From NCBI RefSeq assembly GCF_014250515.1, contig NZ_CP060202.1:1795001-1859000 (forward strand): a stretch of DNA of 64,000 nucleotides, written 5' to 3'. Source of the stretch: Hymenobacter sediminicola (GTDB lineage: Bacteria > Bacteroidota > Bacteroidia > Cytophagales > Hymenobacteraceae). The notes beneath the pieces were generated by a model. That model saw nothing but the letters and a program-made list of their open reading frames with translations. It was not told the DNA's origin and made no database searches. This document shows positions 1-64,000 of this stretch, piece by piece; positions within the stretch are counted from its first letter, which is position 1, and the number at the start of each line of letters is the position of its first letter. The translations under genes and the position numbers were made by a program.

Positions 1-279
1 AGTGGTGTTTAGGAAAACTACCGCACGGTATTGCCGCAGGATAGCAGGTTGAAAGTTTGCGGCTCGCTTTGTAGTGTCAACCAAAAAGTTATTGGCCGCA
101 CCAAGCTGCTGAATTGCCCGGATGCCATCCGGAATGGAGGTATGATAAAAGCCGCTGGTCTTGTAAAATACCAGAATCCGGGGCACGGGTTGTACTTCGG
201 CTGGCTGCGTCGTTGTAGAGGAGCAGCTGGCAGCTAGCCCCAGTGCCAGCAGTACTGTATTTGATAGCAAGCGTCTCAT
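1..279 (-). CDS. ThuA-like domain lipoprotein (partial, C-terminus outside window)
   Basis: The first 93 codons of a minus-strand gene are present; the rest lies beyond the window edge. The N-terminus is a lipoprotein signal (MRRLLS followed by a hydrophobic stretch and a lipobox LAASC), so the product is probably exported and lipid-anchored. Mature residues from about 34 onward (RILVFYKTSGFYHTSIPDG, then a later VVFLNTT) match the start of the ThuA / trehalose-utilization-like fold, a class I glutamine-amidotransferase-like domain common in Bacteroidota polysaccharide loci. The catalytic status cannot be judged because the domain is cut. The start is the ATG at 279, immediately before the signal peptide. 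The family call is fairly secure; substrate and function are unknown. Confidence 0.8.
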   Translation of the reverse strand, partial: MRRLLSNTVLLALGLAASCSSTTTQPAEVQPVPRILVFYKTSGFYHTSIPDGIRAIQQLGAANNFLVDTTKRAANFQPAILRQYRAVVFLNTT

Positions 280-636
280 CCGGAACAGCAGTTGATAGAA
301 ACTCTGACGTTTTTACGCCGGGCCCCGCCGTAAGTTGAGCAACCCAGTTGGCCGAAGAGAGAAACGAAGCTGGCCCCTCAGTGACAATTCGCTCAGAAAA
401 TCTGTAGTCCGGAACACCAGTTTACAGCATCTGAAAAATGAAAAATTCATCGAGCGTAAGAGAGCTATGGCCATGCGTAGCTAGAGCCAGATACATCTGC
501 TCTTCACGGATATAGGGCCGCTGAGCACTGGAAACGCTGGCATGCGGACGGATACGTTTCTTTTTGCATCTTGAAGCACAACAGCTTGGGCAATCTAGGC
601 GCTTTTCTCTCCTGTTTCTCATTAACCCCAACTATT
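280..636. other. Intergenic stretch, 357 bp
   Basis: This is the divergent space between the ThuA-like gene and the cupin gene. Short open frames exist on both strands but lack family features or credible starts, so none is called. It presumably holds both promoters; no clear TTG/TAnnTTTG pair was seen. Confidence 0.5.
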
Positions 637-1005
637 ATGAGCCAGCCAGCTTCTCTCCTAGATCCTATCAAAGGTGCCGACCACCGCGTAGTGGGCGGCG
701 TGGCCATAGACATGGTGCGCACCGGCGACGCACGGGTAAAGCGCGTGGTGTATCCGGTGGGTTTCCGCTGGTCGCAGAATATGAAGCCGGTAGTAAGCAC
801 CGACTTATGCATGCACGCACATGTCGGCTTTTTGGCCCAGGGCGAGTTTCATATTCAGTATGCCGATGGTAAAATAGAGGAGTTTGTGGCGCCACAAGTA
901 GTAGCCATTGCCCCGGGCCATGATGGCTGGGTGGTAGGCGAGCAGCCTGCTATACTGATTGAGTTTGACTTCGAAGGCGAAACCGTGCAGCGTATGGGGC
1001 TGTAG
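637..1005 (+). CDS. Small cupin-domain protein
   Basis: A 122-residue protein that looks like a single cupin beta-barrel. Residues around 58-100 carry an MHAH motif followed by a GEFHIQYADG turn and a later FVAPQVVAIAPGHDG segment, matching the two conserved cupin motifs with a His pair as potential metal ligands. No signal peptide is present, so it is probably cytoplasmic. The frame is open further upstream, to 571, but the ATG at 637 (MSQPASLLDP) starts the alignable domain and follows a typical A/T-containing leader. No operon partner is visible: the next gene is convergent. The enzyme activity or sensor role cannot be inferred. Confidence 0.7.
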   Translation: MSQPASLLDPIKGADHRVVGGVAIDMVRTGDARVKRVVYPVGFRWSQNMKPVVSTDLCMHAHVGFLAQGEFHIQYADGKIEEFVAPQVVAIAPGHDGWVVGEQPAILIEFDFEGETVQRMGL

Positions 1006-1052
1006 GTGCTGGTACAGCGGGCCACCTGGCAGGTCTAGTGAAGTTGTCTGGG

Positions 1053-1361
1053 TTATCGTAGCCCAAATAGAGCCGGGCCCGCTGGTATTACTGCCGGGTG
1101 AACCTGTATCGGCACTACCGACGACGAGGCGATGATAGTGCCAGCCGAGTCGCAGTAGCATACTTTGTATTCAATGGTACTCCCCATCGGCGGATTGCGG
1201 TCTAAGTGGGGGCTGCAGGCGTTGTGGGCTATGCACTCCCAGTTTGCGCCATGCTGCCGCCGGTAGATGTAAGCAAACCGGCCGTGCAGCCGCGGAAAAT
1301 CCAGGCGGCAGCCAGCGGGTACCAAGTGCAGGTGCAAGGCTGTTGAGAGAATGGTAGACAT
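1053..1361 (-). CDS. Hypothetical protein, about 102 aa
   Basis: An open frame with the composition of a real protein but no family I recognise. It has several Cys (ECIAHNACSP, then KVCYCDSAG) and a central YIYRR segment. The ATG at 1361 is preferred over a GTG 27 bases upstream. It converges on the cupin gene with about 47 bp between the stops and lies just upstream of rtcB on the same strand. No signal peptide is obvious. The call rests on residue composition and the absence of a better frame on the other strand. Confidence 0.5.
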   Translation of the reverse strand: MSTILSTALHLHLVPAGCRLDFPRLHGRFAYIYRRQHGANWECIAHNACSPHLDRNPPMGSTIEYKVCYCDSAGTIIASSSVVPIQVHPAVIPAGPALFGLR

Positions 1362-1537
1362 GGCTAGGCAGATCAGACGTGAAACCACGGCGCCCCGAAA
1401 GCCGAAGCGCCGACTTAACTAGTAATGCCAAGATTTATGAGCATGAGATTCACTGGTTTTTTATGCGTAAACAACTGATTTGCAAGGTGTGATATACGAA
1501 TTATGGGAGCTTGGTGTTTCCGGAAAACAATACTCAA

Positions 1538-2968
1538 TTACTCACCGCCATAGCGGCTTTTGCCTCCGCCGCCGGCATCCATGCGCACGATGCGCGGCGT
1601 GAAAGAGCCCAGCACATCCACTAGGTCGCGCTGGTGGGCCATCACCTGATGAATGTCTTTGTAGGCCATCGGGGCCTCGTCAAGCCCGCCCCCAATCAGC
1701 TCGATACCATGGTCGCGCAGGTGGCGGCGCACGTCGCCTTCGGAAAGGTTCTGCTTGGCCTGGGTGCGCGACATTCTGCGGCCCGCCCCATGCGAAGCCG
1801 ACTGAATGGAGTCCCGCTCGCCGCGCCCCCGCACAATAAAGCCGGGAGCCGTCATCGAGCCCGGAATGACTCCCAGCACTCCTTTTCCGGCCGGCGTAGC
1901 GCCCTTGCGGTGCACTATGGCTTCCCGGCCATCGGGCAGCGTTTCTTTCCAGGCAAAGTTGTGGTGATTCTCTACTTTGGCCAGCGGCTTTTCGCCCAGC
2001 GCCTGGCTTAGGCGGCGGTGGATGTCGCGGTGGCAGGCCGAGGCGTAGTCGCCGGCCAGGTTCATGGCTGCCCAGTATTCCTGGCCTTCCTGGCTGTCGA
2101 GGTCGAGCCAGGCCAGGTAGCGGGCTTCGGGCGGCAGCGGGCACTTGCTCATGGCCACTTTGGTGTAGTGCTGCGCAATGGCCGCGCCCAGCCCCCGCGA
2201 ACCGGAGTGCGAAAGCAGCCCCAGATACTGGCCGGGCGCCAGGTCCAAGTCGTTGTCGTCGTCGGTGATTTCGACGACGCCCCACTCCACGAAGTGGTTG
2301 CCGGAGCCCGACGAGCCGAGCTGGTTGTAGGCCGCGTCGCGCTTGCCGCGCACCACCGCAATTTCTCTGAACTCGGGACGCTCCAGAATAGGGTCGTCAG
2401 TCGGATTCTTGAACACTTCCTTGCCGCCGAAACGAGTGTGGTTGTGCAGCAGCTTTTTCAGTTCCTGTGTATGCTGGTCCAGATAATGGGACGGCACCGG
2501 AAACACCGACAGCGCCATCCGGCAGCCAATATCCATGCCCACGCCGTAGGGAATCACGGCATTGTCAACGGCCAGCACGCCTCCGATGGGCAGGCCGTAG
2601 CCCTGGTGCGCATCGGGCATCAGGGCGCCATCCAGCGTCACGGGGAGCTGCATGGCGGTGTCCATCTGGCGGCGCGCACCGTCCTCAATAAACGCCTCGC
2701 CGTAGCGGCGGTAGTCCTTGATTTCGGAGTTGAGCGTCACGTCGCGTTTGGGGTCGGGCACGAATTCCTTCGCCAGCTCCCGCCACAGCGAGTCGCGCAG
2801 GTAGGCATACGGGTCGGCTTTAATTTTCTGGAGCAACGCCAGCGCGCTGCCTTTATCGAGGGTTTTGAGTTGGCGGTCTTCCAGAATGTTGAGTGCCAGC
2901 GTGGTGGCGCGGCCTTCGGGGAAGCCTATTTTGCGTAAGTCGTTGCCGCGCAGTTTGGAGGTGGCCAT
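1538..2968 (-). CDS. rtcB: RNA ligase RtcB (first paralogue in the window)
   Basis: A 476-residue RtcB. This family joins RNA 2',3'-cyclic phosphate or 3'-phosphate ends to 5'-OH ends using GTP and Mn2+. Visible landmarks are the metal-binding Cys149 in MDIGCRM, the GSSGSGNHFVEWG block, HSGSRG, the NHHNFAW block, and His393 in SASHGAGRRMSR, the expected guanylylated histidine. The start at 2968 (MATSKLRGNDLRKIGFPEG) aligns with the second copy at 34183. It stands alone, divergent from selO, with no Ro60 or RtcA gene beside it. A glycine-rich tail follows the final conserved FTPRIVRM. The family call is secure. Its division of labour with the second copy is unknown. Confidence 0.95.
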   Translation of the reverse strand: MATSKLRGNDLRKIGFPEGRATTLALNILEDRQLKTLDKGSALALLQKIKADPYAYLRDSLWRELAKEFVPDPKRDVTLNSEIKDYRRYGEAFIEDGARRQMDTAMQLPVTLDGALMPDAHQGYGLPIGGVLAVDNAVIPYGVGMDIGCRMALSVFPVPSHYLDQHTQELKKLLHNHTRFGGKEVFKNPTDDPILERPEFREIAVVRGKRDAAYNQLGSSGSGNHFVEWGVVEITDDDNDLDLAPGQYLGLLSHSGSRGLGAAIAQHYTKVAMSKCPLPPEARYLAWLDLDSQEGQEYWAAMNLAGDYASACHRDIHRRLSQALGEKPLAKVENHHNFAWKETLPDGREAIVHRKGATPAGKGVLGVIPGSMTAPGFIVRGRGERDSIQSASHGAGRRMSRTQAKQNLSEGDVRRHLRDHGIELIGGGLDEAPMAYKDIHQVMAHQRDLVDVLGSFTPRIVRMDAGGGGKSRYGGE

Positions 2969-3177
2969 GGGAGAACAGGGGAGGGTGGAGCCTGTTGTAG
3001 CGCTGATTGGCGGCCCGGGGTTATGGACGAGCTACTCACCGGCCGCCCGCGCCGGCTGGCGCAAACCCAACCGAAACAAGCACCCTCGTTCTGCGTTGTC
3101 GAACTTGCGGCATAGCTTATCAGCCGTGGCCCATTGGCCGACCGGCGGCTGTGCCCGCATCAATCCTCTCGTTTTTT

Positions 3178-4785
3178 ATGCCTGATATGTTGCAGTCTCT
3201 CGATAAAGCTTTGTTTCAGAACTCCTTCGTGGAGGAAATGCGCGGCGAAGCATCCATGGACCAAAGCCCACGCCAGGTGCCGGGCTACCACTATTCGCGG
3301 GTGCTGCCCACGCCCGTTGCTGATCCGCAGCTGCTGGCCTGGTCTGAGGAGCTGGCGGCTTTTCTGGGGCTGGAGCGGCCGCCGGAACGCGGCCCGGCTG
3401 TGGATGCGCTGGCCGGCAACCTCGTGACGGACACCATGAAGCCGTTTGCCGCGCGCTACGGCGGGCACCAGTTCGGTAACTGGGCCGGCCAACTCGGCGA
3501 CGGCCGGGCTATGTCGCTGGGCGAGCTGACGGCTACTGATGGGACGCCGTGGGAAATTCAGCTGAAGGGAGCGGGCCCCACGCCCTACTCGCGCCGCGCC
3601 GATGGGCGCGCCGTGCTGCGTTCCTCGGTGCGCGAGTTTCTCTGCTCCGAGGCCATGCACTACCTCGGCGTGCCCACTACCCGCGCCCTAAGCCTGGTGC
3701 GCACCGGCGACATGGTGGTGCGCGACATGTTTTATGATGGCAACGCCCGTCCTGAGCCCGGGGCCGTGGTGGCGCGCGTAGCGCCCACGTTCGTGCGTTT
3801 CGGCAACTTCCAGATTCTGGCGGCCCACGGCGAAAAAGAGAATCTGCAGGCGCTGGCCGACTACGTTATTCGGCGCTATTACCCCGAACTGGGCGCGCCT
3901 TCGCCGGCCGTGTATGTGCAGTGGCTGGAGGAAGTGTGCCGCCGCACCGCCGTGATGATAGCGCACTGGCAGTCGGTGGGGTTTGTGCATGGCGTGATGA
4001 ACACCGACAACATGTCCATCCTCGGCCTCACCATCGACTACGGCCCCTACGGCTGGCTGGAACCCTACGACCCCGACTGGACGCCCAACACCACCGATTT
4101 TGGCGGGCGGCGCTACGCTTTTGGGCAGCAGCCGCGCGTGGCCCTCTGGAACCTGATGATGCTAGCCCAAGCTCTGATTCCGTTGGTGGAGGACGTGCAG
4201 ACGCTGCGCACCGCACTGGACCAATACGTGACTACCCTGAACGAAACCCAGCACCGCATGATGCTGCGTAAGCTCGGTCTTACCGCAGCAGCAGAAGCGG
4301 CCGAAGCAGATGGCGCGCTGCTTAGTGCCCTACCCGAAGCCCTGGCGGAAGCCGAAGCCGATATGACCCTGTTTTTCCGCCATCTGTCCCACGCGGCTCC
4401 GTCCTTGGTTACGCATCCAGCTATAGAAGAAGCCGTGCTGCAGGAACTGCTAGAAGCCACTTCTTATACCGAAGCGCCGGAGAAGCACCAGAAGCTGCGG
4501 GAGTGGCTGGGGCAGTATACGCTACGACTCCGGCAGGAAACCGCGCCGCCGGAAGAAATACGGGCCGGTATGCTTGCCGCCAACCCCAAATATGTATTGC
4601 GCAACTACCTCGCCCAGCAGGCTATTGAGGCCGCCGGAACCGGCGACCTGACGCTACTGAACCGCCTGATGCTGGTGCTCAAAAAGCCCTTCGCTGAGCA
4701 GCCCGAGCACGACGACCTAGCTGCCAAACGCCCGGACTGGGCCCGCGAAAAGCCCGGCAGCGCTACGCTTTCGTGCAGCTCGTAA
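3178..4785 (+). CDS. selO: Protein adenylyltransferase SelO (YdiU family)
   Basis: A 535-residue protein with the hallmarks of the SelO pseudokinase-fold AMPylators, which transfer AMP from ATP to Ser/Thr/Tyr of target proteins, including redox enzymes. Signature stretches are RYGGHQFGNWAGQLGDGRA, KGAGPTPYSRRADG, the HGVMNTDNMS catalytic-loop region, and the NTTDFGGRRYAFGQQP segment. The frame is open upstream to 3007, but the first ATG giving a family-like N-terminus is at 3178 (MPDMLQSLDK). The gene ends without the C-terminal selenocysteine/Cys known from eukaryotic homologues, although a Cys lies four residues from the end (SCSS). It is monocistronic, with a strong terminator just downstream. 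Confidence 0.93.
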   Translation: MPDMLQSLDKALFQNSFVEEMRGEASMDQSPRQVPGYHYSRVLPTPVADPQLLAWSEELAAFLGLERPPERGPAVDALAGNLVTDTMKPFAARYGGHQFGNWAGQLGDGRAMSLGELTATDGTPWEIQLKGAGPTPYSRRADGRAVLRSSVREFLCSEAMHYLGVPTTRALSLVRTGDMVVRDMFYDGNARPEPGAVVARVAPTFVRFGNFQILAAHGEKENLQALADYVIRRYYPELGAPSPAVYVQWLEEVCRRTAVMIAHWQSVGFVHGVMNTDNMSILGLTIDYGPYGWLEPYDPDWTPNTTDFGGRRYAFGQQPRVALWNLMMLAQALIPLVEDVQTLRTALDQYVTTLNETQHRMMLRKLGLTAAAEAAEADGALLSALPEALAEAEADMTLFFRHLSHAAPSLVTHPAIEEAVLQELLEATSYTEAPEKHQKLREWLGQYTLRLRQETAPPEEIRAGMLAANPKYVLRNYLAQQAIEAAGTGDLTLLNRLMLVLKKPFAEQPEHDDLAAKRPDWAREKPGSATLSCSS

Positions 4786-4800
4786 ACAGGCAGTAGCTAC

Positions 4801-4841
4801 ACAAGAGAAAGGCCCTGGCAATGCCGGGGCCTTTCTCTTGT
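4801..4841. terminator. Bidirectional terminator hairpin
   Basis: A near-perfect inverted repeat (arms of about 15 bp, ACAAGAGAAAGGCCC and its complement) lies between the convergent selO and pirin-like genes, with A-rich and T-rich flanks that suit termination in both directions. Confidence 0.85.
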
Positions 4842-4861
4842 AAATCAGGATGAATTACAGG

Positions 4862-5563
4862 TTACTGGGTGTTGTTTTTCAGCTCCAGCAGCAGCACCAG
4901 CGCATTGTTGCTCAGCGCTTCCAGCTCCACTTCTTCGGTGTGCCACAGCGCCAGCCCGTCTTTTTCGTGCAGCAGCCGGCCTTCCACCTCGAAAGCGCCG
5001 GCAATGACGAAGGTGAACAGCTGCGCCTTTGCGTCAAGCTGGTAATCGGCCTCATGGCGTCCTGCAAACCGGCCCAGGCTCAGCGAAAACAAGCGGGTGT
5101 CGGTGGCCGGAATTACCGTTGCAAGTTGGTTTTCCAGCTCCGGCAGGCTGAACGCAAAGGTTTGAGCCGCCTCCGGGGCGGCTGAGTCCCCATTCAGCCA
5201 GATATGCAGGAAGGTAATCTGCTCCTCGCTGTAAGGATTCGTGAAGCAGATGGTGCTGCCGGCGGCCACACGCAGCAGCTGAATTTCCTCTACCTGCACC
5301 TGTGTCTGCCGGCGCCCCACGCCAGCGCTGACTGTGCCGGTGATGGGCAGAATAAGTACCTGGGCATCCTGCTCCGCTGTGATTTTCAGGTGGCTGCCGC
5401 CGGCCAGCATTTCCTCGTTCAGCGCATGCAGGCGGCCAAACGGCCCTTTGTGCTCGTGGGCATACGGCCCGAAGCTGAAGGTGCTGTAGCGCCGGAACTG
5501 GCTGGTTTCGAGCAGGCCGCGCTGCTCCGCCAGGAAAATCTTGCCGGGTGTCTGCCGAATCAT
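4862..5563 (-). CDS. Pirin-like bicupin protein (YhaK type)
   Basis: A 233-residue protein built from two cupin-like halves. The N-terminal half contains PGKIFLAEQRG and the FSFGPYAHEHKGPFG segment typical of Bacteroidota pirin/quercetinase-like proteins. The C-terminal half (about residues 130-230) fits the C-terminal cupin of YhaK-type proteins. Biochemical function in this family is poorly defined; redox sensing or quercetin dioxygenase side activity has been reported for relatives. The gene lies directly downstream of an unknown gene on the same strand with one base between stop and start, suggesting cotranscription and perhaps translational coupling. Confidence 0.8.
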   Translation of the reverse strand: MIRQTPGKIFLAEQRGLLETSQFRRYSTFSFGPYAHEHKGPFGRLHALNEEMLAGGSHLKITAEQDAQVLILPITGTVSAGVGRRQTQVQVEEIQLLRVAAGSTICFTNPYSEEQITFLHIWLNGDSAAPEAAQTFAFSLPELENQLATVIPATDTRLFSLSLGRFAGRHEADYQLDAKAQLFTFVIAGAFEVEGRLLHEKDGLALWHTEEVELEALSNNALVLLLELKNNTQ

Positions 5564-5564
5564 G

Positions 5565-6071
5565 CTATGCGGCCGGGTGAAGAGCGTGAATGGAAAGAAA
5601 AGGCTGGAGCTGCACCAGATGCGTTGGCACCTCCTGGCCCGCCGCCGTAAGCGCCTGCTCCGACACCAGCAAGTGCGTGCCGATGGTTTCGTGCCACACC
5701 AGCGGGTCGGAGTAGAAGTTGATGGCTACCTGGTGCCGGAATTTATCGGCGAGGTCGGAGTTGATGATTTCGAACTGAAACCGGCTGAATTTCAGAAAGT
5801 GCCGGCCCAAATTATCCGTCACGTCCGGCACCAGCCCCTGCAGCTGCGGCAGGTAGCCGCGCACCGCTGCACTCACCAGAAAATGCAGCTTTTCGGCACC
5901 GGGTGCATGCTGCAGCAGCTGCCCAAACGTGCGGTACTGCCCCTGCTGATTGAAGTATTGCGCCTGCATCCGAAATTCCGCGTACGTGTCCTCAAACACC
6001 AGCTTGTCCCACGGCTTGGTGGAAGCGGTATCAATGATTTTGCGGTAGCACAGCGTGATGATGCGGTTCAT
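5565..6071 (-). CDS. Conserved-looking hypothetical protein, 168 aa
   Basis: A 168-residue soluble protein without recognised motifs. It begins MNRIITLCYRKIIDTAS, is rich in aromatic residues, and has no signal peptide or membrane span. Its stop lies one base from the start of the pirin-like gene, so the two probably form an operon. It may be a partner of, or accessory to, the pirin, but nothing in the sequence shows a mechanism. Confidence 0.7.
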   Translation of the reverse strand: MNRIITLCYRKIIDTASTKPWDKLVFEDTYAEFRMQAQYFNQQGQYRTFGQLLQHAPGAEKLHFLVSAAVRGYLPQLQGLVPDVTDNLGRHFLKFSRFQFEIINSDLADKFRHQVAINFYSDPLVWHETIGTHLLVSEQALTAAGQEVPTHLVQLQPFLSIHALHPAA

Positions 6072-6204
6072 GAGGTAGAATTGCGGAATGGTGAAATGGT
6101 GGGCTGGTGGGGAGGAGGCTGGGTTCTGGCTTTTATAGGGACAAGCGAGAAGTAAAGCCTCCGCCTTTTCTATCCCGTCAACTCACCACTTTACCATGCT
6201 GTCT

Positions 6205-6909
6205 TTATGCCGGCACAGCCAGCGAAATCGACAGTTCGAAGCCGGCGCTGGTGCTGCCCGTGACGGTAGCCAGTTCCTGCGCTACCCCGTCGCTGAAGAC
6301 GTTGTCCTGGGCGTTGGTGGTGTAGCCGTTCAGGCCTTTGGTATAGCCGTTTACAGCCGCTACAGCCGTGCCGGTGCCCTCAGGGAAGGCAATCTGCGTC
6401 ACTTTCAGCGACTGGCCGCTGGCCGAATACACGTGCACATGAATGTGGGTGGCGCGGCCCGAGTACCAGCCGGGGAAGATGCTCGTGAAAGTTACCAGGC
6501 CATTAGCATCGGTGGTCTGGCGGCCGCGCAGGAAGTGCACGCTCTGGTAGTTGGTGCTCTGCATGCCGGTGCCGCCGTACTCCGAGTAGTTTCCTTCGGC
6601 GTCGCAGTGCCAGATATCGACCAGCGCGCCGGCCAGCGGAACGCAGCTGCTGTTCGTGATGGTGATTTTGGCGGCCATAGCGTAGCCCGACTTGTTGTCG
6701 CGGATGTCGCTACGCACGTAGGAGGCGGGTACTTTGGTCGGGAACGGACCTTCTGTTTCGGTAGGTGCTACGGTGCAACTGCCGGAGCCGGTGCCGCCTG
6801 TAGTATCGGGGGTAGGCGTCACGTCATCTTCTTTGCCGCAGGCAGAAAGCAGAACGGGCGTAGACATAGCGCCGACCAGCAGGCTTTTTAAAAAGTGCTT
6901 TCTTTCCAT
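6205..6909 (-). CDS. Intradiol ring-cleavage dioxygenase-like lipoprotein
   Basis: A 234-residue exported protein. A lipoprotein signal (hydrophobic core, then LLSACGK) is followed by a Gly/Thr-rich linker and an intradiol dioxygenase fold. Family motifs are TEGPFPT, DIWHCDAEGNYSEYGG (first tyrosine ligand), FLRGRQTTDANG, and SIFPGWYSGRATHIHVHV, which supplies the second Tyr and the His-x-His iron ligands. All four ligands of protocatechuate/catechol dioxygenases therefore seem present. An exported, lipid-anchored version is common in Bacteroidota; its natural aromatic substrate is unknown. No other aromatic-degradation genes are nearby. The gene diverges from the NCS1 transporter. Confidence 0.85.
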   Translation of the reverse strand: MERKHFLKSLLVGAMSTPVLLSACGKEDDVTPTPDTTGGTGSGSCTVAPTETEGPFPTKVPASYVRSDIRDNKSGYAMAAKITITNSSCVPLAGALVDIWHCDAEGNYSEYGGTGMQSTNYQSVHFLRGRQTTDANGLVTFTSIFPGWYSGRATHIHVHVYSASGQSLKVTQIAFPEGTGTAVAAVNGYTKGLNGYTTNAQDNVFSDGVAQELATVTGSTSAGFELSISLAVPA

Positions 6910-7157
6910 GAGAGTGAAGGGTTAGGTGTTGGAGTGAGTTGCTGTTCGAATTTGCGCCTATCCATCCGCACTACACCCCTGCAATCGACCAGCCGGCAGT
7001 TTGTGCCGATAGATGCCGTGCTTTTTTCGCCAGGCAAAGGGGCAGAATATCCTGCTATGAGCCAGCGCAGGCCGCAGCGGGAAGTTTCCGGCTGGTTGAG
7101 GGCCAAATACTTGCGCATTCTGCTTTATTTACTACCTCAACCCTTCGCGCCTCTGCC

Positions 7158-8666
<1,509 letters not shown>

Positions 8667-8730
8667 GCGGGAAATCTTCAGTATCAACTTAGCTGATGCT
8701 GTTTCGGGCGGTCCTGCCGACCTTTGGGGC

Positions 8731-10068
8731 ATGCATACCCTTGAAGAGCTGCGGGCCGGCAAGTTGACCGGCACCACGCGCCTCGACCTTTCCGCCGGCC
8801 TGACTGAGTTTCCCGCCGAAATATTCGACCTGGCCGATTCGCTGGAAATCCTCAACCTCTCGGGCAATGCCCTGGCTGCGCTGCCCACTGACTTCGGGCG
8901 GCTCCGCAAGCTGCGCATCCTGTTTTGTTCCGATAACCGGTTTACGGAAGTGCCTGCGGTGTTGGGCCAATGCCCGGAGTTGAGCATGGTGGGTTTCAAG
9001 GCCAACCAGATTCGGACGCTGCCGGCCGCCGCATTGCCGCCGGCTCTGCGCTGGCTCATCCTCACCGACAACCAAATGGAAGCTCTGCCGCCCGAAATCG
9101 GGGAGTGCCGGCACCTGCAGAAGCTGATGTTGGCCGGTAACCGCCTCACGCATCTGCCCGAAACTATGATGGGCTGCACACAGCTGGAGCTGCTGCGCAT
9201 TGCCGCCAACCGCCTCCCGGAGCTGCCCGCGTGGCTACTGCAGCTGCCGCGCCTGTCGTGGCTGGCGTATGCCGGCAACCCGTTTTCGGAGCAGGCAGAA
9301 GCCGCGGCGCTGGAACGGCACCCGATAGCCACTATCGACTGGGCACAGCTGGAGTTGCGGCAGCAGCTTGGCGAAGGGGCCTCGGGCATCATTTCGAAGG
9401 CGCGCTGGCACAATGAGAATGGCCGACCCGAACAAGAAGTAGCTGTGAAGCTGTTCAAGGGCGCCGTAACCAGTGACGGACTGCCGCACAGCGAAATGGT
9501 GGCCTGCATCAGCGCCGGCCGCCACCCCAACCTGATTACGGTGGAGGGCAAGATTGCGCACCATCCGGCCGGAGCCGAGGGACTGGTACTAGAGCTAATT
9601 GACCCGATTTTCGGCAACCTGGCCGGGCCACCCAGCTTCGCCACCTGCACCCGCGACGTCTATACTGCCGGCACCACGTTCAGCCTGCAGGCGGCTGTGC
9701 GCATGGCCCACGGCATAGCCTCAGCTGCCGCGCACTTGCACAAGCAGGGAATCCTGCACGGCGACCTGTACGCCCACAACATCCTCAACACGTCCGACGG
9801 CGCCTGCCTGCTCGGCGACTTCGGGGCCGCCTGCTTCTTCAATCCGGAGGAGAAGGAAACTGCGCTGGCGCTGCAGCAGCTAGAAATCCGCGCGTTTGGC
9901 TGCTTGCTGGAAGAACTGCTGGCGCACTGCAACGTGCCTGCCGGAGCGGAAGCTGCGCTGAGCGGCATGCAGGAACTGCAGCGCCAGTGCGTGCAGCCGG
10001 ACACGGCGGCACGGCCCCTGTTTGCAGAAGTGGAGCGCAGGCTTGCCGCCATCCATCAGGGAATGTAG
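8731..10068 (+). CDS. Leucine-rich-repeat protein fused to a protein-kinase domain
   Basis: A 445-residue cytoplasmic protein. Residues about 15-190 form some seven leucine-rich repeats of the LxxLxLxxNxLxxLP type. Residues about 200-440 are a eukaryotic-like kinase: a glycine loop (LGEGASGIISKARW), a VAVKLFK lysine, a catalytic loop HGDLYAHN, and a GDFGAAC stretch in the DFG position. The catalytic-loop Asp and Asn are present (H-G-D rather than H-R-D), so it could be active. Such LRR-kinase fusions are recurrent in Hymenobacter-type genomes. No substrate or partner is indicated, and the flanking genes are unrelated. Confidence 0.85.
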   Translation: MHTLEELRAGKLTGTTRLDLSAGLTEFPAEIFDLADSLEILNLSGNALAALPTDFGRLRKLRILFCSDNRFTEVPAVLGQCPELSMVGFKANQIRTLPAAALPPALRWLILTDNQMEALPPEIGECRHLQKLMLAGNRLTHLPETMMGCTQLELLRIAANRLPELPAWLLQLPRLSWLAYAGNPFSEQAEAAALERHPIATIDWAQLELRQQLGEGASGIISKARWHNENGRPEQEVAVKLFKGAVTSDGLPHSEMVACISAGRHPNLITVEGKIAHHPAGAEGLVLELIDPIFGNLAGPPSFATCTRDVYTAGTTFSLQAAVRMAHGIASAAAHLHKQGILHGDLYAHNILNTSDGACLLGDFGAACFFNPEEKETALALQQLEIRAFGCLLEELLAHCNVPAGAEAALSGMQELQRQCVQPDTAARPLFAEVERRLAAIHQGM

Positions 10069-10187
10069 AGACGCGTATTCGCGTCGTGTCGTTAGCTCCG
10101 CTGACTTTCGGTTGTTGAGGTTGTTTGTGTAAACGGCGCTGTGTCAGTCGTTCAACGGCAAGAGGCGAGTACACGCCTCCATAGCAG
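10066..10187. repeat. Short intergenic palindromic repeats
   Basis: This spacer between the convergent LRR-kinase and pirin genes holds two small palindromes, GACGCG-TATT-CGCGTC (about 10070-10085) and a GAGGCG/CGCCTC hairpin near its right end (the latter reaches into the pirin 3' end). The GTAGAGACGC prefix recurs within the inverted repeats at 28332-28504 and 55568-55651, suggesting one dispersed repeat family. Confidence 0.5.
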
Positions 10188-11105
10188 CTACGACAGCGCC
10201 TGCGGGGGCGGGGAGGAGCCGGCGGGGCGCGAACGGTCTTCGGGCAGCGGCACAAATTCGGCGTTGTCGTTGGGCGGGAGGGCGATGCGGCCCGCCTGCC
10301 AATCGGCCTTGGCCTGCTCGATACGCTCCCGCCGCGACGACACGAAGTTCCACCAGATAAACCGTTCCCCCAGCGGCTCACCGCCCAGCAGCATCAGCGT
10401 GGAAGGCTCGTGCGCTACGATTATGGGATCCTGGCCGGCCGTGAATACCAGCAGCTGGCCTGCCGGATACACGCGCCCGGCCACTTCCACGCTGCCCTTG
10501 GCCACGTAGGCGCCGCGCTCCGGATAGCCCTTCGGCAGGCCAAACCGGGCGCCGGCCTGCAACACCACGTGCAGGTAGAACAGGGGCGAATGGGTTTTTA
10601 CGTCGTTGCGCAGCCCGAAAGCGTCGCCGGCAATCAGACGCATCCACACGCCCGCGTCGGTGAAGATGGGCAGCTGCTCGGGTTGGTAGTTGGCGAAGCT
10701 GGGCGCGCTTTCCTCGGCGGCTTCGGGCAGGGCCACCCAGGTTTGCAGCATCTCCAGCTGCCCGCCCACCAGCGCATTTGGGTCCTCGAACCGCTCGGAA
10801 TGCGCAATGCCGCTGCCGGCCGTCATCCAGTTCACCTCACCCGGCCTGATAATCTGCTCCACGCCCAGACTGTCGCGGTGCGTGACCTGGCCGCCGAACA
10901 GGTAGCTGACCGTGCTGAGGCCAATGTGCGGGTGGGGCAGCACGTCCATGCTGGCGGCCTGCGCGGGCGCCACGTGCACCGGGCCGGCGTGGTCCATGAA
11001 GATGAACGGCCCCAGCATGCGGCGCAGCCGGTAGGGCAGAATCCGGCGCACTTCGAAGCCGGGACTAAGCGCGGCCTGGCGCGCTTCAATGACCATGTCG
11101 AGCAT
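10188..11105 (-). CDS. Pirin family protein
   Basis: A 305-residue canonical pirin with two cupin domains. The metal-site region contains [18 protein letters not shown] with the histidines expected for Fe coordination, followed by HRDSLG and the [10 protein letters not shown] block. A frame open upstream to 11366 is unlikely to be used; [10 protein letters not shown] at 11105 (or MVIEARQ at 11096) matches the family start. Bacterial pirins have been described as quercetin dioxygenases or redox-responsive regulators. The gene is monocistronic and divergent from the uvrA2 gene about 190 bp away. Confidence 0.9.
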
Positions 11106-11291
11106 AAGCAGAGAGGAAAACGGGAGCTGTGGTGCCGGGCGTAAGGTAGCAACTGCTGCGGGCAGAAGCGCCACCGTTGCCCGCCCGGCCCGGCGGGAAG
11201 CCGAAGTTTTTGAGGGTCTGGAATAGTTGCCGTGCCGCCGGCTGCGTATGCTGGTGCTAGTTTGCCGTTCCGAAATCTGCTCTTTCCCCAC

Positions 11292-13835
11292 ATGCCAACT
11301 CGTCCTTCCCAGCCTTCCTCCTCTGATTTTACCGGTTTCGTGCGGGTGCGCGGCGCCCGGGAGCACAACCTCAAAAACGTCGATGTAGAAATTCCGCGCG
11401 ATGCGCTGGTGGTGTTTACCGGCGTGTCGGGCTCCGGCAAGTCGTCGTTGGCATTCGGTACTTTATATGCCGAGGCCCAGCGCCGCTACCTGGAGTCGGT
11501 GTCGCCGTATGCGCGGCGGCTGTTTCACCAGATGGCCGTGCCCGAAGTGGACAGTATAGAAGGCTTGCCGCCGGCCGTAGCGTTGCAGCAGCAGCGCGGC
11601 ACGCCCACCACCCGCTCGTCGGTGGGCTCGGTTACCACGCTGTCGAACCTGCTGCGCATGCTCTACTCGCGGGCCGGCGACTACCCGGCAGGCCAGCCCA
11701 TTGTGTACGCCGAAGGTTTTTCGCCGAACACCCCCGAAGGTGCCTGTCCCACCTGCCACGGCCTGGGCCGCACCTACGAAGTGACCGAGCAGAGCATGGT
11801 GCCCGACCCCACGCTTACCATCCGGGAGCGGGCCATTGCGGCGTGGCCCCAGGCCTGGGGTGGCCAGAACCAGCGCGACATCCTCGTGACCATGGGCTTC
11901 GATGTGGACCGGCCCTGGCAGGAGCTACCCCAGAAAGACCGGGACTGGATTCTGTTCACGGAGGAGCAGCCCGTGGTGCCGGTGTACCCCGGCTACTCGC
12001 CCCAGGAAACCCAGCGCGCCCTCAAGCGCAAGGAGCCGCCGAATTACATGGGCACGTTCACGGGCGTGAAGCGGCACGTGCTGCACACCTTCGCCACCAC
12101 GCAAAGCCCGCTCATGAAAAAGCGTGCCTTGCAGTACATGATTAGCACTGAGTGCCCCACTTGCCACGGCAAGCGCCTGCGCCCTGAGTCGTTGGCCGTC
12201 ACGTTTGCGGGCCTCGACATTGCCGATATGGCGCGGCTGCCGCTCAAGCGGGTAGCTGAGCTGTTGCGCCCCTTCGCCGACGGTACCGCCAAAGGCCTCC
12301 AACAGCACGACGCCGAGCACCCGGAGCAGGCCGAAGTAGCCCGCCGCATTGCCGCCGACCTGGTGGCGCGGCTGGCCGTGCTGCTGGACCTGGGGCTGGG
12401 ATATCTGGCCCTGGAACGCAGCACGCCCACCTTATCGCCGGGCGAGCTGCAGCGGCTGCGGCTGGCCACGCAGCTGTATTCCAATCTGTTTGGGGTGGTG
12501 TACGTGCTGGATGAACCGTCTGCCGGCCTGCATCCTTCCGACACTGAAGCCCTGCTGCAGGCGCTGGCGAGCCTCAAGAAAGCCGGCAACTCGCTGTTCG
12601 TAGTCGAGCACAACCTGGACGTGGTGCGGCAGGCCGACTGGCTGGTAGACGTGGGCCCGGCCGCCGGCGAGCAGGGCGGCGAAATCCTCTACAGCGGTGC
12701 CCCGGCCGGCTTGGCGAAAGTGGAAGCCTCCCAGACGCGGCGCTACCTGTTCAACGATACCAGCAAGCCTACTTCCCGCACGCCGCGCACGCCCACGGGC
12801 TGGCTGAAGCTGGCCGGCGTCACGCGCAACAACCTTGAAAACCTGGAAGTAGCGTTTCCGCTGGGCGTGCTCACCACCGTCACGGGCGTGTCGGGGTCCG
12901 GCAAGTCCAGCCTTGTGAGCCAGGTGCTGGTAGAGCTGGTAGCCGAGCATCTGGGCCAGGCCGTGGAAGCCGAAGAGGAGCCGGACGCTGACCCCTTGAC
13001 GCAGGCCGCCCCAACTGAAACCGGTGGCCGAATTGTGGCCGGCATGGAAAATATCAAGCGGCTGGTGCGCGTGGACCAGAAGCCGATTGGGCGGACGCCG
13101 CGCTCCAACATGGCCACCTACACCGGCCTGTTCGACCACGTGCGCAAGCTGTTTGCCGCCACGCCCGCCGCCCGCCAGCGCCGCTACGATGCCGGCCGGT
13201 TTTCCTTCAACGTGGCCAAGGGCCGCTGCGAAAATTGCCAGGGCGAAGGGTTCGTGATGGTGGAGCTACTGTTTCTGCCCAGCGTGTATGCGCCCTGCCC
13301 GGTCTGCCACGGCACCCGCTACAACGCCAAAACCCTGGAAGTCACTTATCAGGACAAGAACATTGCCGAGGTGCTGGGCCTGACCGTGGACGCGGCCTGG
13401 GAGTTCTTTGCCGAAGAGCCGGCCGTGCACCGGGCCCTGACGGTGCTGCGCGAAGTGGGCCTGGGCTACCTGCGCCTCGGCCAGCCCGCCACCGAGCTGA
13501 GCGGCGGCGAAGCCCAGCGCATCAAGCTGGCTACCGAGCTGCAGCGCATCGGCCGCGGCAACTCGCTCTACGTCCTCGACGAGCCCACCACCGGCCTGCA
13601 TCCGTCCGATGTCGAAAAATTGATGACGCAGCTCGAAGGGCTGGTGGAAGCCGGCAACACAGTTATCGTGGTGGAACACGACATGCGCGTGGTAGCCGGC
13701 TCCGACTGGGTGCTGGATATGGGCCCCGGCGCCGGCGACGAAGGCGGCCGCATGGTGGCGCAGGGGCCGCCCGCCGAAGTAGCGAAAGTCAAGGCCAGCA
13801 AAACTGCCCCGTATCTGGCGCGTTTTCGGCGGTAG
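11292..13835 (+). CDS. UvrA2-type excinuclease ABC ATPase
   Basis: An 847-residue tandem ABC ATPase of the UvrA family. Both Walker A motifs ([13 protein letters not shown] and [13 protein letters not shown]), both signature regions ([11 protein letters not shown] and [12 protein letters not shown]) and the CxxC zinc pairs ([20 protein letters not shown]) are present. The segment between the first signature tract and the first CPTCHG is short, so the UvrB-binding insertion of canonical UvrA (about 940 aa) appears missing. This is the UvrA2/DrrC-like class, linked in other bacteria to drug or DNA-damage tolerance rather than obligatory UvrBC repair. The start is the ATG at 11292; a TAGTTTGCC promoter-like element lies about 30 bp upstream. 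Confidence 0.92.
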
Positions 13836-13866
13836 ATACAAGGCTTGCCTTACTTATCTTGTGCTT

Positions 13867-14289
13867 ATGGAAAAAAGCTCCGATGCCGTGTTCATGGCTA
13901 GGTGCCAGCAACTGGCAGAGCACGCAGCCGCGCAGGGAGAAAGCCCGGTGGGCGCGCTGCTGGTCTGCGGCGGCAAAATAATAGCGGCTGAGTCGGAGGC
14001 TACGCGTCGGCTGGCTGCCATTACGGCGCACGCTGAGCTACTAACGTTGCAGGCCGCGCGCCAGAAACTGGGCCGCATCGACCTGTCGGACTGCACGCTG
14101 TATTCTACACACGAACCATGCGTGATGTGCGCCTACGCTATTCGCTACCATCGTGTCCGGCGGGTGGTGTTTATGCAGCCGAGTTCCTACCTGGGGGGCA
14201 CTTCCGCCGTGGGGTCGCTACTGACTACTCCGCACGTACCGCCGACCTGGGCGGCACCGCCGGAAATAGAGCAGTGGCAGCCGCAGTAA
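13867..14289 (+). CDS. Cytidine/deoxycytidylate-type nucleoside or base deaminase
   Basis: A 140-residue zinc deaminase. The catalytic HAE motif is in TAHAELL, and the PCxxC zinc motif is in STHEPCVMCAYAIRY. Overall it resembles the TadA/guanine-deaminase branch of the CDA fold, but it lacks the usual TadA length and C-terminal features, so the substrate (guanine, another base or nucleoside, or tRNA) is open. A GTG six bases upstream is a possible alternative start; the ATG at 13867 (MEKSSDAVF) is preferred. It lies 31 bp after uvrA2 and may be cotranscribed with it. Confidence 0.85.
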   Translation: MEKSSDAVFMARCQQLAEHAAAQGESPVGALLVCGGKIIAAESEATRRLAAITAHAELLTLQAARQKLGRIDLSDCTLYSTHEPCVMCAYAIRYHRVRRVVFMQPSSYLGGTSAVGSLLTTPHVPPTWAAPPEIEQWQPQ

Positions 14290-14369
14290 CAAAACCCAAT
14301 GCACACGTGTAGCGCGAAACTGGCCGCATTGTACGTCCTTTGCGGCACTCATTTTTGATTCTGGTGCCT

Positions 14370-15161
14370 ATGCCGGCTGATGCCCTTTCGCTGAGAACTG
14401 TAGATGTAACGCGCTACGTGACGCCCCTGCGTGAGGGTGGTTCGTTGCCTGCGCTGGTAGAGGCCAACGACGACTTTCTGTACGTGGTGAAGTTTCGGGG
14501 CGCCGGGCAGGGCCCCAAGGCTCTGATTGCCGAGTTGATTGTCGGCGAGCTGGCCCGGGTGTTGGGGTTGCGCGTGCCCGAGCTAGTGTTTATTGAGCTG
14601 GACGAAGCCTTCGGCCGCACCGAGCCCGATGAGGAAATCCAGGATTTGCTGCGCGCCAGCACTGGCCTCAACCTGGCCCTGCACTACCTGGCCCGCGCCA
14701 GCACCTTCGACCCGCTCGTGACCACCGTGGACGCGCGCCTGGCTTCGCAGGTCGTGTGGCTCGATGCTCTTACCCTCAATGTAGACCGCACCGCCCGCAA
14801 CACCAACATGCTGCTCTGGCACAAGGAACTGTGGCTGATTGACCACGGCGCCGCCCTCTATGTGCACCACACCGCACCCAACTGGGCCGAGCAGCAACGC
14901 CGACTTTTTCCGCAGATAAAAGACCACGTGCTGCTGCCCCAGGCCTCCGAGCTGACCGCCGTGGATGCTGATAGCCGCGCCCTGCTCACGCCGGAGGTTA
15001 TCCGCGCCATTGTGGCACTGGTGCCCGATGCGTGGCTGCTGGAGCCGGACTTGTCGGTGGAGGCGCAGCGTGAGGCCTACGTGCGGTTCCTGGAAAGCCG
15101 GCTTGCTGCGTCAGAAACCTTTGTTCAGGAAGCCAATGCTGCCCGCCATGCACGTGTTTGA
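14370..15161 (+). CDS. HipA-like kinase-fold protein
   Basis: A 263-residue protein resembling stand-alone HipA-like (HipA_2 type) kinase domains. Segments supporting this are FLYVVKFRGAGQGPKALIAE (a lysine-bearing strand and loop), a later NVDRTARNTNMLLW (catalytic-loop-like D-x-x-x-x-N) and LWLIDHGAALY, which takes the place of the metal-binding DFG/DHG motif. It is shorter than toxin HipA (about 440 aa) and there is no HipB antitoxin next to it. It overlaps the DUF3037 gene by 14 bases. This HipA-like/DUF3037 pair is widespread, but the role is unknown. Confidence 0.75.
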   Translation: MPADALSLRTVDVTRYVTPLREGGSLPALVEANDDFLYVVKFRGAGQGPKALIAELIVGELARVLGLRVPELVFIELDEAFGRTEPDEEIQDLLRASTGLNLALHYLARASTFDPLVTTVDARLASQVVWLDALTLNVDRTARNTNMLLWHKELWLIDHGAALYVHHTAPNWAEQQRRLFPQIKDHVLLPQASELTAVDADSRALLTPEVIRAIVALVPDAWLLEPDLSVEAQREAYVRFLESRLAASETFVQEANAARHARV

Positions 15162-15525
15162 GTATGCCGTGGTGCGGGTGGTGCCGCGTGTGGAGCGGGA
15201 AGAATTCTGCAACGTGGGCGTAGTGCTTTACTGCCGCGACCAAGGCTTTCTGCAGTGCCGCTTCGGGCTAGATGAAGCTCGTCTGCGCGCCCTAGGTGGC
15301 CCCGACCTAGACCTAGAGGAGCTGCAAGCCCGCTTGCAAGCCTTCGAAAGAATTTGCCAGGGCCGACGGCAGGGCGGCCCCATCGGACAGATGGGCATAG
15401 CCGAGCGGTTTCGCTGGCTCACGGCTACCCGCAGTACCGTCGTGCAGACCTCCGCCGTGCACCCTGGCCTGTGCACCGATGCCGCCGAAACGCTGGCGCG
15501 CTTGTTCAGCCAACTCGTAGAGTAG
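15148..15525 (+). CDS. DUF3037 family protein
   Basis: A 125-residue protein matching DUF3037: FEYAVVRVVPRVEREEFCNVG near the N-terminus (quoted here only in part: YAVVRVVPRVEREEFCNVG), then LYCRDQGFLQCRF and an acidic helical middle. The start is ATG 15148 or ATG 15136. Either overlaps the end of the HipA-like gene, which implies translational coupling. The function is uncharacterised. Conservation of the pair suggests that it modulates, or is a substrate of, the kinase-like neighbour; this is inference. Confidence 0.8.
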   Translation: MHVFEYAVVRVVPRVEREEFCNVGVVLYCRDQGFLQCRFGLDEARLRALGGPDLDLEELQARLQAFERICQGRRQGGPIGQMGIAERFRWLTATRSTVVQTSAVHPGLCTDAAETLARLFSQLVE

Positions 15526-15548
15526 ATGTTGATCCGGTAGTGTAAAAA

Positions 15549-15583
15549 CGAACAGGGCTCCGGTACTACCGGAGCCCTGTTCG
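15549..15583. terminator. Bidirectional terminator, 17-bp perfect hairpin
   Basis: The arms CGAACAGGGCTCCGGTA and its exact complement are separated by one base, between the convergent DUF3037 gene and the secreted nuclease gene. Confidence 0.85.
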
Positions 15584-15612
15584 TTGAGCGGCGCTTGTGC
15601 GGCGTCCACTGC

Positions 15613-17715
15613 CTATTGCTTCATGACGCGCTGCGTTTTGTCGAGGCCGCGGCCCTTGATGCGCAACACATAAATGCCGGGCGCCAGATGCGAAGTGTAG
15701 CGGTTGAGCTGGCTTTGCAGCAGCGGGCCAGAGCCCTGCAGGCGCAGAATAGGAGCCCCCTGCGGCAGGTTCACTTCCAGCGAAACCGGACCAACATTGG
15801 CCGGCAGCTCGGGCAAGCTGAATGCCCGTGCGCCACCCTCCGGATTGGGGTACATATACAGCCGCGCCGAAGCGGCGTTGGAAGGTGCCAGCCCCGAGAA
15901 GTTGATGCCGATAAGTACCGGGTCATGGTCGGAGGAGCGGAAAGGGCTAGCTACGTCGGTGGCAGCGCCAGCCGCGTCGTACTGCAGAAACGGAGGCTCT
16001 CCGGAATTGATGTTCCACTTGTGCACGTCGATGATACCCACCATGTTGGGCGTCACGATGCAATGGTCGAGAGAGCCGGTAAGGCCTTTGAACACGTACG
16101 AGGCGCTGGTTGGCGGCGTAACAGTCACTAGGCCGGCAGCCCGCAGAATATCGATGGGGTCTTCCTCATAGTTGGCGTTGTAGTCGCCGATGCACACCAC
16201 GTGGCGGGCTCCGGCAGGCTTCACCTTCTGGTTGATGAACTGCACCAGTTCCCGAGCCTGCTCGCGGCGGCGCTGGTTGGAGCCGCCCTGGCCGTCGTTT
16301 AGGTCAGCATTGGGGCCGCTGCCGCTTCCCTTCGATTTGAAGTGGTTAACCACCAGCGCCAGCGTGTCGGGGCGGGCCGAGCGGCGGGTGATAAAGAGCT
16401 GCCCCAGCGGGGGGCGTTCAAACACGCCCGGCGTCATATCAAGCAGCGCTGGGCCCAGCGGCGTTACAGCAGCTGGCTTATATAGAATAGCGCACCGAAT
16501 CACATCGGTATTGTTAGGCTGCTTAGCAGAACCACCGTCATTTATTATGGCATACGTGCCAGCGCCCAGCAGCTGGTTGAGGCCGTTGGCCAAGTCCTGA
16601 AGCGCAGAGTTGTCGCCGTTGCCGTCGTTTTCCATTTCGCTGAGCCCAATGATATCGGGGTTCATGCGCGCCAGCCCGGCCATGATTTTACTGCGCTGGC
16701 GGGCAAAATCCTCTGCCGTTTTGGCTCCGCGCGGAGTAGGGTAGCCGCCTCCAGCCCCGTCGCCGTTGAAGTAGTTGAGCACATTAAAACTGGCAATTTT
16801 CAGGTCGAGGCGGCCGAAGGTGGGCACAGGTGGGCGCTTCACATCAAAGGAAGGAGCGTCCGAACCGGGCAAAGGCTGAATGCGCCATTTGTTGTAGGCG
16901 TAGCCCATGATGCCGCGCAGCTTCGGGATAGTGCTGCCTACACGAACGGTGCGCAGTTGTGGGTCGAGGAACGGAACGGGAGAGGGGTCGGAGGCGGCGC
17001 TGCCATCATCAAGCACCACGGACCGTTCTAGGTTAGCCGTCTGGTAGGCATTGATGGCGGCTAAATTGCTGGTGCCGGTGCTGCTGGTGCCAGTGGCCGG
17101 GTTGTCGTTCGGGTCGATGAACTGGGTGGGTTGGTAAAGCGTGCCGCCAGTGGTCAGAATCAACTCACCGCGGCGCTTGAGGCTGTATACATCGGCTACC
17201 GTGAGTGACACCGGAAACTGCACGCGCATGCCTTCAAAGTGCTCCAGATCAGCAGACGAATACTGGCCGGCCGGCAGCACAGAAAAGTCAGGTAGCTGAT
17301 TTTTAGGCCACAATACCTCCACTTTGGGGTCTGTCAGGACTGCCTGCGTAAAGGAAGGGCCGGCGGCACTTTCCAGCACTGTACCTGTGATGCGCACATT
17401 GTCGCCGATGTTCACTTTGGCGTCGGGCTGCACCACGTAAAGCGCGTCGGAAGTGGCGGGGTTGCCATCGGAGGCCGAGGCTACCTCCTGCACGTAGAAG
17501 CCGGCCGGGCTAAGCCCAGGATATACGCCCGTCACTACTGCTTCGATGGTGTAGGTGCCAGGCGTAGCCGTGGCTCCACTGCCCTGAATAGCGCCGATAT
17601 GGGTGAATGGTACCGCCGGAGCATCGGGGGCTGCCTGGGCGCTGGCAGGTGTGGTGTGGGGTAGAATGCTGAGCGTTAGAAGGGAGGTGCAGAGGGCGGC
17701 GGATTTTGAAGCCAT
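15613..17715 (-). CDS. Secreted endonuclease/exonuclease/phosphatase-family nuclease with T9SS sorting domain
   Basis: A 700-residue exported protein with a signal peptide ending around AQA. The first half (about residues 40-280) is an OB-like/DUF region typical of ExeM/NucH-type extracellular nucleases. Residues about 300-600 are an EEP nuclease domain with IASFNVLNYFNGDG, GLSEMENDGNGDN (catalytic Glu), VNHFKSKGSG, GDYNANYEEDP and RSSDHDPVLI, which carry the metal and catalytic residues. The C-terminus (LYMYPNPEGG, then GIYVLRIKG) is a type A T9SS sorting domain, so the enzyme is probably released or surface-bound. It may scavenge extracellular DNA for phosphate. The start is ATG 17715, since the upstream TTG would displace the signal peptide. 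Confidence 0.9.
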   Translation of the reverse strand: MASKSAALCTSLLTLSILPHTTPASAQAAPDAPAVPFTHIGAIQGSGATATPGTYTIEAVVTGVYPGLSPAGFYVQEVASASDGNPATSDALYVVQPDAKVNIGDNVRITGTVLESAAGPSFTQAVLTDPKVEVLWPKNQLPDFSVLPAGQYSSADLEHFEGMRVQFPVSLTVADVYSLKRRGELILTTGGTLYQPTQFIDPNDNPATGTSSTGTSNLAAINAYQTANLERSVVLDDGSAASDPSPVPFLDPQLRTVRVGSTIPKLRGIMGYAYNKWRIQPLPGSDAPSFDVKRPPVPTFGRLDLKIASFNVLNYFNGDGAGGGYPTPRGAKTAEDFARQRSKIMAGLARMNPDIIGLSEMENDGNGDNSALQDLANGLNQLLGAGTYAIINDGGSAKQPNNTDVIRCAILYKPAAVTPLGPALLDMTPGVFERPPLGQLFITRRSARPDTLALVVNHFKSKGSGSGPNADLNDGQGGSNQRRREQARELVQFINQKVKPAGARHVVCIGDYNANYEEDPIDILRAAGLVTVTPPTSASYVFKGLTGSLDHCIVTPNMVGIIDVHKWNINSGEPPFLQYDAAGAATDVASPFRSSDHDPVLIGINFSGLAPSNAASARLYMYPNPEGGARAFSLPELPANVGPVSLEVNLPQGAPILRLQGSGPLLQSQLNRYTSHLAPGIYVLRIKGRGLDKTQRVMKQ

Positions 17716-18182
17716 GGATGGCGCGGGCAAGAGAGCAAAATGAGGAATAATGAATTATAAAAGTACCATGATCAGGCGTAATAATTACATGCCTTGAAAA
17801 GGGATTTTATCCGAACAAGGGGAAAAGCAGGATGAATGGGCCATGATACCCGGCAGGACTAGCGCTACTGGCCGCGCCGTGGCTGGCTTCGGCGCCGCTC
17901 AAAAGGAAATAACAGGGCATGCTGCTGGAAGTAAAAAGGAGAATGCCAGTTAATAATCGGTACTTGCAGCTGCGTACCGGACGCCCACCCCTGCCGCCAG
18001 CCCCGTGCGGCTCCGGTATCGTGGGTGGTGCCGGCCCGCGAATGAACTTAACCGTTCGGGCAATCCTTGACTGAAGTACCGATAGTAGTGGTAGCGCACT
18101 GATGACGGTTGCAGATGAGCCTTTCTGCGCCTAGTAGCTTACCGCATGGCGCTCTGCTTTGCGCCCTTCCCCGGTTCTTCCC
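17716..18182. other. Intergenic stretch, 467 bp
   Basis: This is the divergent region between the secreted nuclease and three small genes. The left part, 17716-17800, is A/T-rich and holds a TCATTTTG element on the minus strand close to the nuclease start, a plausible -7 box. The rest is GC-rich with no gene or structure that I can support. Confidence 0.5.
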
Positions 18183-18452
18183 ATGTCTTCCTTCTACCAG
18201 CCATCTGCCGAGCTGCTGCACGCCTTTGGGTTTGTGCGGTTTGCTTCGCCGCCCGGCCAGGTCCGCTATAGCCGCCCCAGTGACTGTGGCCAGGAAACCA
18301 TTGTGCTCTACGACGATGACGAGCTGACGCTGCTCGAAAATGTGAACAGCCAATTGCTCTACAGCTTTCAGGGCCGGCTGGCTTCGGAAGCCGAATTCCG
18401 AGTGTTGCTCCGGCAGGTAAACTGGCCTGCCGAAGTGCTGCGTTCCTCCTGA
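18183..18452 (+). CDS. Small hypothetical protein, 89 aa
   Basis: A short soluble protein starting MSSFYQPSAELLHAFGF and containing an acidic YDDDELTLLENVN stretch. No family is recognised and there is no signal peptide or membrane span. It leads a run of three small same-strand genes spaced 18 and 38 bp apart, so it is probably in an operon with them. Confidence 0.6.
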   Translation: MSSFYQPSAELLHAFGFVRFASPPGQVRYSRPSDCGQETIVLYDDDELTLLENVNSQLLYSFQGRLASEAEFRVLLRQVNWPAEVLRSS

Positions 18453-18470
18453 TATTTTCTTCCCACTACC

Positions 18471-18812
18471 ATGACAGATTCTTACCTGCGAAGCCTCGGC
18501 TTTGCCCCCACGGAACAGACCCAAAGTGCTATCCGGCCTGCCTTTAGTGCCGCGTGGCGCTACCAGCACGAACACATGGCCCAAGACGGAGCCTTGCTGT
18601 TTATCGAGCATCCGCTGGGCATTGATAGCTGCCGCCTGAGTGCTATGGAGGCGCCGCTGGCTGCCACTGATGTATTTGCGGCAGTGCCCCTACAGGACCA
18701 GCCGGCTCTGGAGCAAGCAGTAGCTTCCTACTTCACGGCGCATGGTGGCGTGGGCGAGGTTGTTCCGGCTTTTGTGCCGCATACCTACCTGCCTTACCGT
18801 CGGCAGCGTTAG
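18471..18812 (+). CDS. Small hypothetical protein, 113 aa
   Basis: A 113-residue soluble protein starting MTDSYLRSLGFAPTEQTQ. It has a central FIEHPLGIDSCRLS segment and a C-terminal FVPHTYLPYRRQR. No family was recognised. It is the second gene of a compact three-gene run. Its composition and start are credible; its function is unknown. Confidence 0.6.
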   Translation: MTDSYLRSLGFAPTEQTQSAIRPAFSAAWRYQHEHMAQDGALLFIEHPLGIDSCRLSAMEAPLAATDVFAAVPLQDQPALEQAVASYFTAHGGVGEVVPAFVPHTYLPYRRQR

Positions 18813-18850
18813 GCGTCGGCCAGCGCATTTCACTCTTTTCTATTGTAGTT

Positions 18851-19126
18851 ATGGACAAAGACTTACAACTCAGCCTCGCCAACAACGCAAAGGAATGGCT
18901 GGCTCTTTCGCTCTCCATTTCCTCGGCGGAGAAAATTTCTTTTGATAAGATCCACGACGGTTTTTTCTCTACCTACGGGGCTCACTTTATGGCGCATGTA
19001 TACCGCGACACGTTTGAGCGGGTGCTGCAGAACACGCCGGAAGCTGAGCGCAACAAGCTCATTGTATCGTTTCGGGAATCGATGGACAAAGCTATTGACG
19101 ACCACTACGCTACTAGCCAGGAATAA
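18851..19126 (+). CDS. Small hypothetical helical protein, 91 aa
   Basis: A 91-residue, probably all-helical protein (MDKDLQLSLANNAKEWLALS at the start, ending in a charged helix) with no recognised family. It is the last gene of the three-gene run and is followed after 27 bp by a strong terminator. No signal peptide. Confidence 0.65.
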   Translation: MDKDLQLSLANNAKEWLALSLSISSAEKISFDKIHDGFFSTYGAHFMAHVYRDTFERVLQNTPEAERNKLIVSFRESMDKAIDDHYATSQE

Positions 19127-19153
19127 CGGCTAAGGCGCAGAACCTTTCTATAA

Positions 19154-19200
19154 AACACAGCAAGGGGCCGTATCTGCCAGATACGGCCCCTTGCTGTGTT
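19154..19200. terminator. Bidirectional terminator, 22-bp perfect hairpin
   Basis: A perfect inverted repeat with a 3-base loop lies between the small-gene run and the convergent DinB gene. The A-rich and T-rich ends fit termination from both sides. Confidence 0.85.
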
Positions 19201-19220
19201 CTGAGCAGCGGAGCATGCTT

Positions 19221-19703
19221 CTACTCCCAGTCGTGTAGGAGGCGGCGCAGCAGTATAATCTGGCCGGTGTGGTACGCCGCATGGTCGGCAATCAGGTGTG
19301 CTTCGCGCAGGAGGGTCTGGCCAGTGCCGTGCGCAAGCGGAGCCAGTAAATCCTGCGTTTCGTCGTTGAGGAGCGCCAGAAAACGGGTGCGGTCTTGCCG
19401 GATGTGGGCAAGTGTTGCCTGCCACCGGGCGCTGCTAGCCGATTCGTGCGGAGCGGGCCAGTAGCCCTCAGGCCATTTCGGCGACTCGTGGTGTGCGTGC
19501 AGGCAGAACTCCACGATGTCCCACTGGGCAATGCGGACGTGCTCGGCCACTTGCCAGATAGTGTACGGCAGCCCTGGCACTTGCTTGTTGAGCAGTTCCG
19601 CCGGAACGTCGGTGCAGGCGTCCTCGAAGGGAACGTGGGCGTTGCCTTTGGTGAGCAGCTCCTGCAACTCATACACGAGGCGTTGGCGAGTGGTTGGATC
19701 CAT
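19221..19703 (-). CDS. DinB-family protein
   Basis: A 160-residue four-helix-bundle protein of the DinB/YfiT-like superfamily. The expected metal-binding histidines are visible in VAEHVRIAQWDIVEF and in LIADHAAYHTGQIILLRR near the C-terminus. Some family members are thiol-dependent S-transferases (bacillithiol or mycothiol); the substrate here is unknown. ATG 19703 (MDPTTRQRL) is chosen. ATG 19733 would add ten hydrophobic residues and cannot be excluded. Confidence 0.85.
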   Translation of the reverse strand: MDPTTRQRLVYELQELLTKGNAHVPFEDACTDVPAELLNKQVPGLPYTIWQVAEHVRIAQWDIVEFCLHAHHESPKWPEGYWPAPHESASSARWQATLAHIRQDRTRFLALLNDETQDLLAPLAHGTGQTLLREAHLIADHAAYHTGQIILLRRLLHDWE

Positions 19704-19892
19704 AGCGAGGCTATACGGGAACAGGGCCGACATGGGGACGTTGCTTGCCGTTTGCTGGGGTAGCGCCGGCCGGTTTGGAAAATACAGCGGAAACTTCGTG
19801 CTACCGGGCACGGCCAGACTTGCTACCTTAGCAAAGTAGTAGTGCTCCCGGCTCGGCAGAGGGCCGGCCCCTGCGGGCTACTGCCAGATTAG

Positions 19893-20711
19893 ATGGCTAT
19901 GCATGTATTAGAGCGAAATAATGTAACGGTTACCGGGTTGGGAGGTCAGGCAATAGTGTTTGTACACGGCTTTGGCTGCAACCAGCGCATGTGGCGGCTG
20001 GTAGCACCGGCCTTTGAAGCGGATTACCGGGTGGTGCTGCTGGATTTGGTAGGCGCCGGCAACTCAGACCTGACCGCCTACGACCCCACCCGCTACAGCA
20101 CGCTCCAGGCGCATGCCGAGGATATTCTGGAGGTGATGCAAACGCTGGAGTTGCACGAAGCCGTGTTCGTGGGCCACTCCGTGAGTGCCATGATAGGAGT
20201 GCTGGCGGCCGTGCAGGAGCCGGCGCGGTTTTCCCGGCTGGTGCTGGTGGCGCCGTCGCCGCGCTTTATCAACGATAAAAACTATACCGGCGGCTTCGAG
20301 CCAGCCGATATTGAAGAGCTGCTCGATGCCATGGACAGCAACTACCTGGGCTGGTCGGGAGCTATTACGCCGGTGATAATGGGCAATCCGGACCGGCCGG
20401 AGTTAACGCAGGAGCTCAGCAGTAGCTTTTGCAGCACCGACCCTACCATTGCGCGGCATTTCGCCCGGGTGACATTTCTGGCAGATAACCGCGCCGACTT
20501 GCCCCAGCTGCATACGCCGGCCCTCATCCTGCAATGCGCCCAGGATATGCTGGCCCCGCTGGCGGTTGGGCGTTACCTGCATCAGCAGCTCCCCGACAGC
20601 CAATTAGTGGTGCTGGACACATCGGGTCATTGCCCTCATCTGAGCGCGCCCGAAGCTACCATTGCGGCAATCAGACAGTTTCTGGAAGTCGCGCGTATGC
20701 CAGTAGTATGA
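19893..20711 (+). CDS. RsbQ/KAI2-like alpha/beta hydrolase
   Basis: A 272-residue alpha/beta hydrolase of the RsbQ-D14-KAI2 group. It has the oxyanion HGFGCNQRMWR region, the nucleophile Ser in FVGHSVSAMIG, an Asp in ILQCAQDMLAPL, and His in DTSGHCPHLS. In Bacillus, RsbQ partners the PAS-bearing phosphatase RsbP in energy-stress signalling, and the plant relatives are small-molecule receptors. Here the gene overlaps a PAS-containing histidine kinase by four bases (ATGA), so the pair is very likely translated together and may form a small-ligand sensing unit. ATG 19899 is an alternative start. Confidence 0.85.
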   Translation: MAMHVLERNNVTVTGLGGQAIVFVHGFGCNQRMWRLVAPAFEADYRVVLLDLVGAGNSDLTAYDPTRYSTLQAHAEDILEVMQTLELHEAVFVGHSVSAMIGVLAAVQEPARFSRLVLVAPSPRFINDKNYTGGFEPADIEELLDAMDSNYLGWSGAITPVIMGNPDRPELTQELSSSFCSTDPTIARHFARVTFLADNRADLPQLHTPALILQCAQDMLAPLAVGRYLHQQLPDSQLVVLDTSGHCPHLSAPEATIAAIRQFLEVARMPVV

Positions 20712-21901
20712 GCGACGACAACCACGAGCTGCTGCCAGGCCTTGATTTGCGCCTGACCGAAAGCAACCTCGACGACCTCTACGACCTGGCACCCTGTGGG
20801 TATTGTTCCTGCCTGCCCGATGGTACGCTGGTCCGGCTCAACCAAACCTTGCTGAGCTGGCTGGGCTACCGCCGCGAAGAGTTGGTAGCCCAGCGGTGCC
20901 TGCAGGAGCTGTTTACGATAGGCGGGCGGCTGCACTACGAAACGCATGGCGCCCCACTGCTGCTACTCCAGAATCAGGTGCGGGAACTCAGCTATTTGCT
21001 GCGCCGCAAGGACGGCAGCACGCTGCCGGTATTGATGAACGCCGTGCTGGTGCGTACCGCCGAGGGCCAGCCGCTGGTTATCCATGCCACCCTGTTTGAT
21101 ATTACGGAACGCCGCAAATATGAGCAAGAGTTGCTGCGCACCAAGACGTTGGCGGAAGAGCAGCGCGAGCAACTGGCTCGCGCCAATGAGCAGCTGGTCA
21201 GCAAAAACGAACAGCTTACGCGCATCAATGCCGATCTGGACAGCTTCGTGTACACGGCCTCTCACGACCTGAAACAGCCCATCGACAACATGGCGGGCCT
21301 GTTTGAGGAATTGAAGGGCGCCGCGACCTTCCACGACCCCGAAGCTGCCCACATGATGACCATGTTTGAGGAGGCGCTACGGCAGATTCTGAGCACCATT
21401 CAGGGCCTGACGGCTGTGGTGCAGCAGCAGCGCCAACTTGAGCAGATGCCGGCCGAGGAAGTAGCGCTGCAGCCGTTTACGGAAGAAATAATTCGGAGCC
21501 TGCAGCCGATGCACGCCCCGCATGCCACCCCGTTTGTCCTCGATTTCAGGGCGCAGCCTACGCTTCGGATGGCTCGCTCCAGCCTGCACAGCATGCTCTA
21601 CAACATGCTCAGCAACGCCCTGAAATATGCTATGCCCGGCCGGCCGCCACAGATCCGGATCAGCACGGAGCTGGCGGACGGCATGACGGTGCTGGTGGTG
21701 CAGGATAATGGCCGGGGCATCGATCTGACGCGCCATAGCAAGGAGCTGTTTCAGCTGTTCCGCCGCTTTCATCCGGACGTGGATGGCTCAGGCATGGGGC
21801 TTTACCTCGTCAACCGGCTCGTGCACCAAGTGGGGGGGCATGTGGAAGTAGAAAGCACCGTGGACCAGGGTACCACGTTCCGCATCTACCTGCCCCGGTA
21901 G
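20708..21901 (+). CDS. PAS-domain sensor histidine kinase coupled to RsbQ-like hydrolase
   Basis: A 397-residue cytoplasmic kinase. A PAS domain spans about residues 20-145 (LYDLAPCGYCSCLPDGTLVR, ending in LFDITERRKYEQEL), followed by a coiled coil, a HisKA region with DSFVYTASHDLKQP (phospho-acceptor His), and a HATPase domain with NMLSNALKYA (N box), VQDNGRGID (G1) and GSGMGLYLV (G2). No membrane span or receiver domain is present. Translation is coupled to the RsbQ-like gene by the overlapping ATGA. No response regulator is adjacent, so its output partner is elsewhere. The kinase call is secure; the ligand-relay role is inferred from the RsbQ-RsbP precedent. Confidence 0.9.
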   Translation: MSDDNHELLPGLDLRLTESNLDDLYDLAPCGYCSCLPDGTLVRLNQTLLSWLGYRREELVAQRCLQELFTIGGRLHYETHGAPLLLLQNQVRELSYLLRRKDGSTLPVLMNAVLVRTAEGQPLVIHATLFDITERRKYEQELLRTKTLAEEQREQLARANEQLVSKNEQLTRINADLDSFVYTASHDLKQPIDNMAGLFEELKGAATFHDPEAAHMMTMFEEALRQILSTIQGLTAVVQQQRQLEQMPAEEVALQPFTEEIIRSLQPMHAPHATPFVLDFRAQPTLRMARSSLHSMLYNMLSNALKYAMPGRPPQIRISTELADGMTVLVVQDNGRGIDLTRHSKELFQLFRRFHPDVDGSGMGLYLVNRLVHQVGGHVEVESTVDQGTTFRIYLPR

Positions 21902-22056
21902 CAGACAGCTAAACTTCCGAGCCGGCAGTCGGCCAGACGTAAGCACCGGAGCCAGAAGGATAAACGAAGCGGAAAATGCTGCCGACTGAGACTTCCAGAA
22001 CCCGGGTAGCGTAGGCCGGAAACCTGTAAAACCTTGCTCGAAGACTTCGGCCTATA

Positions 22057-22102
22057 GCACAGAAAAGCCCCCACAACTACGGCTGTGGGGGCTTTTCTGT
22101 GT
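22057..22102. terminator. Bidirectional terminator hairpin
   Basis: 18-bp perfect arms (CACAGAAAAGCCCCCACA and complement) with an 8-base loop lie between the kinase and the convergent FN3-repeat gene. Confidence 0.85.
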
Positions 22103-22148
22103 TGCTGCCTGCGGTACTGAGTGAGGGCAGATTACGGCAGGCAAGCTG

Positions 22149-25100
22149 CTATTCTACCACTAGCCGCTTGATAAGCACTCCTTCACTGGTAGTAAGATGC
22201 AGGGAATATACCCCGCTCGGTAGCTCGGCTACTTCGAATGCAACCTTGGTAGCCGTAGAAGTGGCTGGCAATGTGCGCTGCAGAAGTAGCTGGCCCACGC
22301 TATTGTGAAGCGTTACAGCCACCGGTTTGCGGGTGAGAGAAACCGGCACTTCCAGCCAGAACAGACGCTGTGCCGGATTGGGGTACACGCTTACTATATC
22401 GGCCAAGGCTGCGTGGCGGGAAGCCAGCGGCCCGGTGCTGAAGACCACGCTAGCCGTAGCCGGCGACGTAGCTCCCGCTGCACAATTGCTGGTAATAGTC
22501 AGCGAGTAAGTGGTGCTGGCGCTGAGGCCCGTAAGCGTTACGGGAGAAGCCGTGGGGGCCGGCGTAACCGTCGTGGCCGTGCCGCCTTGGGGCGTGTAGG
22601 TCACGGTGTAGCTCGTCGCCGTGGGGCTTGGCGTGAATGTGACCGTAGCTGTAGTGGCCGTGATGCCCGAAACAGCAGTGTTTGTAGGAGCTACGCACGC
22701 TACCGGCGTGGTAAACGTGACACATACGCCCGGCTGGGAAGCCCCGCTGCTGCAATTGGCCGCTACACACACCGAATACGTGGTGTTGGGTGCGAGGCCG
22801 GTAAGAGCCACCGGTGAGCTGGTAGGCGTTGGCGTTACTACCACTGGCAGGCCGCTTCCGGTCTGGTAAGACACCACATAGCTGGTGTTGCCGGCGCCGG
22901 GCGTGAAGCTTACCGTAGCCGATGAAGTAGTGATGTTGCTAACCAACACAGCCGTAACAGGCGGACAAGGTGCTGCCAGCGTAGTGAACGTGAGGGTTCC
23001 TACCGACGAAGTAGGATTGTTTGCGCCGCTACAGTTGTTGGTCACCGTCACGGTGTAGTTGGTAGCAGGCAGCAAACCTGTAAGAGCCACCGGCGAGCTG
23101 GTAGGAGCCGGGCTGATGGTAGTAGCCGTGCCGCCCTGCGGCGTATACGTCACCGTGTAGTTGTTGCTGATGCCGGCTGCCGGCGTGAAGGTCACGTTAG
23201 CCGACGTGCTGGTAACGGACGTAGCGGCCAGATTAGTAGGTGGGTTGCAGGGCGGGGCTGGCTGCGTGGTGAAGGTCGTAATGGCGGCAGGCGACTGGAA
23301 CGGGCCACAGTTGGTGACTACACTCACAACATACGTGGCACCTGGTGTGAGGCCTGTGAGGTTTATAGGCGCTCCGGTAGGGTTGGGCGTCAGCGTGGTT
23401 GTGACGCCGTTGGTGGTGTAGCTTACGGTGTAGCTGTTGCCGTTGCCCAGGCCGAAAACCAGCTGTGCCGAGGTCATGGTAATGTTGGTGGCCGCCAGCG
23501 TGGAAGGTCCTGCACAGCCACTGGTAGTAAATGTCGTGACAGCTGGAGCAGAAGTTTCGCCGGGGGCGCAGTTGCTGGTCACACTCACCGTGTAGAGCGT
23601 ACCCGGCGTGAGGCCGGTGAGGGCCACCGGCGAGGCCGTGGGAACAGGCGTGACAGTGGTAGCAGTGCCACCCTGCGGCGTATAGGTCACGGTGTAGCTG
23701 GTGCCGGCGCTGGGTGCTGCAAACGTCACGTTGGCCGAGGTAGGTGTAATCGTGGACACGGCCAGATTCGTCACGCTGGGGCAGGGTGGGTCGGTGGTGG
23801 CGCATACCGTAAACGCGCCGCCTGTGCCGCCGCCAATCTGCCACACGCGGGCATACACTGTGCTGCCAGGGGTGAGGCCGGCGGCCCGAACCTGAGAGTA
23901 GTTGTTGCCGCCAGAATTGTCGTTGCAGCCTAGCGAAGAGAGGCTGCCGCAAGTGCCGGAGTAGAGTTGCAGGCCAGTATCGGCTACGGAGCTACCACTG
24001 CTGGCGCCGGTGCTCACAATGACTACACCATTGGCGGGTACCACTGCGCTGAACCAGACGTCATTCACAATGCCGTTGCCGCAAGTAGGGGCGGGCACCG
24101 GCGCGGCCGAAGCCGTGGCTCCGAGAGTAGACGACGTAACCGGGGTGCAGCTAGCGCCAACAGTGAGGGCCGTAGGCGTGGCGCAATTGTCGTTGGCCGG
24201 TGCCGGGGCCAGGGTCGTGAAGGTGAGAGCCAGCGGCAGGCCGGACCCCGCCGGGCAGTTCGACTGAATAGTGGCCGTATAGACAGTATTCGGGGTGAGG
24301 CCGGTCAGGGCAACTGGTGAGGCACCGGGGTTGGGCGTAACCACCGTAACGGTGCCACCCTGCGCCGTGTAGGTCACGGTGTAGCTGGTAGCGCTGGCGC
24401 TGGGCGTAAACGACAGGCTGGCCGAGGTGCTGCTGATGTTGCTGATGGCTAGGTTGCTCACGCTGGGGCACAGCACATCCGTCTGGGCGCAGATGGTGAA
24501 GTCGCCGGTGGCGGCTGTGCCAAAACGCCACACGCGGGCATACACGGTGCTGCCGGGCGTGAGGCCCGTGCGGCGCAGCAACGAGAAGTTGCCATCCGGC
24601 GAGCTGTCATCGTCGCAGCCCAGCAGGGTGAGGGTACCGCAGCTGCCGGAATACAGTTCCAGGCCGGTATCCGTGAGCGTATTGCCGGCTACCCGGCCGG
24701 TTTCTACCTGCAGCGTACCACTAGCCGGCACTACCACGCTGAACCAGACGTCGCGGGCGACGCTGCCGGCGCAGCTGGACGCAAGTACTCCGCTCGAAAG
24801 CGTAGCGCCAGTGATGGTGCTGGTTATCGGCGCGCCGCAGGTGCCTATGCCTACACTGGTAATGGGGGTGGCCCCGGCGCAATCGTCGTTGGACGGTGTG
24901 CCGGCAGTAGCCGTGAAGATGCGGGTCAGAATGGAGCCTACGCCGGCCGGGCATACGCTCTGCAGCGTGACGGTGTATGTAGTGCCGGACGTGAGGCCCG
25001 TGAGCGTGGCCGGTGAACCCGTGACGGTGAGGGTGGTGGGAGTGCCGCCGATGGCCGGCACATACGTGACGTTGTAGCTGGTGGCGTTGCCGCTGGGCGT

Positions 25101-26423
25101 AAAGGTGAGGTCAGCGGTGGTGGTGCTGGTGCTGACGATGGCCAGGTTGGTAGGGTCGGGGCAGGCGGCGGCTCCCGTCACACAGATGGTGAAGGTGCCG
25201 CGGATGCTGTTGTCGTTCTGGCCGGCCACCAGCACATAATAGGTAGTGCTGGGCGTGAGCGTGGTGGAGCTGAGCGGCAGGGCCGGGCCGGTGGCACTTT
25301 GCGAGCAGCCAAGCTGAGTAAGTGGGCCGCTGCAGGAAGCAGCCGAGAACAGCCGGATCTGGCCGGCGGCATTGCCCGCTACGGTAATGGTGGCGCTGGT
25401 GCTGGCCCCACCCGTGGCGGGAGTCGTGAAGCTGTACCACACGTCAAGCGGGCTGGCGTCGAGGGCGCAGCCGGGGTTGGCGTAGCCGTTGGGGGTGGTG
25501 GTGCTGGCCCCGAAGGTGGTGCCGGAAGTGGGAGAGCAGGTGCTGGTGATGGGCAGCGCAATGGCGCCGCAGGGGTCATCGTTGAGCAGCGGCACCGTGA
25601 AGCTGAAGAAAGGCGAGGTGAGCGTGCTGCCGCCACACTCGGTGCGGACGGTGGCGAAGTAGGTGGTGCCGGGTGTAAGGCCCGTGAAGGTGGCGGGCGA
25701 GGTGGCGTTGTTGATGGTCTGGCCCCCGTTGAGCGTTACGGTGAAGGTGGTGTTGCCGGGGCCGGCCGTGAAGGCCACGGCGGCTGAAGTAGGCGTGGGG
25801 AACGTGACACCCAGCACGGCCGGGGCGCCGCAGGTGGGCGGGTCGGTGATGCAGATGGTGAACTGGCCCTGCGTATCGGTGGAGGTGTAGCCGGCGACCT
25901 GCACGTAGTAGGTGGTGCTGGGCTGCAGGGCCCCGGTCACGAGGCGGGGGGCGGCGGTGTTGCTGGCGTTGGAGGCGCTACAGCTGATCTGGGTGAAGGT
26001 GCCCGAGCAGGAAGCAGCCGAAAATAGCCGGATGAGGCCGGCCGGGTTGCCGGTGACGGTGATGGTAGCGCCCGCGCTGGCGCTGCCGGTAGCGGCCGTC
26101 GTGAAGCGGTACCAGACGTCTTTGGGAGTAGTGTTGTTGAAGGCGCCACAGGTATTGGAAACAGTGCCGTTGACGGTAGTGGTGGTGGCCCCGGTATTGG
26201 TTCCGACGGTGGGCACGGTGCACAGGCTGCCATTGAGCGTGAGCGGCTGGGCGCTACAGGGGTCGTCGTTGGCGGGGGCCTGCGCCCGGGCTGTGAGGGC
26301 CGCCAGGCAGAAGCCTGCCAGGAGCAGCACCCAATGACGCGGGGTGCGGGCGGGGGTGGCGGCAAGGCGGAACAGCCGCAGCAGCTTTGGTAGTAGCTGC
26401 GGAGCGAGTAGGAGTGGACGCAT
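22149..26423 (-). CDS. Large FN3-repeat surface protein with T9SS sorting domain
   Basis: A 1424-residue exported protein. A signal peptide ends near TARAQA. The N-terminal and middle parts alternate PPC/Ig-like modules, each starting APANDDPC or similar and containing DVWYRFTT/DVWFSVVVP and STTYYVQVAG-type strands, with fibronectin type III repeats (VTYTPQGGTATTVTP-like followed by PVALTGLTPGTTY). Eight or more FN3 units occupy roughly residues 430-1330. The C-terminus (VSVYPNPAQRLFWLEV, then SGVYSLHLTTSEG and KRLVVE) is a type A T9SS domain. It is probably a surface adhesin or matrix protein with no enzymatic domain. FN3 copies are nearly identical at DNA level, so copy number may vary. Confidence 0.88.
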   Translation of the reverse strand: MRPLLLAPQLLPKLLRLFRLAATPARTPRHWVLLLAGFCLAALTARAQAPANDDPCSAQPLTLNGSLCTVPTVGTNTGATTTTVNGTVSNTCGAFNNTTPKDVWYRFTTAATGSASAGATITVTGNPAGLIRLFSAASCSGTFTQISCSASNASNTAAPRLVTGALQPSTTYYVQVAGYTSTDTQGQFTICITDPPTCGAPAVLGVTFPTPTSAAVAFTAGPGNTTFTVTLNGGQTINNATSPATFTGLTPGTTYFATVRTECGGSTLTSPFFSFTVPLLNDDPCGAIALPITSTCSPTSGTTFGASTTTPNGYANPGCALDASPLDVWYSFTTPATGGASTSATITVAGNAAGQIRLFSAASCSGPLTQLGCSQSATGPALPLSSTTLTPSTTYYVLVAGQNDNSIRGTFTICVTGAAACPDPTNLAIVSTSTTTADLTFTPSGNATSYNVTYVPAIGGTPTTLTVTGSPATLTGLTSGTTYTVTLQSVCPAGVGSILTRIFTATAGTPSNDDCAGATPITSVGIGTCGAPITSTITGATLSSGVLASSCAGSVARDVWFSVVVPASGTLQVETGRVAGNTLTDTGLELYSGSCGTLTLLGCDDDSSPDGNFSLLRRTGLTPGSTVYARVWRFGTAATGDFTICAQTDVLCPSVSNLAISNISSTSASLSFTPSASATSYTVTYTAQGGTVTVVTPNPGASPVALTGLTPNTVYTATIQSNCPAGSGLPLALTFTTLAPAPANDNCATPTALTVGASCTPVTSSTLGATASAAPVPAPTCGNGIVNDVWFSAVVPANGVVIVSTGASSGSSVADTGLQLYSGTCGSLSSLGCNDNSGGNNYSQVRAAGLTPGSTVYARVWQIGGGTGGAFTVCATTDPPCPSVTNLAVSTITPTSANVTFAAPSAGTSYTVTYTPQGGTATTVTPVPTASPVALTGLTPGTLYTVSVTSNCAPGETSAPAVTTFTTSGCAGPSTLAATNITMTSAQLVFGLGNGNSYTVSYTTNGVTTTLTPNPTGAPINLTGLTPGATYVVSVVTNCGPFQSPAAITTFTTQPAPPCNPPTNLAATSVTSTSANVTFTPAAGISNNYTVTYTPQGGTATTISPAPTSSPVALTGLLPATNYTVTVTNNCSGANNPTSSVGTLTFTTLAAPCPPVTAVLVSNITTSSATVSFTPGAGNTSYVVSYQTGSGLPVVVTPTPTSSPVALTGLAPNTTYSVCVAANCSSGASQPGVCVTFTTPVACVAPTNTAVSGITATTATVTFTPSPTATSYTVTYTPQGGTATTVTPAPTASPVTLTGLSASTTYSLTITSNCAAGATSPATASVVFSTGPLASRHAALADIVSVYPNPAQRLFWLEVPVSLTRKPVAVTLHNSVGQLLLQRTLPATSTATKVAFEVAELPSGVYSLHLTTSEGVLIKRLVVE

Positions 26424-26738
26424 AGAGGGTGGAAAAGGTGGAGGAAAGGAATTAGGAGAAAAGGAGGTAACAGGCTGAGCCGTTGGGTGAATGTAAAAAA
26501 GTAAATGTATACTATCACAATTACTATATACCTAGATTTCGGGGTGCCTCAGGCTAGCACGGAAACGGCTTTTGGAGTAAGCACGAGAGGCTTCAGCACC
26601 AGCCGGCCAAAACGGTAGAGGCTAGCTGCGGGAGCTTTGGGAATAGCCGCCGCACTGGTCCTGTAGGGTTCGGTCGGGTTAGGTGTTTTCAGCACGGTGT
26701 TGGGTGGCGGCCTGCGGGACAAGCACCCATTACACTCA
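26424..26738. other. Intergenic stretch, 315 bp
   Basis: This is the upstream region of the FN3-repeat gene. 26480-26540 is strongly A/T-rich and is probably its promoter. The remainder is GC-rich with open frames that overlap the DUF3592 gene and lack family features. Nothing else is supported. Confidence 0.5.
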
Positions 26739-27089
26739 TCACTGCAGCAGCCGGTCGAGGCCGTGGAGGATGATGAAGTCCTGGGGAGTCGGGGCGGGGT
26801 AGCGCACCATGACTTTCTGGCCCTTGATGAAGCGGCCGGCGCGGCATTTCTCGGAGCCGCGCAACGTGAACCACTGGCCCTGGGGTCCGGGAAACCGCAC
26901 GATGGGGTACTCGTCGAGCCAGCGCAGGTCGTCGGTTTCGAGGCCGACGACGGTTCCCTGTACCACAATACCGGGGTGGCGCAGGCCCTGGCGGCGCACG
27001 TAGTAGCGGCGCAACCACACCAGCGCCCCGATAACAAGACCGAGGTGCACGAGAACGAGCAGGGTGGGCAGAACGTGGGAACTGTTCAT
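26739..27089 (-). CDS. DUF3592-like small membrane protein
   Basis: A 116-residue protein with one N-terminal transmembrane helix (LPTLLVLVHLGLVIGALVWL) and a C-terminal small beta domain containing GTVVGLETDD, YPIVRFPGPQGQWFTL, KGQKVMVRYP and ILHGLDRLL. This order matches the DUF3592 family of single-span proteins of unknown function. Longer starts at 27155 and 27180 exist, but the ATG at 27089 places the helix at the N-terminus as in relatives. Confidence 0.75.
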   Translation of the reverse strand: MNSSHVLPTLLVLVHLGLVIGALVWLRRYYVRRQGLRHPGIVVQGTVVGLETDDLRWLDEYPIVRFPGPQGQWFTLRGSEKCRAGRFIKGQKVMVRYPAPTPQDFIILHGLDRLLQ

Positions 27090-27207
27090 CGGACAGATGC
27101 TGTAGCAGCCGGTGGGCCAGGCGTTGCTCCTGAATTGGGTAGCAATATAGGGCAACGCGGGTAGTCAGAGCTGTTCGCAAGTTGTTTCATGTGTGGGAGT
27201 TGCCGGA

Positions 27208-27292
27208 GGGAGCGGGGCTTTCTTTAGCCGTTGCGGCTGATACACGTTTGGTGTCGGCTGCTCAACGGCGGGCGGGGGCAAGCCCCGCTCCC
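27208..27292. repeat. Inverted repeat, 13-bp arms
   Basis: GGGAGCGGGGCTT (27208-27220) and its exact complement (27280-27292) flank a 59-base spacer in the divergent region between the DUF3592 and hydrolase genes. It could be a folded intergenic element or a degenerate repeat copy. No coding function is supported. Confidence 0.55.
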
Positions 27293-27388
27293 AACAGTCA
27301 CCACTTTGGGAGGTGATGAGGTAGCAAGCATGATGCGCGGTTACCGGGGCGGCGCACATCGGGCAGTGGTGCCGATATTTGCGGGCAT

Positions 27389-28300
27389 ATGGCGACACCT
27401 GTTGATTCTTCGGCTCCTGCCTCTTCTCCTGCTACGGCTACACTGGTAGCGGCTTTGCCACCCGGTATCGGGCTGCTGAGGCTGAAGTTCCGGCTGCTGG
27501 CGGCCTTCTCGACGGAGTTGGCGTTTGGGGCAGCATGGCGGCTATTCACGACGCCGCGGCAGCTTCCGCCGAAGCATTGGGAAGCGGAGTCGCTGGCCGG
27601 GGCCCGGCAGTTCTGGGTACCGACGCCGCGCAGCCAAGTGGCGGCGTACGAGTGGAATCCGGCTGGCGCCCACACGGTGCTGCTGGTGCACGGCTGGGAG
27701 CATCGGGCCAGTTTCTGGGGCTATATGGCGCGGGGACTGGCGGCGGCCGGGTTCCGGGTGGTGGCGCTGGACGGCCCGGCCCACGGGGCCTCGCCGGGCG
27801 AGCGGACCACGCTGCCGGGGTTCGGAGCGGCGGTGCAGGCGGTGGCCGATGCGGTGGGGCCAGTGCACGGCGTGGTGGCGCACTCGTTTGGGGGCGCGGC
27901 CACGGTAGGTATTCCGGTACGGTTCAATCAGGACGCCGATGGAACGCTGCCGCGTCTGGTGCTGCTGGCGGTGCCGGCCAGCACAACGGCGGTGGCGCAG
28001 CGTTTCGCGGAGCTGCTGCAGCTACCGGCGGCGGTGGTGGCGCGCATGAACCGCTACGTGCAGGAGCAGCATGGCCGCGACGCGGAAAGCTTTAGCCTGA
28101 TTCATACGGGCCGCACGCTGCCGGTGGGCCAAGCGCTGCTGCTCCACGACCACGACGATGCGAGTATTCCGTTCGGGGAGGCCGTGGACATTGCGGCGAG
28201 CTGGCCGGGGTTGGAGTTCCGGCCGACGAGCGGGCTGGGCCACAACCGCATTCTGCGTGATGCAAGCGTGATAGAGCAGGTGGTAGCGTTTCTGACGTAG
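27389..28300 (+). CDS. Alpha/beta hydrolase
   Basis: A 303-residue alpha/beta hydrolase with HTVLLVHGWEHRASFWGYM (oxyanion region), VALDGPAHGASPG, the nucleophile elbow VAHSFGGAA (Ser), a DHDDASIPF acid region, and a C-terminal GLGHNRILRD (His). The full triad seems present. An alanine- and serine-rich N-terminus (about 25 residues) does not look like a classic signal peptide. The substrate is unknown and no partner gene is adjacent. Confidence 0.85.
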   Translation: MATPVDSSAPASSPATATLVAALPPGIGLLRLKFRLLAAFSTELAFGAAWRLFTTPRQLPPKHWEAESLAGARQFWVPTPRSQVAAYEWNPAGAHTVLLVHGWEHRASFWGYMARGLAAAGFRVVALDGPAHGASPGERTTLPGFGAAVQAVADAVGPVHGVVAHSFGGAATVGIPVRFNQDADGTLPRLVLLAVPASTTAVAQRFAELLQLPAAVVARMNRYVQEQHGRDAESFSLIHTGRTLPVGQALLLHDHDDASIPFGEAVDIAASWPGLEFRPTSGLGHNRILRDASVIEQVVAFLT

Positions 28301-28331
28301 GAGCGTGCGGCCGTTTCAGGACGGTGTGCAG

Positions 28332-28504
28332 CATGAGAGGTGTAGAGACGCATAGGTGCGGCGCATCGTTGAACGGTACCAGTTATGATGGCGCGGCTAT
28401 CAGATACAAGGCTGCCGAACCGACAAAAACAGATTCTTTCAACGGCCCACGGGTGTCGTTCAACGATGCGCCGCACCTGTGTGTGAGTCTCTATGCCTCT
28501 CATG
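28332..28504. repeat. 173-bp inverted-repeat element (MITE-like)
   Basis: The left arm (28332-28375) begins CATGAGAGG and includes GGTGCGGCGCATCGTTGAACG. The right arm (28457-28504) is its near-perfect complement and ends at CATG. An 81-base spacer lies between them. It sits in the space between convergent genes. CATGAG/CAGCATGAG-type ends and a TAGAGAC motif are shared with the inverted repeat at 55568-55651, suggesting a dispersed family. No coding capacity. Confidence 0.75.
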
Positions 28505-28517
28505 CTGAGGACTAAGC

Positions 28518-29534
28518 CTAGACAGTTTCGTGGCCGGCGGCGGCGAGCTGGCGCAACACTTCGCGCAGGCCATCGGGCTCTTGCACGAGGTGGTGGATGT
28601 GGTGGAGGTAGTCGGCTTCGGCCCGGAGGTGGCGCTTGAGCTGGCGAATTTCCTGCTCGCGTTTTTTGCCGGTGCTGCCGAAGAAGCCGTTGGTGCCGAA
28701 TTTCAACTCGTTGAGCTGCTGCTTGAGCTCCGTCTGCTGCTGGTGCAGGGCCTGGGTGTAGCGGGCCAGCACGGTGTCGTCGGCTTGGTCGGTGGGGGCG
28801 GCTTCAGAGAGGAGCTGAAGCAAGGTGTAGAGGTCATTGGCTTCGTAGGCTTCGGTGATGCGCTGCATCAGGGCCGTTTTGTGCTGCTGGGCGGTTGGGT
28901 CGCGCTCCAAGTCGGGGTGGTGGGTGCGGGCTAGCTGGCGGTAAAGCGTTTTGGTGTTCGACAGCAGGGCCTGCTGCTCTTCGCGGGCTTTCTGCTCGGC
29001 GGCGGCCTGGGCTTTTTCGGCTTTGGACTTGCGGCGGTTCTGGGCGTGGGCGGCGGCCTGCTCGTGCGGGGGCCGGCTGTCATCTCCGGAGCCTGGTGTC
29101 GGGGTAGCAGGTTCGTCGTTCCCGTTCCCGTCCTCGTCTACGCGGCGGCGCGGCGCGTATTTGCGCAGGATGTCAGCCGCATCTTCCCCAAACCGGTCCT
29201 GCAGCGCCCGTGCATTCCCGACGAGCAGGACCGTAATCTGCTGCTCTTCGAGGCGGTTGAAGTAGCGCAGGAGTAGGGCTTCTTCCAGGGGCGCGAACAG
29301 GGCGCGGCGGGCCTGCACCACGGTTTCGGCGGCGGGGCCCACCTGCTGCCAGTAACGGCGCCGGGCTTCGGCCTGCTCTGCCTGGGTTTCGCGCAGGCGC
29401 TGGCGTAGCCCTTCCACCTGCTCCACGGCCGCCCGAAACGCCTGCTGCGCGGGCGTGCCCGGCGCTTCACCCGACGAAGGAACGGGTAGAGAATTAGCGG
29501 CAGGCAGGTCGGTGGTGGGGTTGTGCAGGTTCAT
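28518..29534 (-). CDS. Coiled-coil protein with a J-domain-like segment
   Basis: A 338-residue cytoplasmic protein. Residues about 35-110 are a helical coiled coil, followed by an acidic/proline linker and a charged Ala/Glu/Lys-rich helix. Residues about 190-240 contain LYRQLARTHHPDLERDP followed by a further helix (RITEAYEANDLYTLLQL), which matches helices II-III and the HPD motif of J domains (HHPD). A final helical, Gln-rich region follows. It may recruit DnaK to a specific client, or be a remote J-like fold. No chaperone gene is adjacent. Confidence 0.7.
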   Translation of the reverse strand: MNLHNPTTDLPAANSLPVPSSGEAPGTPAQQAFRAAVEQVEGLRQRLRETQAEQAEARRRYWQQVGPAAETVVQARRALFAPLEEALLLRYFNRLEEQQITVLLVGNARALQDRFGEDAADILRKYAPRRRVDEDGNGNDEPATPTPGSGDDSRPPHEQAAAHAQNRRKSKAEKAQAAAEQKAREEQQALLSNTKTLYRQLARTHHPDLERDPTAQQHKTALMQRITEAYEANDLYTLLQLLSEAAPTDQADDTVLARYTQALHQQQTELKQQLNELKFGTNGFFGSTGKKREQEIRQLKRHLRAEADYLHHIHHLVQEPDGLREVLRQLAAAGHETV

Positions 29535-29599
29535 GGGGTAAAGGTAGGGGAGGTGATGTGGGGATGAAGTGAATGGGGTGAGTGGTGGTGGGAGATGGA

Positions 29600-29720
29600 A
29601 GACGTTATGCTGAGCGCAGCGGAGCGGAGTCGAAGCATCTCGCTAGTGGGTCATTACCATTGCAACCTCAGCACGCGAGATTCCTCGGCTACGGCTGCGC
29701 CTTCGCTCGGAATGACGTTC
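29600..29720. repeat. Imperfect inverted-repeat element, about 120 bp
   Basis: The ends are GACGTTATGCTGAGCGCAG and a complementary CTCGGAATGACGTT, with CGAAGCATCTCGC and GCGAGATTCC inside. This layout suggests a dispersed intergenic repeat of the ATGCTGAGCG...TCTCGC type. It lies between the J-like gene (which starts at 29534) and the deacetylase gene (which ends at 29766). Confidence 0.65.
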
Positions 29721-29765
29721 TTTTTAGCCCCTTATTACCAAACACCATTCACCTCATCCCCTTAC

Positions 29766-30668
29766 TCACCCAAACACCTCATACGCCACCCGAAACGTAT
29801 TGCAGTGGGCATCTACTATGTCGCGGAGCTGCTCGGAGTAGCCGCCACCCATACTGACGGCCACAGGCAGGCGGTGCTGGTGGCAGAGGCGCAGCACGTA
29901 CTCGTCGCGCTGGCGGCAGCCGGCTTGCGTGAGAGCCAGCTTGCCCAGCTTGTCGGTGGCCAGCACGTCTACACCGGCCTGGAAGAACACGAAATCGGGC
30001 TGTACCTGCGCAATGAGGCCGGGCAACGTGTCGTGCAGGATGCGCAGGTAGGAGGCGTCATCGGTGCCCAAGTCCAGCGCAATATCCAGGTCCGACTGCT
30101 CTTTGCGCAGCGGGTAGTTGGCGCCGGCGTGCATCGAGAAGGTGAATACGCGGGACTCCTGGTGGAAAATGCTGGCCGTGCCGTCGCCTTGGTGTACGTC
30201 CAGATCTACTACCAGTACTTGTCGTGCCAGGCCATAGTGCAGCAGGTGGGCAGCGGCCACGGCTATGTCGTTGAGCACGCAGAACCCTTCGCCCCGGTCC
30301 CGAAACGCGTGGTGCGTGCCGCCTGTTAGGCTCATACCAATACCGTCTCGCAGTGCCCGTAGCGCCGACTGCACCGTGCCGGCCACGCTGCTCAGGGAGC
30401 GGCGCACCAGCTCGGGGCTCTGCGGCAACCCCAGGCGGCGCACTTCGGCGGCCGAAAGCTGCAGGTCACGGACCCGGTGCCAGTAGTCAGGGGAGTGTAT
30501 GCGCAGGATGTCCTCTTCGCTGGCCAGGCCGGGGTCGTAGAAGTCGTGGGGCGGCGCGATGCCCTGCCACAGCAGCTGCTCCCGAATCAGCTCGTATTTG
30601 GCAATAGGAAAGCGGTGGCCGCTGGGCAGGCTGATGCTGTAGCGTTCGGAAGTGGCAAGGCAGGGCAT
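29766..30668 (-). CDS. Histone-deacetylase-family zinc amidohydrolase
   Basis: A 300-residue single-domain HDAC-fold enzyme. Catalytic landmarks are the tandem His in GGTHHAFRDRGEGFC, the zinc ligands Asp and His in VDLDVHQGDGTA, a later FFQAGVDVLATDKLG (third ligand Asp), and a VSMGGGYSE loop. Size and motifs fit the class IV/HDAC11-like bacterial group. Possible substrates are acetylated lysines, polyamines or small amides; nothing nearby distinguishes them. It is monocistronic, with a long A/T-rich region upstream. Confidence 0.9.
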   Translation of the reverse strand: MPCLATSERYSISLPSGHRFPIAKYELIREQLLWQGIAPPHDFYDPGLASEEDILRIHSPDYWHRVRDLQLSAAEVRRLGLPQSPELVRRSLSSVAGTVQSALRALRDGIGMSLTGGTHHAFRDRGEGFCVLNDIAVAAAHLLHYGLARQVLVVDLDVHQGDGTASIFHQESRVFTFSMHAGANYPLRKEQSDLDIALDLGTDDASYLRILHDTLPGLIAQVQPDFVFFQAGVDVLATDKLGKLALTQAGCRQRDEYVLRLCHQHRLPVAVSMGGGYSEQLRDIVDAHCNTFRVAYEVFG

Positions 30669-30875
30669 AGGCTGTGCAAGTACGCACCGCAGCGCCGGAG
30701 GGTGCGCATCCTTCCAGATGCTTATATACTTTGTAGAAGTGTGTAATGTGCCACGTGTTAATTGTCGGTGGTGGTAGACGGTGATATTGTTCGTGTTTCT
30801 GCTTTATAAAGCAGGATGCTATTTGCTTGAGTAACGTCGCTGAAAAAAAATATTTATAAAAATTTATTAAATAAT

Positions 30876-30906
30876 TTGGTGACTAAAAAAACTTCTTTCA
30901 TATTTG
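30876..30906 (+). promoter_or_regulatory. Candidate Bacteroidota promoter for the 25-aa ORF
   Basis: TTG at 30876-30878, a 20-base spacer, then CATATTTG at 30899-30906 is one base off the TTG-N17-23-TAnnTTTG consensus. It lies in a strongly A/T-rich tract and would start transcription about 18 bases before the ATG at 30929. Confidence 0.5.
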
Positions 30907-30928
30907 TCACACCAAACACAACAACTCC

Positions 30929-31006
30929 ATGCTGCGCCACATCAATACCACCTTTAAGCAAGACGATTCGAAGCCGAGTGCTTCGGGTTTGGTTCGGTAT
31001 AGCTAA
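30929..31006 (+). CDS. Possible small ORF (25 codons) or leader/sRNA region
   Basis: An ATG-initiated 25-residue frame (MLRHINTTFKQDDSK...) follows a good promoter candidate and is followed by a terminator 33 bases after its stop. The transcript would be only about 160 nt. A CGAAGC/GCTTCG hairpin inside the frame means a small non-coding RNA is an equally good reading. No family is recognised. It is kept because transcription signals bracket it tightly. Confidence 0.35.
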   Translation: MLRHINTTFKQDDSKPSASGLVRYS

Positions 31007-31038
31007 AGTAGCAGCAGATTCTCTCTGACACTTCCGCA

Positions 31039-31072
31039 ACCCGAACCCAGAAGGTTCGGGTTGTTTGTTTTA
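31039..31072 (+). terminator. Rho-independent terminator
   Basis: The AACCCGAACC / GGTTCGGGTT hairpin (10 bp, 5-base loop) is followed by GTTTGTTTT. It closes the short transcription unit starting near 30911. Confidence 0.75.
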
Positions 31073-31094
31073 CAGCCATTTACACCCTTCGGCC

Positions 31095-31205
31095 ATGCAT
31101 CTGCCAGCAGATTGCTTTATGCTCCAACTCCAGAACAAACGGCGTGTCAGCCGCGAGTGGGATTGGTATGGCCGGGATTTTTTGTCGGAAGATTCGCGTA
31201 GGTAA
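31095..31205 (+). CDS. Possible small ORF, 36 aa
   Basis: A 36-codon frame starting MHLPADCFMLQLQNKRRVSR and ending EWDWYGRDFLSEDSRR (a shorter start is the internal Met9). Basic and aromatic, with two Trp, it does not look random, yet no family was recognised. It sits between two terminators (31039-31072 and 31227-31263) just upstream of the Ro60 gene. It could be a small regulatory peptide, a leader peptide, or a remnant. Confidence 0.4.
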   Translation: MHLPADCFMLQLQNKRRVSREWDWYGRDFLSEDSRR

Positions 31206-31226
31206 ATTCCTCGTGTTGTATCCGTG

Positions 31227-31263
31227 AAAAAGCCCGGCTTCCCCTCAGGAGTCGGGCTTTTTT
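31227..31263 (+). terminator. Rho-independent terminator (or attenuator) upstream of rsr
   Basis: AAAAAGCCCG pairs with CGGGCTTTTT around a 16-base loop and ends in a run of six T. It isolates the Ro60 operon from upstream transcription, or could act as an attenuator if transcription reads on from the small ORF. Confidence 0.8.
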
Positions 31264-31348
31264 CATGTTAATTATCTGATTGAATAAATTAATTTTTATT
31301 CGAAACAGGATAGATGTGTCTACTTATCACTGACTGAAAATTAATTAG

Positions 31349-31355
31349 TACTTTG
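31349..31355 (+). promoter_or_regulatory. Weak promoter candidate for the rsr-Y RNA-rtcB unit
   Basis: TACTTTG, followed by C, lies 31 bases before the rsr ATG in an A/T-rich tract. It is one base short of TAnnTTTG and no good TTG -33 element precedes it. The call rests mainly on position, just after a terminator. Confidence 0.35.
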
Positions 31356-31385
31356 CTTTTCTTCATTACCATTAAATTAATTTTT

Positions 31386-32912
31386 ATGCGCTTCAATTTA
31401 CCCTTCCGCAAAACACAGCCCACCACAACCAACCACGAAGGGGCAGCGGCTTTCACGCTTACTCCAGAGGTGGAGCTGTATGCTGCCGTGGCAACTGCAG
31501 CACTATCAGATCAGTTTTATGAGTCGGCGGAAACGCGGCTGGTGCGCCTGCGGGAATTGGTGGCCCAGTGTGAGCCGGTATTTGTAGCCCGGCTTGCCGT
31601 GTACGCCCGTGAGCGGATGTACCTACGTTCGGTGCCGCTGGTGCTGGCCGTGGAGCTGGCCCGCCAGCACCGCGGCAACAGCCTTGTAAGCCGCTTGGTG
31701 GCTCGCATTGTGCAGCGCCCCGACGAAATAACGGAGCTGCTGGCCTTCTATGCGCAGGCCAACCAGCGGGCGGGCCGCAAAACGCTCAACCGCCTGTCCA
31801 AGCAGTTGCAAAAAGGCCTGGCCCTCAGCTTCAACCGCTTCGACGGCTACCAGCTGGCCAAGTACGACCGGGCCGGGGCCGTGCGTTTGCGCGACGCGCT
31901 GTTTCTGGTGCACCCTGCCGCCAAAAGCCTCGAGCAGCAAGCCTTGTTCGACCAGCTGGTGGCCGGTACCCTGCCTACGCCCTACACTTGGGAAACCGAG
32001 TTGTCGGCGCTGGGGCAGGTGCAATACGCTACGCCGGCAGAGCGCGCCGCGGCTTTCCGCCTGAAATGGACGGAGCTGATTGGCAGCGGCAAGCTGGGCT
32101 ACATGGCCCTGCTGCGTAACCTGCGCAACATTCTCGAAGCCGACGTGTCGGCGGAGACGATGGTGGACGTGTGCGCCGCGCTGGCCGACCGGTTTGCCGT
32201 GGCGCGCAGCAAGCAGCTGCCGTTCCGCTTCCTGGCCGCTTACCGCGAGGTAAAGGCCTTGGAAGGCGGGCACGTGTCGGCGGTGCTGGCGGCCCTGGAA
32301 GATGCCATTGCGCATAGCGCTGCCAACCTGCGTGGCTTCGGCCCCGAAACCCGCGTGGTCATTGCCTGCGACGTATCGGGCTCGATGCAGCAGCCGGTGT
32401 CTCAGCGCAGTAAAGTGCTGCTCTACGACGTGGGCCTGGTGCTGGGTATGTTGCTGCAAAGCCGCTGCCAGCACGTAACGGCCGGCATGTTCGGCAACAC
32501 GTGGAAGCGCCTGAGCCTGCCTCGTGGGCCAGTACTGCGCAACGTGGACGAGTTCTACCGCCGCGAAGGGGAGGTAGGCTACAGCACCAACGGCTACCTC
32601 GTGCTCGAGGACCTGCGCCACCGCCGCGAGGTGGTCGACAAGGTGATGATGTTCACGGACTGCCAGCTCTGGAACTCAAACTGCAACGGCAGTTCGGTGG
32701 CGAAGGAGTGGGCAGAGTACCGCCGCACGGTAGCACCGCAGGCCCGCCTGTACCTCTTCGACCTGGCCGGCCACGGCACTGCTCCCCTCGACGTACGCGC
32801 TGAGGAGGGAGTGGCCCTGATTGCCGGCTGGTCAGATAAGGTGTTTGAGGTGCTGGCCTCGCTGGAAAGCGGCGGCTCGGCCCTCACCGAAATCAATACC
32901 ATTGACTTGTAA
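31386..32912 (+). CDS. rsr: Ro60 orthologue, TROVE domain protein (Rsr)
   Basis: A 508-residue Ro60-type protein. The N-terminal two thirds is an alpha-helical TROVE ring (FYESAETRLVRLRELVAQCE, ARLAVYARERMYLRSVPL, and a later HEAT-like series), which in characterised homologues binds Y RNAs on its outer surface and single-stranded RNA ends in its hole. The C-terminal third is a von Willebrand A-like domain with a MIDAS motif DVSGS starting at Asp329. ATG 31386 (MRFNLPFRKT) is used; an upstream TTG-type start is unlikely. It is followed by an array of Y RNA-like units and then rtcB, matching the known rsr/Y RNA/rtcB association, so a role in RNA quality control or repair is inferred. Confidence 0.92.
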   Translation: MRFNLPFRKTQPTTTNHEGAAAFTLTPEVELYAAVATAALSDQFYESAETRLVRLRELVAQCEPVFVARLAVYARERMYLRSVPLVLAVELARQHRGNSLVSRLVARIVQRPDEITELLAFYAQANQRAGRKTLNRLSKQLQKGLALSFNRFDGYQLAKYDRAGAVRLRDALFLVHPAAKSLEQQALFDQLVAGTLPTPYTWETELSALGQVQYATPAERAAAFRLKWTELIGSGKLGYMALLRNLRNILEADVSAETMVDVCAALADRFAVARSKQLPFRFLAAYREVKALEGGHVSAVLAALEDAIAHSAANLRGFGPETRVVIACDVSGSMQQPVSQRSKVLLYDVGLVLGMLLQSRCQHVTAGMFGNTWKRLSLPRGPVLRNVDEFYRREGEVGYSTNGYLVLEDLRHRREVVDKVMMFTDCQLWNSNCNGSSVAKEWAEYRRTVAPQARLYLFDLAGHGTAPLDVRAEEGVALIAGWSDKVFEVLASLESGGSALTEINTIDL

Positions 32913-32922
32913 CTCCTGCCGC

Positions 32923-32967
32923 CCCGGAAGTGGCCAGAAACCATACAAAGCGGCGGCCACTTCCGGG
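32923..32967 (+). other. Stable hairpin just after rsr
   Basis: 13-bp perfect arms (CCCGGAAGTGGCC and complement) enclose a 19-base loop, beginning 10 bases after the rsr stop. There is no T-run after it, so it is not a standard terminator. It may stabilise the rsr mRNA 3' end after processing or attenuate readthrough into the array. Confidence 0.65.
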
Positions 32968-33066
32968 TCACGGTCAGATAACTTTCCTTCAGGATACAAT
33001 AATCATGTTCTCAACATCGTAAAACTCTTGGGAAGGCGGCTGACCACTACATAGCAGCCGTCGGCC

Positions 33067-33111
33067 GGAACGGCGGGGCGCCGGGGCACTGTGGCTCCGG
33101 CCAGCCGTTCC
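33067..33111 (+). ncRNA. Structured hairpin at the leading edge of the Y RNA array
   Basis: GGAACGGC / GCCGTTCC (8 bp) encloses an inner GCCGG/CCGGC helix. It directly abuts unit 1 of the array (33115). It lacks the UGCCGUA and UUGC core of the other units, so it is not counted as a Y RNA. A short CGGCTG/CAGCCG hairpin lies just upstream (33037-33060). Confidence 0.5.
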
Positions 33112-33114
33112 AAA

Positions 33115-33240
33115 CCGGCTGAGCCACCGTTCGGGTGCCGTAGGCGGGCGTTACGGGTTCGAGTTCCGCGCCTGTGCTGCGGCACCAGCAGGAAAACATA
33201 CGTCGGCCGCTCGTTGCCCCGAACCGGTGGTTTCAGCCGG
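33115..33240 (+). ncRNA. Y RNA-like unit 1
   Basis: The closing helix is very long: CCGGCTGA/TCAGCCGG, CCACC/GGTGG and GTTCGGG/CCCGAAC, about 20 bp. The core is TGCCGTAGG opposite CTCGTTGC. Inside is a T-arm-like hairpin with loop TTCGAGT (33154-33168) and a TGCTG/CAGCA hairpin where an acceptor stem would be. No D-arm is recognisable, so the tRNA mimicry is incomplete. Confidence 0.7.
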
Positions 33241-33251
33241 ATATTATAACC

Positions 33252-33387
33252 CTACCGGGTGCCGTCGGAAAGCATTCCTTCGGGTCATACGTTCGAATCG
33301 TATCAGTCGGGCTTACAGGCCTGGTTGTAGCTCAGATGGTAGAGCAGAAAGGCTTCGGCCGCCGCTTTTCACCAGTTGCCCCGGTAG
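33252..33387 (+). ncRNA. Y RNA-like unit 2 with permuted tRNA-like domain
   Basis: Closing helix CTACCGGG/CCCGGTAG; core TGCCGTCGG opposite CCAGTTGC. The inside reads as a circularly permuted tRNA: anticodon-stem 3' strand CCTTC (33277-33281), variable loop GGGTC, a perfect T-arm ATACG-TTCGAAT-CGTAT (33287-33303), a 9-bp acceptor helix (33304-33312 with 33319-33327) capped by TTACAG, TA at positions 8-9, D-arm GCTC-AGATGGTA-GAGC (33330-33345), A26, and anticodon 5' strand GAAAG. All spacings match tRNA numbering. Confidence 0.82.
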
Positions 33388-33405
33388 TGTAGTTGTTTAT
33401 TTCCA

Positions 33406-33543
33406 GCGTAGGTGCCGTAACCGGGCCATACTTCGCCATCCAATAGGTTCTGTCGCGGGTTCGACTCCCGAAGTCATGCTGCAAGGCGTGACGCCTGAAA
33501 ATGGTAGGGCAGACCAGTTAGCCGGGTGCCTGTTGCCCTACGC
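33406..33543 (+). ncRNA. Y RNA-like unit 3 with permuted tRNA-like domain
   Basis: Closing helix GCGTAGG/CCTACGC; core TGCCGTAA opposite CTGTTGC. The tRNA-like part has GGTT (33446-33449) pairing with GACC (33512-33515) as anticodon-like stem, variable loop CTGTC, T-arm CGGG-TTCGACT-CCCG (33456-33470), a 7-bp acceptor GTCATGC/GCGTGAC capped by TGCAAG, and a D-arm GCCT/GGGC (33493-33510) with a GG-containing loop. The acceptor and D-stem sequences differ from the neighbouring units, yet the pairing is preserved. Confidence 0.8.
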
Positions 33544-33557
33544 CGAAAATCAAACAG

Positions 33558-33702
33558 GAAAGCGGGTGCCGTAGCCGGGCCATACTTCGGCTGTCCAGGT
33601 CGTGGGTTCGATTCCCGCCGGTAGCTGCCTCAGGGCAGTGGTCGTAGCTCAGTCAGGTAGAGCAGGATATAAGAGGCCTGGCGTCTGTTGCCCCGCACTT
33701 TC
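33558..33702 (+). ncRNA. Y RNA-like unit 4 with permuted tRNA-like domain
   Basis: Closing helix GAAAG-CGGG/CCCG-CA-CTTTC; core TGCCGTAG opposite CTGTTGC. The tRNA-like part is the clearest of the set: anticodon-like stem TGTCC (33592-33596) with GGATA (33665-33669), variable loop AGGTC, T-arm GTGGG-TTCGATT-CCCGC (33602-33618), an 11-position acceptor helix with one mismatch (33619-33629 with 33634-33644) capped by TCAG, TA at positions 8-9, and D-arm GCTC-AGTCAGGTA-GAGC (33647-33663). Confidence 0.85.
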
Positions 33703-33705
33703 TTT

Positions 33706-33840
33706 ACCTGGCCGGTGCCGTAGCGAAGCCCTACTTCGTTTAGGTTGATGGGGTCGTGGGGTCGCGGCCCACCTGCCGCAGGGCAGTAGCTCAGTTGGTT
33801 AGAGCACATATGGGCTTCGCAGCTTATTGCCCGGTCAGGT
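33706..33840 (+). ncRNA. Y RNA-like unit 5 with permuted tRNA-like domain
   Basis: The closing helix is 10 bp, ACCTGGCCGG/CCGGTCAGGT; core TGCCGTAG opposite CTTATTGC, where a U-A pair replaces the U.G wobble of other units. Inside are a CGAAG/CTTCG hairpin, T-arm GTGGG-GTCGCGG-CCCAC (33756-33772; the loop departs from TTCGA), a 5-bp acceptor CTGCC/GGCAG capped by GCAG, TA, and D-arm GCTC-AGTTGGTTA-GAGC (33789-33805). The D-arm flank and TGATGGGGTC resemble an elongator tRNA-Met body. Confidence 0.82.
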
Positions 33841-33847
33841 TCGTTTC

Positions 33848-33952
33848 AGGATGCCGAAAAGTGGCGTAAGAAAGTCATACTTCGGGCTGCAGTGGCCGAA
33901 CAGGCCATTGTGGCAAAGCAGATTCTCTGGCTGGTTCCCTTTTCTGTGTCCT
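33848..33952 (+). ncRNA. Y RNA-like unit 6, no tRNA-like domain
   Basis: AGGATGCCGAAAAG (33848-33861) pairs with CTTTTCTGTGTCCT (33939-33952) over 14 positions with a single C.U mismatch at the core. The 5' core is GCCGAA; the usual 3' UUGC is absent. Inside is CAGTGGCC/GGCCATTG, a simple 8-bp hairpin, instead of T-, acceptor- and D-arms. It also retains the CATACTTCGG motif. Confidence 0.6.
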
Positions 33953-33960
33953 TTCTCAGC

Positions 33961-34049
33961 TCCGGATGCCGTAGGTCCGCGTTACTTCGACCTGTCTAGT
34001 CCCTTGGCCCTCTTCTGGGCCAGATGCGTGGGCCACCTGTTGCTCCGGA
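33961..34049 (+). ncRNA. Y RNA-like unit 7, no tRNA-like domain
   Basis: TCCGGA/TCCGGA closes the unit, followed inward by bulged U and GCCGTAGGT opposite ACCTGTTGC: G-C, C-G, C.U, G.U, U.G, A-U, G-C, G-C, U-A. The inside is short, with TGGCCC/GGGCCA forming a hairpin. This is the smallest unit (89 nt) and the last before rtcB, whose start is 134 bases further on. Confidence 0.7.
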
Positions 34050-34182
34050 ACCTAAGAAATAGTTGTTCATCAACCAATCTGCAGCGGCGTGGCCGTGGCA
34101 GTCTAACCCTTCTGTTCTCATGCCTGATCGAGCCAATCCAACCGGAACAATTCAATATTAGTCAATCAAAAAGACCACGTAT

Positions 34183-35586
34183 ATGGCCTCACAACTACGG
34201 GGCAACGACCTTCGCCAACTTGGATTTCCCGAAGGCCGTGCCATTGGCTTGGCGCTGGCTCAATTGCAGCGCAAGCATCTCAAAAAACTTTCACAAACCG
34301 ACCAGCTCACGCTACTCAAAGACCTGTTGGATACCCCAACGAACTACCTCACACACCTCGACTGGAGCCATACAGCTGCTGCGCTGCTGCCCGCGCCCAG
34401 CCGGCACATTGCCCTGGCCGCCCGCAAAGACTACGCCGTGTTCGGGGCCGAATACATCGAGCAAGGCGCCATCCATCAGATGGAAACGGCCATGAAACTG
34501 CCCGTCACGGTGGCTGGGGCTCTTATGCCCGATGCCCACCACGGCTACGGCCTGCCCATCGGGGGCGTGCTGGCTACTGATAATGCCGTGATTCCCTACG
34601 CCGTGGGTGTGGACATCGGGTGCCGGATGGCGTTGTCGGTGTTTGCGTTGCCGCCCAAGCACCTAGAACAGCGGGTGCAGGAGCTACGCAAGCTGCTACT
34701 GGAGCATACTCGTTTCGGCAACAAGCAGGGTTTCCAGCGCGGCCAGAAACTAGACCATGCAGTGCTGGAGCGCGACGAATTCCGGGACATCGGGTTTCTG
34801 CGCAACAAGCAGGCTACTGCTGCCGAGCAGATTGGCACCTCCGGCGGCGGCAACCACTTCGTGGAGTGGGGCGTCGTCGACATCACCGACCCTTCAAACG
34901 AGTTGGGGGTGCCGGTGGGCCAATATCTGGGGCTACTTTCGCACTCCGGCTCCCGGGGGCTAGGCGCGAGTGTGGCTAACCACTACACCAAGCTCGCCAA
35001 AGATGTGTGCCAGCTGCCTGCCGAAGCGCAGCACCTGGCTTGGCTTTCCCTGGAAAGTGAGGCCGGGCAGGAATACTGGGCGGCTATGAACTTGGCCGGT
35101 GACTACGCTTCGGCTTGCCACCACCAGATTCATCAGCGGCTGGCTAAAGCCTTGGGCGAGCGTCCGTTGGCGAAAATGGAAAACCACCACAACTTTGCCT
35201 GGAAAGAGCACCTCGCCGACGGACGCAAAGTCATTGTGCACCGTAAGGGCGCTACGCCGGCCGGCAAAGGCGTGCTGGGTATCATTCCCGGCTCGATGAC
35301 GGCTCCCGGCTTTATTGTGCGGGGGCGGGGTGAGGCGGCTTCGCTGTCGTCGGCTTCGCACGGGGCCGGCCGGGCTATGTCCCGGACTCGTGCCAAACTG
35401 GAGCTGGGCGAAGCCGAAGTCCGGCGCTACCTGCAGCAGCACCATATCGAGCTGATTGGCGGTGGCGTTGACGAAGCTCCGCAGGCCTACAAGGACATCC
35501 GGGCCGTGATGGCCAGCCAGACAGAACTGGTGGATGTGCTGGGCTCTTTCACGCCGCGTATTGTGCGCATGGAAGGTGGCTCCTGA
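34183..35586 (+). CDS. rtcB: RNA ligase RtcB (second paralogue, Ro60-linked)
   Basis: A 467-residue RtcB, closely similar to the copy at 1538-2968 but without the glycine-rich C-terminal tail. Landmarks are Cys147 in VDIGCRM, the GTSGGGNHFVEWG block, HSGSRG, the NHHNFAW block, and His393 in ASHGAGRAMSR for covalent guanylate. The enzyme seals 2',3'-cyclic or 3'-phosphate RNA ends to 5'-OH ends. It follows rsr and the Y RNA-like array in the same direction, and a terminator lies 16 bases after the stop, so it probably ends the operon. No RtcA cyclase or RtcR regulator is adjacent, unlike enterobacterial operons. Confidence 0.95.
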   Translation: MASQLRGNDLRQLGFPEGRAIGLALAQLQRKHLKKLSQTDQLTLLKDLLDTPTNYLTHLDWSHTAAALLPAPSRHIALAARKDYAVFGAEYIEQGAIHQMETAMKLPVTVAGALMPDAHHGYGLPIGGVLATDNAVIPYAVGVDIGCRMALSVFALPPKHLEQRVQELRKLLLEHTRFGNKQGFQRGQKLDHAVLERDEFRDIGFLRNKQATAAEQIGTSGGGNHFVEWGVVDITDPSNELGVPVGQYLGLLSHSGSRGLGASVANHYTKLAKDVCQLPAEAQHLAWLSLESEAGQEYWAAMNLAGDYASACHHQIHQRLAKALGERPLAKMENHHNFAWKEHLADGRKVIVHRKGATPAGKGVLGIIPGSMTAPGFIVRGRGEAASLSSASHGAGRAMSRTRAKLELGEAEVRRYLQQHHIELIGGGVDEAPQAYKDIRAVMASQTELVDVLGSFTPRIVRMEGGS

Positions 35587-35601
35587 ACCACTACGACAAA
35601 T

Positions 35602-35635
35602 AAAAAAGGCCCGAACTCTCGTTCGGGCCTTTTGC
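35602..35635. terminator. Terminator after rtcB
   Basis: The AAAAGGCCCGAAC / GTTCGGGCCTTTT hairpin has a TCTC loop and flanking A and T runs, and lies between convergent genes. Confidence 0.85.
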
Positions 35636-35638
35636 CTT

Positions 35639-35851
35639 TTACAATGCTGCACGGCGACGATGGCGAAAATGACTTAGTGCTCTGGAATGTCTACCGTTGT
35701 GAATCGTATTTTTCTTGGTGGAGTTCATCGCCGTATCAGGGCTGGAGCTGGTAGCCACCAGAATAGAGGAAGTAGTGAGCAATCCGCCGGCAAGTAGCAG
35801 CAGCGCTACGGCCGTAGTGGACAGAGACGGGGTGTGGGCATGTGGTTCCAT
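35639..35851 (-). CDS. Small putative exported protein, 70 aa
   Basis: A 70-residue frame with an N-terminal hydrophobic segment (TTAVALLLLAGGLLTTSSILV) that could be a signal peptide or single span, followed by a Ser/Thr/Asn stretch and a basic, Arg/His-rich tail (HFRHRRRAAL). No family is recognised. It ends right at the rtcB terminator and is convergent with rtcB. Plausible but unproven. Confidence 0.45.
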   Translation of the reverse strand: MEPHAHTPSLSTTAVALLLLAGGLLTTSSILVATSSSPDTAMNSTKKNTIHNGRHSRALSHFRHRRRAAL

Positions 35852-36088
35852 ACGAATGAAAATTCGTGGTGAGAAAACTACTCAATGGAACCTGAAGCAG
35901 GTGTGAGCTGCAGGTGTACTCGGAAAAAGGGCACGTACGGTAAAGCAGGTAGCGCTGTGTTGCGGCAGGCTACGGTGGTCTGCTTAGCAGATTTTACGCA
36001 GAAGCCATAGCGCATGGTTTGCGGGCAACAACCAATTCTACTCCCTCGCTTCTGTATGCATTGATTGTCAGGAGACTATTTTTACACA

Positions 36089-36122
36089 GAAGCCTGCCCC
36101 CGAGGCTTCGGAAGCAGGCTTG
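36089..36122. terminator. Hairpin, probable terminator of the PID-CTERM gene
   Basis: AAGCCTGC / GCAGGCTT (8 bp) lies 25 bases past the PID-CTERM stop on the minus strand. The following tract is only weakly T-rich. Confidence 0.45.
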
Positions 36123-36146
36123 AGGGGAACGGTGGCAAATGGAGCG

Positions 36147-36374
36147 CTACCGACGACGGCGCTGGTCGCGGAGTTTTTTCAGGCCGAAACCAACCCCAGC
36201 CGCCAGCAGCAACGAAGCACCGCCATCAATGGGGACAGCCGTGGGCTGTTGCGGATCGGGCTCGGGGCCGCCGGAACCGGGGCCCTGGGCCTGTACCAAA
36301 TTGGCTCCGCCAGCCAGCAGAAAAAGGCCGGCAGTAGCAAAACTCAGTCGGAGAAAAGAGGCAATGTTTTTCAT
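36147..36374 (-). CDS. PID-CTERM small protein
   Basis: A 75-residue protein with an N-terminal signal peptide (MKNIASFLRLSFATAG, then ANLVQAQ), a short Pro/Gly-rich mature part, and a C-terminal VPIDGGASLLLAAGVGFGLK followed by an Arg-rich end. This is the PID-CTERM layout: a PIDGG motif, a hydrophobic helix and a basic tail, found in many short Bacteroidota proteins and thought to be a processing or sorting signal. ATG 36374 is chosen, since the upstream extension would bury the signal peptide. It lies just downstream of the large DUF4394 gene on the same strand. Confidence 0.85.
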   Translation of the reverse strand: MKNIASFLRLSFATAGLFLLAGGANLVQAQGPGSGGPEPDPQQPTAVPIDGGASLLLAAGVGFGLKKLRDQRRRR

Positions 36375-36465
36375 ATCAAGCTGAAATAGGCTAAAAGCAA
36401 GAAAGAGACAGACGGCGGCCAAACCCCGGCTGCCTTCAACGCAACCGGGGCCGGAAGACCGTTGG

Positions 36466-39400
36466 TTATTCAATCACGAGGCGTTTGTTGATGCTGCCTT
36501 CGGCAGTTTGCAGACGCAGCGTATATACTCCCTGCGATACTCCAGACAGAGAAATCGAGCGGGCCTGCGTCGTGCCAGCTGGCAGCGTAGTCCGCAGTAC
36601 CGTCTGGCCCAGCGAGTTCAGCAGTTGCACCTCAGTGGCCTGGCGGGCCAAGGCGGCAGGAAGGCTGACGGAAACCGTGCTACGCGCCGGGTTCGGGAAT
36701 ACCGACACTTGTTGGCTGAGGGCTGCCGGAGCATTGGCCAGAATCCGTTGCTGGGTCAGGAGCAGCGTGAAGCGGCCAGTAGCGGTGCCTGCCGCAAGCT
36801 GGAAGCTGTATTCAGGCTGAGTTGCCAGATCTACCACAGTACCGGTCTGGGCGTCGCGGAGGTAGGCAAAGGTGCCGGCTGGCAGATTCTGCAGCTCCAC
36901 GGCCCGCAGCGTGTGGGTGCCTGGCTGGCTGGCAGCTACGTGCAGCATAATAGTCCGGTCAGCAGTAGTCAGGTTCGGTAGGGCATTGATGGCAAGGCGC
37001 GTCGTGGCGTTCAGTTCGCTGGCCAATACGGGCGTGCTGCCGGCCAGGAGCTTATATGCATCCATTGTTGCATCGAATCCGGCAGTGGCATTCGGGTCGA
37101 AATACACTACGGTTTCATCAGCTGGTCCGGAAGCCGCCCGCAGGTCGAGGCGAACGAGCGGGCCGTTGATGGCCGTACCGCGCTGGAAGGTCGGGCTGGC
37201 ATACGTCGTCAGGCGGGCCGCATTGGCAAAGGAAACTTGACCGTTGGTGCTGCCTGGTGTGCTCACTCGCACGAAGAACCCCTGGCCCGAGCCGATGATG
37301 TCCGTGCCACCGTTCGTGCCCGCGCCATTTGCTACATAGCTGGAATAGGTACCGGCATACGTACCTGTAGAGCGATACACATACACGGCAGCGTCTACGT
37401 TGGTACGGCCTACCAGGTCCCAGTCAATTGGGGAAGGATAGGGGTTGCCCAGCAGCTGCCAGCCCGACTCGGTCTGGGTGCCGCGCGACAGGCCGCTGGC
37501 CGTAACGGTGCCGTTGTTGAGCGTGCCCACGAAGTCCACGGTCTGCGAAGCCGGAATGTTTACGGTGTAGCCCCGGCCCACAACCAAGGGGCTGCCAGTG
37601 GAAGCAGGGGAGAAGAAGCCTTTGTCGAAATCCTGTGGCGCGGGGTTGCCGCTGGTAGTCACGCGGGTTTCATCGTAGCCGAACACCGTGGGGAACGGCG
37701 TAACGGCGCTAGGCACAGCGGCCGTATTATAGGCCGGATTCACAACCGGCGAGTAGCCGCTGGTAGCCAGGTCGGCCACGCTGGAACCAGACACCGGGGC
37801 GGAATAATGGCGGTAGCCGCTGCCGCTGTTCAGGCTGCCATCAATATAGCGCTGCACGGCGGCGTTGCCGTTCACTACGCCTCCGTTGTTCACTACATGG
37901 GCTGTGCCGGTAGCGTTGGAAAGCAGCGTTAGGTTGCCGTTGGAAGTCAGGTTGCCATTGAGCAGCAGCACGCGCTGCACTTGCACCGCACTGGCGGCCG
38001 TCACGCCCGCCGGGCCGGCTGTCAGGTTGTTGATGAAGGTAGTGCCTGTGCCGCCAATGGTTTGGGCAGCCGGACCGGTAAAGGCAATGGTGCCCGTGCC
38101 ACTACCCAGCGTAGAGCCACCGTTGTTGGTGAAGTTGCCATTCACGGTGAGGGTGCCGCCATTGGCCGTTGTTAGGGTAGCACCCGAAGCCAGCGTCACG
38201 CTGTTAGCTTGCTGGGCGTTGCTCACCACTGGGTCATTAGCGACATTCGGAATAGTGACGTTGTCGGTAGCTGTAGGCACCTGCATGGGGCTCCAGTTGC
38301 CGGCTACGCCCCAGTCGGTGCTCACTGCTCCGGTCCAGGTCAGGCCCGAGAAGACAGGGGTGAGGAAGGCAGCGAGGCCAGTCAGGTTAGAGCCACTGCC
38401 GATACGGCCGGCCGAGGTGGCGGCTCCGCTGGACAAGTCCACGGTATACAGGTTGTCGGCGGTAGAGCCTGTAGGCGACGCAGATAAATAGGCCGTGTTT
38501 ACCGGAGCCGCTGGGGTGGCCAGATCGGCGAAAATGTCGAATTCTGCTCCTGGATTTATGCTGATGCCCGTGCTTCCCTGGTCAACGTAAGTACCCGCGT
38601 TGGCATCAGTGGAGCGCAGCAGCACATTGCGCGCCTGGTCGTAGCCGTAAAGTGTGGTTCCGGTGGCGGCGTTGGTGTCATTGTTGGTGTACGCTACGCC
38701 GGACAGTGCAGGCGCACCGCTCGGGTTGCTCAGTGTCCCGTCCGTGATGTAGGTGGCGTCGTCCGGATTCATGCGCAGGTTGGCCTGGTTCGAGGCCGAC
38801 GTGATGCGGATACGGTCCGGAACCGGGTTGAAGTCGAAGCCAATGTTGGCAGCAGAAGTGCCCAGCGCCAGCCCCTGCAGGCCCCCCACAGCACTCAGGG
38901 CGCCGGTCGTCAGGTTGAGGGTGTAGAGCTGGCCTTGCTGAAGCGCGGCATCGTAGCCCAGCGCATAGAGCATGCCATTTGCCGGCCGGAAGTCGCTGCC
39001 TACCAATACCTGCGAGCCATTGACCGGCAGACCGGTGATATTGACAGCAGTACGAATCACGCCGGGGTTGCCGGAGTCGAACGACACCAAGTTGCCACCG
39101 GCAATGCCGTAGAGCAACCGGCCACTGAGCCCCGCCGAAGCATCGGCGCCGTTCAGCACAGCCGCTACATCCCGCACCGGAATACCCAGTCCGATGGCGC
39201 CCACCAGTGTCGGATTGCCCGAGCCCAGGTCGAGGGAGTAGAGGTTGCTGGAGGCCTGGCCCCCAGGGTTTGCCGTCAGGAATGCCCGGTTTATAGAGCT
39301 GCCCCGGTCGAAGTAGATATCCAGGTCAACCAGCGCATTGCTGCTACTCAGTGTCAGGCCGGTGGTGTTGCCTACCGTGTTCAGAGTACCGGCATTCGGC

Positions 39401-40836
39401 GGGTTCTGAATCGCCAGAATGCTCAGGGCCTCGTCAATATCGTAGAGGGTGGTGCTGGTGCTGCCGGGGTAGCTATTGGTGTAGCCTACCGAGCCGATGC
39501 GCGGCGTGGCGGCCGCGTTCTGGTCGGTGGGGGCGTAGGTGAGCTGGCCGTCGGTGGCGGCCAGGGCGCCGTTGTTGGGGTTGAGGCGGAAGTCGGCGCG
39601 ATTGGTGCTCACTACCCGGATACGGTCCACCGTCGGGTTGAAATCGAAGCCGATATTCTCGGTAGGGCCGCCCAGCTCCAGCCGGATAGCTGCTCCTAAC
39701 GACGTGGCTACCCCCGTGCTCAGGTTGATGGAATATAGCTCCGAGTTAGCACCGGCAGTAGTGGCATCGTAGCCCATACCAATCAGCTGACCGGTATTGG
39801 GGCGAAAATCAGTGCCTACCAGCGTCTGGTTAGCTGTGATACCTGTAATGGCTACTGCCGAATTGATGTAGCCCGGCGTGCCCGAATAGAAGGAGAGCAG
39901 CGTGCTGTTGGTGCTAACCGCATAGAGGAGCTGGCCGCTCGGGGCAGGCGTAGTCCGTTCGATACCAAATGCAATGTCATCAATACCCACTCCTGCCTGA
40001 CCCGTCATTAACACGGAGGCTGTGCCGGTTGCTAGGTCCAGGGTATAGAAGGTAGTGGTAGGGATACCGCCACTGGTGCGCGTAACAGTGAGAAGGGCCA
40101 CCTGCGTACGGGTGGCCGGATCGGTGTAGATATCCAGGTCGGTCTGGTCGCCGGCTTGTAGCAGGTTGGTGCTGAAGCGGGTGATGGCCACGGGGGTAGC
40201 CAGGGTGCCGTCGTTAGGCGGGTTTTGGATATAGAGCGTCGAACGGCTTTCGTCGATATCGTAGAGAGTGGTGCTAGCCGTCCCGATGAAGCTATTGGTG
40301 TAAGCCGCAGTGCCCACGGCCGGCAGGCCGGTGCCGGCTCCGGTCCCGAACGCCAGCATGCCGTCCGTGGCGGCCAAGGCACCGTTGTTGGGGTTGAGGC
40401 GGTAATTGGCCCGGTTAGAGCTCGTCACCCGGATGCGGTCCACGGTCGGGTTGAAGTCGAAGCCGATGCCTTCGGTGCTTGTTCCCAAAGCCAGAGGCAG
40501 CGCGCCACCCACGGCGGTAGCGGCGCCAGTAGTTTTGTTGATAGTATACAGCTGAGCCGAGCCGGCACCATTGTAGCCTAGCGCAAATAGCTCGCCGGTG
40601 GCCGGCCGCGAGTCAAGTCCTACCAAGGTCTGGCCGGCCCCAACGCCCGTAATCGGTTGGAAAGTAGGCGTGCCTCCCCCGACGAAGGAGGATGTTGTGA
40701 GCAGGTTGCTGGTCCGGTTGAGGCCATACACAGTCTGGGCCTGTGCGCTCACGCTACTCAGTAGGCTCATGCCGATGGTCAGGCCCAGCAGGCTGCGGTT
40801 GAAGGGCGGAAATGGAGAACGTATGGGTGCTTTCAT
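36466..40836 (-). CDS. Triple DUF4394-domain secreted protein with T9SS sorting domain
   Basis: A 1456-residue exported protein with a signal peptide ending near AQAQ. Three tandem DUF4394 domains (about residues 35-300, 305-570 and 575-830) each carry a GFDFNPTVDRIRV-like motif, a FRLNPNNGALAATDG-like motif and a TTLYDID/GYD segment. After residue about 830 comes a region starting LTWTGAVSTDWGVAGNW, with repeated beta-strand motifs of the kind seen in Bacteroidota surface proteins, then a T9SS type A domain (VSVFPNPARSTVSVSLP, QGVYTLRLQTAEG, KRLVIE). It is probably a cell-surface or matrix component. A GTG codon sits directly before the chosen ATG at 40836. Confidence 0.88.
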   Translation of the reverse strand: MKAPIRSPFPPFNRSLLGLTIGMSLLSSVSAQAQTVYGLNRTSNLLTTSSFVGGGTPTFQPITGVGAGQTLVGLDSRPATGELFALGYNGAGSAQLYTINKTTGAATAVGGALPLALGTSTEGIGFDFNPTVDRIRVTSSNRANYRLNPNNGALAATDGMLAFGTGAGTGLPAVGTAAYTNSFIGTASTTLYDIDESRSTLYIQNPPNDGTLATPVAITRFSTNLLQAGDQTDLDIYTDPATRTQVALLTVTRTSGGIPTTTFYTLDLATGTASVLMTGQAGVGIDDIAFGIERTTPAPSGQLLYAVSTNSTLLSFYSGTPGYINSAVAITGITANQTLVGTDFRPNTGQLIGMGYDATTAGANSELYSINLSTGVATSLGAAIRLELGGPTENIGFDFNPTVDRIRVVSTNRADFRLNPNNGALAATDGQLTYAPTDQNAAATPRIGSVGYTNSYPGSTSTTLYDIDEALSILAIQNPPNAGTLNTVGNTTGLTLSSSNALVDLDIYFDRGSSINRAFLTANPGGQASSNLYSLDLGSGNPTLVGAIGLGIPVRDVAAVLNGADASAGLSGRLLYGIAGGNLVSFDSGNPGVIRTAVNITGLPVNGSQVLVGSDFRPANGMLYALGYDAALQQGQLYTLNLTTGALSAVGGLQGLALGTSAANIGFDFNPVPDRIRITSASNQANLRMNPDDATYITDGTLSNPSGAPALSGVAYTNNDTNAATGTTLYGYDQARNVLLRSTDANAGTYVDQGSTGISINPGAEFDIFADLATPAAPVNTAYLSASPTGSTADNLYTVDLSSGAATSAGRIGSGSNLTGLAAFLTPVFSGLTWTGAVSTDWGVAGNWSPMQVPTATDNVTIPNVANDPVVSNAQQANSVTLASGATLTTANGGTLTVNGNFTNNGGSTLGSGTGTIAFTGPAAQTIGGTGTTFINNLTAGPAGVTAASAVQVQRVLLLNGNLTSNGNLTLLSNATGTAHVVNNGGVVNGNAAVQRYIDGSLNSGSGYRHYSAPVSGSSVADLATSGYSPVVNPAYNTAAVPSAVTPFPTVFGYDETRVTTSGNPAPQDFDKGFFSPASTGSPLVVGRGYTVNIPASQTVDFVGTLNNGTVTASGLSRGTQTESGWQLLGNPYPSPIDWDLVGRTNVDAAVYVYRSTGTYAGTYSSYVANGAGTNGGTDIIGSGQGFFVRVSTPGSTNGQVSFANAARLTTYASPTFQRGTAINGPLVRLDLRAASGPADETVVYFDPNATAGFDATMDAYKLLAGSTPVLASELNATTRLAINALPNLTTADRTIMLHVAASQPGTHTLRAVELQNLPAGTFAYLRDAQTGTVVDLATQPEYSFQLAAGTATGRFTLLLTQQRILANAPAALSQQVSVFPNPARSTVSVSLPAALARQATEVQLLNSLGQTVLRTTLPAGTTQARSISLSGVSQGVYTLRLQTAEGSINKRLVIE

Positions 40837-41282
40837 CACGAAGTATGTAGTGAAATGAACAAGGCCGACCCGCCTGGCAGTTGTACTATACTAATCCTAA
40901 ACTGGGTCAGAGACACAAGCCATACGCTAGCTCAAGAATAAACGGATTGACAAAATGGGTTAAAAATTCATTAAAAATTATATTGTTATATAATTATGGC
41001 GCAGAGCAAACCTGCTTATTACTAATGCGTTTACGCCCGGTCAAATAGGAGTAGGGCACGTTGCGCAGGTTCTGTTAAATAGTATCCCTTGTACTCATCT
41101 GGCAGCACTACGGTCGGTTGTACAGTACTAAGTACCTGAGCCATAGGAGCAGCGCAGTAGCTGCGGTTGGTGTTGCGCTGCAAAGAGGAAATTGTACGGT
41201 CACCTTTTGCATTGCTGCGCGGAAAACCGGCGAGCCGTATTTGCTGGATGTGTAACTTCGCCGTGCAAATTCCAGGTAACTA
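40837..41282. other. Intergenic stretch, 446 bp
   Basis: This is the divergent region between the DUF4394 and NHL genes. 40900-41010 is A/T-rich (a run of AAAATTCATTAAAAATTATATTG character) and probably carries the promoters. No gene or folded element is supported. Confidence 0.5.
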
Positions 41283-42377
41283 ATGATTCGTTTTGCTACC
41301 CGTTTAGCTTTATTCACGGTACTGGCAGGTATTGCCGGCTGCGAGAAACCCACACCTCCGCCACCCGCTGCTGAGGTTCCCACCTACACAATCAGTGTCT
41401 TTGCGGGCACCAACAGTTCCGGTGGCTTTGCCGATGGCACCGGTAGCCAGGCCGAGTTTAACAATCCGGAGGGGCTGGCCGTGGATGCCCAAAACAACGT
41501 GTACGTAGCGGATTTCCTGAATCACCGCATTCGGAAAATAAGCCCTGCGGGCGTAGTAACCACGCTGGCTGGTAGCGGACCAACAGGCACTCAGAACGGA
41601 GGCTATGCTGATGGTCTTGCTACAACTGCCCGGTTCAGCAGCCCGGCAGCCGTGGCCGTAGATGCGCAGGGCACGGTGTATGTAGCCGACTTCGGCAATG
41701 CCCGAATCCGCAAGATCAGTACGGCAGGTGTGGTGAGCACGCTGGCTGGCAGCGGCGTGCGGGGCGGGGCCGATGGGCCGGCTGCCGTGGCTCAGTTCGA
41801 CTTGCCTACCGGCCTGGCCGTAGATGCGCAGGGCACCGTGTACGTAGCGGATGGCGGGAATTACCGGATTCGTAAAATCACGACGTCGGGCGTCGTCAGC
41901 ACGCTCGCGGGTTCTGGCGTAGCCGGCTACGCCGACGGCACAGGAGCTGCCGCGCAGTTCCAGTATGTAACGGGGCTGGCGCTCGACGGGCAGGGCAATG
42001 TGTTTGTGGCTGACCTGCAGAACCATCGAATTCGCAAGGTGTCTCCGGCCGGTGTCGTGACTACGGTAGCGGGCAGTGGCACCAAAGGCTACACCGACGG
42101 TCCGGCGGCAGCCGCCCGCTTCAACGCTCCGGCCGGGGTAGCTGTGGATGCCGAAGGCACTATCTATGTAACGGACGGCGAAAACAACCGCATCCGCAAA
42201 ATCAGTGCGGGTGGCGAAGTCAGCACAATTGCCGGCACCGGCGAATTGGGCTTTACCAACGGTTCGGGCAGCACTGCCCAGTTCATCCTGCCCTATGGTA
42301 TTGCCTCCGATGCGCAAGGTACCCTCTATCTAACGCAGCAAGTCGGATCGTACATCCGCAAGGCAACGCGTGACTAG
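41283..42377 (+). CDS. NHL-repeat lipoprotein
   Basis: A 364-residue lipoprotein: the signal peptide ends in a lipobox (AGIAGC), followed by a proline-rich linker and six or so NHL repeats, each of the form GLAVDAQGTVYVADxxNxRIRKI with VSTLAGSG between them. The fold should be a beta-propeller on the cell surface or in the periplasm. No catalytic signature is visible; NHL propellers usually bind ligands or proteins. It precedes a DUF2490 gene by 52 bp on the same strand. Confidence 0.88.
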   Translation: MIRFATRLALFTVLAGIAGCEKPTPPPPAAEVPTYTISVFAGTNSSGGFADGTGSQAEFNNPEGLAVDAQNNVYVADFLNHRIRKISPAGVVTTLAGSGPTGTQNGGYADGLATTARFSSPAAVAVDAQGTVYVADFGNARIRKISTAGVVSTLAGSGVRGGADGPAAVAQFDLPTGLAVDAQGTVYVADGGNYRIRKITTSGVVSTLAGSGVAGYADGTGAAAQFQYVTGLALDGQGNVFVADLQNHRIRKVSPAGVVTTVAGSGTKGYTDGPAAAARFNAPAGVAVDAEGTIYVTDGENNRIRKISAGGEVSTIAGTGELGFTNGSGSTAQFILPYGIASDAQGTLYLTQQVGSYIRKATRD

Positions 42378-42429
42378 CGTGCTATAGCCTAGCTAACCAG
42401 CTTTCTGTTTGCCTGAGCCGGCCATCACC

Positions 42430-43227
42430 ATGCAACACAACGTGCTTTCCCGGATACTCCTCACCCTGCTGGCCGCCGCGTGGTGCGCTGCAGCCCATGC
42501 CCAAACGCCTGCCAACCCTGTGCAGCCCTGGGGAACCTGGTTTATTGGCACGGTGCAACTGCCCGGCAATGCTACCCACAAGTTTGGGGGCTTCGCGGAA
42601 GTGCAAGCTCGGACCAATGGCCTGTTTAAACAGTATTTCTACAACGAGTTGAAAGCCGGGGGGAGCTACGATATCGACCCTAATTTCACGGTAACCATAG
42701 CCGGCGGGCGCTATTCAACTTCCGACTACCGTGACCTGGATGCGCCGCCCCTGAACACCGAAAAGCGACTCTGGGAACAACTCACCCTGACGCAGTACTC
42801 GAAGCGGCTGAAGCTGGAGCACCGCTACCGCATTGAGCAGCGTTGGTTCAATTTCCGCGACGACAGCACCGGATTCCGGCAGCGGTTTCGCTACCGCCTC
42901 AATGCGTTTCTGCCTCTCAACAATACAACTATATCGGCCGGTACGGTATTCCTGGCCGCTTACAATGAAATATTTCTGAATCCGAAAGGCCCAGTATTTG
43001 AGCGTAACCGCGTGTACGGAGGTGTTGGCTATCAGGTAAACTCGCACGTTGCTGTGCAGATTGGCTACGTCAACCAAGCCAACTACAACTACACGGCTCG
43101 GCAAGGGCAGTTTATCCTGCAGAATACCGCCGCCAAGAACAACATTGTAATGGCCTTCACCTACCGTATCATTCGCCCATCTACTACGCTACCTGCCGTT
43201 GAGAAACTGCCGTCGCAACAGGACTAG
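42430..43227 (+). CDS. DUF2490 outer-membrane protein
   Basis: A 265-residue protein with a signal peptide (ending AAHAQ) and an amphipathic beta-strand pattern typical of DUF2490 outer-membrane barrels. WGTWFIGTVQLP, RLWEQLTLTQYSK, RLKLEHRYRIEQRW and RQRFRYRLNAFLPL are the usual strands. ATG 42430 (MQHNVLSRILL) is chosen over an upstream start. Function in the family is unknown. It may be cotranscribed with the NHL lipoprotein. Confidence 0.85.
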   Translation: MQHNVLSRILLTLLAAAWCAAAHAQTPANPVQPWGTWFIGTVQLPGNATHKFGGFAEVQARTNGLFKQYFYNELKAGGSYDIDPNFTVTIAGGRYSTSDYRDLDAPPLNTEKRLWEQLTLTQYSKRLKLEHRYRIEQRWFNFRDDSTGFRQRFRYRLNAFLPLNNTTISAGTVFLAAYNEIFLNPKGPVFERNRVYGGVGYQVNSHVAVQIGYVNQANYNYTARQGQFILQNTAAKNNIVMAFTYRIIRPSTTLPAVEKLPSQQD

Positions 43228-43280
43228 GCAGAGGACACTGGAATACTGAAACCCTGCGCCTGCAGACGCTTGTAGGTGGA

Positions 43281-43808
43281 TTACGCGCTGCTCTTTTCCA
43301 GCACACGCACCTCGTCGCCCACGCGAAACATGCCTCCCTGCACGATGCGCGCCGTGAGGCCGCCGTGCCCACGCATGGCATTGTAGCCGCCGGGCCCCAG
43401 TTCTTCTTCCATTCTTGAACAGGGGTGGCACTCCCCCGTTATTTCCAGAACCACCTCCGCCCCGATTTGTATCTGACGGTTTTTTAGAGCCAATAAATTC
43501 AGGCCGCTGATGGCCACATTGCGGCGCAGACGGCCCGGAGCCAGGGGCATAGCCAGGCCTAAAAATCCGGCAACGGCGGCCAGGTGTTCATGTTGGATCA
43601 GCGTAATTTGGCGCTTGCCGCCGGGTTTGGGCCGAGCATGGTCGCCGGTCAGGTGGCGGTCTGTTTCGGCAGTGGCTTCTTCTACCGTTAGAAGTTGTTC
43701 CCGCCGGGCAGGGCGCAGGCCAATCCACTCCACCCGGCCGGTCTGGGGTAGAGTAGAGAGCAGCCGGGCAATAGTCGATTTGTCGTCGCCGAAAAAAGGA
43801 AAAGGCAT
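43281..43808 (-). CDS. MOSC-domain protein
   Basis: A 175-residue stand-alone MOSC domain (molybdenum cofactor sulfurase C-terminal fold). Typical elements are EWIGLRPARRE, DHARPKPGGKRQITLIQ, and the conserved Cys in TGECHPCSRME, followed by RGHGGLTARIVQGG. MOSC proteins carry sulfur or act with the molybdenum cofactor, for example in amidoxime reduction or thiol detoxification. No Moco enzyme is nearby. It converges with the DUF2490 gene. Confidence 0.9.
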   Translation of the reverse strand: MPFPFFGDDKSTIARLLSTLPQTGRVEWIGLRPARREQLLTVEEATAETDRHLTGDHARPKPGGKRQITLIQHEHLAAVAGFLGLAMPLAPGRLRRNVAISGLNLLALKNRQIQIGAEVVLEITGECHPCSRMEEELGPGGYNAMRGHGGLTARIVQGGMFRVGDEVRVLEKSSA

Positions 43809-44084
43809 AGTAGAGGAGGAGATAAGGCGCGCTTGTGTCTACTGCCTGCGCATACGGATGGTTGCTGCATGCCTACAGCGGGCTGTATAGGAGACCCAAT
43901 GAGCTACCACTGCCTCAAGCCAGTCCGCTTAGGCCTCACGTCGTTTGTTGCGTCTGGCACTGAGAAAACCTCAGAACTAAATAAGGCAGGTTGCTAACCT
44001 CAAACGGGTTTCCGGCGTATTGGTGCAGGTTGCCGGCTTACTCAAGCCAGCACCTTTCCACCGATTTTTTTGCTCCTCCAGACC

Positions 44085-44771
44085 ATGGCTAAAGCTCCTG
44101 CCAAGAAACCCGCTGCCGCCTCCAAAGCCCCGGTAGCTTCCTCCAAAACTCCTGCTGCCCGTAAAACCGCAGCGCCTGCCGCTTCCAATGGCCATTCTGC
44201 TCCCAGCGTGCAGCCTGTCCTGAATCAGCAGTTTCACGCTCCGGCACCCCTGCAGAAGTACGGCACTGTGTCGCAGCGCCTCCCCATTGGCCTCGATGAA
44301 AAGACCCGCCAACAGAGCGTAACCAACCTCAACCAACTGCTGGCCGATACCATCACGCTACGCGACCTGTACAAGAAACACCACTGGCAGGTAGTAGGCC
44401 CCACATTTTATCAGCTGCATCTGCTCTACGACAAGCACTACGAAGAGCAAAGCGCGCTGGTAGACACCATTGCTGAACGAATCCAGATTCTGGGCGGCGT
44501 AGCCGTTGCTATGGCCCATGATGTTGCCGAGCTGACCAGCATTCCACGGCCGCCCCGCGACCGGGAAGAGGCTCCAATTCAGGTAGGCCGTCTGCTGGAA
44601 GCCCACCAGATAATCCTCAAGAATGCCCACAAATTCGCCAAAGAAGCCGATGACTCCGGCGACGATGGCACGAATGACTTGGCCGTGAGCGACGTAATGC
44701 GCCTCAATGAATTGCAGGTTTGGTTCGTTTCAGAGCATGTAGTAGATACGCCACTAGCCCGCGCTGAATAA
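44085..44771 (+). CDS. dps: Dps/ferritin-like DNA-protection protein with basic N-terminal tail
   Basis: A 228-residue Dps. Residues 1-45 form a Lys/Ala/Pro-rich tail (MAKAPAKKPAAASKAP and onward) resembling histone-like tails that bind DNA in longer Dps proteins. The four-helix ferritin core follows, with ferroxidase residues in YKKHHWQVVG, then YDKHYEEQSALVDTIAERI. The end of the core matches Dps (NELQVWFVSEH). Length exceeds the usual 160-180 aa because of the tail. Expected role: iron oxidation, storage and DNA shielding under starvation or oxidative stress. A terminator lies 25 bases after the stop. Confidence 0.92.
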   Translation: MAKAPAKKPAAASKAPVASSKTPAARKTAAPAASNGHSAPSVQPVLNQQFHAPAPLQKYGTVSQRLPIGLDEKTRQQSVTNLNQLLADTITLRDLYKKHHWQVVGPTFYQLHLLYDKHYEEQSALVDTIAERIQILGGVAVAMAHDVAELTSIPRPPRDREEAPIQVGRLLEAHQIILKNAHKFAKEADDSGDDGTNDLAVSDVMRLNELQVWFVSEHVVDTPLARAE

Positions 44772-44795
44772 TCCCACTCGAGACCTACAGGCACA

Positions 44796-44843
44796 CAAAA
44801 AGCCGGTCCTGTTTCCTTCGCTGGAAGCAGGACCGGCTTTTTG
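44796..44843. terminator. Bidirectional terminator hairpin
   Basis: CAAAAAGCCGGTCCTG pairs with its exact complement around a 16-base loop, between dps and the convergent iron-permease-like gene. Confidence 0.85.
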
Positions 44844-44857
44844 TAGCTAGGAGCTAG

Positions 44858-45334
44858 CTAATGGGGCTTGTGACGCGCGGCCCGCTTACTCACATGGTTT
44901 TCCTCCGCTTCTTCCACGCTGTGGGTACGGCCTAGGTCACGGTCAAGCGCCGCTTTTTCAGCCAGAATATCGAAGTACCGGTGCAATACATGGATTTCTT
45001 CTTCTGAGAAGTCCTGCGCATTTATCAGGCGGTTGCTGGCTCCTTTGTGGGCTGCCAACAGCTCGTTGAGCTTGAGGTGAAGCACCAGGGAATCTTTGTT
45101 CTGCGCGCGCTGAATCAAGAAAACCATCAAAAAGGTAATGATGGTAGTGCCCGTATTGATAATCAGCTGCCACGTTTCGGAATAGTGAAACACAGGCCCG
45201 GTAAGGGCCCAGAGCAACACGATGCCTAGCGCTAGACAGAAGACAAGTGTAGAGCCTGCCCACGCTGTAATACGTTCAGCGAAGCGGGCAAATAAGTTAG
45301 AGCGGGCAGAATCTGTGGGCAGAAAAGGTACCAT
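44858..45334 (-). CDS. Low-affinity iron permease family membrane protein
   Basis: A 158-residue protein with two transmembrane helices (STLVFCLALGIVLLWAL and a TIITFLMVFLIQR segment) preceded by an FARFAERITAWAG amphipathic start and followed by QNKDSLVLHLKLNELL. This is the layout of the bacterial low-affinity iron permease (PF04120) family. In bacteria the transport role is unproven. The C-terminus is charged (EENHVSKRAARHKPH). It is convergent with dps. Confidence 0.85.
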   Translation of the reverse strand: MVPFLPTDSARSNLFARFAERITAWAGSTLVFCLALGIVLLWALTGPVFHYSETWQLIINTGTTIITFLMVFLIQRAQNKDSLVLHLKLNELLAAHKGASNRLINAQDFSEEEIHVLHRYFDILAEKAALDRDLGRTHSVEEAEENHVSKRAARHKPH

Positions 45335-45501
45335 ACGACAGGAAGGAAGAAGAATAAACAGTGAGTTGCGGCGCTACCACTCGAAATATATTGACCTCAT
45401 TCTGAACGCTGGATGAGGTGGTTTGGAGCTGAGCCTGAGCTTACAAGCACTAGCGGCCTTGTCATTGGTAGCAAAACGCCACAAAAAATACCTTCGGAGG
45501 C

Positions 45502-45532
45502 TTGCACCGCCCAACCAGAGTCCCTACTTTTG
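45502..45532 (+). promoter_or_regulatory. Bacteroidota-type promoter for tRNA-Leu
   Basis: TTG at 45502-45504, a 20-base spacer, and a perfect TAnnTTTG element (TACTTTTG, 45525-45532). The tRNA starts 73 bases after this box. Confidence 0.7.
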
Positions 45533-45605
45533 CCCTCGCTTTACCACCTCAGTAAAGCCGAAAGCTTTGTCTTTCGCTAGTGAAACAGGAGTGCTTGCCG
45601 TCTCT

Positions 45606-45687
45606 GCGCACGTGGTGAAACTGGTAGACACGCCATCTTGAGGGGGTGGTGCCTTCGGGTGTGGGAGTTCGAATCTCCCCGCGCGCA
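45606..45687 (+). tRNA. tRNA-Leu (anticodon GAG)
   Basis: An 82-nt class II tRNA with acceptor GCGCACG/CGCGCGC (one A.C mismatch at 5-68), D-arm GTG-AAACTGGTAGA-CAC, anticodon stem CCATC/GGTGG with loop TTGAGGG (anticodon GAG), a long variable arm with a TTCG-capped hairpin, and T-arm GGGAG-TTCGAAT-CTCCC. The discriminator is A and CCA is not encoded. Confidence 0.95.
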
Positions 45688-45696
45688 CTCTAAACC

Positions 45697-45738
45697 AAAA
45701 ACAGCCTACTGTAGCCCTGCTGCAGTAGGCTGTTTTTT
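45697..45738. terminator. Terminator after tRNA-Leu
   Basis: AAAAACAGCCTACTG / CAGTAGGCTGTTTTT hairpin with flanking T-run; also suited to the convergent Rqc2 gene. Confidence 0.85.
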
Positions 45739-45783
45739 TATGCCACCGTTCAGCGGTGAACATATACCCAGTCCGCTAATGAA

Positions 45784-47373
45784 TTAGCCTACCCGCTCAA
45801 ATGGGTTGGCGGGCACAACCAACACCACCTTCTCGCGCTCTACCAGCACTTGGCCGGGCAGTGCACCCTTGGGCTTACGGACAAATTTCTTGGGCGTGAC
45901 GGTCACCGGACAAAGGGAGTCGTTCTGGCGGCGCGAGTACCAGGCAGCCAGTTGCGCCGCCCGCTCTATCACCGGTTCTGGCACTGGCTGGCCGGCCCGA
46001 TGCCGCACTACCACATGAGAACCGCTTACATCTTTGGCGTGCAGCCACAGGTCGTCTTTGTGGGCATAGCGCTGCGTAAGCAAGTCGTTGTTCTGGGCGT
46101 TGCGTCCCACCAGAATTGTGAAGCCACTATCCTCAAATACCTTGAAAGGAAGCTCCTGCGAGGCTTTGGCTTTGGTTTCTGGCTCCAGTTGGTGCTGCTT
46201 GCGCCACTGGCGCAGGATACGAAGGTCCAGGGGCAATGCAGCAAGCTCTTCCAGCCGCTCCAAGCACCAGAAAGCTTCCGTTTCGCGCCGCTCTGCACGC
46301 TCTGCCAACTGCCTGGTTTCTATCTGTTGGTTCTTGGCCTTGCGGTATAAATTCTGGGCGGTGCGTTGCGGCGTTTCGGTAGGCTTCAGCTTGATCAGGC
46401 GCGGCTGGTTGTCCTGGTAAAAGTCCACAACCTCAACCTGCGTAGCTCCGGCCGGAATCTGGCTCAGATAGGCCATAATGAGGTCAGCAGTCTGGCGGTA
46501 ACCGGCAGTGTGTTCCAGCGCATGCAAGCGGGTGCGGGCCATACCTGCACTGGTAGCTGCCTCTTCGGCTCGGCGCTCTAGCGTTTGGCGAAGCTGCCGT
46601 AGTTCTAGCTCGTAGGCCCGGCGGCTGAGGGCTAGCGGAACAAACGCCCGGAGTGCTGCAATGGCATCCGCGGGAAGAGTACGTACTATTTCGCCAAGAG
46701 GTAGCAGGCTCAGTCGGGTGCGGCCTTCCAGCGTAATAATAAATAGCTCCTCAGGATTCTCCAGTCGCTTAATAAGCTCTTGTATCTGCTGTTCCTTGGC
46801 CTCGGGTGGGGCAGCGTCATAGCCATGGGTACGCAGGTAGCGGGCGGGCAGGTCAGAAAGAGCCGGGTAGCGTTTGAGCGGATTAGTGGCGCTATCGGGC
46901 GCTACGGCTTGGGGCAGCGCGGGTTCGGTAGGCTGCTCGGTGGCCAGTGGCCGGATATCGGCATCAGGCGTATAGCGCTGATGAAACAGCTCAGCCGCCC
47001 CATCATCGGTGAGGCGGAAAATGGCGTTGGGGCGGGAGCTATATAGCTTGAAAAGCAGCGTCGCGCCGCTCCGGAATCGGAATTGCAGCACCCGGTCCTG
47101 AGGCAGCACGACTACCTGCTGCACCTGCTGTCCCAACAGGTCAGGCATTAGGTCCACGGAATTAGCACGGGCCCGGTGAAAAGTTTCGGGCAATGCCAGC
47201 GCCGGAAAGGCGGCCGAAAGCTGGGCTTTTAGCCAGAACTCCGCCGTACCGTTGGTGAGGCCAATCACCAACTCGTCCTTCTCCTGCGAAAAGCACGTCA
47301 CTACTTGGTAGCCGGCCAGTTGCTGCGTGAGAGCTGGGGCGAGCAGGCGCAGAAAGTAGTAGTTAGTGTGCAT
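45784..47373 (-). CDS. Rqc2/RqcH-like NFACT protein
   Basis: A 529-residue protein with the NFACT organisation: a divergent N-terminal NFACT-N half (VVTCFSQEKDELVIGL, then LQFRFRSGATLLFKLYSSRPN), a helix-hairpin and coiled-coil middle (about residues 250-400), and a C-terminal NFACT-R domain with FTILVGRNAQNNDLLTQRY, DLWLHAKDVSGSHVV and a PVTVTPKKFVRKPKGA tail. Bacterial RqcH binds stalled 50S subunits and directs alanine tailing of nascent chains for degradation. ATG 47373 (MHTNYYFLRLL) is chosen; 14 further codons are open upstream. No other RQC gene is adjacent. Confidence 0.9.
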   Translation of the reverse strand: MHTNYYFLRLLAPALTQQLAGYQVVTCFSQEKDELVIGLTNGTAEFWLKAQLSAAFPALALPETFHRARANSVDLMPDLLGQQVQQVVVLPQDRVLQFRFRSGATLLFKLYSSRPNAIFRLTDDGAAELFHQRYTPDADIRPLATEQPTEPALPQAVAPDSATNPLKRYPALSDLPARYLRTHGYDAAPPEAKEQQIQELIKRLENPEELFIITLEGRTRLSLLPLGEIVRTLPADAIAALRAFVPLALSRRAYELELRQLRQTLERRAEEAATSAGMARTRLHALEHTAGYRQTADLIMAYLSQIPAGATQVEVVDFYQDNQPRLIKLKPTETPQRTAQNLYRKAKNQQIETRQLAERAERRETEAFWCLERLEELAALPLDLRILRQWRKQHQLEPETKAKASQELPFKVFEDSGFTILVGRNAQNNDLLTQRYAHKDDLWLHAKDVSGSHVVVRHRAGQPVPEPVIERAAQLAAWYSRRQNDSLCPVTVTPKKFVRKPKGALPGQVLVEREKVVLVVPANPFERVG

Positions 47374-47467
47374 GGGTAAGCAAAGAAAACGAAAGCAGTA
47401 TATAGGCCAATGCAACCAAGTTTATAGGGAGTTGCTCCTACGTGCAGAACTATCTCGCATCCATGTT

Positions 47468-47950
47468 ATGAAAAACTACTTACTGCTTATGTCTGTTGGC
47501 TTGGGCCTGCTCGCCTGCCAGAAATCAGACCAAGACGCGGTTGCGTCGCCTAAGGCTATTTCAACTGCCTTCGGACAGGATTTCACCCTGGCCTACCAGC
47601 AGTCGGCGCACTTGCCTTCTACCCAGCAGCCCGAGTTAACCATAAACGTAGCGGATATTAAGTACACCTACTGTCCGCCAGTTTCCTGCTCTAATAATCC
47701 TTCGTTGACCTGCCTAGTCGGTACCTACGTGTATCCAGTGCTGTCCATTATGGATGCAGCAGGCCGTACGCAGCAGGTGCAGCTTCCGGCAAACCAACCA
47801 GCCGCTACCACTCCGGCTTGGCTCGATACAACCAGCGTGCGAGCAAATGGCCGGCGCTATTTGCTGCATTATGTGAATTGGCAGTTGAATACCTGTAACC
47901 CCCAGCGCGAGGATATAGCGGTAACGCTACGCGTCACGAGCCCTTTGTAG
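47468..47950 (+). CDS. Small lipoprotein of unknown function
   Basis: A 160-residue protein with a clear lipoprotein signal (MKNYLLLMSVGLGLLACQKS). The mature part contains an IKYTYCPPVSCSNNPSLTC cysteine cluster that may form disulfides. No family is recognised. It diverges from the Rqc2 gene and faces the MBL hydrolase. Confidence 0.8.
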   Translation: MKNYLLLMSVGLGLLACQKSDQDAVASPKAISTAFGQDFTLAYQQSAHLPSTQQPELTINVADIKYTYCPPVSCSNNPSLTCLVGTYVYPVLSIMDAAGRTQQVQLPANQPAATTPAWLDTTSVRANGRRYLLHYVNWQLNTCNPQREDIAVTLRVTSPL

Positions 47951-47968
47951 GTGCTAGTTGCTAGTAGT

Positions 47969-48739
47969 TTAGTTTACCTCTAGTCGCAGCCCATCATACG
48001 CCAGCCGGATAAAGTCCGGCAGAGTGGCTTCCACGTCGCGGTGGCGGCCCAGCAGATGGCTGATGTGCGTGAGGTAGGCGCGGCGCGGGGCCAGTTCTTC
48101 CAGTACAGCCACTGCCTCCGACAGCGAAAAGTGCGAAATGTGCTTTTCGTGGCGCAGCGCATTCAGCACCACCACGTCGGAGCCTCGCATCTGGTCCAGC
48201 GCGGCCGAGGAAAGGTGGTTGGCATCCGTCACGTAGCTGAAATTGCCGACACGGAAGCCCAGCACCGGCAGCTTGTAATGCAGCGCCCGGATGGGCTGAA
48301 ATGCTACTCCCTGCACATCGAACTGCTCGGTGTCGCTGAGGATGGGCACAGTTTGTACCTGGGGCACGCCCGGGTACTTGTGCTCAGCAAAGATATAGGC
48401 ATACTCGCGCTTCAGCTGCTCCAGCACCCGCGGCTCGGCGTACACGGGCATGTCCTGCTGCTGCTTGAAGTTGTAGGCCCGGATATCATCCATGCCGGCT
48501 GTGTGGTCTTTGTGCTCGTGCGTGAAGACCAGTGCATCCAAGTGGTCGACATGCTCACGCAGGACCTGCTGCCGGAAGTCAGGACCCGAGTCGATGATAA
48601 TGCTCTTGCCCTGCGTCTGCACGTGCACCGACACCCGCAGGCGCTTGTCGCGGTAGTCGAGAGAGCGGCATACCGCACAATGGCACCCAATCACGGGCAC
48701 GCCCTGCGACGTGCCCGTGCCGAGGAAAGTAACAGTCAT
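47969..48739 (-). CDS. MBL-fold metallo-hydrolase (PhnP-like)
   Basis: A 256-residue metallo-beta-lactamase-fold hydrolase: TFLGTGTSQGVPVIGCHCAVC at the start (quoted in part: FLGTGTSQGVPVIGC), DSGPDFRQQ, the HxHxDH motif in FTHEHKDHTAGMDD, DANHLSSAAL, and LTHISH near the end. The N-terminal Cys/His set (GCHCAVC) is that of the PhnP-like phosphodiesterase branch. The substrate is unknown; no phosphonate genes are nearby. It is downstream of the response regulator on the same strand. Confidence 0.9.
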   Translation of the reverse strand: MTVTFLGTGTSQGVPVIGCHCAVCRSLDYRDKRLRVSVHVQTQGKSIIIDSGPDFRQQVLREHVDHLDALVFTHEHKDHTAGMDDIRAYNFKQQQDMPVYAEPRVLEQLKREYAYIFAEHKYPGVPQVQTVPILSDTEQFDVQGVAFQPIRALHYKLPVLGFRVGNFSYVTDANHLSSAALDQMRGSDVVVLNALRHEKHISHFSLSEAVAVLEELAPRRAYLTHISHLLGRHRDVEATLPDFIRLAYDGLRLEVN

Positions 48740-48820
48740 TAATGTGCTGATTGGTTGCTATGCTGATGTGCTGATGAAGGTAGACTACTGAGGTTCTTCA
48801 ATCAGCACATCAGCACATTA
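48740..48820. repeat. Inverted repeat of GTGCTGAT units
   Basis: Two copies of a GTGCTGAT-type unit on the left (48740-48780) and the complement TCAGCACATCAGCACATTA on the right (to 48820) form a long imperfect hairpin between the response regulator and the MBL gene. It is perhaps a terminator or a dispersed repeat. Confidence 0.6.
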
Positions 48821-48833
48821 TTTCATCATCACG

Positions 48834-49211
48834 TTACCCAACATACTGTTTTACTACGCGTACCAAAGCGTCGAAGTCGAGGGGTTTGGGCAGGTAGTCC
48901 GTCACGCCGGCCTCCCGAAACTGCTCCATGGAGTAGTTGTTGGCATTGCCCGTGATGGCAATAATCGGAATGTGCGAAATCCGCTCGTCCTTATGGGCGC
49001 GAATTTCACGGGTGCACTCCATGCCATCCTTCACCGGAATGTTGATGTCCATCAGGACGCAGTCAATCGGCTGGCTTTCTACCTGCTTGATGACTTCACC
49101 ACCATTCTTGGCCGAAACGATGCGGTACTTCTGCAACTCGAGAATCTTTTTGGTCAGGTTCAGGATAACAGAACTGTCTTCGGCAATCAATATTGTTTTC
49201 GCGTCGCTCAT
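48834..49211 (-). CDS. Single-domain response regulator
   Basis: A 125-residue CheY-like receiver: ILIAEDSSVI (acidic pocket), VLMDINIPVKDGMEC (phospho-acceptor Asp), IIAITGNAN (Thr) and YLPKPLDF (Lys). No output domain. It lies 66 bp downstream of a 1359-residue hybrid kinase on the same strand, so it is a likely phospho-relay partner receiving from its HPt domain. Confidence 0.93.
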   Translation of the reverse strand: MSDAKTILIAEDSSVILNLTKKILELQKYRIVSAKNGGEVIKQVESQPIDCVLMDINIPVKDGMECTREIRAHKDERISHIPIIAITGNANNYSMEQFREAGVTDYLPKPLDFDALVRVVKQYVG

Positions 49212-49277
49212 GGGAGAGAAAGAAGAAGAGTAGGTTGGGAGGGCGAATGAGACAGGCTGGGTCGCCGGACAGCTCGG

Positions 49278-52200
49278 TTAGGAGTCGCCGGTTACGGAAG
49301 GGTATAGAATCTTAAACTGAGCGAAATAACGCAACAAATTCTGGAAATTCTGCTCTATGTTGCCAAAGTGCCCTAGTTTCAGTTCATGCTCCAGCAGCTT
49401 GGCACATTCTGCCAGCTCTGTGAGGCCTAAAGTGAAGCCGGTACCCTTTAGCTGGTGCAAATGTGGTAAAATCTGTTCGTACTGTCCGCTTCGTACCAGA
49501 GTTTCGGCTTCTTCGAGCAGTTGGCCGGCTTCCATTTCAAAGTCCTGATAGAGTTGGGCGGCAAATTCGCCGCCACCCAGCTGGCGAAGCTGCTCCAGAA
49601 CTTCGGCGTCAATAACCAGCGGCGGCAGAGCGCCTTCGGTTGTAGAAGTGGTGGCTGCAGCAACTGCCGCCGCGGGCTCCGGCAGAGCGGGCGCAGGCGG
49701 CTTGGGTGCCTCCAGCGGGCCGGCCATTACCCACCGCCGCAATACGGCGTGCAGGTCCTGGCTTTTCACCGGCTTCGACACGTAGTCGTCCATGCCTTCA
49801 TTTACAAACCGCTCAGCATCCTCTTTCATGGAGTACGCCGTCATGGCCACGATAGGGGGTGTGGCCTTGCCCAAGCGCCGCCGGATTTCGTGCATGGCCG
49901 TGAGGCCATCCATTTCCGGCATCTGAATGTCCATGAAAATTAAGTCGAAGACGGCATTGGGTGCAGTAGCTTTGCTGATGGCCTCAAACCCATTGTCGGC
50001 CATGGCAATGTCGCAGCCGAGCTTGTCGAGCAGGCGAGTGGCTACCTTCTGGTTGATGGGGTTGTCATCGACGAGCAGCACCCGCGGGGCCACATCAAAG
50101 CGGCTGATATCGGAAGCCCGCTCCCGCGACGCCAGCCGCTCCTGCACAATCTCCTCCTCATTGTAGGCAGCGCGGCAGCGAAGGGTAAACCAGAATGTAC
50201 TACCGTCGCCTTCGTTGGAAAATACCCCGATTTCTCCGCCCAGCAGCTCGGCCAGCTGCTTGCTGATGGCCAGGCCCAAGCCTGTGCCCCCAAACGACTT
50301 GGTCGGCGTGGTGTCCAGCTGGGTGAAGTTGGTGAACAGCAGCTTGGCATTGTCTTCTGAGATGCCGATACCCGAGTCCTGCACGGCAATCCGCAGCGTG
50401 TAGTCGTCACCTTCCCGCGTCATCGTCGAAACAACGATGCTGACCGTGCCCTGCGCCGTGAATTTGATGGCATTGGAGGTCAGGTTGCTCAGCACCTGTA
50501 GCAGGCGCGTTTCGTCCGTGATGATGAAGCGCGGCGTGTTAGGCGCAATATGGTAGGTGAAGGTGAGGTGTTTCTGCTGGGCCCGGTTGGCAAACAGGGA
50601 GTGAATCTTATCGAGGGTGTAATGCAGGTCCATGCCTTCCTCGTTGAGCTGGAGCTTGCCCGCCTGGATTTTCGACAGATCCAGAATATCGTTGAGAATA
50701 GCCAGCAGCGCATCCGACGATTTACGCAGCGTATCCACGTACTCTTCCTGCTCCTCCGATGAGACGGTTTGGTGCAGCAGGTCAATCATGCCAATGATGC
50801 CATTCATGGGCGTGCGCAGTTCGTGGCTCATGTTGGCCAAGAACAGGGTTTTGGCCTCCAGTGCCGTTTCGGCAGCATCTTTGGCCCGGCGTAGGTCGTC
50901 CTGCATCTGTTTTAGGCCCGTAATGTCGCGCCCGATACCTTCCGTGCCCATACCGCCTTCTACCGACCGCGCATTTACGAGCACACTTACTGAGTGCCCA
51001 TCACTGTGGCGCATGGCAATTTCGAAGTTGCGCGCCTCGCCATACTTCTGCACGCTCTTAATCAGTGCTTCGCGCTCCGTCGGATACACGTAATAGTCAC
51101 CGATGTAGTGGCCCGTTACTTCCTCGGGCGTGTAGCCCAGCATATCCTGCACCGAGGGACTCACCAGCGTCAGCTTGCCGGTGCCATCGGTGCGGTAGTA
51201 CACATCCTGAAACGATTCGAAAATGGCCCGGAACTTCTCTTCCTGTGCCGCCAGCTCCAGCTGCCCGCGCTTCTTTTCGGTGATGTCGTGGGCAATACCC
51301 GAAATTTCCTCAAACGAGCCATCATCAAGGTAAATCGGGTTAAGGAAGATTTCGCGCCACGAATCCATGCCGCGGGCATCGCGCAGGCGCACCTCGAAGC
51401 GCTGCGGGTGGCCCTGAAAGGCTTTGCGGTAGTTGTCGACGAACAGGTCCCGCGCATCCTCTTCCATCATGGCCAGGTCGGCCTGGAACAGGTTGACGTT
51501 GGGAGTCGGATACACCCCGTTGCGGCGCAGGAAATACGCGGCGTAATTGCGGTTGAAGCTGGTGAGGCGGGAGTGCGTATCCACGCTCCACATCAAGTGG
51601 GAGCCGCTCTCGAAAATGGCGTTCAGGCGGGCGTTCTGCTTCTGAATTTGAACCTCGTTGCGCTTGCGCTCAATAGCCAACGCCACCTGGTTGGAAATAA
51701 AGTGCAGAATTTCCAGATCGGTAGGCGCATAAGCGTCGGCCTTGTAGTAGTCCTGCACGGCAATCACGCCGATAATCCGTTCCCCTATACTGAGCGGTGA
51801 GCACAGCATTACTTCCGGCATCAGCCCATAGGCCGTGATGGTGCCGTTGCTGATAAGCTCCTGTAACTCGTGGCGCAGCATGTACTGCGGCCGCCCGGTC
51901 CGGATAATGTACTCCGACATACCCGACGAGAATGGCCGCGACACGGCCCCTACTTCGCCCTGCGTGTTCTGGTCGACGAAGTAGGCGAACTGCAGCTGGG
52001 TGCGCGCCTCGTCGCAGAGGGCAATGTAGAAGTTGTTGGTTTCGATGATCTTGCTCAGTTCCCGATGAATGGCCCCGTAGAGCGAGTGCAAATCCTTGGA
52101 GCTGATGGCCAGGTTGGCAATGCTGTAGTACACTTTCTGCAGTCGCTCGGCCTTGATACGGTCCGTAATGTCGTGCAGAATGGCGCGGGTGCTCACCGGC

Positions 52201-53357
52201 TCGTCGTCCTGCCAGGAGCAGGAAATGGAGCCGATGAGATGGACGGGTTTGCCGGTTTTGGTGAGGAACACCGTTTCCAGCTTGTTCACTTTCTCCCCCT
52301 TATACAGGTTGCGCAACTGGTAGAGCAGCTTGGCCTTGTAGTAGGGGTGCACCACGTCGGAAAGGGTGAGGTGGGGCAGGTCTTCGTCCTCGTAACCTAG
52401 CTTTTCCTTCCAGGCTTTGTTCACAAACAGCAGCCGGTTATCAATGCTCAGATTCTGAATCAGGTCGTGGGCATTGTCGAGGAAATCCTGTAGACGGTTG
52501 CGGTTGTCGGTAAGGGCACGGGCTGCTACATGGCGCTCCGTAAAGTCGCGCCCAACTACCAACAGGCCTGTAATCTGCCCATCGGGGCCATATGCAAACT
52601 CGGCGTGCCAATACACCATGCGCGACTGTCCGCTTTTGGTGATGAGGGCCCGCTCGTAGAAATCGTGCAGACGCTCTTCCCGAATACAGTTCAGGTAGGA
52701 CTGCTGCCGCACTTCCCGCTCCGCCGGGGGCGAAAACAACTCGTGGTACTGCTTGCCAATAACTTCAGGTCGGGTATATTCAGTGAATTCCAGAAAGAAG
52801 TCGTTCACGTCCAGGATGATACCTTCACGGTCGGCCAGCACATAGCTGAGTGTGGTGCGCGAAAGAAGGTCGCGTAGCTGCCGCTGCGTGGTGTCGATTA
52901 CCAGTTTCTGGTTTTGCAGCTGCTGATTATGAGTGGTTTGTGTCGAGTCGCGCAGGATAAGTTGCACGCGCACCACGCCTTCGGGCAGCACAAGGCGGTG
53001 CAGTGTAACCCAAGCCGTGAGAGGACTATGGTCTGGGTAGCGGCCGTACCACCAGCGCGAGGCCGGCTCGCCGGTGCGGGCCGTGTGTTGCACGGCTTCG
53101 CGCAGTAGCTCCTCGCTAGACCAGTATTCCTGATGGGTGGATGCCGCCGCCGGTACCGCCAGCGCCATAAGGCCAGTAGCACGCAGGCTAGCACAGGTAG
53201 TGCCTAACAGGCGCTGCGCGGTGTGGTTGCAGTCGGTGAGGTTACCCTGCTCGTCATAGAGAAGCTGGGCGTCATAGGCCTCCTCGAACAGGGCACGGTA
53301 TAAATCTGTCGGCGGGGCCAGAGCGGAAGTGGCCAGCGGGGCAGCGGATTGCGACAT
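49278..53357 (-). CDS. Multi-PAS/GAF hybrid sensor histidine kinase with REC and HPt
   Basis: A 1359-residue cytoplasmic kinase. Approximate order: PAS (15-130), PAS (165-280), PAS (290-405), GAF (425-565), PAS (575-695), PAS (705-820), HisKA (about 845-910, with FLANMSHELRTPMNG), HATPase (955-1070, DSGIGIS and GGTGLGLAIS), a receiver (1090-1210, LVDDNPINQK and FMDIQMPEMDG), and a C-terminal HPt (1265-1350, LHQLKGTGFTLG). No membrane helix, so it reads intracellular or redox/ligand cues. It supplies a full multistep relay, with the adjacent response regulator as probable terminal acceptor. ATG 53357 (MSQSAAPLATS) is chosen. A TTACTTTG promoter-like element lies upstream at about 53391-53398. 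Confidence 0.93.
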   Translation of the reverse strand: MSQSAAPLATSALAPPTDLYRALFEEAYDAQLLYDEQGNLTDCNHTAQRLLGTTCASLRATGLMALAVPAAASTHQEYWSSEELLREAVQHTARTGEPASRWWYGRYPDHSPLTAWVTLHRLVLPEGVVRVQLILRDSTQTTHNQQLQNQKLVIDTTQRQLRDLLSRTTLSYVLADREGIILDVNDFFLEFTEYTRPEVIGKQYHELFSPPAEREVRQQSYLNCIREERLHDFYERALITKSGQSRMVYWHAEFAYGPDGQITGLLVVGRDFTERHVAARALTDNRNRLQDFLDNAHDLIQNLSIDNRLLFVNKAWKEKLGYEDEDLPHLTLSDVVHPYYKAKLLYQLRNLYKGEKVNKLETVFLTKTGKPVHLIGSISCSWQDDEPVSTRAILHDITDRIKAERLQKVYYSIANLAISSKDLHSLYGAIHRELSKIIETNNFYIALCDEARTQLQFAYFVDQNTQGEVGAVSRPFSSGMSEYIIRTGRPQYMLRHELQELISNGTITAYGLMPEVMLCSPLSIGERIIGVIAVQDYYKADAYAPTDLEILHFISNQVALAIERKRNEVQIQKQNARLNAIFESGSHLMWSVDTHSRLTSFNRNYAAYFLRRNGVYPTPNVNLFQADLAMMEEDARDLFVDNYRKAFQGHPQRFEVRLRDARGMDSWREIFLNPIYLDDGSFEEISGIAHDITEKKRGQLELAAQEEKFRAIFESFQDVYYRTDGTGKLTLVSPSVQDMLGYTPEEVTGHYIGDYYVYPTEREALIKSVQKYGEARNFEIAMRHSDGHSVSVLVNARSVEGGMGTEGIGRDITGLKQMQDDLRRAKDAAETALEAKTLFLANMSHELRTPMNGIIGMIDLLHQTVSSEEQEEYVDTLRKSSDALLAILNDILDLSKIQAGKLQLNEEGMDLHYTLDKIHSLFANRAQQKHLTFTYHIAPNTPRFIITDETRLLQVLSNLTSNAIKFTAQGTVSIVVSTMTREGDDYTLRIAVQDSGIGISEDNAKLLFTNFTQLDTTPTKSFGGTGLGLAISKQLAELLGGEIGVFSNEGDGSTFWFTLRCRAAYNEEEIVQERLASRERASDISRFDVAPRVLLVDDNPINQKVATRLLDKLGCDIAMADNGFEAISKATAPNAVFDLIFMDIQMPEMDGLTAMHEIRRRLGKATPPIVAMTAYSMKEDAERFVNEGMDDYVSKPVKSQDLHAVLRRWVMAGPLEAPKPPAPALPEPAAAVAAATTSTTEGALPPLVIDAEVLEQLRQLGGGEFAAQLYQDFEMEAGQLLEEAETLVRSGQYEQILPHLHQLKGTGFTLGLTELAECAKLLEHELKLGHFGNIEQNFQNLLRYFAQFKILYPSVTGDS

Positions 53358-53500
53358 CGGGGAAGACAATGGCCAGCGGTAGTGGAGGTGCAAAGTAACT
53401 AGCGCCGGTGCCAGGTTTAACCGTTAAATTTGTCGAAAATATCCCAAACCCCCGTGCTTTTCGTGTCGGCCTTTTCTGGCTGGCCTGCCCGGTTCCCCCT

Positions 53501-54640
53501 ATGTCCGCACCGCGCCTGCTCTTCACCGTCACAACGGACCTGAACTACGACCAGCGCATGCAACGCATTTGTGGCTCGCTGGCCCGGGCTGGCTACGATG
53601 TACTGCTGATAGGGCGGGAGTGGAGCACCTCGCGGCCCCTCACGCCGCAGCCCTATGGGCAGCACCGACTGCGCTGCCACTTTCAGCGCGGTAAGCTGTT
53701 TTATCTGGAGTTTAATCTGCGCCTGCTGCTATACCTACTGGGCCAGCGCGCGGCAGCCTGGTGCGCCATCGACTTGGATACGGCCCTGCCCATGTGGCTG
53801 CGGGCGCGGCTGGGCGGCCAGCCGCTGGTGTACGATGCGCACGAACTGTTTACGGAGGTGCCCGAAGTAGTAGCGCGGCCGGCTATACAACGCATCTGGC
53901 GTAGAATAGAACAGTTTGTTGTGCCGCGGGCTCAGCTGGCTTATACCGTGGGGCCAGCCCTGGCGAAGGTGTTTGAGAGCCGCTACGGCCGCCCATTTGC
54001 AGTCATCCGCAATATCAGTCGGCTGCAGCACAACACCTTGCCACCAGCACCCGCTGCTGCACCAGCCTCGGGCTATATTCTGTACCAAGGCGCCCTCAAC
54101 GCTGGCCGGGGTCTGGAAGCGCTGCTGGCTGCCATGCCGCAGGTAGCGGGCCGGCTGGTTATCTGTGGCGAAGGCGACCTGTCGGCGGAACTGCGGGCGC
54201 AGGCTGCCGCACTGGGGCTACTGGAAAGCGGGCAGGTAGAATTCCGGGGCTTTGTGCTGCCGGATGAGCTGCGCGAAGTGACGCGTCAAGCTGCTCTAGG
54301 GCTGAATCTGCTGGAGAATCTGGGACTGAGCTACTATTATTCGCTGGCCAACAAATTCTTCGACTACCTGCACGCCGGCATCCCGCAGGTAGTGGTGGAT
54401 TTCCCCGAGTATCGTGCCCTCAACGACGAGTACGCCGTGGCCGACCTGGTGGCTGACCTGCAACCAGCTACGTTGGCAGCGGCTCTCAACCGCCTGCTGC
54501 GCGATGAGCCCGCCCACTACCAAGAGCTAGCCGAAAATTGCCGCCGTGCCCGCCCGCTCCTAAGCTGGCAGCATGAGGAAAAGCGGCTTCTCGCACTGTA
54601 TGTCGCACTGGTTGGCGCACCGCATCCCGTTTCTGTATGA
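53501..54640 (+). CDS. Glycosyltransferase (GT4-like, GT-B fold)
   Basis: A 379-residue GT-B glycosyltransferase. The N-terminal domain has TVTTDLNYDQRMQRICGSLA and VYDAHELFTEVPEV. The C-terminal domain has YILYQGALNAGRGLEALL, ICGEGDLS, VEFRGFVLPDELRE and the LLENLGLSYYYSLANKFFDYL stretch (quoted in part: LSYYYSLANKFFDYLHAG) with the conserved acidic position. Sugar and acceptor are unknown. The stop overlaps the miaA start by four bases (ATGA), a coupling that is probably historical rather than functional. Confidence 0.9.
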   Translation: MSAPRLLFTVTTDLNYDQRMQRICGSLARAGYDVLLIGREWSTSRPLTPQPYGQHRLRCHFQRGKLFYLEFNLRLLLYLLGQRAAAWCAIDLDTALPMWLRARLGGQPLVYDAHELFTEVPEVVARPAIQRIWRRIEQFVVPRAQLAYTVGPALAKVFESRYGRPFAVIRNISRLQHNTLPPAPAAAPASGYILYQGALNAGRGLEALLAAMPQVAGRLVICGEGDLSAELRAQAAALGLLESGQVEFRGFVLPDELREVTRQAALGLNLLENLGLSYYYSLANKFFDYLHAGIPQVVVDFPEYRALNDEYAVADLVADLQPATLAAALNRLLRDEPAHYQELAENCRRARPLLSWQHEEKRLLALYVALVGAPHPVSV

Positions 54641-55551
54641 GCATTCTTTCTGACCTGATAACTTCCCTCGGGCCTGAGCTACATAGTGGGCAGCCGACGC
54701 TGCTGGTAGTAGCGGGCCCCACGGCTGTAGGCAAAACGGCCCTGAGTGTGCAGCTGGCGCAGCACTTCCAGACCGAAATAGTTTCGGCTGACTCGCGGCA
54801 ATTCTTCCGGGAGATGAGTATCGGGACGGCCAAGCCCACGCCGGAGGAAATGCAGGGTGTGCCGCACCATTTTGTCAATTCGCACACTATTAGCGAAGAC
54901 TACAGCGCCGGCCGCTTCGAAACCGACTGTCTGCAGGTGCTCGACGGGCTGTTTCAGCGCCATCCGGTGGTCATCCTTACCGGCGGTTCGGGCCTGTACC
55001 TGCAGGCCGTAACGGACGGCCTCGACGAGCTGCCACCTGCCGACCCCGCTATCAGGGTGCAGCTGCAGCAGGAGTTGGCCGAGTTTGGGCTGGAGCATCT
55101 GGTAGCCGAACTAGCCCGTCTCGACCCGGTGGCTTATGCCCGTATTGATAAGCAAAACCACCAACGGGTAGTGCGGGCTGTAGAGGTGTGCCGCGCCACC
55201 GGACAGCCCTTCAGCAGCTTTCATACGGGCCGGAGTGCGGTGGCTCGTCCGTTTCGGGTTGTTAAGGTGGCCCTCAGCCGCGAACGAGAAGAGCTGTATG
55301 AGCGGATCAACTACCGCGTGGACCAGATGCTGGAGGCAGGACTGCTGGCGGAGGTGGAAGCGCTGCTGCCGTACCAGCACCACAATGCTCTGCAAACGGT
55401 AGGCTATCAGGAAATCTTTGGCTTTCTCGATGGCCTCTACGATTGGCCCGAAGCCGTGCGTCTGCTCAAGCGCAACACCCGCCATTACGCCAAGCGCCAG
55501 CTTACCTGGTTGCGCCGGGATAGTGAGTACCGCTGGATCGATTTATGGTAA
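54637..55551 (+). CDS. miaA: tRNA dimethylallyltransferase MiaA
   Basis: A 304-residue MiaA, which transfers a dimethylallyl group to A37 of tRNAs reading UNN codons. The P-loop is VVAGPTAVGKTALS. DSRQFFREMSIGTAKP and LTGGSGLYLQAVTDGLDELP are hallmark motifs, with RNTRHYAKRQLTWLR near the end. Length is typical. It is translationally coupled to the upstream glycosyltransferase. Confidence 0.95.
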   Translation: MSILSDLITSLGPELHSGQPTLLVVAGPTAVGKTALSVQLAQHFQTEIVSADSRQFFREMSIGTAKPTPEEMQGVPHHFVNSHTISEDYSAGRFETDCLQVLDGLFQRHPVVILTGGSGLYLQAVTDGLDELPPADPAIRVQLQQELAEFGLEHLVAELARLDPVAYARIDKQNHQRVVRAVEVCRATGQPFSSFHTGRSAVARPFRVVKVALSREREELYERINYRVDQMLEAGLLAEVEALLPYQHHNALQTVGYQEIFGFLDGLYDWPEAVRLLKRNTRHYAKRQLTWLRRDSEYRWIDLW

Positions 55552-55567
55552 GCAGAAAACAGGAACG

Positions 55568-55651
55568 TCATGCTGTGCGGCACCGAAGCGTCTTTACCGA
55601 CCAAGCAATAATTACTTCCCGGTAGAGACGCTTCGGTGCCGCACAGCATGA
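55568..55651. repeat. 26-bp perfect inverted repeat (MITE-like)
   Basis: Arms at 55568-55593 and 55626-55651 (TCATGCTGTGCGGCACCGAA... and its exact complement) enclose a 32-base spacer, between the convergent miaA and pfkA genes. The arms share the CATGCTG end and the TAGAGACGC motif with other intergenic repeats in this window. It may also terminate transcription. Confidence 0.8.
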
Positions 55652-55677
55652 GGGCCGGATATATTCTCCTTCTGATT

Positions 55678-56652
55678 CTAAACCGATAGGATTTCCACCA
55701 TCCGCATGAAGCTCTGGTTGATGAGCTTCTTCTTGTTGATGGTGTCTGTGAAGGGCGTATACACGAGTTTTCGGTCTACGATGCCGGCCATAACGTTGCG
55801 CATGCCGTTCAGTAGGCCTTCCACGGCGGCAATGCCAATCTGGGAGGCAAGGAGCCGGTCGGCGGCCGATGGGGCCCCACCGCGCTGGATGTGGCCGATA
55901 ATGGTCACGCGGGTATCGAGTTCCGGAATGGCTTCCTTCACGCGTTGCGCCACGGTGTGGGCGTTGCCTTCTTCCTCGCCCTCAGCCACCACCACAATAA
56001 ACGAGGTTTTGGAGCGGCGCCAGCTACTTTTCAAGGACTCAATCACCGCTTCCGTCGACATCTGCGTTTCCGGAATCATCACAATTTCGGCACCGCCGCC
56101 AATGGCGCAGGGCATGGCAATATAGCCGGAGTCGCGGCCCATTACTTCCACGAAGAAACACCGGTCGTGCGAGTCAGCCGTGTCCCGAATCTTGTCAATG
56201 GCCTCCAATGCCGTATTTACAGCCGTGTCGTAGCCGATGGTATAGTCGGTGCCGTAGAGGTCGTTGTCGATGGTACCGGGGGCACCTACCGTCGGAATTC
56301 CGAACTCCTGCTCGAAGAGGGAAGCACCTGTGAATGTGCCGTTGCCACCGATGGCAACGAGGCCTTCGATGCCATTGTTAACAAGCTGATCGAAAGCTTG
56401 CTGGCGACCTTCCTTGGTCAGGAATTTCTGGCTGCGTGCCGATTTGAGGATGGTGCCACCCTTCTGGATGGTATTGGCTACCGAGGCTGAGTCGAGGCGA
56501 ACAAATTCGCCTTTGATCATGCCGCTGAACCCGCGCATGATACCATAAACCTCAATGCCGTGGTAAACGGCCGTACGCACGACGGCCCGGACGCAGGCGT
56601 TCATGCCGGGTGCATCGCCGCCGCTGGTGAAAACTGCTATACGCTTCATCAT
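55678..56652 (-). CDS. pfkA: ATP-dependent 6-phosphofructokinase
   Basis: A 324-residue PfkA catalysing fructose-6-phosphate to fructose-1,6-bisphosphate in glycolysis. Motifs are FTSGGDAPGMNA (ATP site), GGNGTFTGA, GTIDNDLYGTDYTIG (catalytic Asp), VMGRDSGYIA, and GHIQRGGAPSAADR. The second codon is also ATG, so the start may be 56649. It diverges from the TerB-like gene. Confidence 0.95.
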   Translation of the reverse strand: MMKRIAVFTSGGDAPGMNACVRAVVRTAVYHGIEVYGIMRGFSGMIKGEFVRLDSASVANTIQKGGTILKSARSQKFLTKEGRQQAFDQLVNNGIEGLVAIGGNGTFTGASLFEQEFGIPTVGAPGTIDNDLYGTDYTIGYDTAVNTALEAIDKIRDTADSHDRCFFVEVMGRDSGYIAMPCAIGGGAEIVMIPETQMSTEAVIESLKSSWRRSKTSFIVVVAEGEEEGNAHTVAQRVKEAIPELDTRVTIIGHIQRGGAPSAADRLLASQIGIAAVEGLLNGMRNVMAGIVDRKLVYTPFTDTINKKKLINQSFMRMVEILSV

Positions 56653-56899
56653 ACTGCTTCTCGAAAGTCATTCCTGCACTCACCTGGAGTACGGAACTGG
56701 CAAAGGTGGCAAATCAATGCCGAAAACCCGCTTATTTCTGCTTGCCAGGCGAAATTTTGGAGGGGAAGACTAGCTGTTTTTTTTGGGTGTACGTAAGCAG
56801 ACCTGTTGGAAACCAGCACTCAGACGAGTAACTTCCCCTTTCGGCCTTGTGCCGAGCCGCTTTCTCGTTCTTTTTCCGCTCCCTACTCCGTGCCCACCT

Positions 56900-57337
56900 A
56901 TGTTTGGTTTTTTTGAAAACGAGCAGACCCGCAAAATCAGGAGTCACATCCAGAACCTGGCGGCGCTAGCTAAGGCAGATGGCCATCTGGACGAGCGGGA
57001 AATGAGCTTTATCGTAGCAGTGGGCAAGAAAAACGGCATGCGGGCCGACGAAATCCGCAACATTGTGGCCAGTAGTAGCACCAACCGCTTAGTAGTGCCC
57101 GACAATGACTCAGAGCGGTTCGACCAGATTTTTGATATGGTGGACATGATGCTGGCCGACGGCGTAGTGGACGACAGCGAAATGAACTTCTGCACCGTTA
57201 TGGCTGAAAAGCTAGGCTTCCGCAAGGACGTAGTAAATCTGCTGGTGAAGCAGATTTCGCAAGGCGTGAAAGACGGAATGGACCGGGAAACTATCAAGTC
57301 CGAAACGCAGCCATTTCTTAAGAGCATCAGGCAATAG
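56900..57337 (+). CDS. TerB-like protein
   Basis: A 145-residue helical protein of the TerB-like superfamily: IQNLAALAKADGHLDEREMS with the acidic metal-binding pattern, a second VDMMLADGVVDDSEMNF repeat, and a helical tail. TerB-like proteins bind metal and appear in stress or tellurite-resistance contexts. No other ter genes are nearby. ATG 56900 (MFGFFENEQ) fits the family; upstream extensions are not supported. Confidence 0.85.
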   Translation: MFGFFENEQTRKIRSHIQNLAALAKADGHLDEREMSFIVAVGKKNGMRADEIRNIVASSSTNRLVVPDNDSERFDQIFDMVDMMLADGVVDDSEMNFCTVMAEKLGFRKDVVNLLVKQISQGVKDGMDRETIKSETQPFLKSIRQ

Positions 57338-57441
57338 CCAGCAACGGAAACACCTTTGGGGCAGCGTCCCGGCCAGGCCATCAGCAGAGGATGGACACTG
57401 GCCGGGGCGCGCTGTTATAAGGCAGTAGCGGGATTTTTTCC

Positions 57442-58656
57442 TTATTGGGCCAACGCCGGCGACCCGTCACAAACTGCTGAAATAGCCCGGAGAAGTGCTG
57501 CGCAGGCCTCATCTATTTCCGTGTCTGTGATAACAAGCGGGGGAGCCAGCCGCAGAGAATTGTCGCAGAACAGAAACCAGTCGGTGAGGATGCCTTCGTG
57601 CTCAAGGGCTTGGTCGATGATGGGCTTAAGCACCTCAAACGAGTCGAACTCAACCGCCATCAGCAGGCCGCAGCCCCGCACCGCCCGGATGGCTGGATGC
57701 ACCAACTGCCGCCGGAAGCGGGCTGCTTTTTCGGCTACACCCGCCAGCAGGTTTTCTTCCTGAATGACCCGCAGAGTAGCCAGCGACGCCGCGCACGACA
57801 CCGGGTGCCCGCCAAACGTAGTGCAATGGCCCAGGATGGGGTTGGTTTTGAAACCAGCCATGATTTCCTGCGAGGAAATGAAGGCTCCGATGGGCATGCC
57901 GCCGCCCATTCCTTTGGCACACAGCAGAATGTCTGGCTCGATGCCAAACTGCTCGAAGGCCCAAAAGCTCCCGGTACGCCCGAAGCCACACTGAATTTCA
58001 TCCAGAATTAGTAGCGCTCCTACCTCATTGCAGCGTTGGCGCAGGGCGGGCAGGTAGCCCGGTTCCGGCACCCGTACGCCCGCCTCGCCTTGTACTGTCT
58101 CAATAATGACGGCCGCGGTGTGCTCGTCAATCAGGGCCAGGTCGTCGAAGCTGTTGTAGCGGAAGTGCCGGACATCGGGCAGCAGCGGGCGGTAGGAGTT
58201 CTTAAACCCCTCGGCCCCCGTGATGCTGAGCGCGCCGTGTGTGGAGCCGTGGTAGGCATTCAGGCAACTGATAAAGCCTGTGCGGCCAGTGTGGCGCTTG
58301 GCCAGTTTCAGAGCGCCTTCTACCGCCTCGGTGCCGGAGTTGGTGAAATAGACCGTATCGAGGTGCTGCGGCAGCGTTTCGTGCAGGGCCTGGGCCAACT
58401 GAGCAGGTGGCGCCTGCACCAGCTCCCCGTACACCATCAGGTGCAGATACTTGTCTACCTGGGACTTGATGGCCTCGACTACGCGCGGGTGGCGGTGCCC
58501 TACGTTGCTGACGCCGATACCGGAAATCAAATCGAGGTAGCGGCGGCCATCGGGCGCATACATATACACGCCTTCAGCCCGCTCAATTTCCAGCAGCAGC
58601 GGAAAATCAGAGGTTTGGGCCTGATGACGCAGGAAAAGCTGGCGAGTGGTAAGCAT
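57442..58656 (-). CDS. Class III PLP aminotransferase
   Basis: A 404-residue class III aminotransferase. Motifs are DLISGIGVSNVGHRHP, FTNSGTEAVEGALKLA, the LDEIQCGFGRTG stretch (Asp for PLP N1), and KGMGGGMPIGAF with the Schiff-base Lys. The closest types are acetylornithine/4-aminobutyrate/lysine-type transaminases; the substrate cannot be fixed from sequence. A perfect TACCTTTG element (58661-58668, minus strand) lies only five bases upstream of the ATG, implying a very short or absent leader. Confidence 0.9.
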   Translation of the reverse strand: MLTTRQLFLRHQAQTSDFPLLLEIERAEGVYMYAPDGRRYLDLISGIGVSNVGHRHPRVVEAIKSQVDKYLHLMVYGELVQAPPAQLAQALHETLPQHLDTVYFTNSGTEAVEGALKLAKRHTGRTGFISCLNAYHGSTHGALSITGAEGFKNSYRPLLPDVRHFRYNSFDDLALIDEHTAAVIIETVQGEAGVRVPEPGYLPALRQRCNEVGALLILDEIQCGFGRTGSFWAFEQFGIEPDILLCAKGMGGGMPIGAFISSQEIMAGFKTNPILGHCTTFGGHPVSCAASLATLRVIQEENLLAGVAEKAARFRRQLVHPAIRAVRGCGLLMAVEFDSFEVLKPIIDQALEHEGILTDWFLFCDNSLRLAPPLVITDTEIDEACAALLRAISAVCDGSPALAQ

Positions 58657-58660
58657 CCGG

Positions 58661-58668
58661 CAAAGGTA
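58661..58668 (-). promoter_or_regulatory. Promoter -7 element of the aminotransferase gene
   Basis: TACCTTTG on the minus strand matches TAnnTTTG exactly and ends five bases before the start codon, so the mRNA may be nearly leaderless. No TTG -33 element was found at standard spacing. Confidence 0.45.
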
Positions 58669-58745
58669 CGGACGCCGGGGCCATGCGTGGCACCCTATGG
58701 CACCCTGCTGGCCAACAAAAACGGCCGCCGAAGCAGCCGTTTTAC

Positions 58746-59222
58746 TTAGTCCTCAAGGCCAGGGCCATTGGGTGGCATGCCACCCCGCCGGTCGGCTACA
58801 CGCTTCAGCACTTCTTTGGTAAACTGCCGCTCGGCCACGAACAGCTTGCCTACCTGCCGGATGCTGAGCACCTTCTGAAACTTATCGAAATACTCTTTCT
58901 CCAGGTTCACCTCCTGCTGGCGCAGCGCCAGCGCCTGCGTAAGGTTTTCCTTGATCTGAACATCGGAGAGGCCGTCGGGATTGTCGGTGCGCAGGGTGCG
59001 CATGCGCCGGTTCAGGTCGCGGCGTTTGGCTGTAAACTCGTTGTAAACCGGCCAGAACCGCTGGGCTTGATCCTGCGTGAGGACTATTTTTTCGGTGATG
59101 TAGGCAATCTTGGCGTTTTCGAGCTGGCTCAGGCGGCCCCCCTGGCGGCCCCCATTCTGAGCCATAGCCGGTGCGGTGGCCAGGAGGCAGAGCAACAGCA
59201 GAGTGCGGAGAAGATTATTCAT
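58746..59222 (-). CDS. Periplasmic Spy/LTXXQ-like helical protein
   Basis: A 158-residue exported protein with a signal peptide (LLRTLLLLCLLATAPAMAQ) and a helical mature region containing KIVLTQDQAQRFWPVYNEF, the LTxxQ-type motif of Spy/CpxP-like and zinc-resistance-associated proteins. The middle is a basic coiled coil. It is the last gene of a three-gene minus-strand cassette behind an ECF sigma factor and a membrane protein, consistent with an envelope-stress effector. Confidence 0.8.
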   Translation of the reverse strand: MNNLLRTLLLLCLLATAPAMAQNGGRQGGRLSQLENAKIAYITEKIVLTQDQAQRFWPVYNEFTAKRRDLNRRMRTLRTDNPDGLSDVQIKENLTQALALRQQEVNLEKEYFDKFQKVLSIRQVGKLFVAERQFTKEVLKRVADRRGGMPPNGPGLED

Positions 59223-59256
59223 GGGAGAGAGAATCGAAAGAAAAGGCAAAAAGTAC

Positions 59257-59718
59257 TTACAGATATATGTCTTCGGTGGGTTGGGTGTCCAGCAAGTCCT
59301 GCACCTCTGCTGGCGAGGCGCGCAGGTAGGCTTCGGGCAAGGCCTGCTCAGTGGCGGGCAGCTCAGCCAAGTCGCTTAGCGTAACACGCTGCTCGCTGGC
59401 CAGCAGGTATTCTACCAACTCAGTGCGTGGCACATTGGCCAGGGAACCGGCCGTGCTGGCAGTGGCGGGCGAGGTGCCAGGTTGATTGAGAAGAAAGGAA
59501 GCCGCAAAGCCACCCAGCACCACGCCGGCTGCCAGCGCCGTGCGCAGCGGCGCCGACAGAGCGGCCAGCCACTCCGGTACCGGCAGGCGAGTAGCTGCAG
59601 AAGCGGGCTGCACACGCTGCATCACGCGCATCGGCAATTGATTGAAATAGCCGTCCGGGGGCGAAGCCAACGGCTGGGGCCGGCGGGGGTGGTCGTCCAG
59701 ACGAAAGGGAGTTTTCAT
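59257..59718 (-). CDS. Single-span membrane protein, candidate anti-sigma factor
   Basis: A 153-residue protein. The N-terminal cytoplasmic part has a proline-rich segment and PDGYFNQLPMRVMQRV, a motif frequent in Bacteroidota proteins encoded after ECF sigma genes. One transmembrane helix follows (ALAAGVVLGGFAASFLL), then an acidic periplasmic region. No zinc-binding anti-sigma motif is present. It lies between the sigma gene and the Spy-like gene on the same strand, so anti-sigma or signal-relay function is inferred from position. Confidence 0.7.
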   Translation of the reverse strand: MKTPFRLDDHPRRPQPLASPPDGYFNQLPMRVMQRVQPASAATRLPVPEWLAALSAPLRTALAAGVVLGGFAASFLLNQPGTSPATASTAGSLANVPRTELVEYLLASEQRVTLSDLAELPATEQALPEAYLRASPAEVQDLLDTQPTEDIYL

Positions 59719-59819
59719 GGCACTTAGAAGCGGCCGGAGCCGCAAGGTTTAATCAGGTAAGAGACGCTGCTGGCTGGTTGTGGTGGAGTAGCAACTGCTT
59801 GCCACCTTGCTCGGTCAAT

Positions 59820-60362
59820 TCAATCAGACTGCGTGATGTAGTGTTCTATTTTTTTTGCGGCGTGGTGGTAAGAGGCTTTTAAGGCGCCTACGCTGGTGCC
59901 CGTCACTTCGGACATCTGCTCGTAGGGCATTTCGTCGTAGTAGCGCAGGTTGAACACGAGGCGTTGCTTGTCGGGCAAAGTTAGGATGGCCTTCTGCAGC
60001 TTTAGCTCAATATCGTCGCCGGCCAGGGCCGGGTCCGCTTCTACTTTGGCGGTCAGCTCGGCGGCTACATCGTTGAGGGGCAGAAAGAACTTACGCCGCT
60101 TGCTGGAAAGGAAGTTGAGGCACTCGTTGGTGGCAATGCGGTAAATCCAAGTGTAGAGCGAAGCGTCTTTCCGAAAGGTTTCCAAGTGCTTCCAGACCTT
60201 CACAAACACGTCCTGCGTGAGGTCGTCGGCGTCGTCGTGGTCGATGACCATTTTGCGCACGTGCCAATACACCTTCGTCTGGTACTTGCGCACCAGCTGG
60301 TTGAAAGCCACGTTGCGGGAGGCCGGGTCTGCGAATTTGAGGAGGATTTCCTGGTCTTCCAA
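59820..60362 (-). CDS. ECF-type RNA polymerase sigma factor (TTG start)
   Basis: A 180-residue sigma-70 family ECF factor. Region 2 is RNVAFNQLVRKYQTKVYWHV through DHDDADDLTQDVFVKVWKHL (quoted in parts), followed by YTWIYRIATNECLNFL. Region 4 is LPDKQRLVFNLRYYDEMPYEQ, then SVGALKASYHHAAKKIEHY. No ATG lies near the family start. The codon at 60360-60362 is TTG (LEDQEILLKFADP), which aligns with the usual Met start, so TTG initiation is the best reading. It is followed by the membrane protein and Spy-like genes. Confidence 0.88.
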   Translation of the reverse strand: MEDQEILLKFADPASRNVAFNQLVRKYQTKVYWHVRKMVIDHDDADDLTQDVFVKVWKHLETFRKDASLYTWIYRIATNECLNFLSSKRRKFFLPLNDVAAELTAKVEADPALAGDDIELKLQKAILTLPDKQRLVFNLRYYDEMPYEQMSEVTGTSVGALKASYHHAAKKIEHYITQSD

Positions 60363-60533
60363 GCAGAAGAAGCGGGTTAGAGGCGGCGGCGTTTGGGCAT
60401 TTGGCCAGTTAGAGAAGCAAGACCCGGGCGGGTTTAATCGGGACGACAAAAAACACCGCAACCGGGGAGGTCATTGGTTTTATGCAGTGCGTGCCGCTAC
60501 TTGCAGCCAATCAAGTATGGAAAGCTACACGGC

Positions 60534-61037
60534 ATGAATAGTACCGACCATTTGCTGAAAATTGAAGATGAATACGCCTGGACATTCTTTGGCAGGAGCC
60601 GCGAGTATTACTTGGAGCTATGGCAACTGCGGCAACAAGGAAAGTACGTTCATTTTAACATAGCAGCCTTTTTCTTCGGTGTGTTCTGGTTTGCCTATCG
60701 GCGCATGTATTTTGTGCTCTTTCTGCTTGTGGCGGTGCTGCTGGCCGAAGCCATGCTGGAACAGGCCCTGCTAGGAGAGGCGCGGGGGCAGGGCAGAACT
60801 ATCCTGGTAGGGCTGGTGCAGGCTTCCGTGCTCGGCGCTTTCGGCAACACGCTCTACCTCTGGGATGCCGAACGCAAAATGCGGAAGATTCTACGGCGTG
60901 CTATTCCCAAAGACGATATTCTTGCCCTTCTGCGCCGGGCCGGCGGTACCAGCTGGTGGTTTGTGCCGGTGGTGCTGGCTATCGGTGGGCTGTATGGCTG
61001 GTTGCTGCAGTGGGTGGCCTGGCAGTCTGCCCTATAA
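60534..61037 (+). CDS. DUF2628-like membrane protein
   Basis: A 167-residue protein. A soluble N-terminus leads into HFNIAAFFFGVFWFAYRRMY, a hallmark of DUF2628, followed by further hydrophobic helices (LFLLVAVLLAEAML, LVGLVQASVLGAFGNTLYLW, and WWFVPVVLAIGGLYGWLLQW). Function unknown. It diverges from the ECF sigma gene. Confidence 0.8.
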   Translation: MNSTDHLLKIEDEYAWTFFGRSREYYLELWQLRQQGKYVHFNIAAFFFGVFWFAYRRMYFVLFLLVAVLLAEAMLEQALLGEARGQGRTILVGLVQASVLGAFGNTLYLWDAERKMRKILRRAIPKDDILALLRRAGGTSWWFVPVVLAIGGLYGWLLQWVAWQSAL

Positions 61038-61067
61038 GTTTCGGAGCTAAGCGTGGGTGCATTTTCG

Positions 61068-61802
61068 CTACTTCGTGCTGAATGCCACACCTACTGTCAG
61101 GTTGGTGTTGTCGCGGGGCTTGCCTTCCAGCACGCGGCTCTCGAAGGTATAGATATAGTTGGCCGTGATGGCGAAGCGGGGCGTGAAGCGCAGGGCCAGG
61201 GAGGTCAGCTGGTTCACCCGGTAGTCGTCGAAGCCGCTAAGGTTGGGCTGGTAAAATGTCGTTGAATTCAGCGAAAAGACCCGATACGAGTACACCAGCT
61301 TCAGCCGCAATGAACTGCGCGACACGATGCGCTCTGAGCCATCCTGAAAGTAAGTCGCCTCCCGGATAAACAGATTGCTCAACGACACTTCCCGCCCCAG
61401 CGAATCGGTGTAGAACGCCCAGCCCGGCCCCAAGCCCAATTGCACGCGCCCCGTAATGCCGCGCAGGTTGCTCCGCTCGTAGCCTCCGATGCCGTACGCG
61501 CGGAAGTGGCCCTTCCAATAGTAAGGCGTGGCATTGAACAGAAACTCCCGCTCCTTGAGCAGCTTCTCCTGCTTGCCGTAGGAAAAGCTGCCATTCACTG
61601 GCGCCCCGAAGTGCTGCCCCCGCAGAAACGTAACGTTGTGCGTGGTAGCAAGTAGAGTCCGGTTTACGCCACCTGAGGTGTACTGGCCGGAAAGCTGCCC
61701 GGCGTACCGAATAATGGTGGTATCGGGGCGCTGGGCCTGGGCTCTGGAAGTGAGCGAATGGAGCAGTGAGAACAGGAAAATCAGTCGGGCAGAAATGCGC
61801 AT
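61068..61802 (-). CDS. DUF481 outer-membrane protein
   Basis: A 244-residue exported protein. The signal peptide ends near SRAQAQ and the rest shows alternating beta-strands of a small barrel (QLSGQYTSGGVNRTLLATTH, EREFLFNATPYYW, ITANYIYTFESRVL). The pattern fits DUF481-type salt-stress-induced outer-membrane proteins. Function unknown. It is convergent with the DUF2628 gene, with 30 bases between the stops. Confidence 0.8.
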   Translation of the reverse strand: MRISARLIFLFSLLHSLTSRAQAQRPDTTIIRYAGQLSGQYTSGGVNRTLLATTHNVTFLRGQHFGAPVNGSFSYGKQEKLLKEREFLFNATPYYWKGHFRAYGIGGYERSNLRGITGRVQLGLGPGWAFYTDSLGREVSLSNLFIREATYFQDGSERIVSRSSLRLKLVYSYRVFSLNSTTFYQPNLSGFDDYRVNQLTSLALRFTPRFAITANYIYTFESRVLEGKPRDNTNLTVGVAFSTK

Positions 61803-61980
61803 TCAACGGCAGGGCAAAAGTAAAGAGCAGCCGGCAGGCCACCTCCACAACAGAAAAACGAGCTGGCAAAAGTGGGAAATGATTCTGCTTTGGCTACTAC
61901 CAAAGGCCTGCGCTTCGGTGCATAATGGGTAGCTTGGGCCCGTTACGGCGCTCAAAACGCCACCAGATACAGCTGTTTTT

Positions 61981-64000
61981 ATGCGTTGCTTTTTACTTAT
62001 TCTGTGCTGTTTCTGGCTGGGAAATTCTTCCGCCTGGGCGCTGCGCATAGCAGAGCAACGCCTGATGGGCACTGCCCCGCCAACCCGGCTGCAAAAGCTG
62101 GAGATAGGGCTGGCGCTGGAGGCTGGTACCATTCGCAACCCCTACGACCCGGCCGAAATTACAGTCGGGGCCGAGTTTGTGTCGCCGGGAGGCAAGGTGT
62201 ATCGGGCCATGGGTTTCTGGTACCAGGATTTCAAGCGCTGCACTACCTGCGCGCCTCCGCCCCGGGCAAGTGCCCAAGACACCTGCTACTACTGCACCAC
62301 CTGTCCTGAAGACCCTCGCTACCTCGTGCCCGTGCCCACCCGGCTGCCATGGCGTGTCCGGTTTGCCCCGACCGAGGCCGGCCGCTGGAACTACCGCCTG
62401 CTTGTACGCCACGCCGATACGACTGTGGCCAGTGCGCCTACTTTCTTCACGGTAGCAGTGGCTACTAATCCTGGGTTTGTGCAGGTGCATCCCAACGGCC
62501 GCAACTTCGCTTTTGCCGACGGGCAGATATTTTTTCCGTTGGGCATGAACGTGGTGAGCTACAGTATGGCCGACCGCTACAGCCGGCTACCGTACCTGGA
62601 TGTGCGCGGCGGCATCACCCGCATTGCCGACAACGGGGGCAACTTTGCCCGCCTCATGATGGCACCTGAGCAGTTTGGCATTGAGTGGACTGACGGGCCC
62701 GCCGGCCGCTACGATGCTCGCCAGAACCGCGCCTACGACCTGGATGCGCTGGTAGAGCAGGCCGCCCGCCGCCGTGTATACCTGCAGGTGGCCATAAGCT
62801 CCGTTACGGAGCTATTTGATTCTGAGAGCTTCGGGCGGGCATGGCAGAAACACCCGTACCGCCAGCTGCTAGGCCCCAATGCTTCCAACCTGAGCTTCTT
62901 TACTGATTCCCTCAGCCGGCAGCTATTTCGGCAGCGCATCCGCTATGTTATGTCGCGCTGGGGCTACTCACCGGCTGTGTTTGCCATAGAGCTGATGAAC
63001 GAAACCGACCTGTTCGGGGCCGGTTCGCAGAATAACTTCTGGGACCGGGACAACGCAGGGCAGGTGGCAAACTGGACCGATGACATGCTGGCCTATGCCC
63101 GCTCGCTGGCTCCGCAGCACCTCTACACCACTTCCTTCGGGTTTGCCTATAGCGGCGACTACAAGCGGGCGGATGGGAGTGCCTTCTTCCAGTCGCCGGA
63201 GCTGGATTTCGTGCAGCACCATTATTACAGTTCTGACTTGAACGTGGAGCACCAACGCGCCTTTCTGGCACGTCTGGCCAAAGCCCGCTATCCGGGAAAG
63301 CCCTATCTGCTGACCGAGTTTGCAATCAACAATGACCAGCCCTGCTGGTCGGGGTCATCCAATTTTACGGCCAAACAGTACCGGCCCGGGGTACTCTACC
63401 ACGACCTGAACGAGATGCACAACACACTGTGGTCATCTACCTTCAATGGGTCGGGAGGGGCGGCACTGTATTGGTGGGCCAATCAGGTATTTAGCCTGTG
63501 CTATGGCGGGCAGTATCACTACTTCAAGCCTCTTCAGATGTTTCTGGCCGATTGCCCGATTTTCAGCGAAGAGCATGAACCCATTGCCAGTCCCTGCCCC
63601 GGCGAAACCGGCCCGAAGGACGGGCGGCGCCAGACCAGTTCCCCCGGCAATTGCGTGCCCGTGTGGGCGGCAGGCGCCAGAGCCGATAATGCTTCTTTTG
63701 AGCCCACCGGCGCTACCACCTCTGACCCGCGCTTGGAGGTATTCGCGCTGCGCAGCTCCGCGCGGATAGTGGGCTGGGTGCATAACCGCGCCAACTATTG
63801 GTACAAGCTGCCCCACCTTTCCGGTCCGCTCACCGACAGCCTCTGCCGCCTCTACAACGACAACCAGCCCAGCACCCCCGACAGCATTCCGGCGCTGGTA
63901 GGGCAGCGGGTCACCATTCCGAACGTGGTGCGGCCAGGGCGTTACCGCCTCGAGTTTTTCAGTACCTACCCATTCTATGCACTCGGCCGTGGCGGCAAGC
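61981..64000 (+). CDS. Secreted glycoside-hydrolase-like protein with N-terminal DUF5060-type domain (partial)
   Basis: 673 codons are present; the gene continues past the window. A signal peptide (MRCFLLILCCFWLGNSSAWA) precedes a DUF5060-like beta domain (about residues 20-160) holding a cysteine-rich insert (eight or so Cys around residues 85-105), then a (beta/alpha)8-type catalytic region: FFPLGMNVVSYS, GGNFARLMMAPEQFG, FAIELMNETDLFG (candidate acid/base Glu after Asn) and YLLTEFAINN (candidate nucleophile Glu). These fit a GH5-like cellulase/mannanase superfamily enzyme. A further beta domain begins near the cut end. The polysaccharide target is unknown. Confidence 0.85.
   Translation, partial: MRCFLLILCCFWLGNSSAWALRIAEQRLMGTAPPTRLQKLEIGLALEAGTIRNPYDPAEITVGAEFVSPGGKVYRAMGFWYQDFKRCTTCAPPPRASAQDTCYYCTTCPEDPRYLVPVPTRLPWRVRFAPTEAGRWNYRLLVRHADTTVASAPTFFTVAVATNPGFVQVHPNGRNFAFADGQIFFPLGMNVVSYSMADRYSRLPYLDVRGGITRIADNGGNFARLMMAPEQFGIEWTDGPAGRYDARQNRAYDLDALVEQAARRRVYLQVAISSVTELFDSESFGRAWQKHPYRQLLGPNASNLSFFTDSLSRQLFRQRIRYVMSRWGYSPAVFAIELMNETDLFGAGSQNNFWDRDNAGQVANWTDDMLAYARSLAPQHLYTTSFGFAYSGDYKRADGSAFFQSPELDFVQHHYYSSDLNVEHQRAFLARLAKARYPGKPYLLTEFAINNDQPCWSGSSNFTAKQYRPGVLYHDLNEMHNTLWSSTFNGSGGAALYWWANQVFSLCYGGQYHYFKPLQMFLADCPIFSEEHEPIASPCPGETGPKDGRRQTSSPGNCVPVWAAGARADNASFEPTGATTSDPRLEVFALRSSARIVGWVHNRANYWYKLPHLSGPLTDSLCRLYNDNQPSTPDSIPALVGQRVTIPNVVRPGRYRLEFFSTYPFYALGRGGK

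What the first reader, a model, noticed from the sequence alone, without database searches (positions are those of the whole stretch)
31386..35586. Ro60 - seven-unit Y RNA-like array - RtcB operon
An rsr gene, a 0.93-kb array of seven separate structured RNA units and an rtcB gene lie in line on one strand, isolated by a terminator upstream (31227-31263) and one downstream (35602-35635). Known knowledge: enterobacterial loci have rsr, one or two Y RNAs (YrlA/YrlB) and rtcBA. Seen here: seven units with regular pitch (113-154 nt) and short linkers, no rtcA and no rtcR. I infer an RNA repair or quality-control system in which one Ro60 is offered a set of different Y RNAs.
Basis: partly seen in the sequence, partly recalled or inferred. 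Interest (0 to 1): 0.95.

Follow-up and report, generated by a model that had tools for sequence, protein, structure and literature searches.

The report
Seven Y RNAs between Ro60 and RtcB
In this Hymenobacter chromosome a Ro60 gene and an RNA-ligase (RtcB) gene flank seven different small 'Y RNAs', several of which copy the elbow of a transfer RNA; the same ordered set recurs across the genus, so one RNA-surveillance protein seems to be given a whole kit of exchangeable RNA adaptors instead of the one or two known from Salmonella.

Summary
All seven score with a covariance model built from genus units; five were not in its training set. Covariation is decisive: 94% of pair cells are standard pairs (shuffled 69%, slid 35-48%), and 27 of 33 pairs have compensatory changes. 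The heads of units 2-5 are circularly permuted tRNA-like domains (T-arm, closed acceptor hairpin, D-arm) in which even the tertiary Levitt pair 15-48 covaries across Bacteroidota. They are not decayed tRNA genes. RtcA and RtcR are absent from the whole genome. All 42 rsr-bearing Hymenobacter genomes examined carry at least three model hits; rsr-less ones lose the array but can keep rtcB. Unit types keep their order between species. In relatives, some units carry tRNA-Leu-like or tRNA-Ser-like D-arms with matching long variable arms, and some Bacteroidota interleave Y units with tRNA genes. Most likely this is a Ro60/Y-RNA/RtcB RNA-repair operon whose Y RNAs are a diversified adaptor set. That identity is well supported; the function is inferred. 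New variant of a known kind.

The parts
31226..31263 (+). intrinsic terminator upstream of the operon
   Evidence: 16-pair stem followed by T run; z -5.55
31386..32912 (+). rsr: Ro60-like protein, 508 aa, TROVE ring + vWA with MIDAS motif DVSGS
   Evidence: Pfam PF05731 and PF25045; aligns over residues 13-499 to solved TROVE proteins 9l5y/9kop
32918..32975 (+). long hairpin immediately after the rsr stop codon
   Evidence: 13-bp perfect stem, z -5.15; comparable hairpins at the same place in relatives seen by eye
33028..33113 (+). conserved two-hairpin element of unknown role just upstream of unit 1; not a Y RNA
   Evidence: same motif at this place in 19 Hymenobacter loci; exact pattern only in the genus, one per genome; z -3.6
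33115..33240 (+). Y RNA unit 1: Ro-type stem, T-arm, acceptor-like hairpin, no D-arm
   Evidence: R1 44.8 bits, not in training set; z -4.35
33246..33394 (+). Y RNA unit 2: permuted tRNA-like head (T-arm, closed acceptor, D-arm GTAGCTCAGATGGTAGAGCA)
   Evidence: R1 86.3 bits, not in training set; Rfam YrlA 28.0 bits
33400..33547 (+). Y RNA unit 3: T-arm, acceptor hairpin, divergent D-arm
   Evidence: R1 74.7 bits, not in training set
33555..33704 (+). Y RNA unit 4: canonical YrlA-like permuted tRNA-like head
   Evidence: R1 124.3 bits, in training set; Rfam YrlA 39.3 bits, E 7.8e-7, independent of R1
33706..33839 (+). Y RNA unit 5: permuted tRNA-like head with altered T-loop
   Evidence: R1 118.6 bits, in training set; Rfam YrlA 33.0 bits; z -4.2
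33847..33954 (+). Y RNA unit 6: minimal unit, weakest (GTGGCGTAAG...TACTTCG), no tRNA-like head
   Evidence: R1 17.8 bits, E 3.7e-6 in the stretch searched; z -3.1
33952..34060 (+). Y RNA unit 7: minimal unit without tRNA-like head
   Evidence: R1 47.0 bits, not in training set; class-B alignment of 24 units: 9 of 18 pairs compensated
34183..35586 (+). rtcB: RNA ligase, 467 aa, Cys of DIGCRM and His of SHGAGR retained
   Evidence: PF01139 1.2e-83; aligned to Pyrococcus RtcB 1uc2
35604..35633 (+). terminator downstream of the operon (symmetric, works on either strand)
   Evidence: z -7.1

Best explanation
This is a Ro60-Y RNA-RtcB RNA-repair/quality-control operon in which a single Rsr (Ro60) ring is supplied with seven different Y RNAs. 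Shown here: each unit has the same basal stem with the conserved GGUGCCGUAG.../...GUUGCCC core, which by homology is the Ro60-binding part. On that stem sit different heads. Units 2-5 carry a circularly permuted tRNA elbow: the Y stem stands where the anticodon arm would be and the acceptor is closed by a loop. Unit 1 has T-arm and acceptor only; units 6 and 7 have no tRNA-like head. The set is old, ordered, and lost with rsr. Inferred: the units are cut from one long transcript. Each Y RNA gates the Ro60 ring and tethers it to a different partner: PNPase, as in Deinococcus RYPER, and enzymes that recognise the tRNA elbow, such as TruB, Dus, RNase P, or tRNA-cutting or repairing enzymes. Damaged structured RNA, above all cut tRNA, would thereby be sorted between Rsr-guided decay and RtcB ligation. 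With no RtcA (end cyclase) and no RtcR, RtcB would act on the 2',3'-cyclic-phosphate ends that anticodon nucleases leave, and control would differ from the enterobacterial operon.
For: Protein identities. Model scores for all seven units. Covariation with controls (class-B units; Leu-type class). Levitt pair 15-48: C48:G15 120 and U48:A15 40, with 5 crossed combinations, in 174 tRNA-like units; neighbouring columns show no such link. Presence: 42/42 intact-rsr Hymenobacter genomes have 3-9 model hits; 13 of 18 rsr-less genomes have none and the other five have 1-2. Where rsr is lost, rtcB can remain but the array goes. The closest relative of 213/213 units lies in another genome, at a similar place in the array (0.09 against 0.33 expected). 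Multi-unit arrays beside rsr in Chryseolinea, Chitinophaga, Flavobacterium, Mucilaginibacter, Dysgonomonas and Bacteroides. Known biology of Rsr, YrlA and RtcB: PMC7790460, PMC8394870.
Against: No expression data. Binding of Rsr to any unit is untested. Units 2, 3 and 4 fold no better than shuffles on energy alone, so the case rests on covariation. Unit 6 is weak. rtcB is not tied to the array: it survives without rsr in relatives, and many other Bacteroidota rsr loci have no rtcB nearby. That the units have different partners is an inference from their different heads.
Confidence: 0.72

Rival explanations
1. Decoy repertoire: the tRNA-like Y RNAs are baits that mimic several tRNA types and soak up tRNA-cutting toxins or phage enzymes, while RtcB repairs the tRNAs that were cut; number and type of units track the local enemies.
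For: In relatives 18/18 class-D units have a tRNA-Leu-like and 6/6 class-J units a tRNA-Ser-like D-arm, with a long variable arm in 15 of 20 such units against 2 of 81 class-I units. By eye, Glu-like and Gln-like D-arms occur in Chitinophaga and Flavobacterium units. Unit number varies between species. PMC7790460 itself proposes YrlA as a competitive inhibitor of the anticodon nuclease.
Against: The units have no anticodon loop, so anticodon nucleases would have to recognise the elbow. The window's own units are class-I or divergent, not Leu or Ser types. The minimal units 6 and 7 are no tRNA mimics. No PADLOC match.
Confidence: 0.2
2. Redundant dosage: the units are interchangeable Y RNAs amplified to raise the Y RNA level.
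For: All units share the basal stem and its core motif.
Against: No unit is closest to a neighbour in its own array (0 of 213); order and head classes are conserved; heads differ in kind.
Confidence: 0.06
3. Cis-acting leader: the array is a structured 5' region that controls rtcB in response to damaged or uncharged tRNA.
For: It lies directly upstream of rtcB on the same strand with no strong terminator between them.
Against: Arrays exist beside rsr without rtcB downstream in other Bacteroidota; rtcB persists without the array where rsr is lost; in several relatives an ORF of about 430 aa (PcfJ-like in L035 and its kin) lies inside or after the array, before rtcB.
Confidence: 0.04
4. Decayed tandem tRNA genes: T-arm followed by D-arm is what two adjacent broken tRNA genes would show.
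For: YrlA-type models give weak hits in genomes that lack rsr, probably on tandem tRNA genes.
Against: The acceptor strand after each T-arm pairs with the strand before the next D-arm and covaries (5 of 6 pairs compensated); the Levitt pair covaries; a covarying Y stem encloses each unit; ARAGORN finds no tRNA.
Confidence: 0.01

Closest known systems
Salmonella rsr-yrlBA-rtcBA RNA repair operon (PMC7790460)
   Same: rsr, Y RNA genes and rtcB in line on one strand; tRNA-like Y RNA
   Different: two Y RNAs there, seven here; rtcA present and RtcR control there, both proteins absent from this genome
YrlA Y RNA, Rfam RF02553 (tRNA-like module, crystal structure 6CU1 cited in PMC8394870)
   Same: basal Y stem plus D, T and acceptor arms of tRNA in permuted order; matches at E 7.8e-7 to 1.4e-3
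   Different: all matches below the family's gathering score of 69 bits; different sequence core; several heads lack the D-arm or the whole tRNA-like part; Leu/Ser-type class II heads in relatives
Deinococcus radiodurans Rsr-Y RNA-PNPase machine (RYPER), as described in PMC8394870
   Same: Ro60 ring with Y RNA as tether to an effector
   Different: no PNPase gene in this locus; many Y RNAs; RtcB linked
Vertebrate Ro60 with several Y RNAs (human Y1, Y3, Y4, Y5; PMC4030889)
   Same: one Ro60, several Y RNAs with different loops
   Different: human Y RNAs are not tRNA-like (own knowledge); here the genes are one tandem array with an RNA ligase

Membership tests
Bacterial Y RNA (broad class) | encoded beside a Ro60/rsr gene and kept or lost with it | tested here: met
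   42/42 intact-rsr Hymenobacter genomes carry at least 3 model hits; most rsr-less ones carry none
Bacterial Y RNA (broad class) | 5' and 3' ends pair into a long basal stem that covaries | tested here: met
   helices 1 and 2: 17 of 19 pairs compensated, 93-95% paired; also class B
Bacterial Y RNA (broad class) | at least one Y RNA with tRNA-like D, T and acceptor arms | tested here: met
   units 2, 4 and 5 fully, unit 3 partly; tertiary Levitt covariation
Bacterial Y RNA (broad class) | bound by Rsr in the cell | not testable with these tools
   needs pull-down
Rfam RF02553 YrlA | score at or above gathering threshold (69 bits) | tested here: not met
   best 39.3 bits; none in 99 relatives; so not filed under RF02553 itself
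Ro60 / TROVE protein | TROVE domain plus Ro60 vWA domain with MIDAS | tested here: met
   both Pfam models above cut-off; DVSGS motif aligned in solved TROVE proteins
NCBIfam NF041674 Rsr equivalog | score above 900 bits | tested here: not met
   24.9 bits: a different Rsr subfamily
RtcB RNA ligase | PF01139 above cut-off with catalytic Cys and His | tested here: met
   282 bits against 27; DIGCRM and SHGAGR aligned to Pyrococcus RtcB
RtcR-controlled rtcBA repair operon | RtcA cyclase and RtcR activator | tested here: not met
   neither is in the genome; E. coli control positive
tRNA gene array / pseudo-tRNA | recognisable tRNAs with anticodon arm | tested here: not met
   ARAGORN and Rfam find none in the array

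The most novel reading that the evidence does not exclude
The Y RNAs of Bacteroidota form a repertoire of isotype-specific tRNA mimics on a common Ro60-binding stem: class-I, Leu-, Ser- and perhaps Glu- and Gln-like heads, partly interleaved with real tRNA genes, with a microbial PARG (PF10021) as a frequent operon partner in Hymenobacter. Each head would capture a protein that acts on one kind of tRNA (damage or repair enzyme, toxin or modifier) and bring it to Ro60, giving a modular tRNA-damage sorting system.
Probability: 0.3. Interest if true: 0.9.

Novelty: new variant of a known kind. Interest (0 to 1): 0.72.

Why it matters
Why bacteria make Y RNAs that imitate tRNA, and what the tRNA-like head binds, is an open question. 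A natural array in which one Ro60 meets up to nine structurally different Y RNAs, in order and conserved across a genus, makes it testable within one strain: delete or tag heads one by one and see which partners and RNAs follow. The Leu- and Ser-type heads in relatives predict which tRNA-recognising proteins to look for. The rsr-plus and rsr-minus species pairs are a ready comparison. The operon lacks RtcA and RtcR, so it would also show how RtcB works without them. Commensal bacteria that express Rsr RNPs are discussed as a trigger of lupus autoimmunity (PMC8394870), and Bacteroides loci carry such units, so knowing these Y RNAs has a medical side.

Tried and rejected
Rfam with curated cut-offs gave nothing in the window; only the permissive search showed YrlA. 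Chen et al. 2014 and 2013 and Burroughs and Aravind 2016 are not in the paper library, so the known number of Y RNAs per bacterium beyond Salmonella rests on my memory. Thermodynamic folding alone was not convincing for units 2-4. Comparing the variable region with individual tRNAs was too noisy for an isotype call. A 3-bp threshold for the variable-arm hairpin was useless (62% in shuffles) and was replaced by 4 bp with its own shuffles. A sigma-70 promoter scan found nothing, as expected for Bacteroidota. Phage and plasmid Rsr homologues are all below 60% identity and say little about this operon. PADLOC: no match. Counts of model hits per locus are lower bounds, because adjacent units overlap in the model's flanks and the program drops overlapping hits (seen at units 3 and 5: compare).
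Full report
Setting. The window lies in a complete 4.5-Mb chromosome; rsr relatives at 74% identity or more in named genomes are Hymenobacter (and one Solirubrum), the closest named one H. psychrotolerans at 93%. On the + strand, between two intrinsic terminators (31226-31263 and 35604-35633), lie rsr (31386-32912), a non-coding stretch of 1.27 kb, and rtcB (34183-35586). The rsr product has a TROVE domain and a Ro60 vWA domain with the metal-binding motif DVSGS. The RtcB product keeps the catalytic cysteine and histidine contexts. RtcA and RtcR are missing from the whole genome; E. coli gave the expected positive in both controls.

The array. Seven units follow one another from 33115 to 34060. 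Rfam at its curated cut-offs sees nothing, but with a permissive threshold the YrlA family (bacterial Y RNA) matches units 4, 5 and 2 with E-values 7.8e-7, 5.4e-5 and 1.4e-3, all below that family's gathering score. ARAGORN finds no tRNA there. I collected rsr loci from 41 more Hymenobacter genomes plus one with a decayed rsr, found 2-8 units in each by motif and stem, and aligned 34 T-arm-plus-D-arm units from many of these genomes, including units 4 and 5 of the window. RNAalifold gave 33 pairs, 27 with compensatory changes. On this alignment, which MAFFT made from sequence alone, 94.2% of pair cells are standard pairs against 69.0% in shuffles and 35-48% when the partners are slid by 1-3 columns; 0 of 500 shuffles reach any observed measure. 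A covariance model from these units scores all seven window units: 44.8, 86.3, 74.7, 124.3, 118.6, 17.8 and 47.0 bits; units 1, 2, 3, 6 and 7 were not in the training set. Unit 6 is marginal.

Anatomy. Every unit has an outer stem that varies freely but pairs, the conserved core GGUGCCGUAG.../...GUUGCCC, and a second stem ending in UACUUCG. Units 2-5 then have T-arm, acceptor hairpin closed by a short loop, and D-arm: a circularly permuted tRNA with the Y stem in place of the anticodon arm. Unit 1 has no D-arm; units 6 and 7 have no tRNA-like head. In the tRNA-like units of all collected loci the base before the T-stem (tRNA position 48) and the first base after A14 (position 15) behave as the Levitt pair: C48:G15 120, U48:A15 40, crossed combinations 5, of 174 units; Fisher P 1e-16 in Hymenobacter and 3e-15 in other Bacteroidota, not corrected for relatedness; neighbouring columns show no link. 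A14, the UUC of the T-loop and the GG of the D-loop are nearly always present. So the tertiary core of tRNA is under selection, not only the helices. Energy alone is not evidence for units 2-4.

Comparative evidence. With the model, all 42 Hymenobacter genomes with an intact rsr have 3-9 hits; of 18 without rsr, 13 have none and five have 1-2. Five rsr-less genomes keep the same rtcB at 74-89% identity: four of them have no unit beside it and one has a single relic; one genome with a largely deleted rsr has four low-scoring units. The array therefore goes with Rsr, not with RtcB. Across arrays, the nearest relative of a unit always lies in another genome (213 of 213) and at a similar relative position (mean difference 0.09, expected 0.33). 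This is an old ordered set, not recent duplication. Outside the genus, rsr occurs in about 6% of sampled phylum genomes (24 of 395), and almost all of the rsr loci searched have one to several units beside them; rtcB is linked in about half (28 of 60 loci).

tRNA-type heads. In relatives, though not in the window, two unit classes carry D-arms of class II tRNAs: class D matches the window genome's tRNA-Leu set in 18 of 18 cases (up to 20 of 20 bases, GTGGCGAAATTGGTAGACGC) and class J matches tRNA-Ser in 6 of 6 (shuffled segments never reach the threshold, 0 of 2400). The same units have, in its permuted place, a variable-arm hairpin of at least 4 bp: 15 of 20, against 24% in shuffles of the same segments (0 of 300 replicates as high) and 2 of 81 in class-I units. 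Its closing pair covaries, CG to UA. Comparable Glu-like (UCGUCUAAUGG..AGGACG) and Gln-like (GGUGUAA..GGUAACACG) D-arms appear in Chitinophaga and Flavobacterium units (by eye). In a Chitinophagaceae locus (L218) Y units and nine tRNA genes are interleaved with almost no spacer, and several other loci carry tRNA genes in or beside the array.

Mechanism. From known biology: Rsr/Ro60 rings bind Y RNAs by their basal stem; in Deinococcus Y RNA tethers Rsr to PNPase for decay of structured RNA; YrlA is modified by DusA and TruB as a tRNA is; the Salmonella operon responds to tRNA fragments; its authors also propose YrlA as inhibitor of the anticodon nuclease (PMC7790460, PMC8394870). The best reading is that the array is a set of interchangeable gates and tethers for one Rsr, in a system that decides between decay and RtcB repair of damaged RNA. 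Shown: identity, structure, conservation, co-loss. Inferred: processing from one transcript, Rsr binding, partners. The decoy reading is the main rival and can be separated by pull-downs of single units.

Novelty. Ro60 with Y RNAs and RtcB in one operon is known, and so is tRNA mimicry by Y RNA. What I have not seen described, within a library that lacks the main survey paper, is an ordered array of this size with several head types, Leu- and Ser-type heads, mixed Y RNA/tRNA arrays, and the frequent PARG partner. Hence a new variant of a known kind.

Noticed in passing
window 33028-33113: Conserved two-hairpin RNA element (GGCUGACC..GGCAGCCG..GCCGGAACGG...CCGUUCC) at the same place before unit 1 in 19 Hymenobacter loci, no Rfam match; the exact pattern occurs once per genome and only in this genus. 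Possible 5' leader of the array transcript.
   Followed up: partly
L079 (gap between rsr and the Y array) and 16 other Hymenobacter loci: A microbial-type PARG (PF10021, ADP-ribosylglycohydrolase-like, GGG..QEE motif) gene in 17 of 41 Hymenobacter rsr loci; where placed it lies between rsr and the main Y array; absent from the window. Suggests that reversal of ADP-ribosylation may belong to this RNA-repair system.
   Followed up: partly
L035, L031, L033 and other Hymenobacter loci: PcfJ-like protein (PF14284) of about 435 aa encoded inside or beside the Y array; matches in 22 of 41 Hymenobacter loci.
   Followed up: partly
L218:7570-9070, also L046, L048, L043, L050, L080: Ro60 loci in which Y RNA units are mixed with tRNA genes (nine tRNAs in L218, including a tRNA-Leu(UAG)-like gene without long variable arm).
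   Followed up: partly
window 1538-2968 (-): A second RtcB (66% identical to the first) next to a SelO protein adenylyltransferase gene.
   Followed up: no
L082 (G040): Hymenobacter locus with an internally deleted rsr, four low-scoring Y units and intact rtcB: a natural decay series.
   Followed up: partly
rsr-less relatives: YrlA-type models give weak hits also in genomes without rsr, for instance evenly spaced identical hits in G092 that look like tandem tRNA genes: a trap for automated Y RNA counts.
   Followed up: no

Follow-up and report, generated by a model that had tools for sequence, protein, structure and literature searches.

The interval between the genes for Ro60 and the RNA ligase RtcB in Hymenobacter sediminicola probably encodes an expanded array of YrlA-type Y RNAs, whose tRNA-like modules would act as adaptors that link partners binding the tRNA body to Ro60 in the handling of damaged tRNA. 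The array is of a known kind (bacterial Y RNA, YrlA), multiplied into a panel here and in relatives. Three of its units (2, 4 and 5) carry a T arm, a capped acceptor helix and a D arm in permuted order, opening on the anticodon side. This permuted topology is already known from YrlA (PDB 6CU1).

We identified a Ro60/Rsr protein gene at 31386..32912 on the plus strand (Pfam TROVE PF05731, E=5.2e-29; vWA_Ro60 PF25045) of the window, the whole stretch of 64,000 nucleotides that was analyzed (G000:C1:1795001-1859000). The gene is present in a single copy genome-wide, and its product shares up to 89% identity with named Hymenobacter Ro60 proteins. A gene for an RtcB RNA ligase (Pfam RtcB PF01139, E=1.2e-83) is located at 34183..35586, also on the plus strand. 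Six Y RNA units are clear in the 1.27 kb between the two genes, and one more is possible. No calls were made in this interval by ARAGORN (native order) or by Rfam at curated cut-offs. The minus strand encodes another RtcB paralogue (window 1571-2962), which shares 66% identity with the RtcB at 34183-35586. Directly 3' of the Ro60 stop codon, a repeat search identified a 13-bp perfect inverted repeat (32923..32967, plus strand) that is possibly a terminator or processing hairpin; no T run follows it. Another strong inverted repeat, GGAACGGC...GCCGTTCC, lies at 33067-33111, in the gap between Ro60 and unit 1, and is not obviously a Y RNA.

All units are on the plus strand. Scores are given in bits for R1, a covariance model built for class I modules, and for R2, the corresponding class II model. 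Unit 2 (33252..33387) has a terminal helix with 8/8 pairs and a permuted class I tRNA module at 33277-33351 (R1 68.2 bits; structural descriptor score 29; Rfam YrlA E=1.4e-3). Unit 4 (33562..33696) contains a permuted class I module at 33592-33669 (R1 71.8 bits; descriptor score 29; Rfam YrlA E=7.8e-7), and its minimum-energy fold includes the anticodon stem, T arm, acceptor and D arm. Unit 5 (33706..33840; terminal helix 8/8) has a permuted module at 33746-33811 (R1 60.1 bits; Rfam YrlA E=5.4e-5). Its acceptor helix has 5 bp and a GCAG cap, and the descriptor match required a relaxed acceptor length. The T loop of this unit is non-canonical (GTCGCGG versus TTCRANN), and its minimum-energy fold has another hairpin in place of the T arm. 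Unit 3 (33404..33544; terminal helix 7/8) carries a degenerate permuted module at 33445-33516, which scored 18.4 bits with R1 versus 60-72 for units 2, 4 and 5. Its T-stem pair 49-65 is G-A, and the clean dinucleotide at positions 8-9 is missing.

The remaining units lack a clear tRNA module. Unit 1 (33124..33230) has a terminal helix with 7/8 pairs and the TGCCGTA...GTTGC signature; its inner part gave no match to R1 in a search to E 10, and a weak match to R2 (12.1 bits). The possible unit 6 (33846..33937; fold z=-3.6) has a partial CATACTTCGG motif and no tRNA module. Its Ro60 motif is atypical and was missed by the strict motif scan. The short unit 7 (33961..34049; fold z=-2.9) has a 7/8 terminal helix and the TGCCGTA...GTTGC signature, again without a tRNA module. 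A search of the window with R2 identified no class II unit, the top match (23.6 bits) being unit 5.

An earlier note on this DNA had described units 2-5 as circularly permuted tRNAs in exact tRNA register, repeating the YrlA topology four times with different sequences. Several of its details were confirmed by reading the sequence directly: the variable loops (GGGTC, CTGTC, AGGTC and GGGTC) before T arms with 7-nt loops, TA at positions 8-9 in units 2, 4 and 5, GG in the D loops, and A at base 26. The coordinates and order of the permuted elements are also as claimed, cleanly so in units 2, 4 and 5, but unit 3 is degenerate. When the pieces of each unit were put back into tRNA order, joined by a neutral anticodon loop, ARAGORN identified units 2, 4 and 5 as tRNAs and did not identify unit 3 as one. 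Because unit 3 fails this test and has a low bit score, the claim of exact register is right for three of the four units. Likewise, the fourfold repetition holds in three units (2, 4 and 5) and is weak in the remaining one. The evidence supports the note's interpretation as right in kind, with unit 3 as the weak case.

The un-permutation result extends to the genus. Among the 111 modules of the genus whose acceptor can accommodate 7 pairs, ARAGORN called a tRNA in all 111 once they were un-permuted, in none after shuffling, and in 5 in native order. Independently of the descriptor, the Rfam YrlA model (RF02553) gave scores of 39.3, 33.0, 28.0 and 14.8 bits, all below its gathering cut-off of 69 bits. 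The descriptor score of 29 for units 2 and 4 compares with 24 for the best match in 10 dinucleotide-shuffled 64-kb windows (both strands). Folding energy was dropped as a line of evidence: units 1-4 are no more stable than shuffled sequences (z from -0.2 to -1.1; unit 5, -4.1). Stability alone is thus insufficient, and the claim rests on comparative evidence. The YrlA-type topology asserted in the note is borne out by the Rfam matches, the ARAGORN un-permutation, covariation in the helices and at the 15-48 pair, and the neighboring Ro60 gene.

We matched the Ro60 protein in 72 of 101 sampled genomes of the genus, a few of these 72 matches being fragments. In most retrieved loci Ro60 is followed by a module-bearing interval and then RtcB, all on one strand. 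R1 identified 158 matches above 41 bits across 71 loci. In two genomes (G098 and G040) Ro60 is in fragments and array remnants are still present; loci L098 and L099 combine fragmentary Ro60 and array remnants with an intact RtcB, as if the system were being lost.

Evidence for a tRNA fold comes from covariation. In 38 non-redundant class I modules, 93.0% of helix cells are paired, although the modules were preselected by the descriptor, which required the T stem and acceptor and merely added the anticodon stem to the score, so this percentage is biased upward for the T stem and acceptor. The covariation score is 0.688, versus 0.09-0.16 for slid partners. All four helices covary, including the anticodon stem, in which pair 27-43 is formed in 38/38 modules with CG, GC, UA and AU exchanges, and pair 28-42 is UA in 22 and CG in 15 of the 38. 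At the Levitt pair 15-48, the 133 class I sequences have 116 G-C and 14 A-U combinations, and the 35 class II sequences have 17 and 18, respectively (these are counts of sequences, not of independent events); in class I, A-U arose in all three module types. Nearly all modules have T loops of the form TTCRANN (T54, T55, C56 and A58) and D loops with GG. On this comparative evidence, the permuted RNA appears to retain the tRNA fold down to a tertiary base pair.

Covariation also bears on the reading of the units as tRNA pseudogenes in decay or as inverted repeats that arose by chance. Degeneration is indeed seen in unit 3 and in parts of unit 5, and junctions of tandem tRNA genes mimic permuted tRNAs in the covariance model. 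This reading is contradicted by two-sided covariation in all helices and at the tertiary pair, and the module order is kept across the genus, with modules restricted to Ro60 loci. We consider it extremely improbable.

In 345 of 431 units, 7 or 8 of the 8 terminal-helix positions are paired, with all pair types represented, compared with 19% for swapped strands. Every unit has its own covarying terminal helix, and the helix flanks the invariant TGCCGTA and GTTGC (UGCCGUA...GUUGC in RNA). From its position and conservation, we infer that this motif is the putative Ro60 binding site. The claim that the ends of each RNA run into a Ro60-type helix agrees with this arrangement, in which a covarying terminal helix surrounds the invariant motif. 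Loci contain 2-10 Y RNA units, most commonly 6. Unit lengths are bimodal (short, 70-100 nt; main, 120-150 nt), and the short units of the window are those without a tRNA module.

The permuted order and the adjacent RtcB might instead indicate permuted tRNA genes that RtcB matures into working tRNAs, the ends being ligated at the anticodon and the acceptor loop cut. There is precedent in algal and archaeal permuted tRNA genes, which mature via circles, have the 3' half before the 5' half as here, and likely originated by tandem duplication (PMC3978253). Those genes are broken within the tRNA at splice motifs and yield working tRNAs, whereas the ends of the modules here continue into the Ro60 helix and the acceptor is capped. 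The modules have no conserved U33 and no anticodon-loop pattern. Their acceptor helices range from 5 to 13 bp and are closed by short caps; of 158 distinct hairpins, 105 have a 4-nt loop, often UNCG or GNRA. The absence of U33 and these acceptors led us to reject bona fide permuted tRNA genes, and maturation by RtcB is very improbable.

Class I modules occur as types A, B and C, told apart by the sequence of the anticodon stem. Types A and C are present at most once per locus, B is doubled in 5 loci, and the usual module order is A-(L or S)-B-C. A plainer explanation is that interchangeable units tether PNPase to Ro60 and that the array merely increases the amount of Y RNA. The terminal helix motif is common to all units, as this would predict, and a Ro60-Y RNA-PNPase machine has been described (PMC8394870, PMC8058203). 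However, several types are maintained, ordered and mostly single in each locus, which points to different roles and argues against mere dosage. We thus regard dosage as unlikely.

A further set of modules resembles class II tRNAs. Relatives have 35 modules with a D arm of tRNA-Leu type (TGGCGAAATTGGTAGACGC) or resembling that of tRNA-Ser; one Leu-like example lies at L036:4658-4745 on the minus strand. In several, the TGGCGAAATTGGTAGACGC D arm is identical to that of the tRNA-Leu(cag) of this genome. At the site of the long variable arm of class II tRNAs, these modules have a hairpin of highly variable sequence (e.g., GAGCCC-AACC-GGGCTC, GTATCC-AAGC-GGATAC and AGTTCT-GTAA-AGAATT). Three of the 35 have a Leu/Ser-type D arm and no convincing long variable arm, and were excluded from the class II alignment. 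With R2, 41 of the 71 loci gave a total of 47 matches scoring above 52 bits. When 3-7 bp hairpins directly adjoining the T arm were compared with shuffles, p was below 0.05 for 34% of class II modules and for 4.5% of class I modules; pair counts likewise separated the two classes. A looser score for a long variable arm did not separate them and was discarded.

In the adaptor mechanism that we favor, each unit would be transcribed as a single small RNA, roughly 90-145 nt long, with both ends pairing as the terminal helix and the UGCCGUA/GUUGC motif held by Ro60. The distal end of units 2, 4 and 5 (that of unit 3 having apparently decayed) would form a circularly permuted tRNA, with the chain entering and leaving via the anticodon stem. 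The acceptor helix would be closed by a short cap, with no CCA end, and the T and D arms would form the tRNA elbow. Such a module could be bound by enzymes that read the tRNA body, and would be neither chargeable nor decoding. By analogy with known Y RNAs, the units are thus probably adaptors attached to Ro60, with a tRNA-like end that would recruit or occupy tRNA-body enzymes and bring them to Ro60, beside the RtcB ligase, where damaged tRNA may be handled. Candidate partners are PNPase (as in the Ro60 machine), pseudouridine and dihydrouridine synthases, and perhaps tRNA nucleases. The coexistence of several divergent module types in one locus suggests more than one partner or client class of tRNA.

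The main rival to the adaptor reading is a panel of decoys. The mimics would occupy tRNA-cleaving ribonucleases or toxins with affinity for the tRNA body, acting as uncuttable competitive inhibitors (without an anticodon loop they could not be cleaved there), and RtcB would rejoin the cut tRNAs. Anticodon nucleases usually recognize the anticodon loop, yet the mimics lack this usual target. The position of RtcB next to the array in the window, the distinct conserved types (class II included) and the sets of ordinary tRNA genes in other Bacteroidota Ro60 loci, which would fit replacement of damaged tRNAs, are all consistent with decoys. A decoy role has already been suggested for YrlA (PMC7790460), but in Salmonella this role is a proposal, and no nuclease is tied to the array. 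Overall, the decoy explanation is possible but rather doubtful.

Permuted modules were also identified in Ro60 loci of other Cytophagales families, Chitinophaga, Flavobacterium (usually one module), Spirosoma, Saprospiraceae and Chryseobacterium. In some Bacteroidota Ro60 loci, 3 to 17 tRNA genes of ordinary order are interleaved with Y RNA motifs (L272 at 2012-8535, L282 at 6261-7567, L191, L199, L187 and L183; 17 genes in L272, 9 in L282 and 11 in L191). They represent many amino acids, and some have odd bodies (e.g., a Leu anticodon without a long variable arm). Two adjoining tRNA genes of the Ro60 locus L191 (2636-2789, reverse strand coordinates) share the anticodon arm CTTGACTCATAATCAAG and have different bodies. 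The ordinary-order genes may be auxiliary tRNAs. It is quite possible, though short of probable, that Ro60 loci of Hymenobacter and other Bacteroidota hold a panel of class-specific permuted mimics (class I, Leu and Ser) that would serve as decoys or adaptors in a tRNA-damage response, some of them together with auxiliary tRNA genes.

Candidate Y RNA arrays in genomes whose Ro60 is missing or broken were rejected: the three best R1 loci checked there, outside the Ro60 locus, are tandem tRNA genes (Val-Val, Ala-Ala and Lys-Lys). Junctions that resemble a permuted tRNA to the covariance model are found at G000:C1:4419103-4419272, L153, L154 and L155 (Val-Val, Lys-Lys, Ala-Ala). A tandem junction joins the 3' half of one gene to the 5' half of its neighbor, with the spacer as acceptor loop, and is thus itself a permuted tRNA. 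This suggests that the modules may have originated from tandem tRNA gene junctions. An origin by tandem duplication was already proposed for permuted tRNA genes (PMC3978253).

The permuted tRNA domain of YrlA, described as circular in topology (PMC11472068), is known (6CU1; PMC11472068, PMC8394870), and YrlA is modified by tRNA enzymes (PMC8394870, PMC8058203). In Salmonella YrlA (RF02553, 6CU1), a Ro60-binding stem likewise bears a permuted tRNA module made up of T arm, capped acceptor and D arm, and the YrlA gene is located between rsr and the rtc genes, as the array here lies between Ro60 and RtcB. However, YrlA is one tRNA-mimic unit, whereas here there are several per locus, with sequences too divergent to reach the Rfam cut-off; the order of types A, B and C is maintained, and relatives have class II (Leu/Ser-like) modules with long variable arms. 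The Salmonella rsr-yrlBA-rtcBA operon, which is induced by tRNA fragments (PMC7790460), similarly combines Ro60, Y RNAs and RtcB. It has two Y RNAs versus 6-7 units here, and neither rtcA nor rtcR was identified beside the array within the window. The Deinococcus Ro60-Y RNA-PNPase machine shares Ro60 and a modular Y RNA adaptor with this system; here there are multiple module types, and PNPase is a candidate partner. In the literature searched, we found no description of many-membered conserved Y RNA arrays (2-10 units per locus, in ordered orthologous types), of class II permuted mimics, or of Ro60 loci that also include tRNA genes; the principal YrlA papers lay outside this search, and part may be described there.

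The many divergent orthologous mimics per locus make the role of the tRNA-like end of bacterial Y RNAs testable, the question being whether different mimics bind different tRNA-acting enzymes. The findings also suggest that permuted mimics may derive from tandem tRNA genes.
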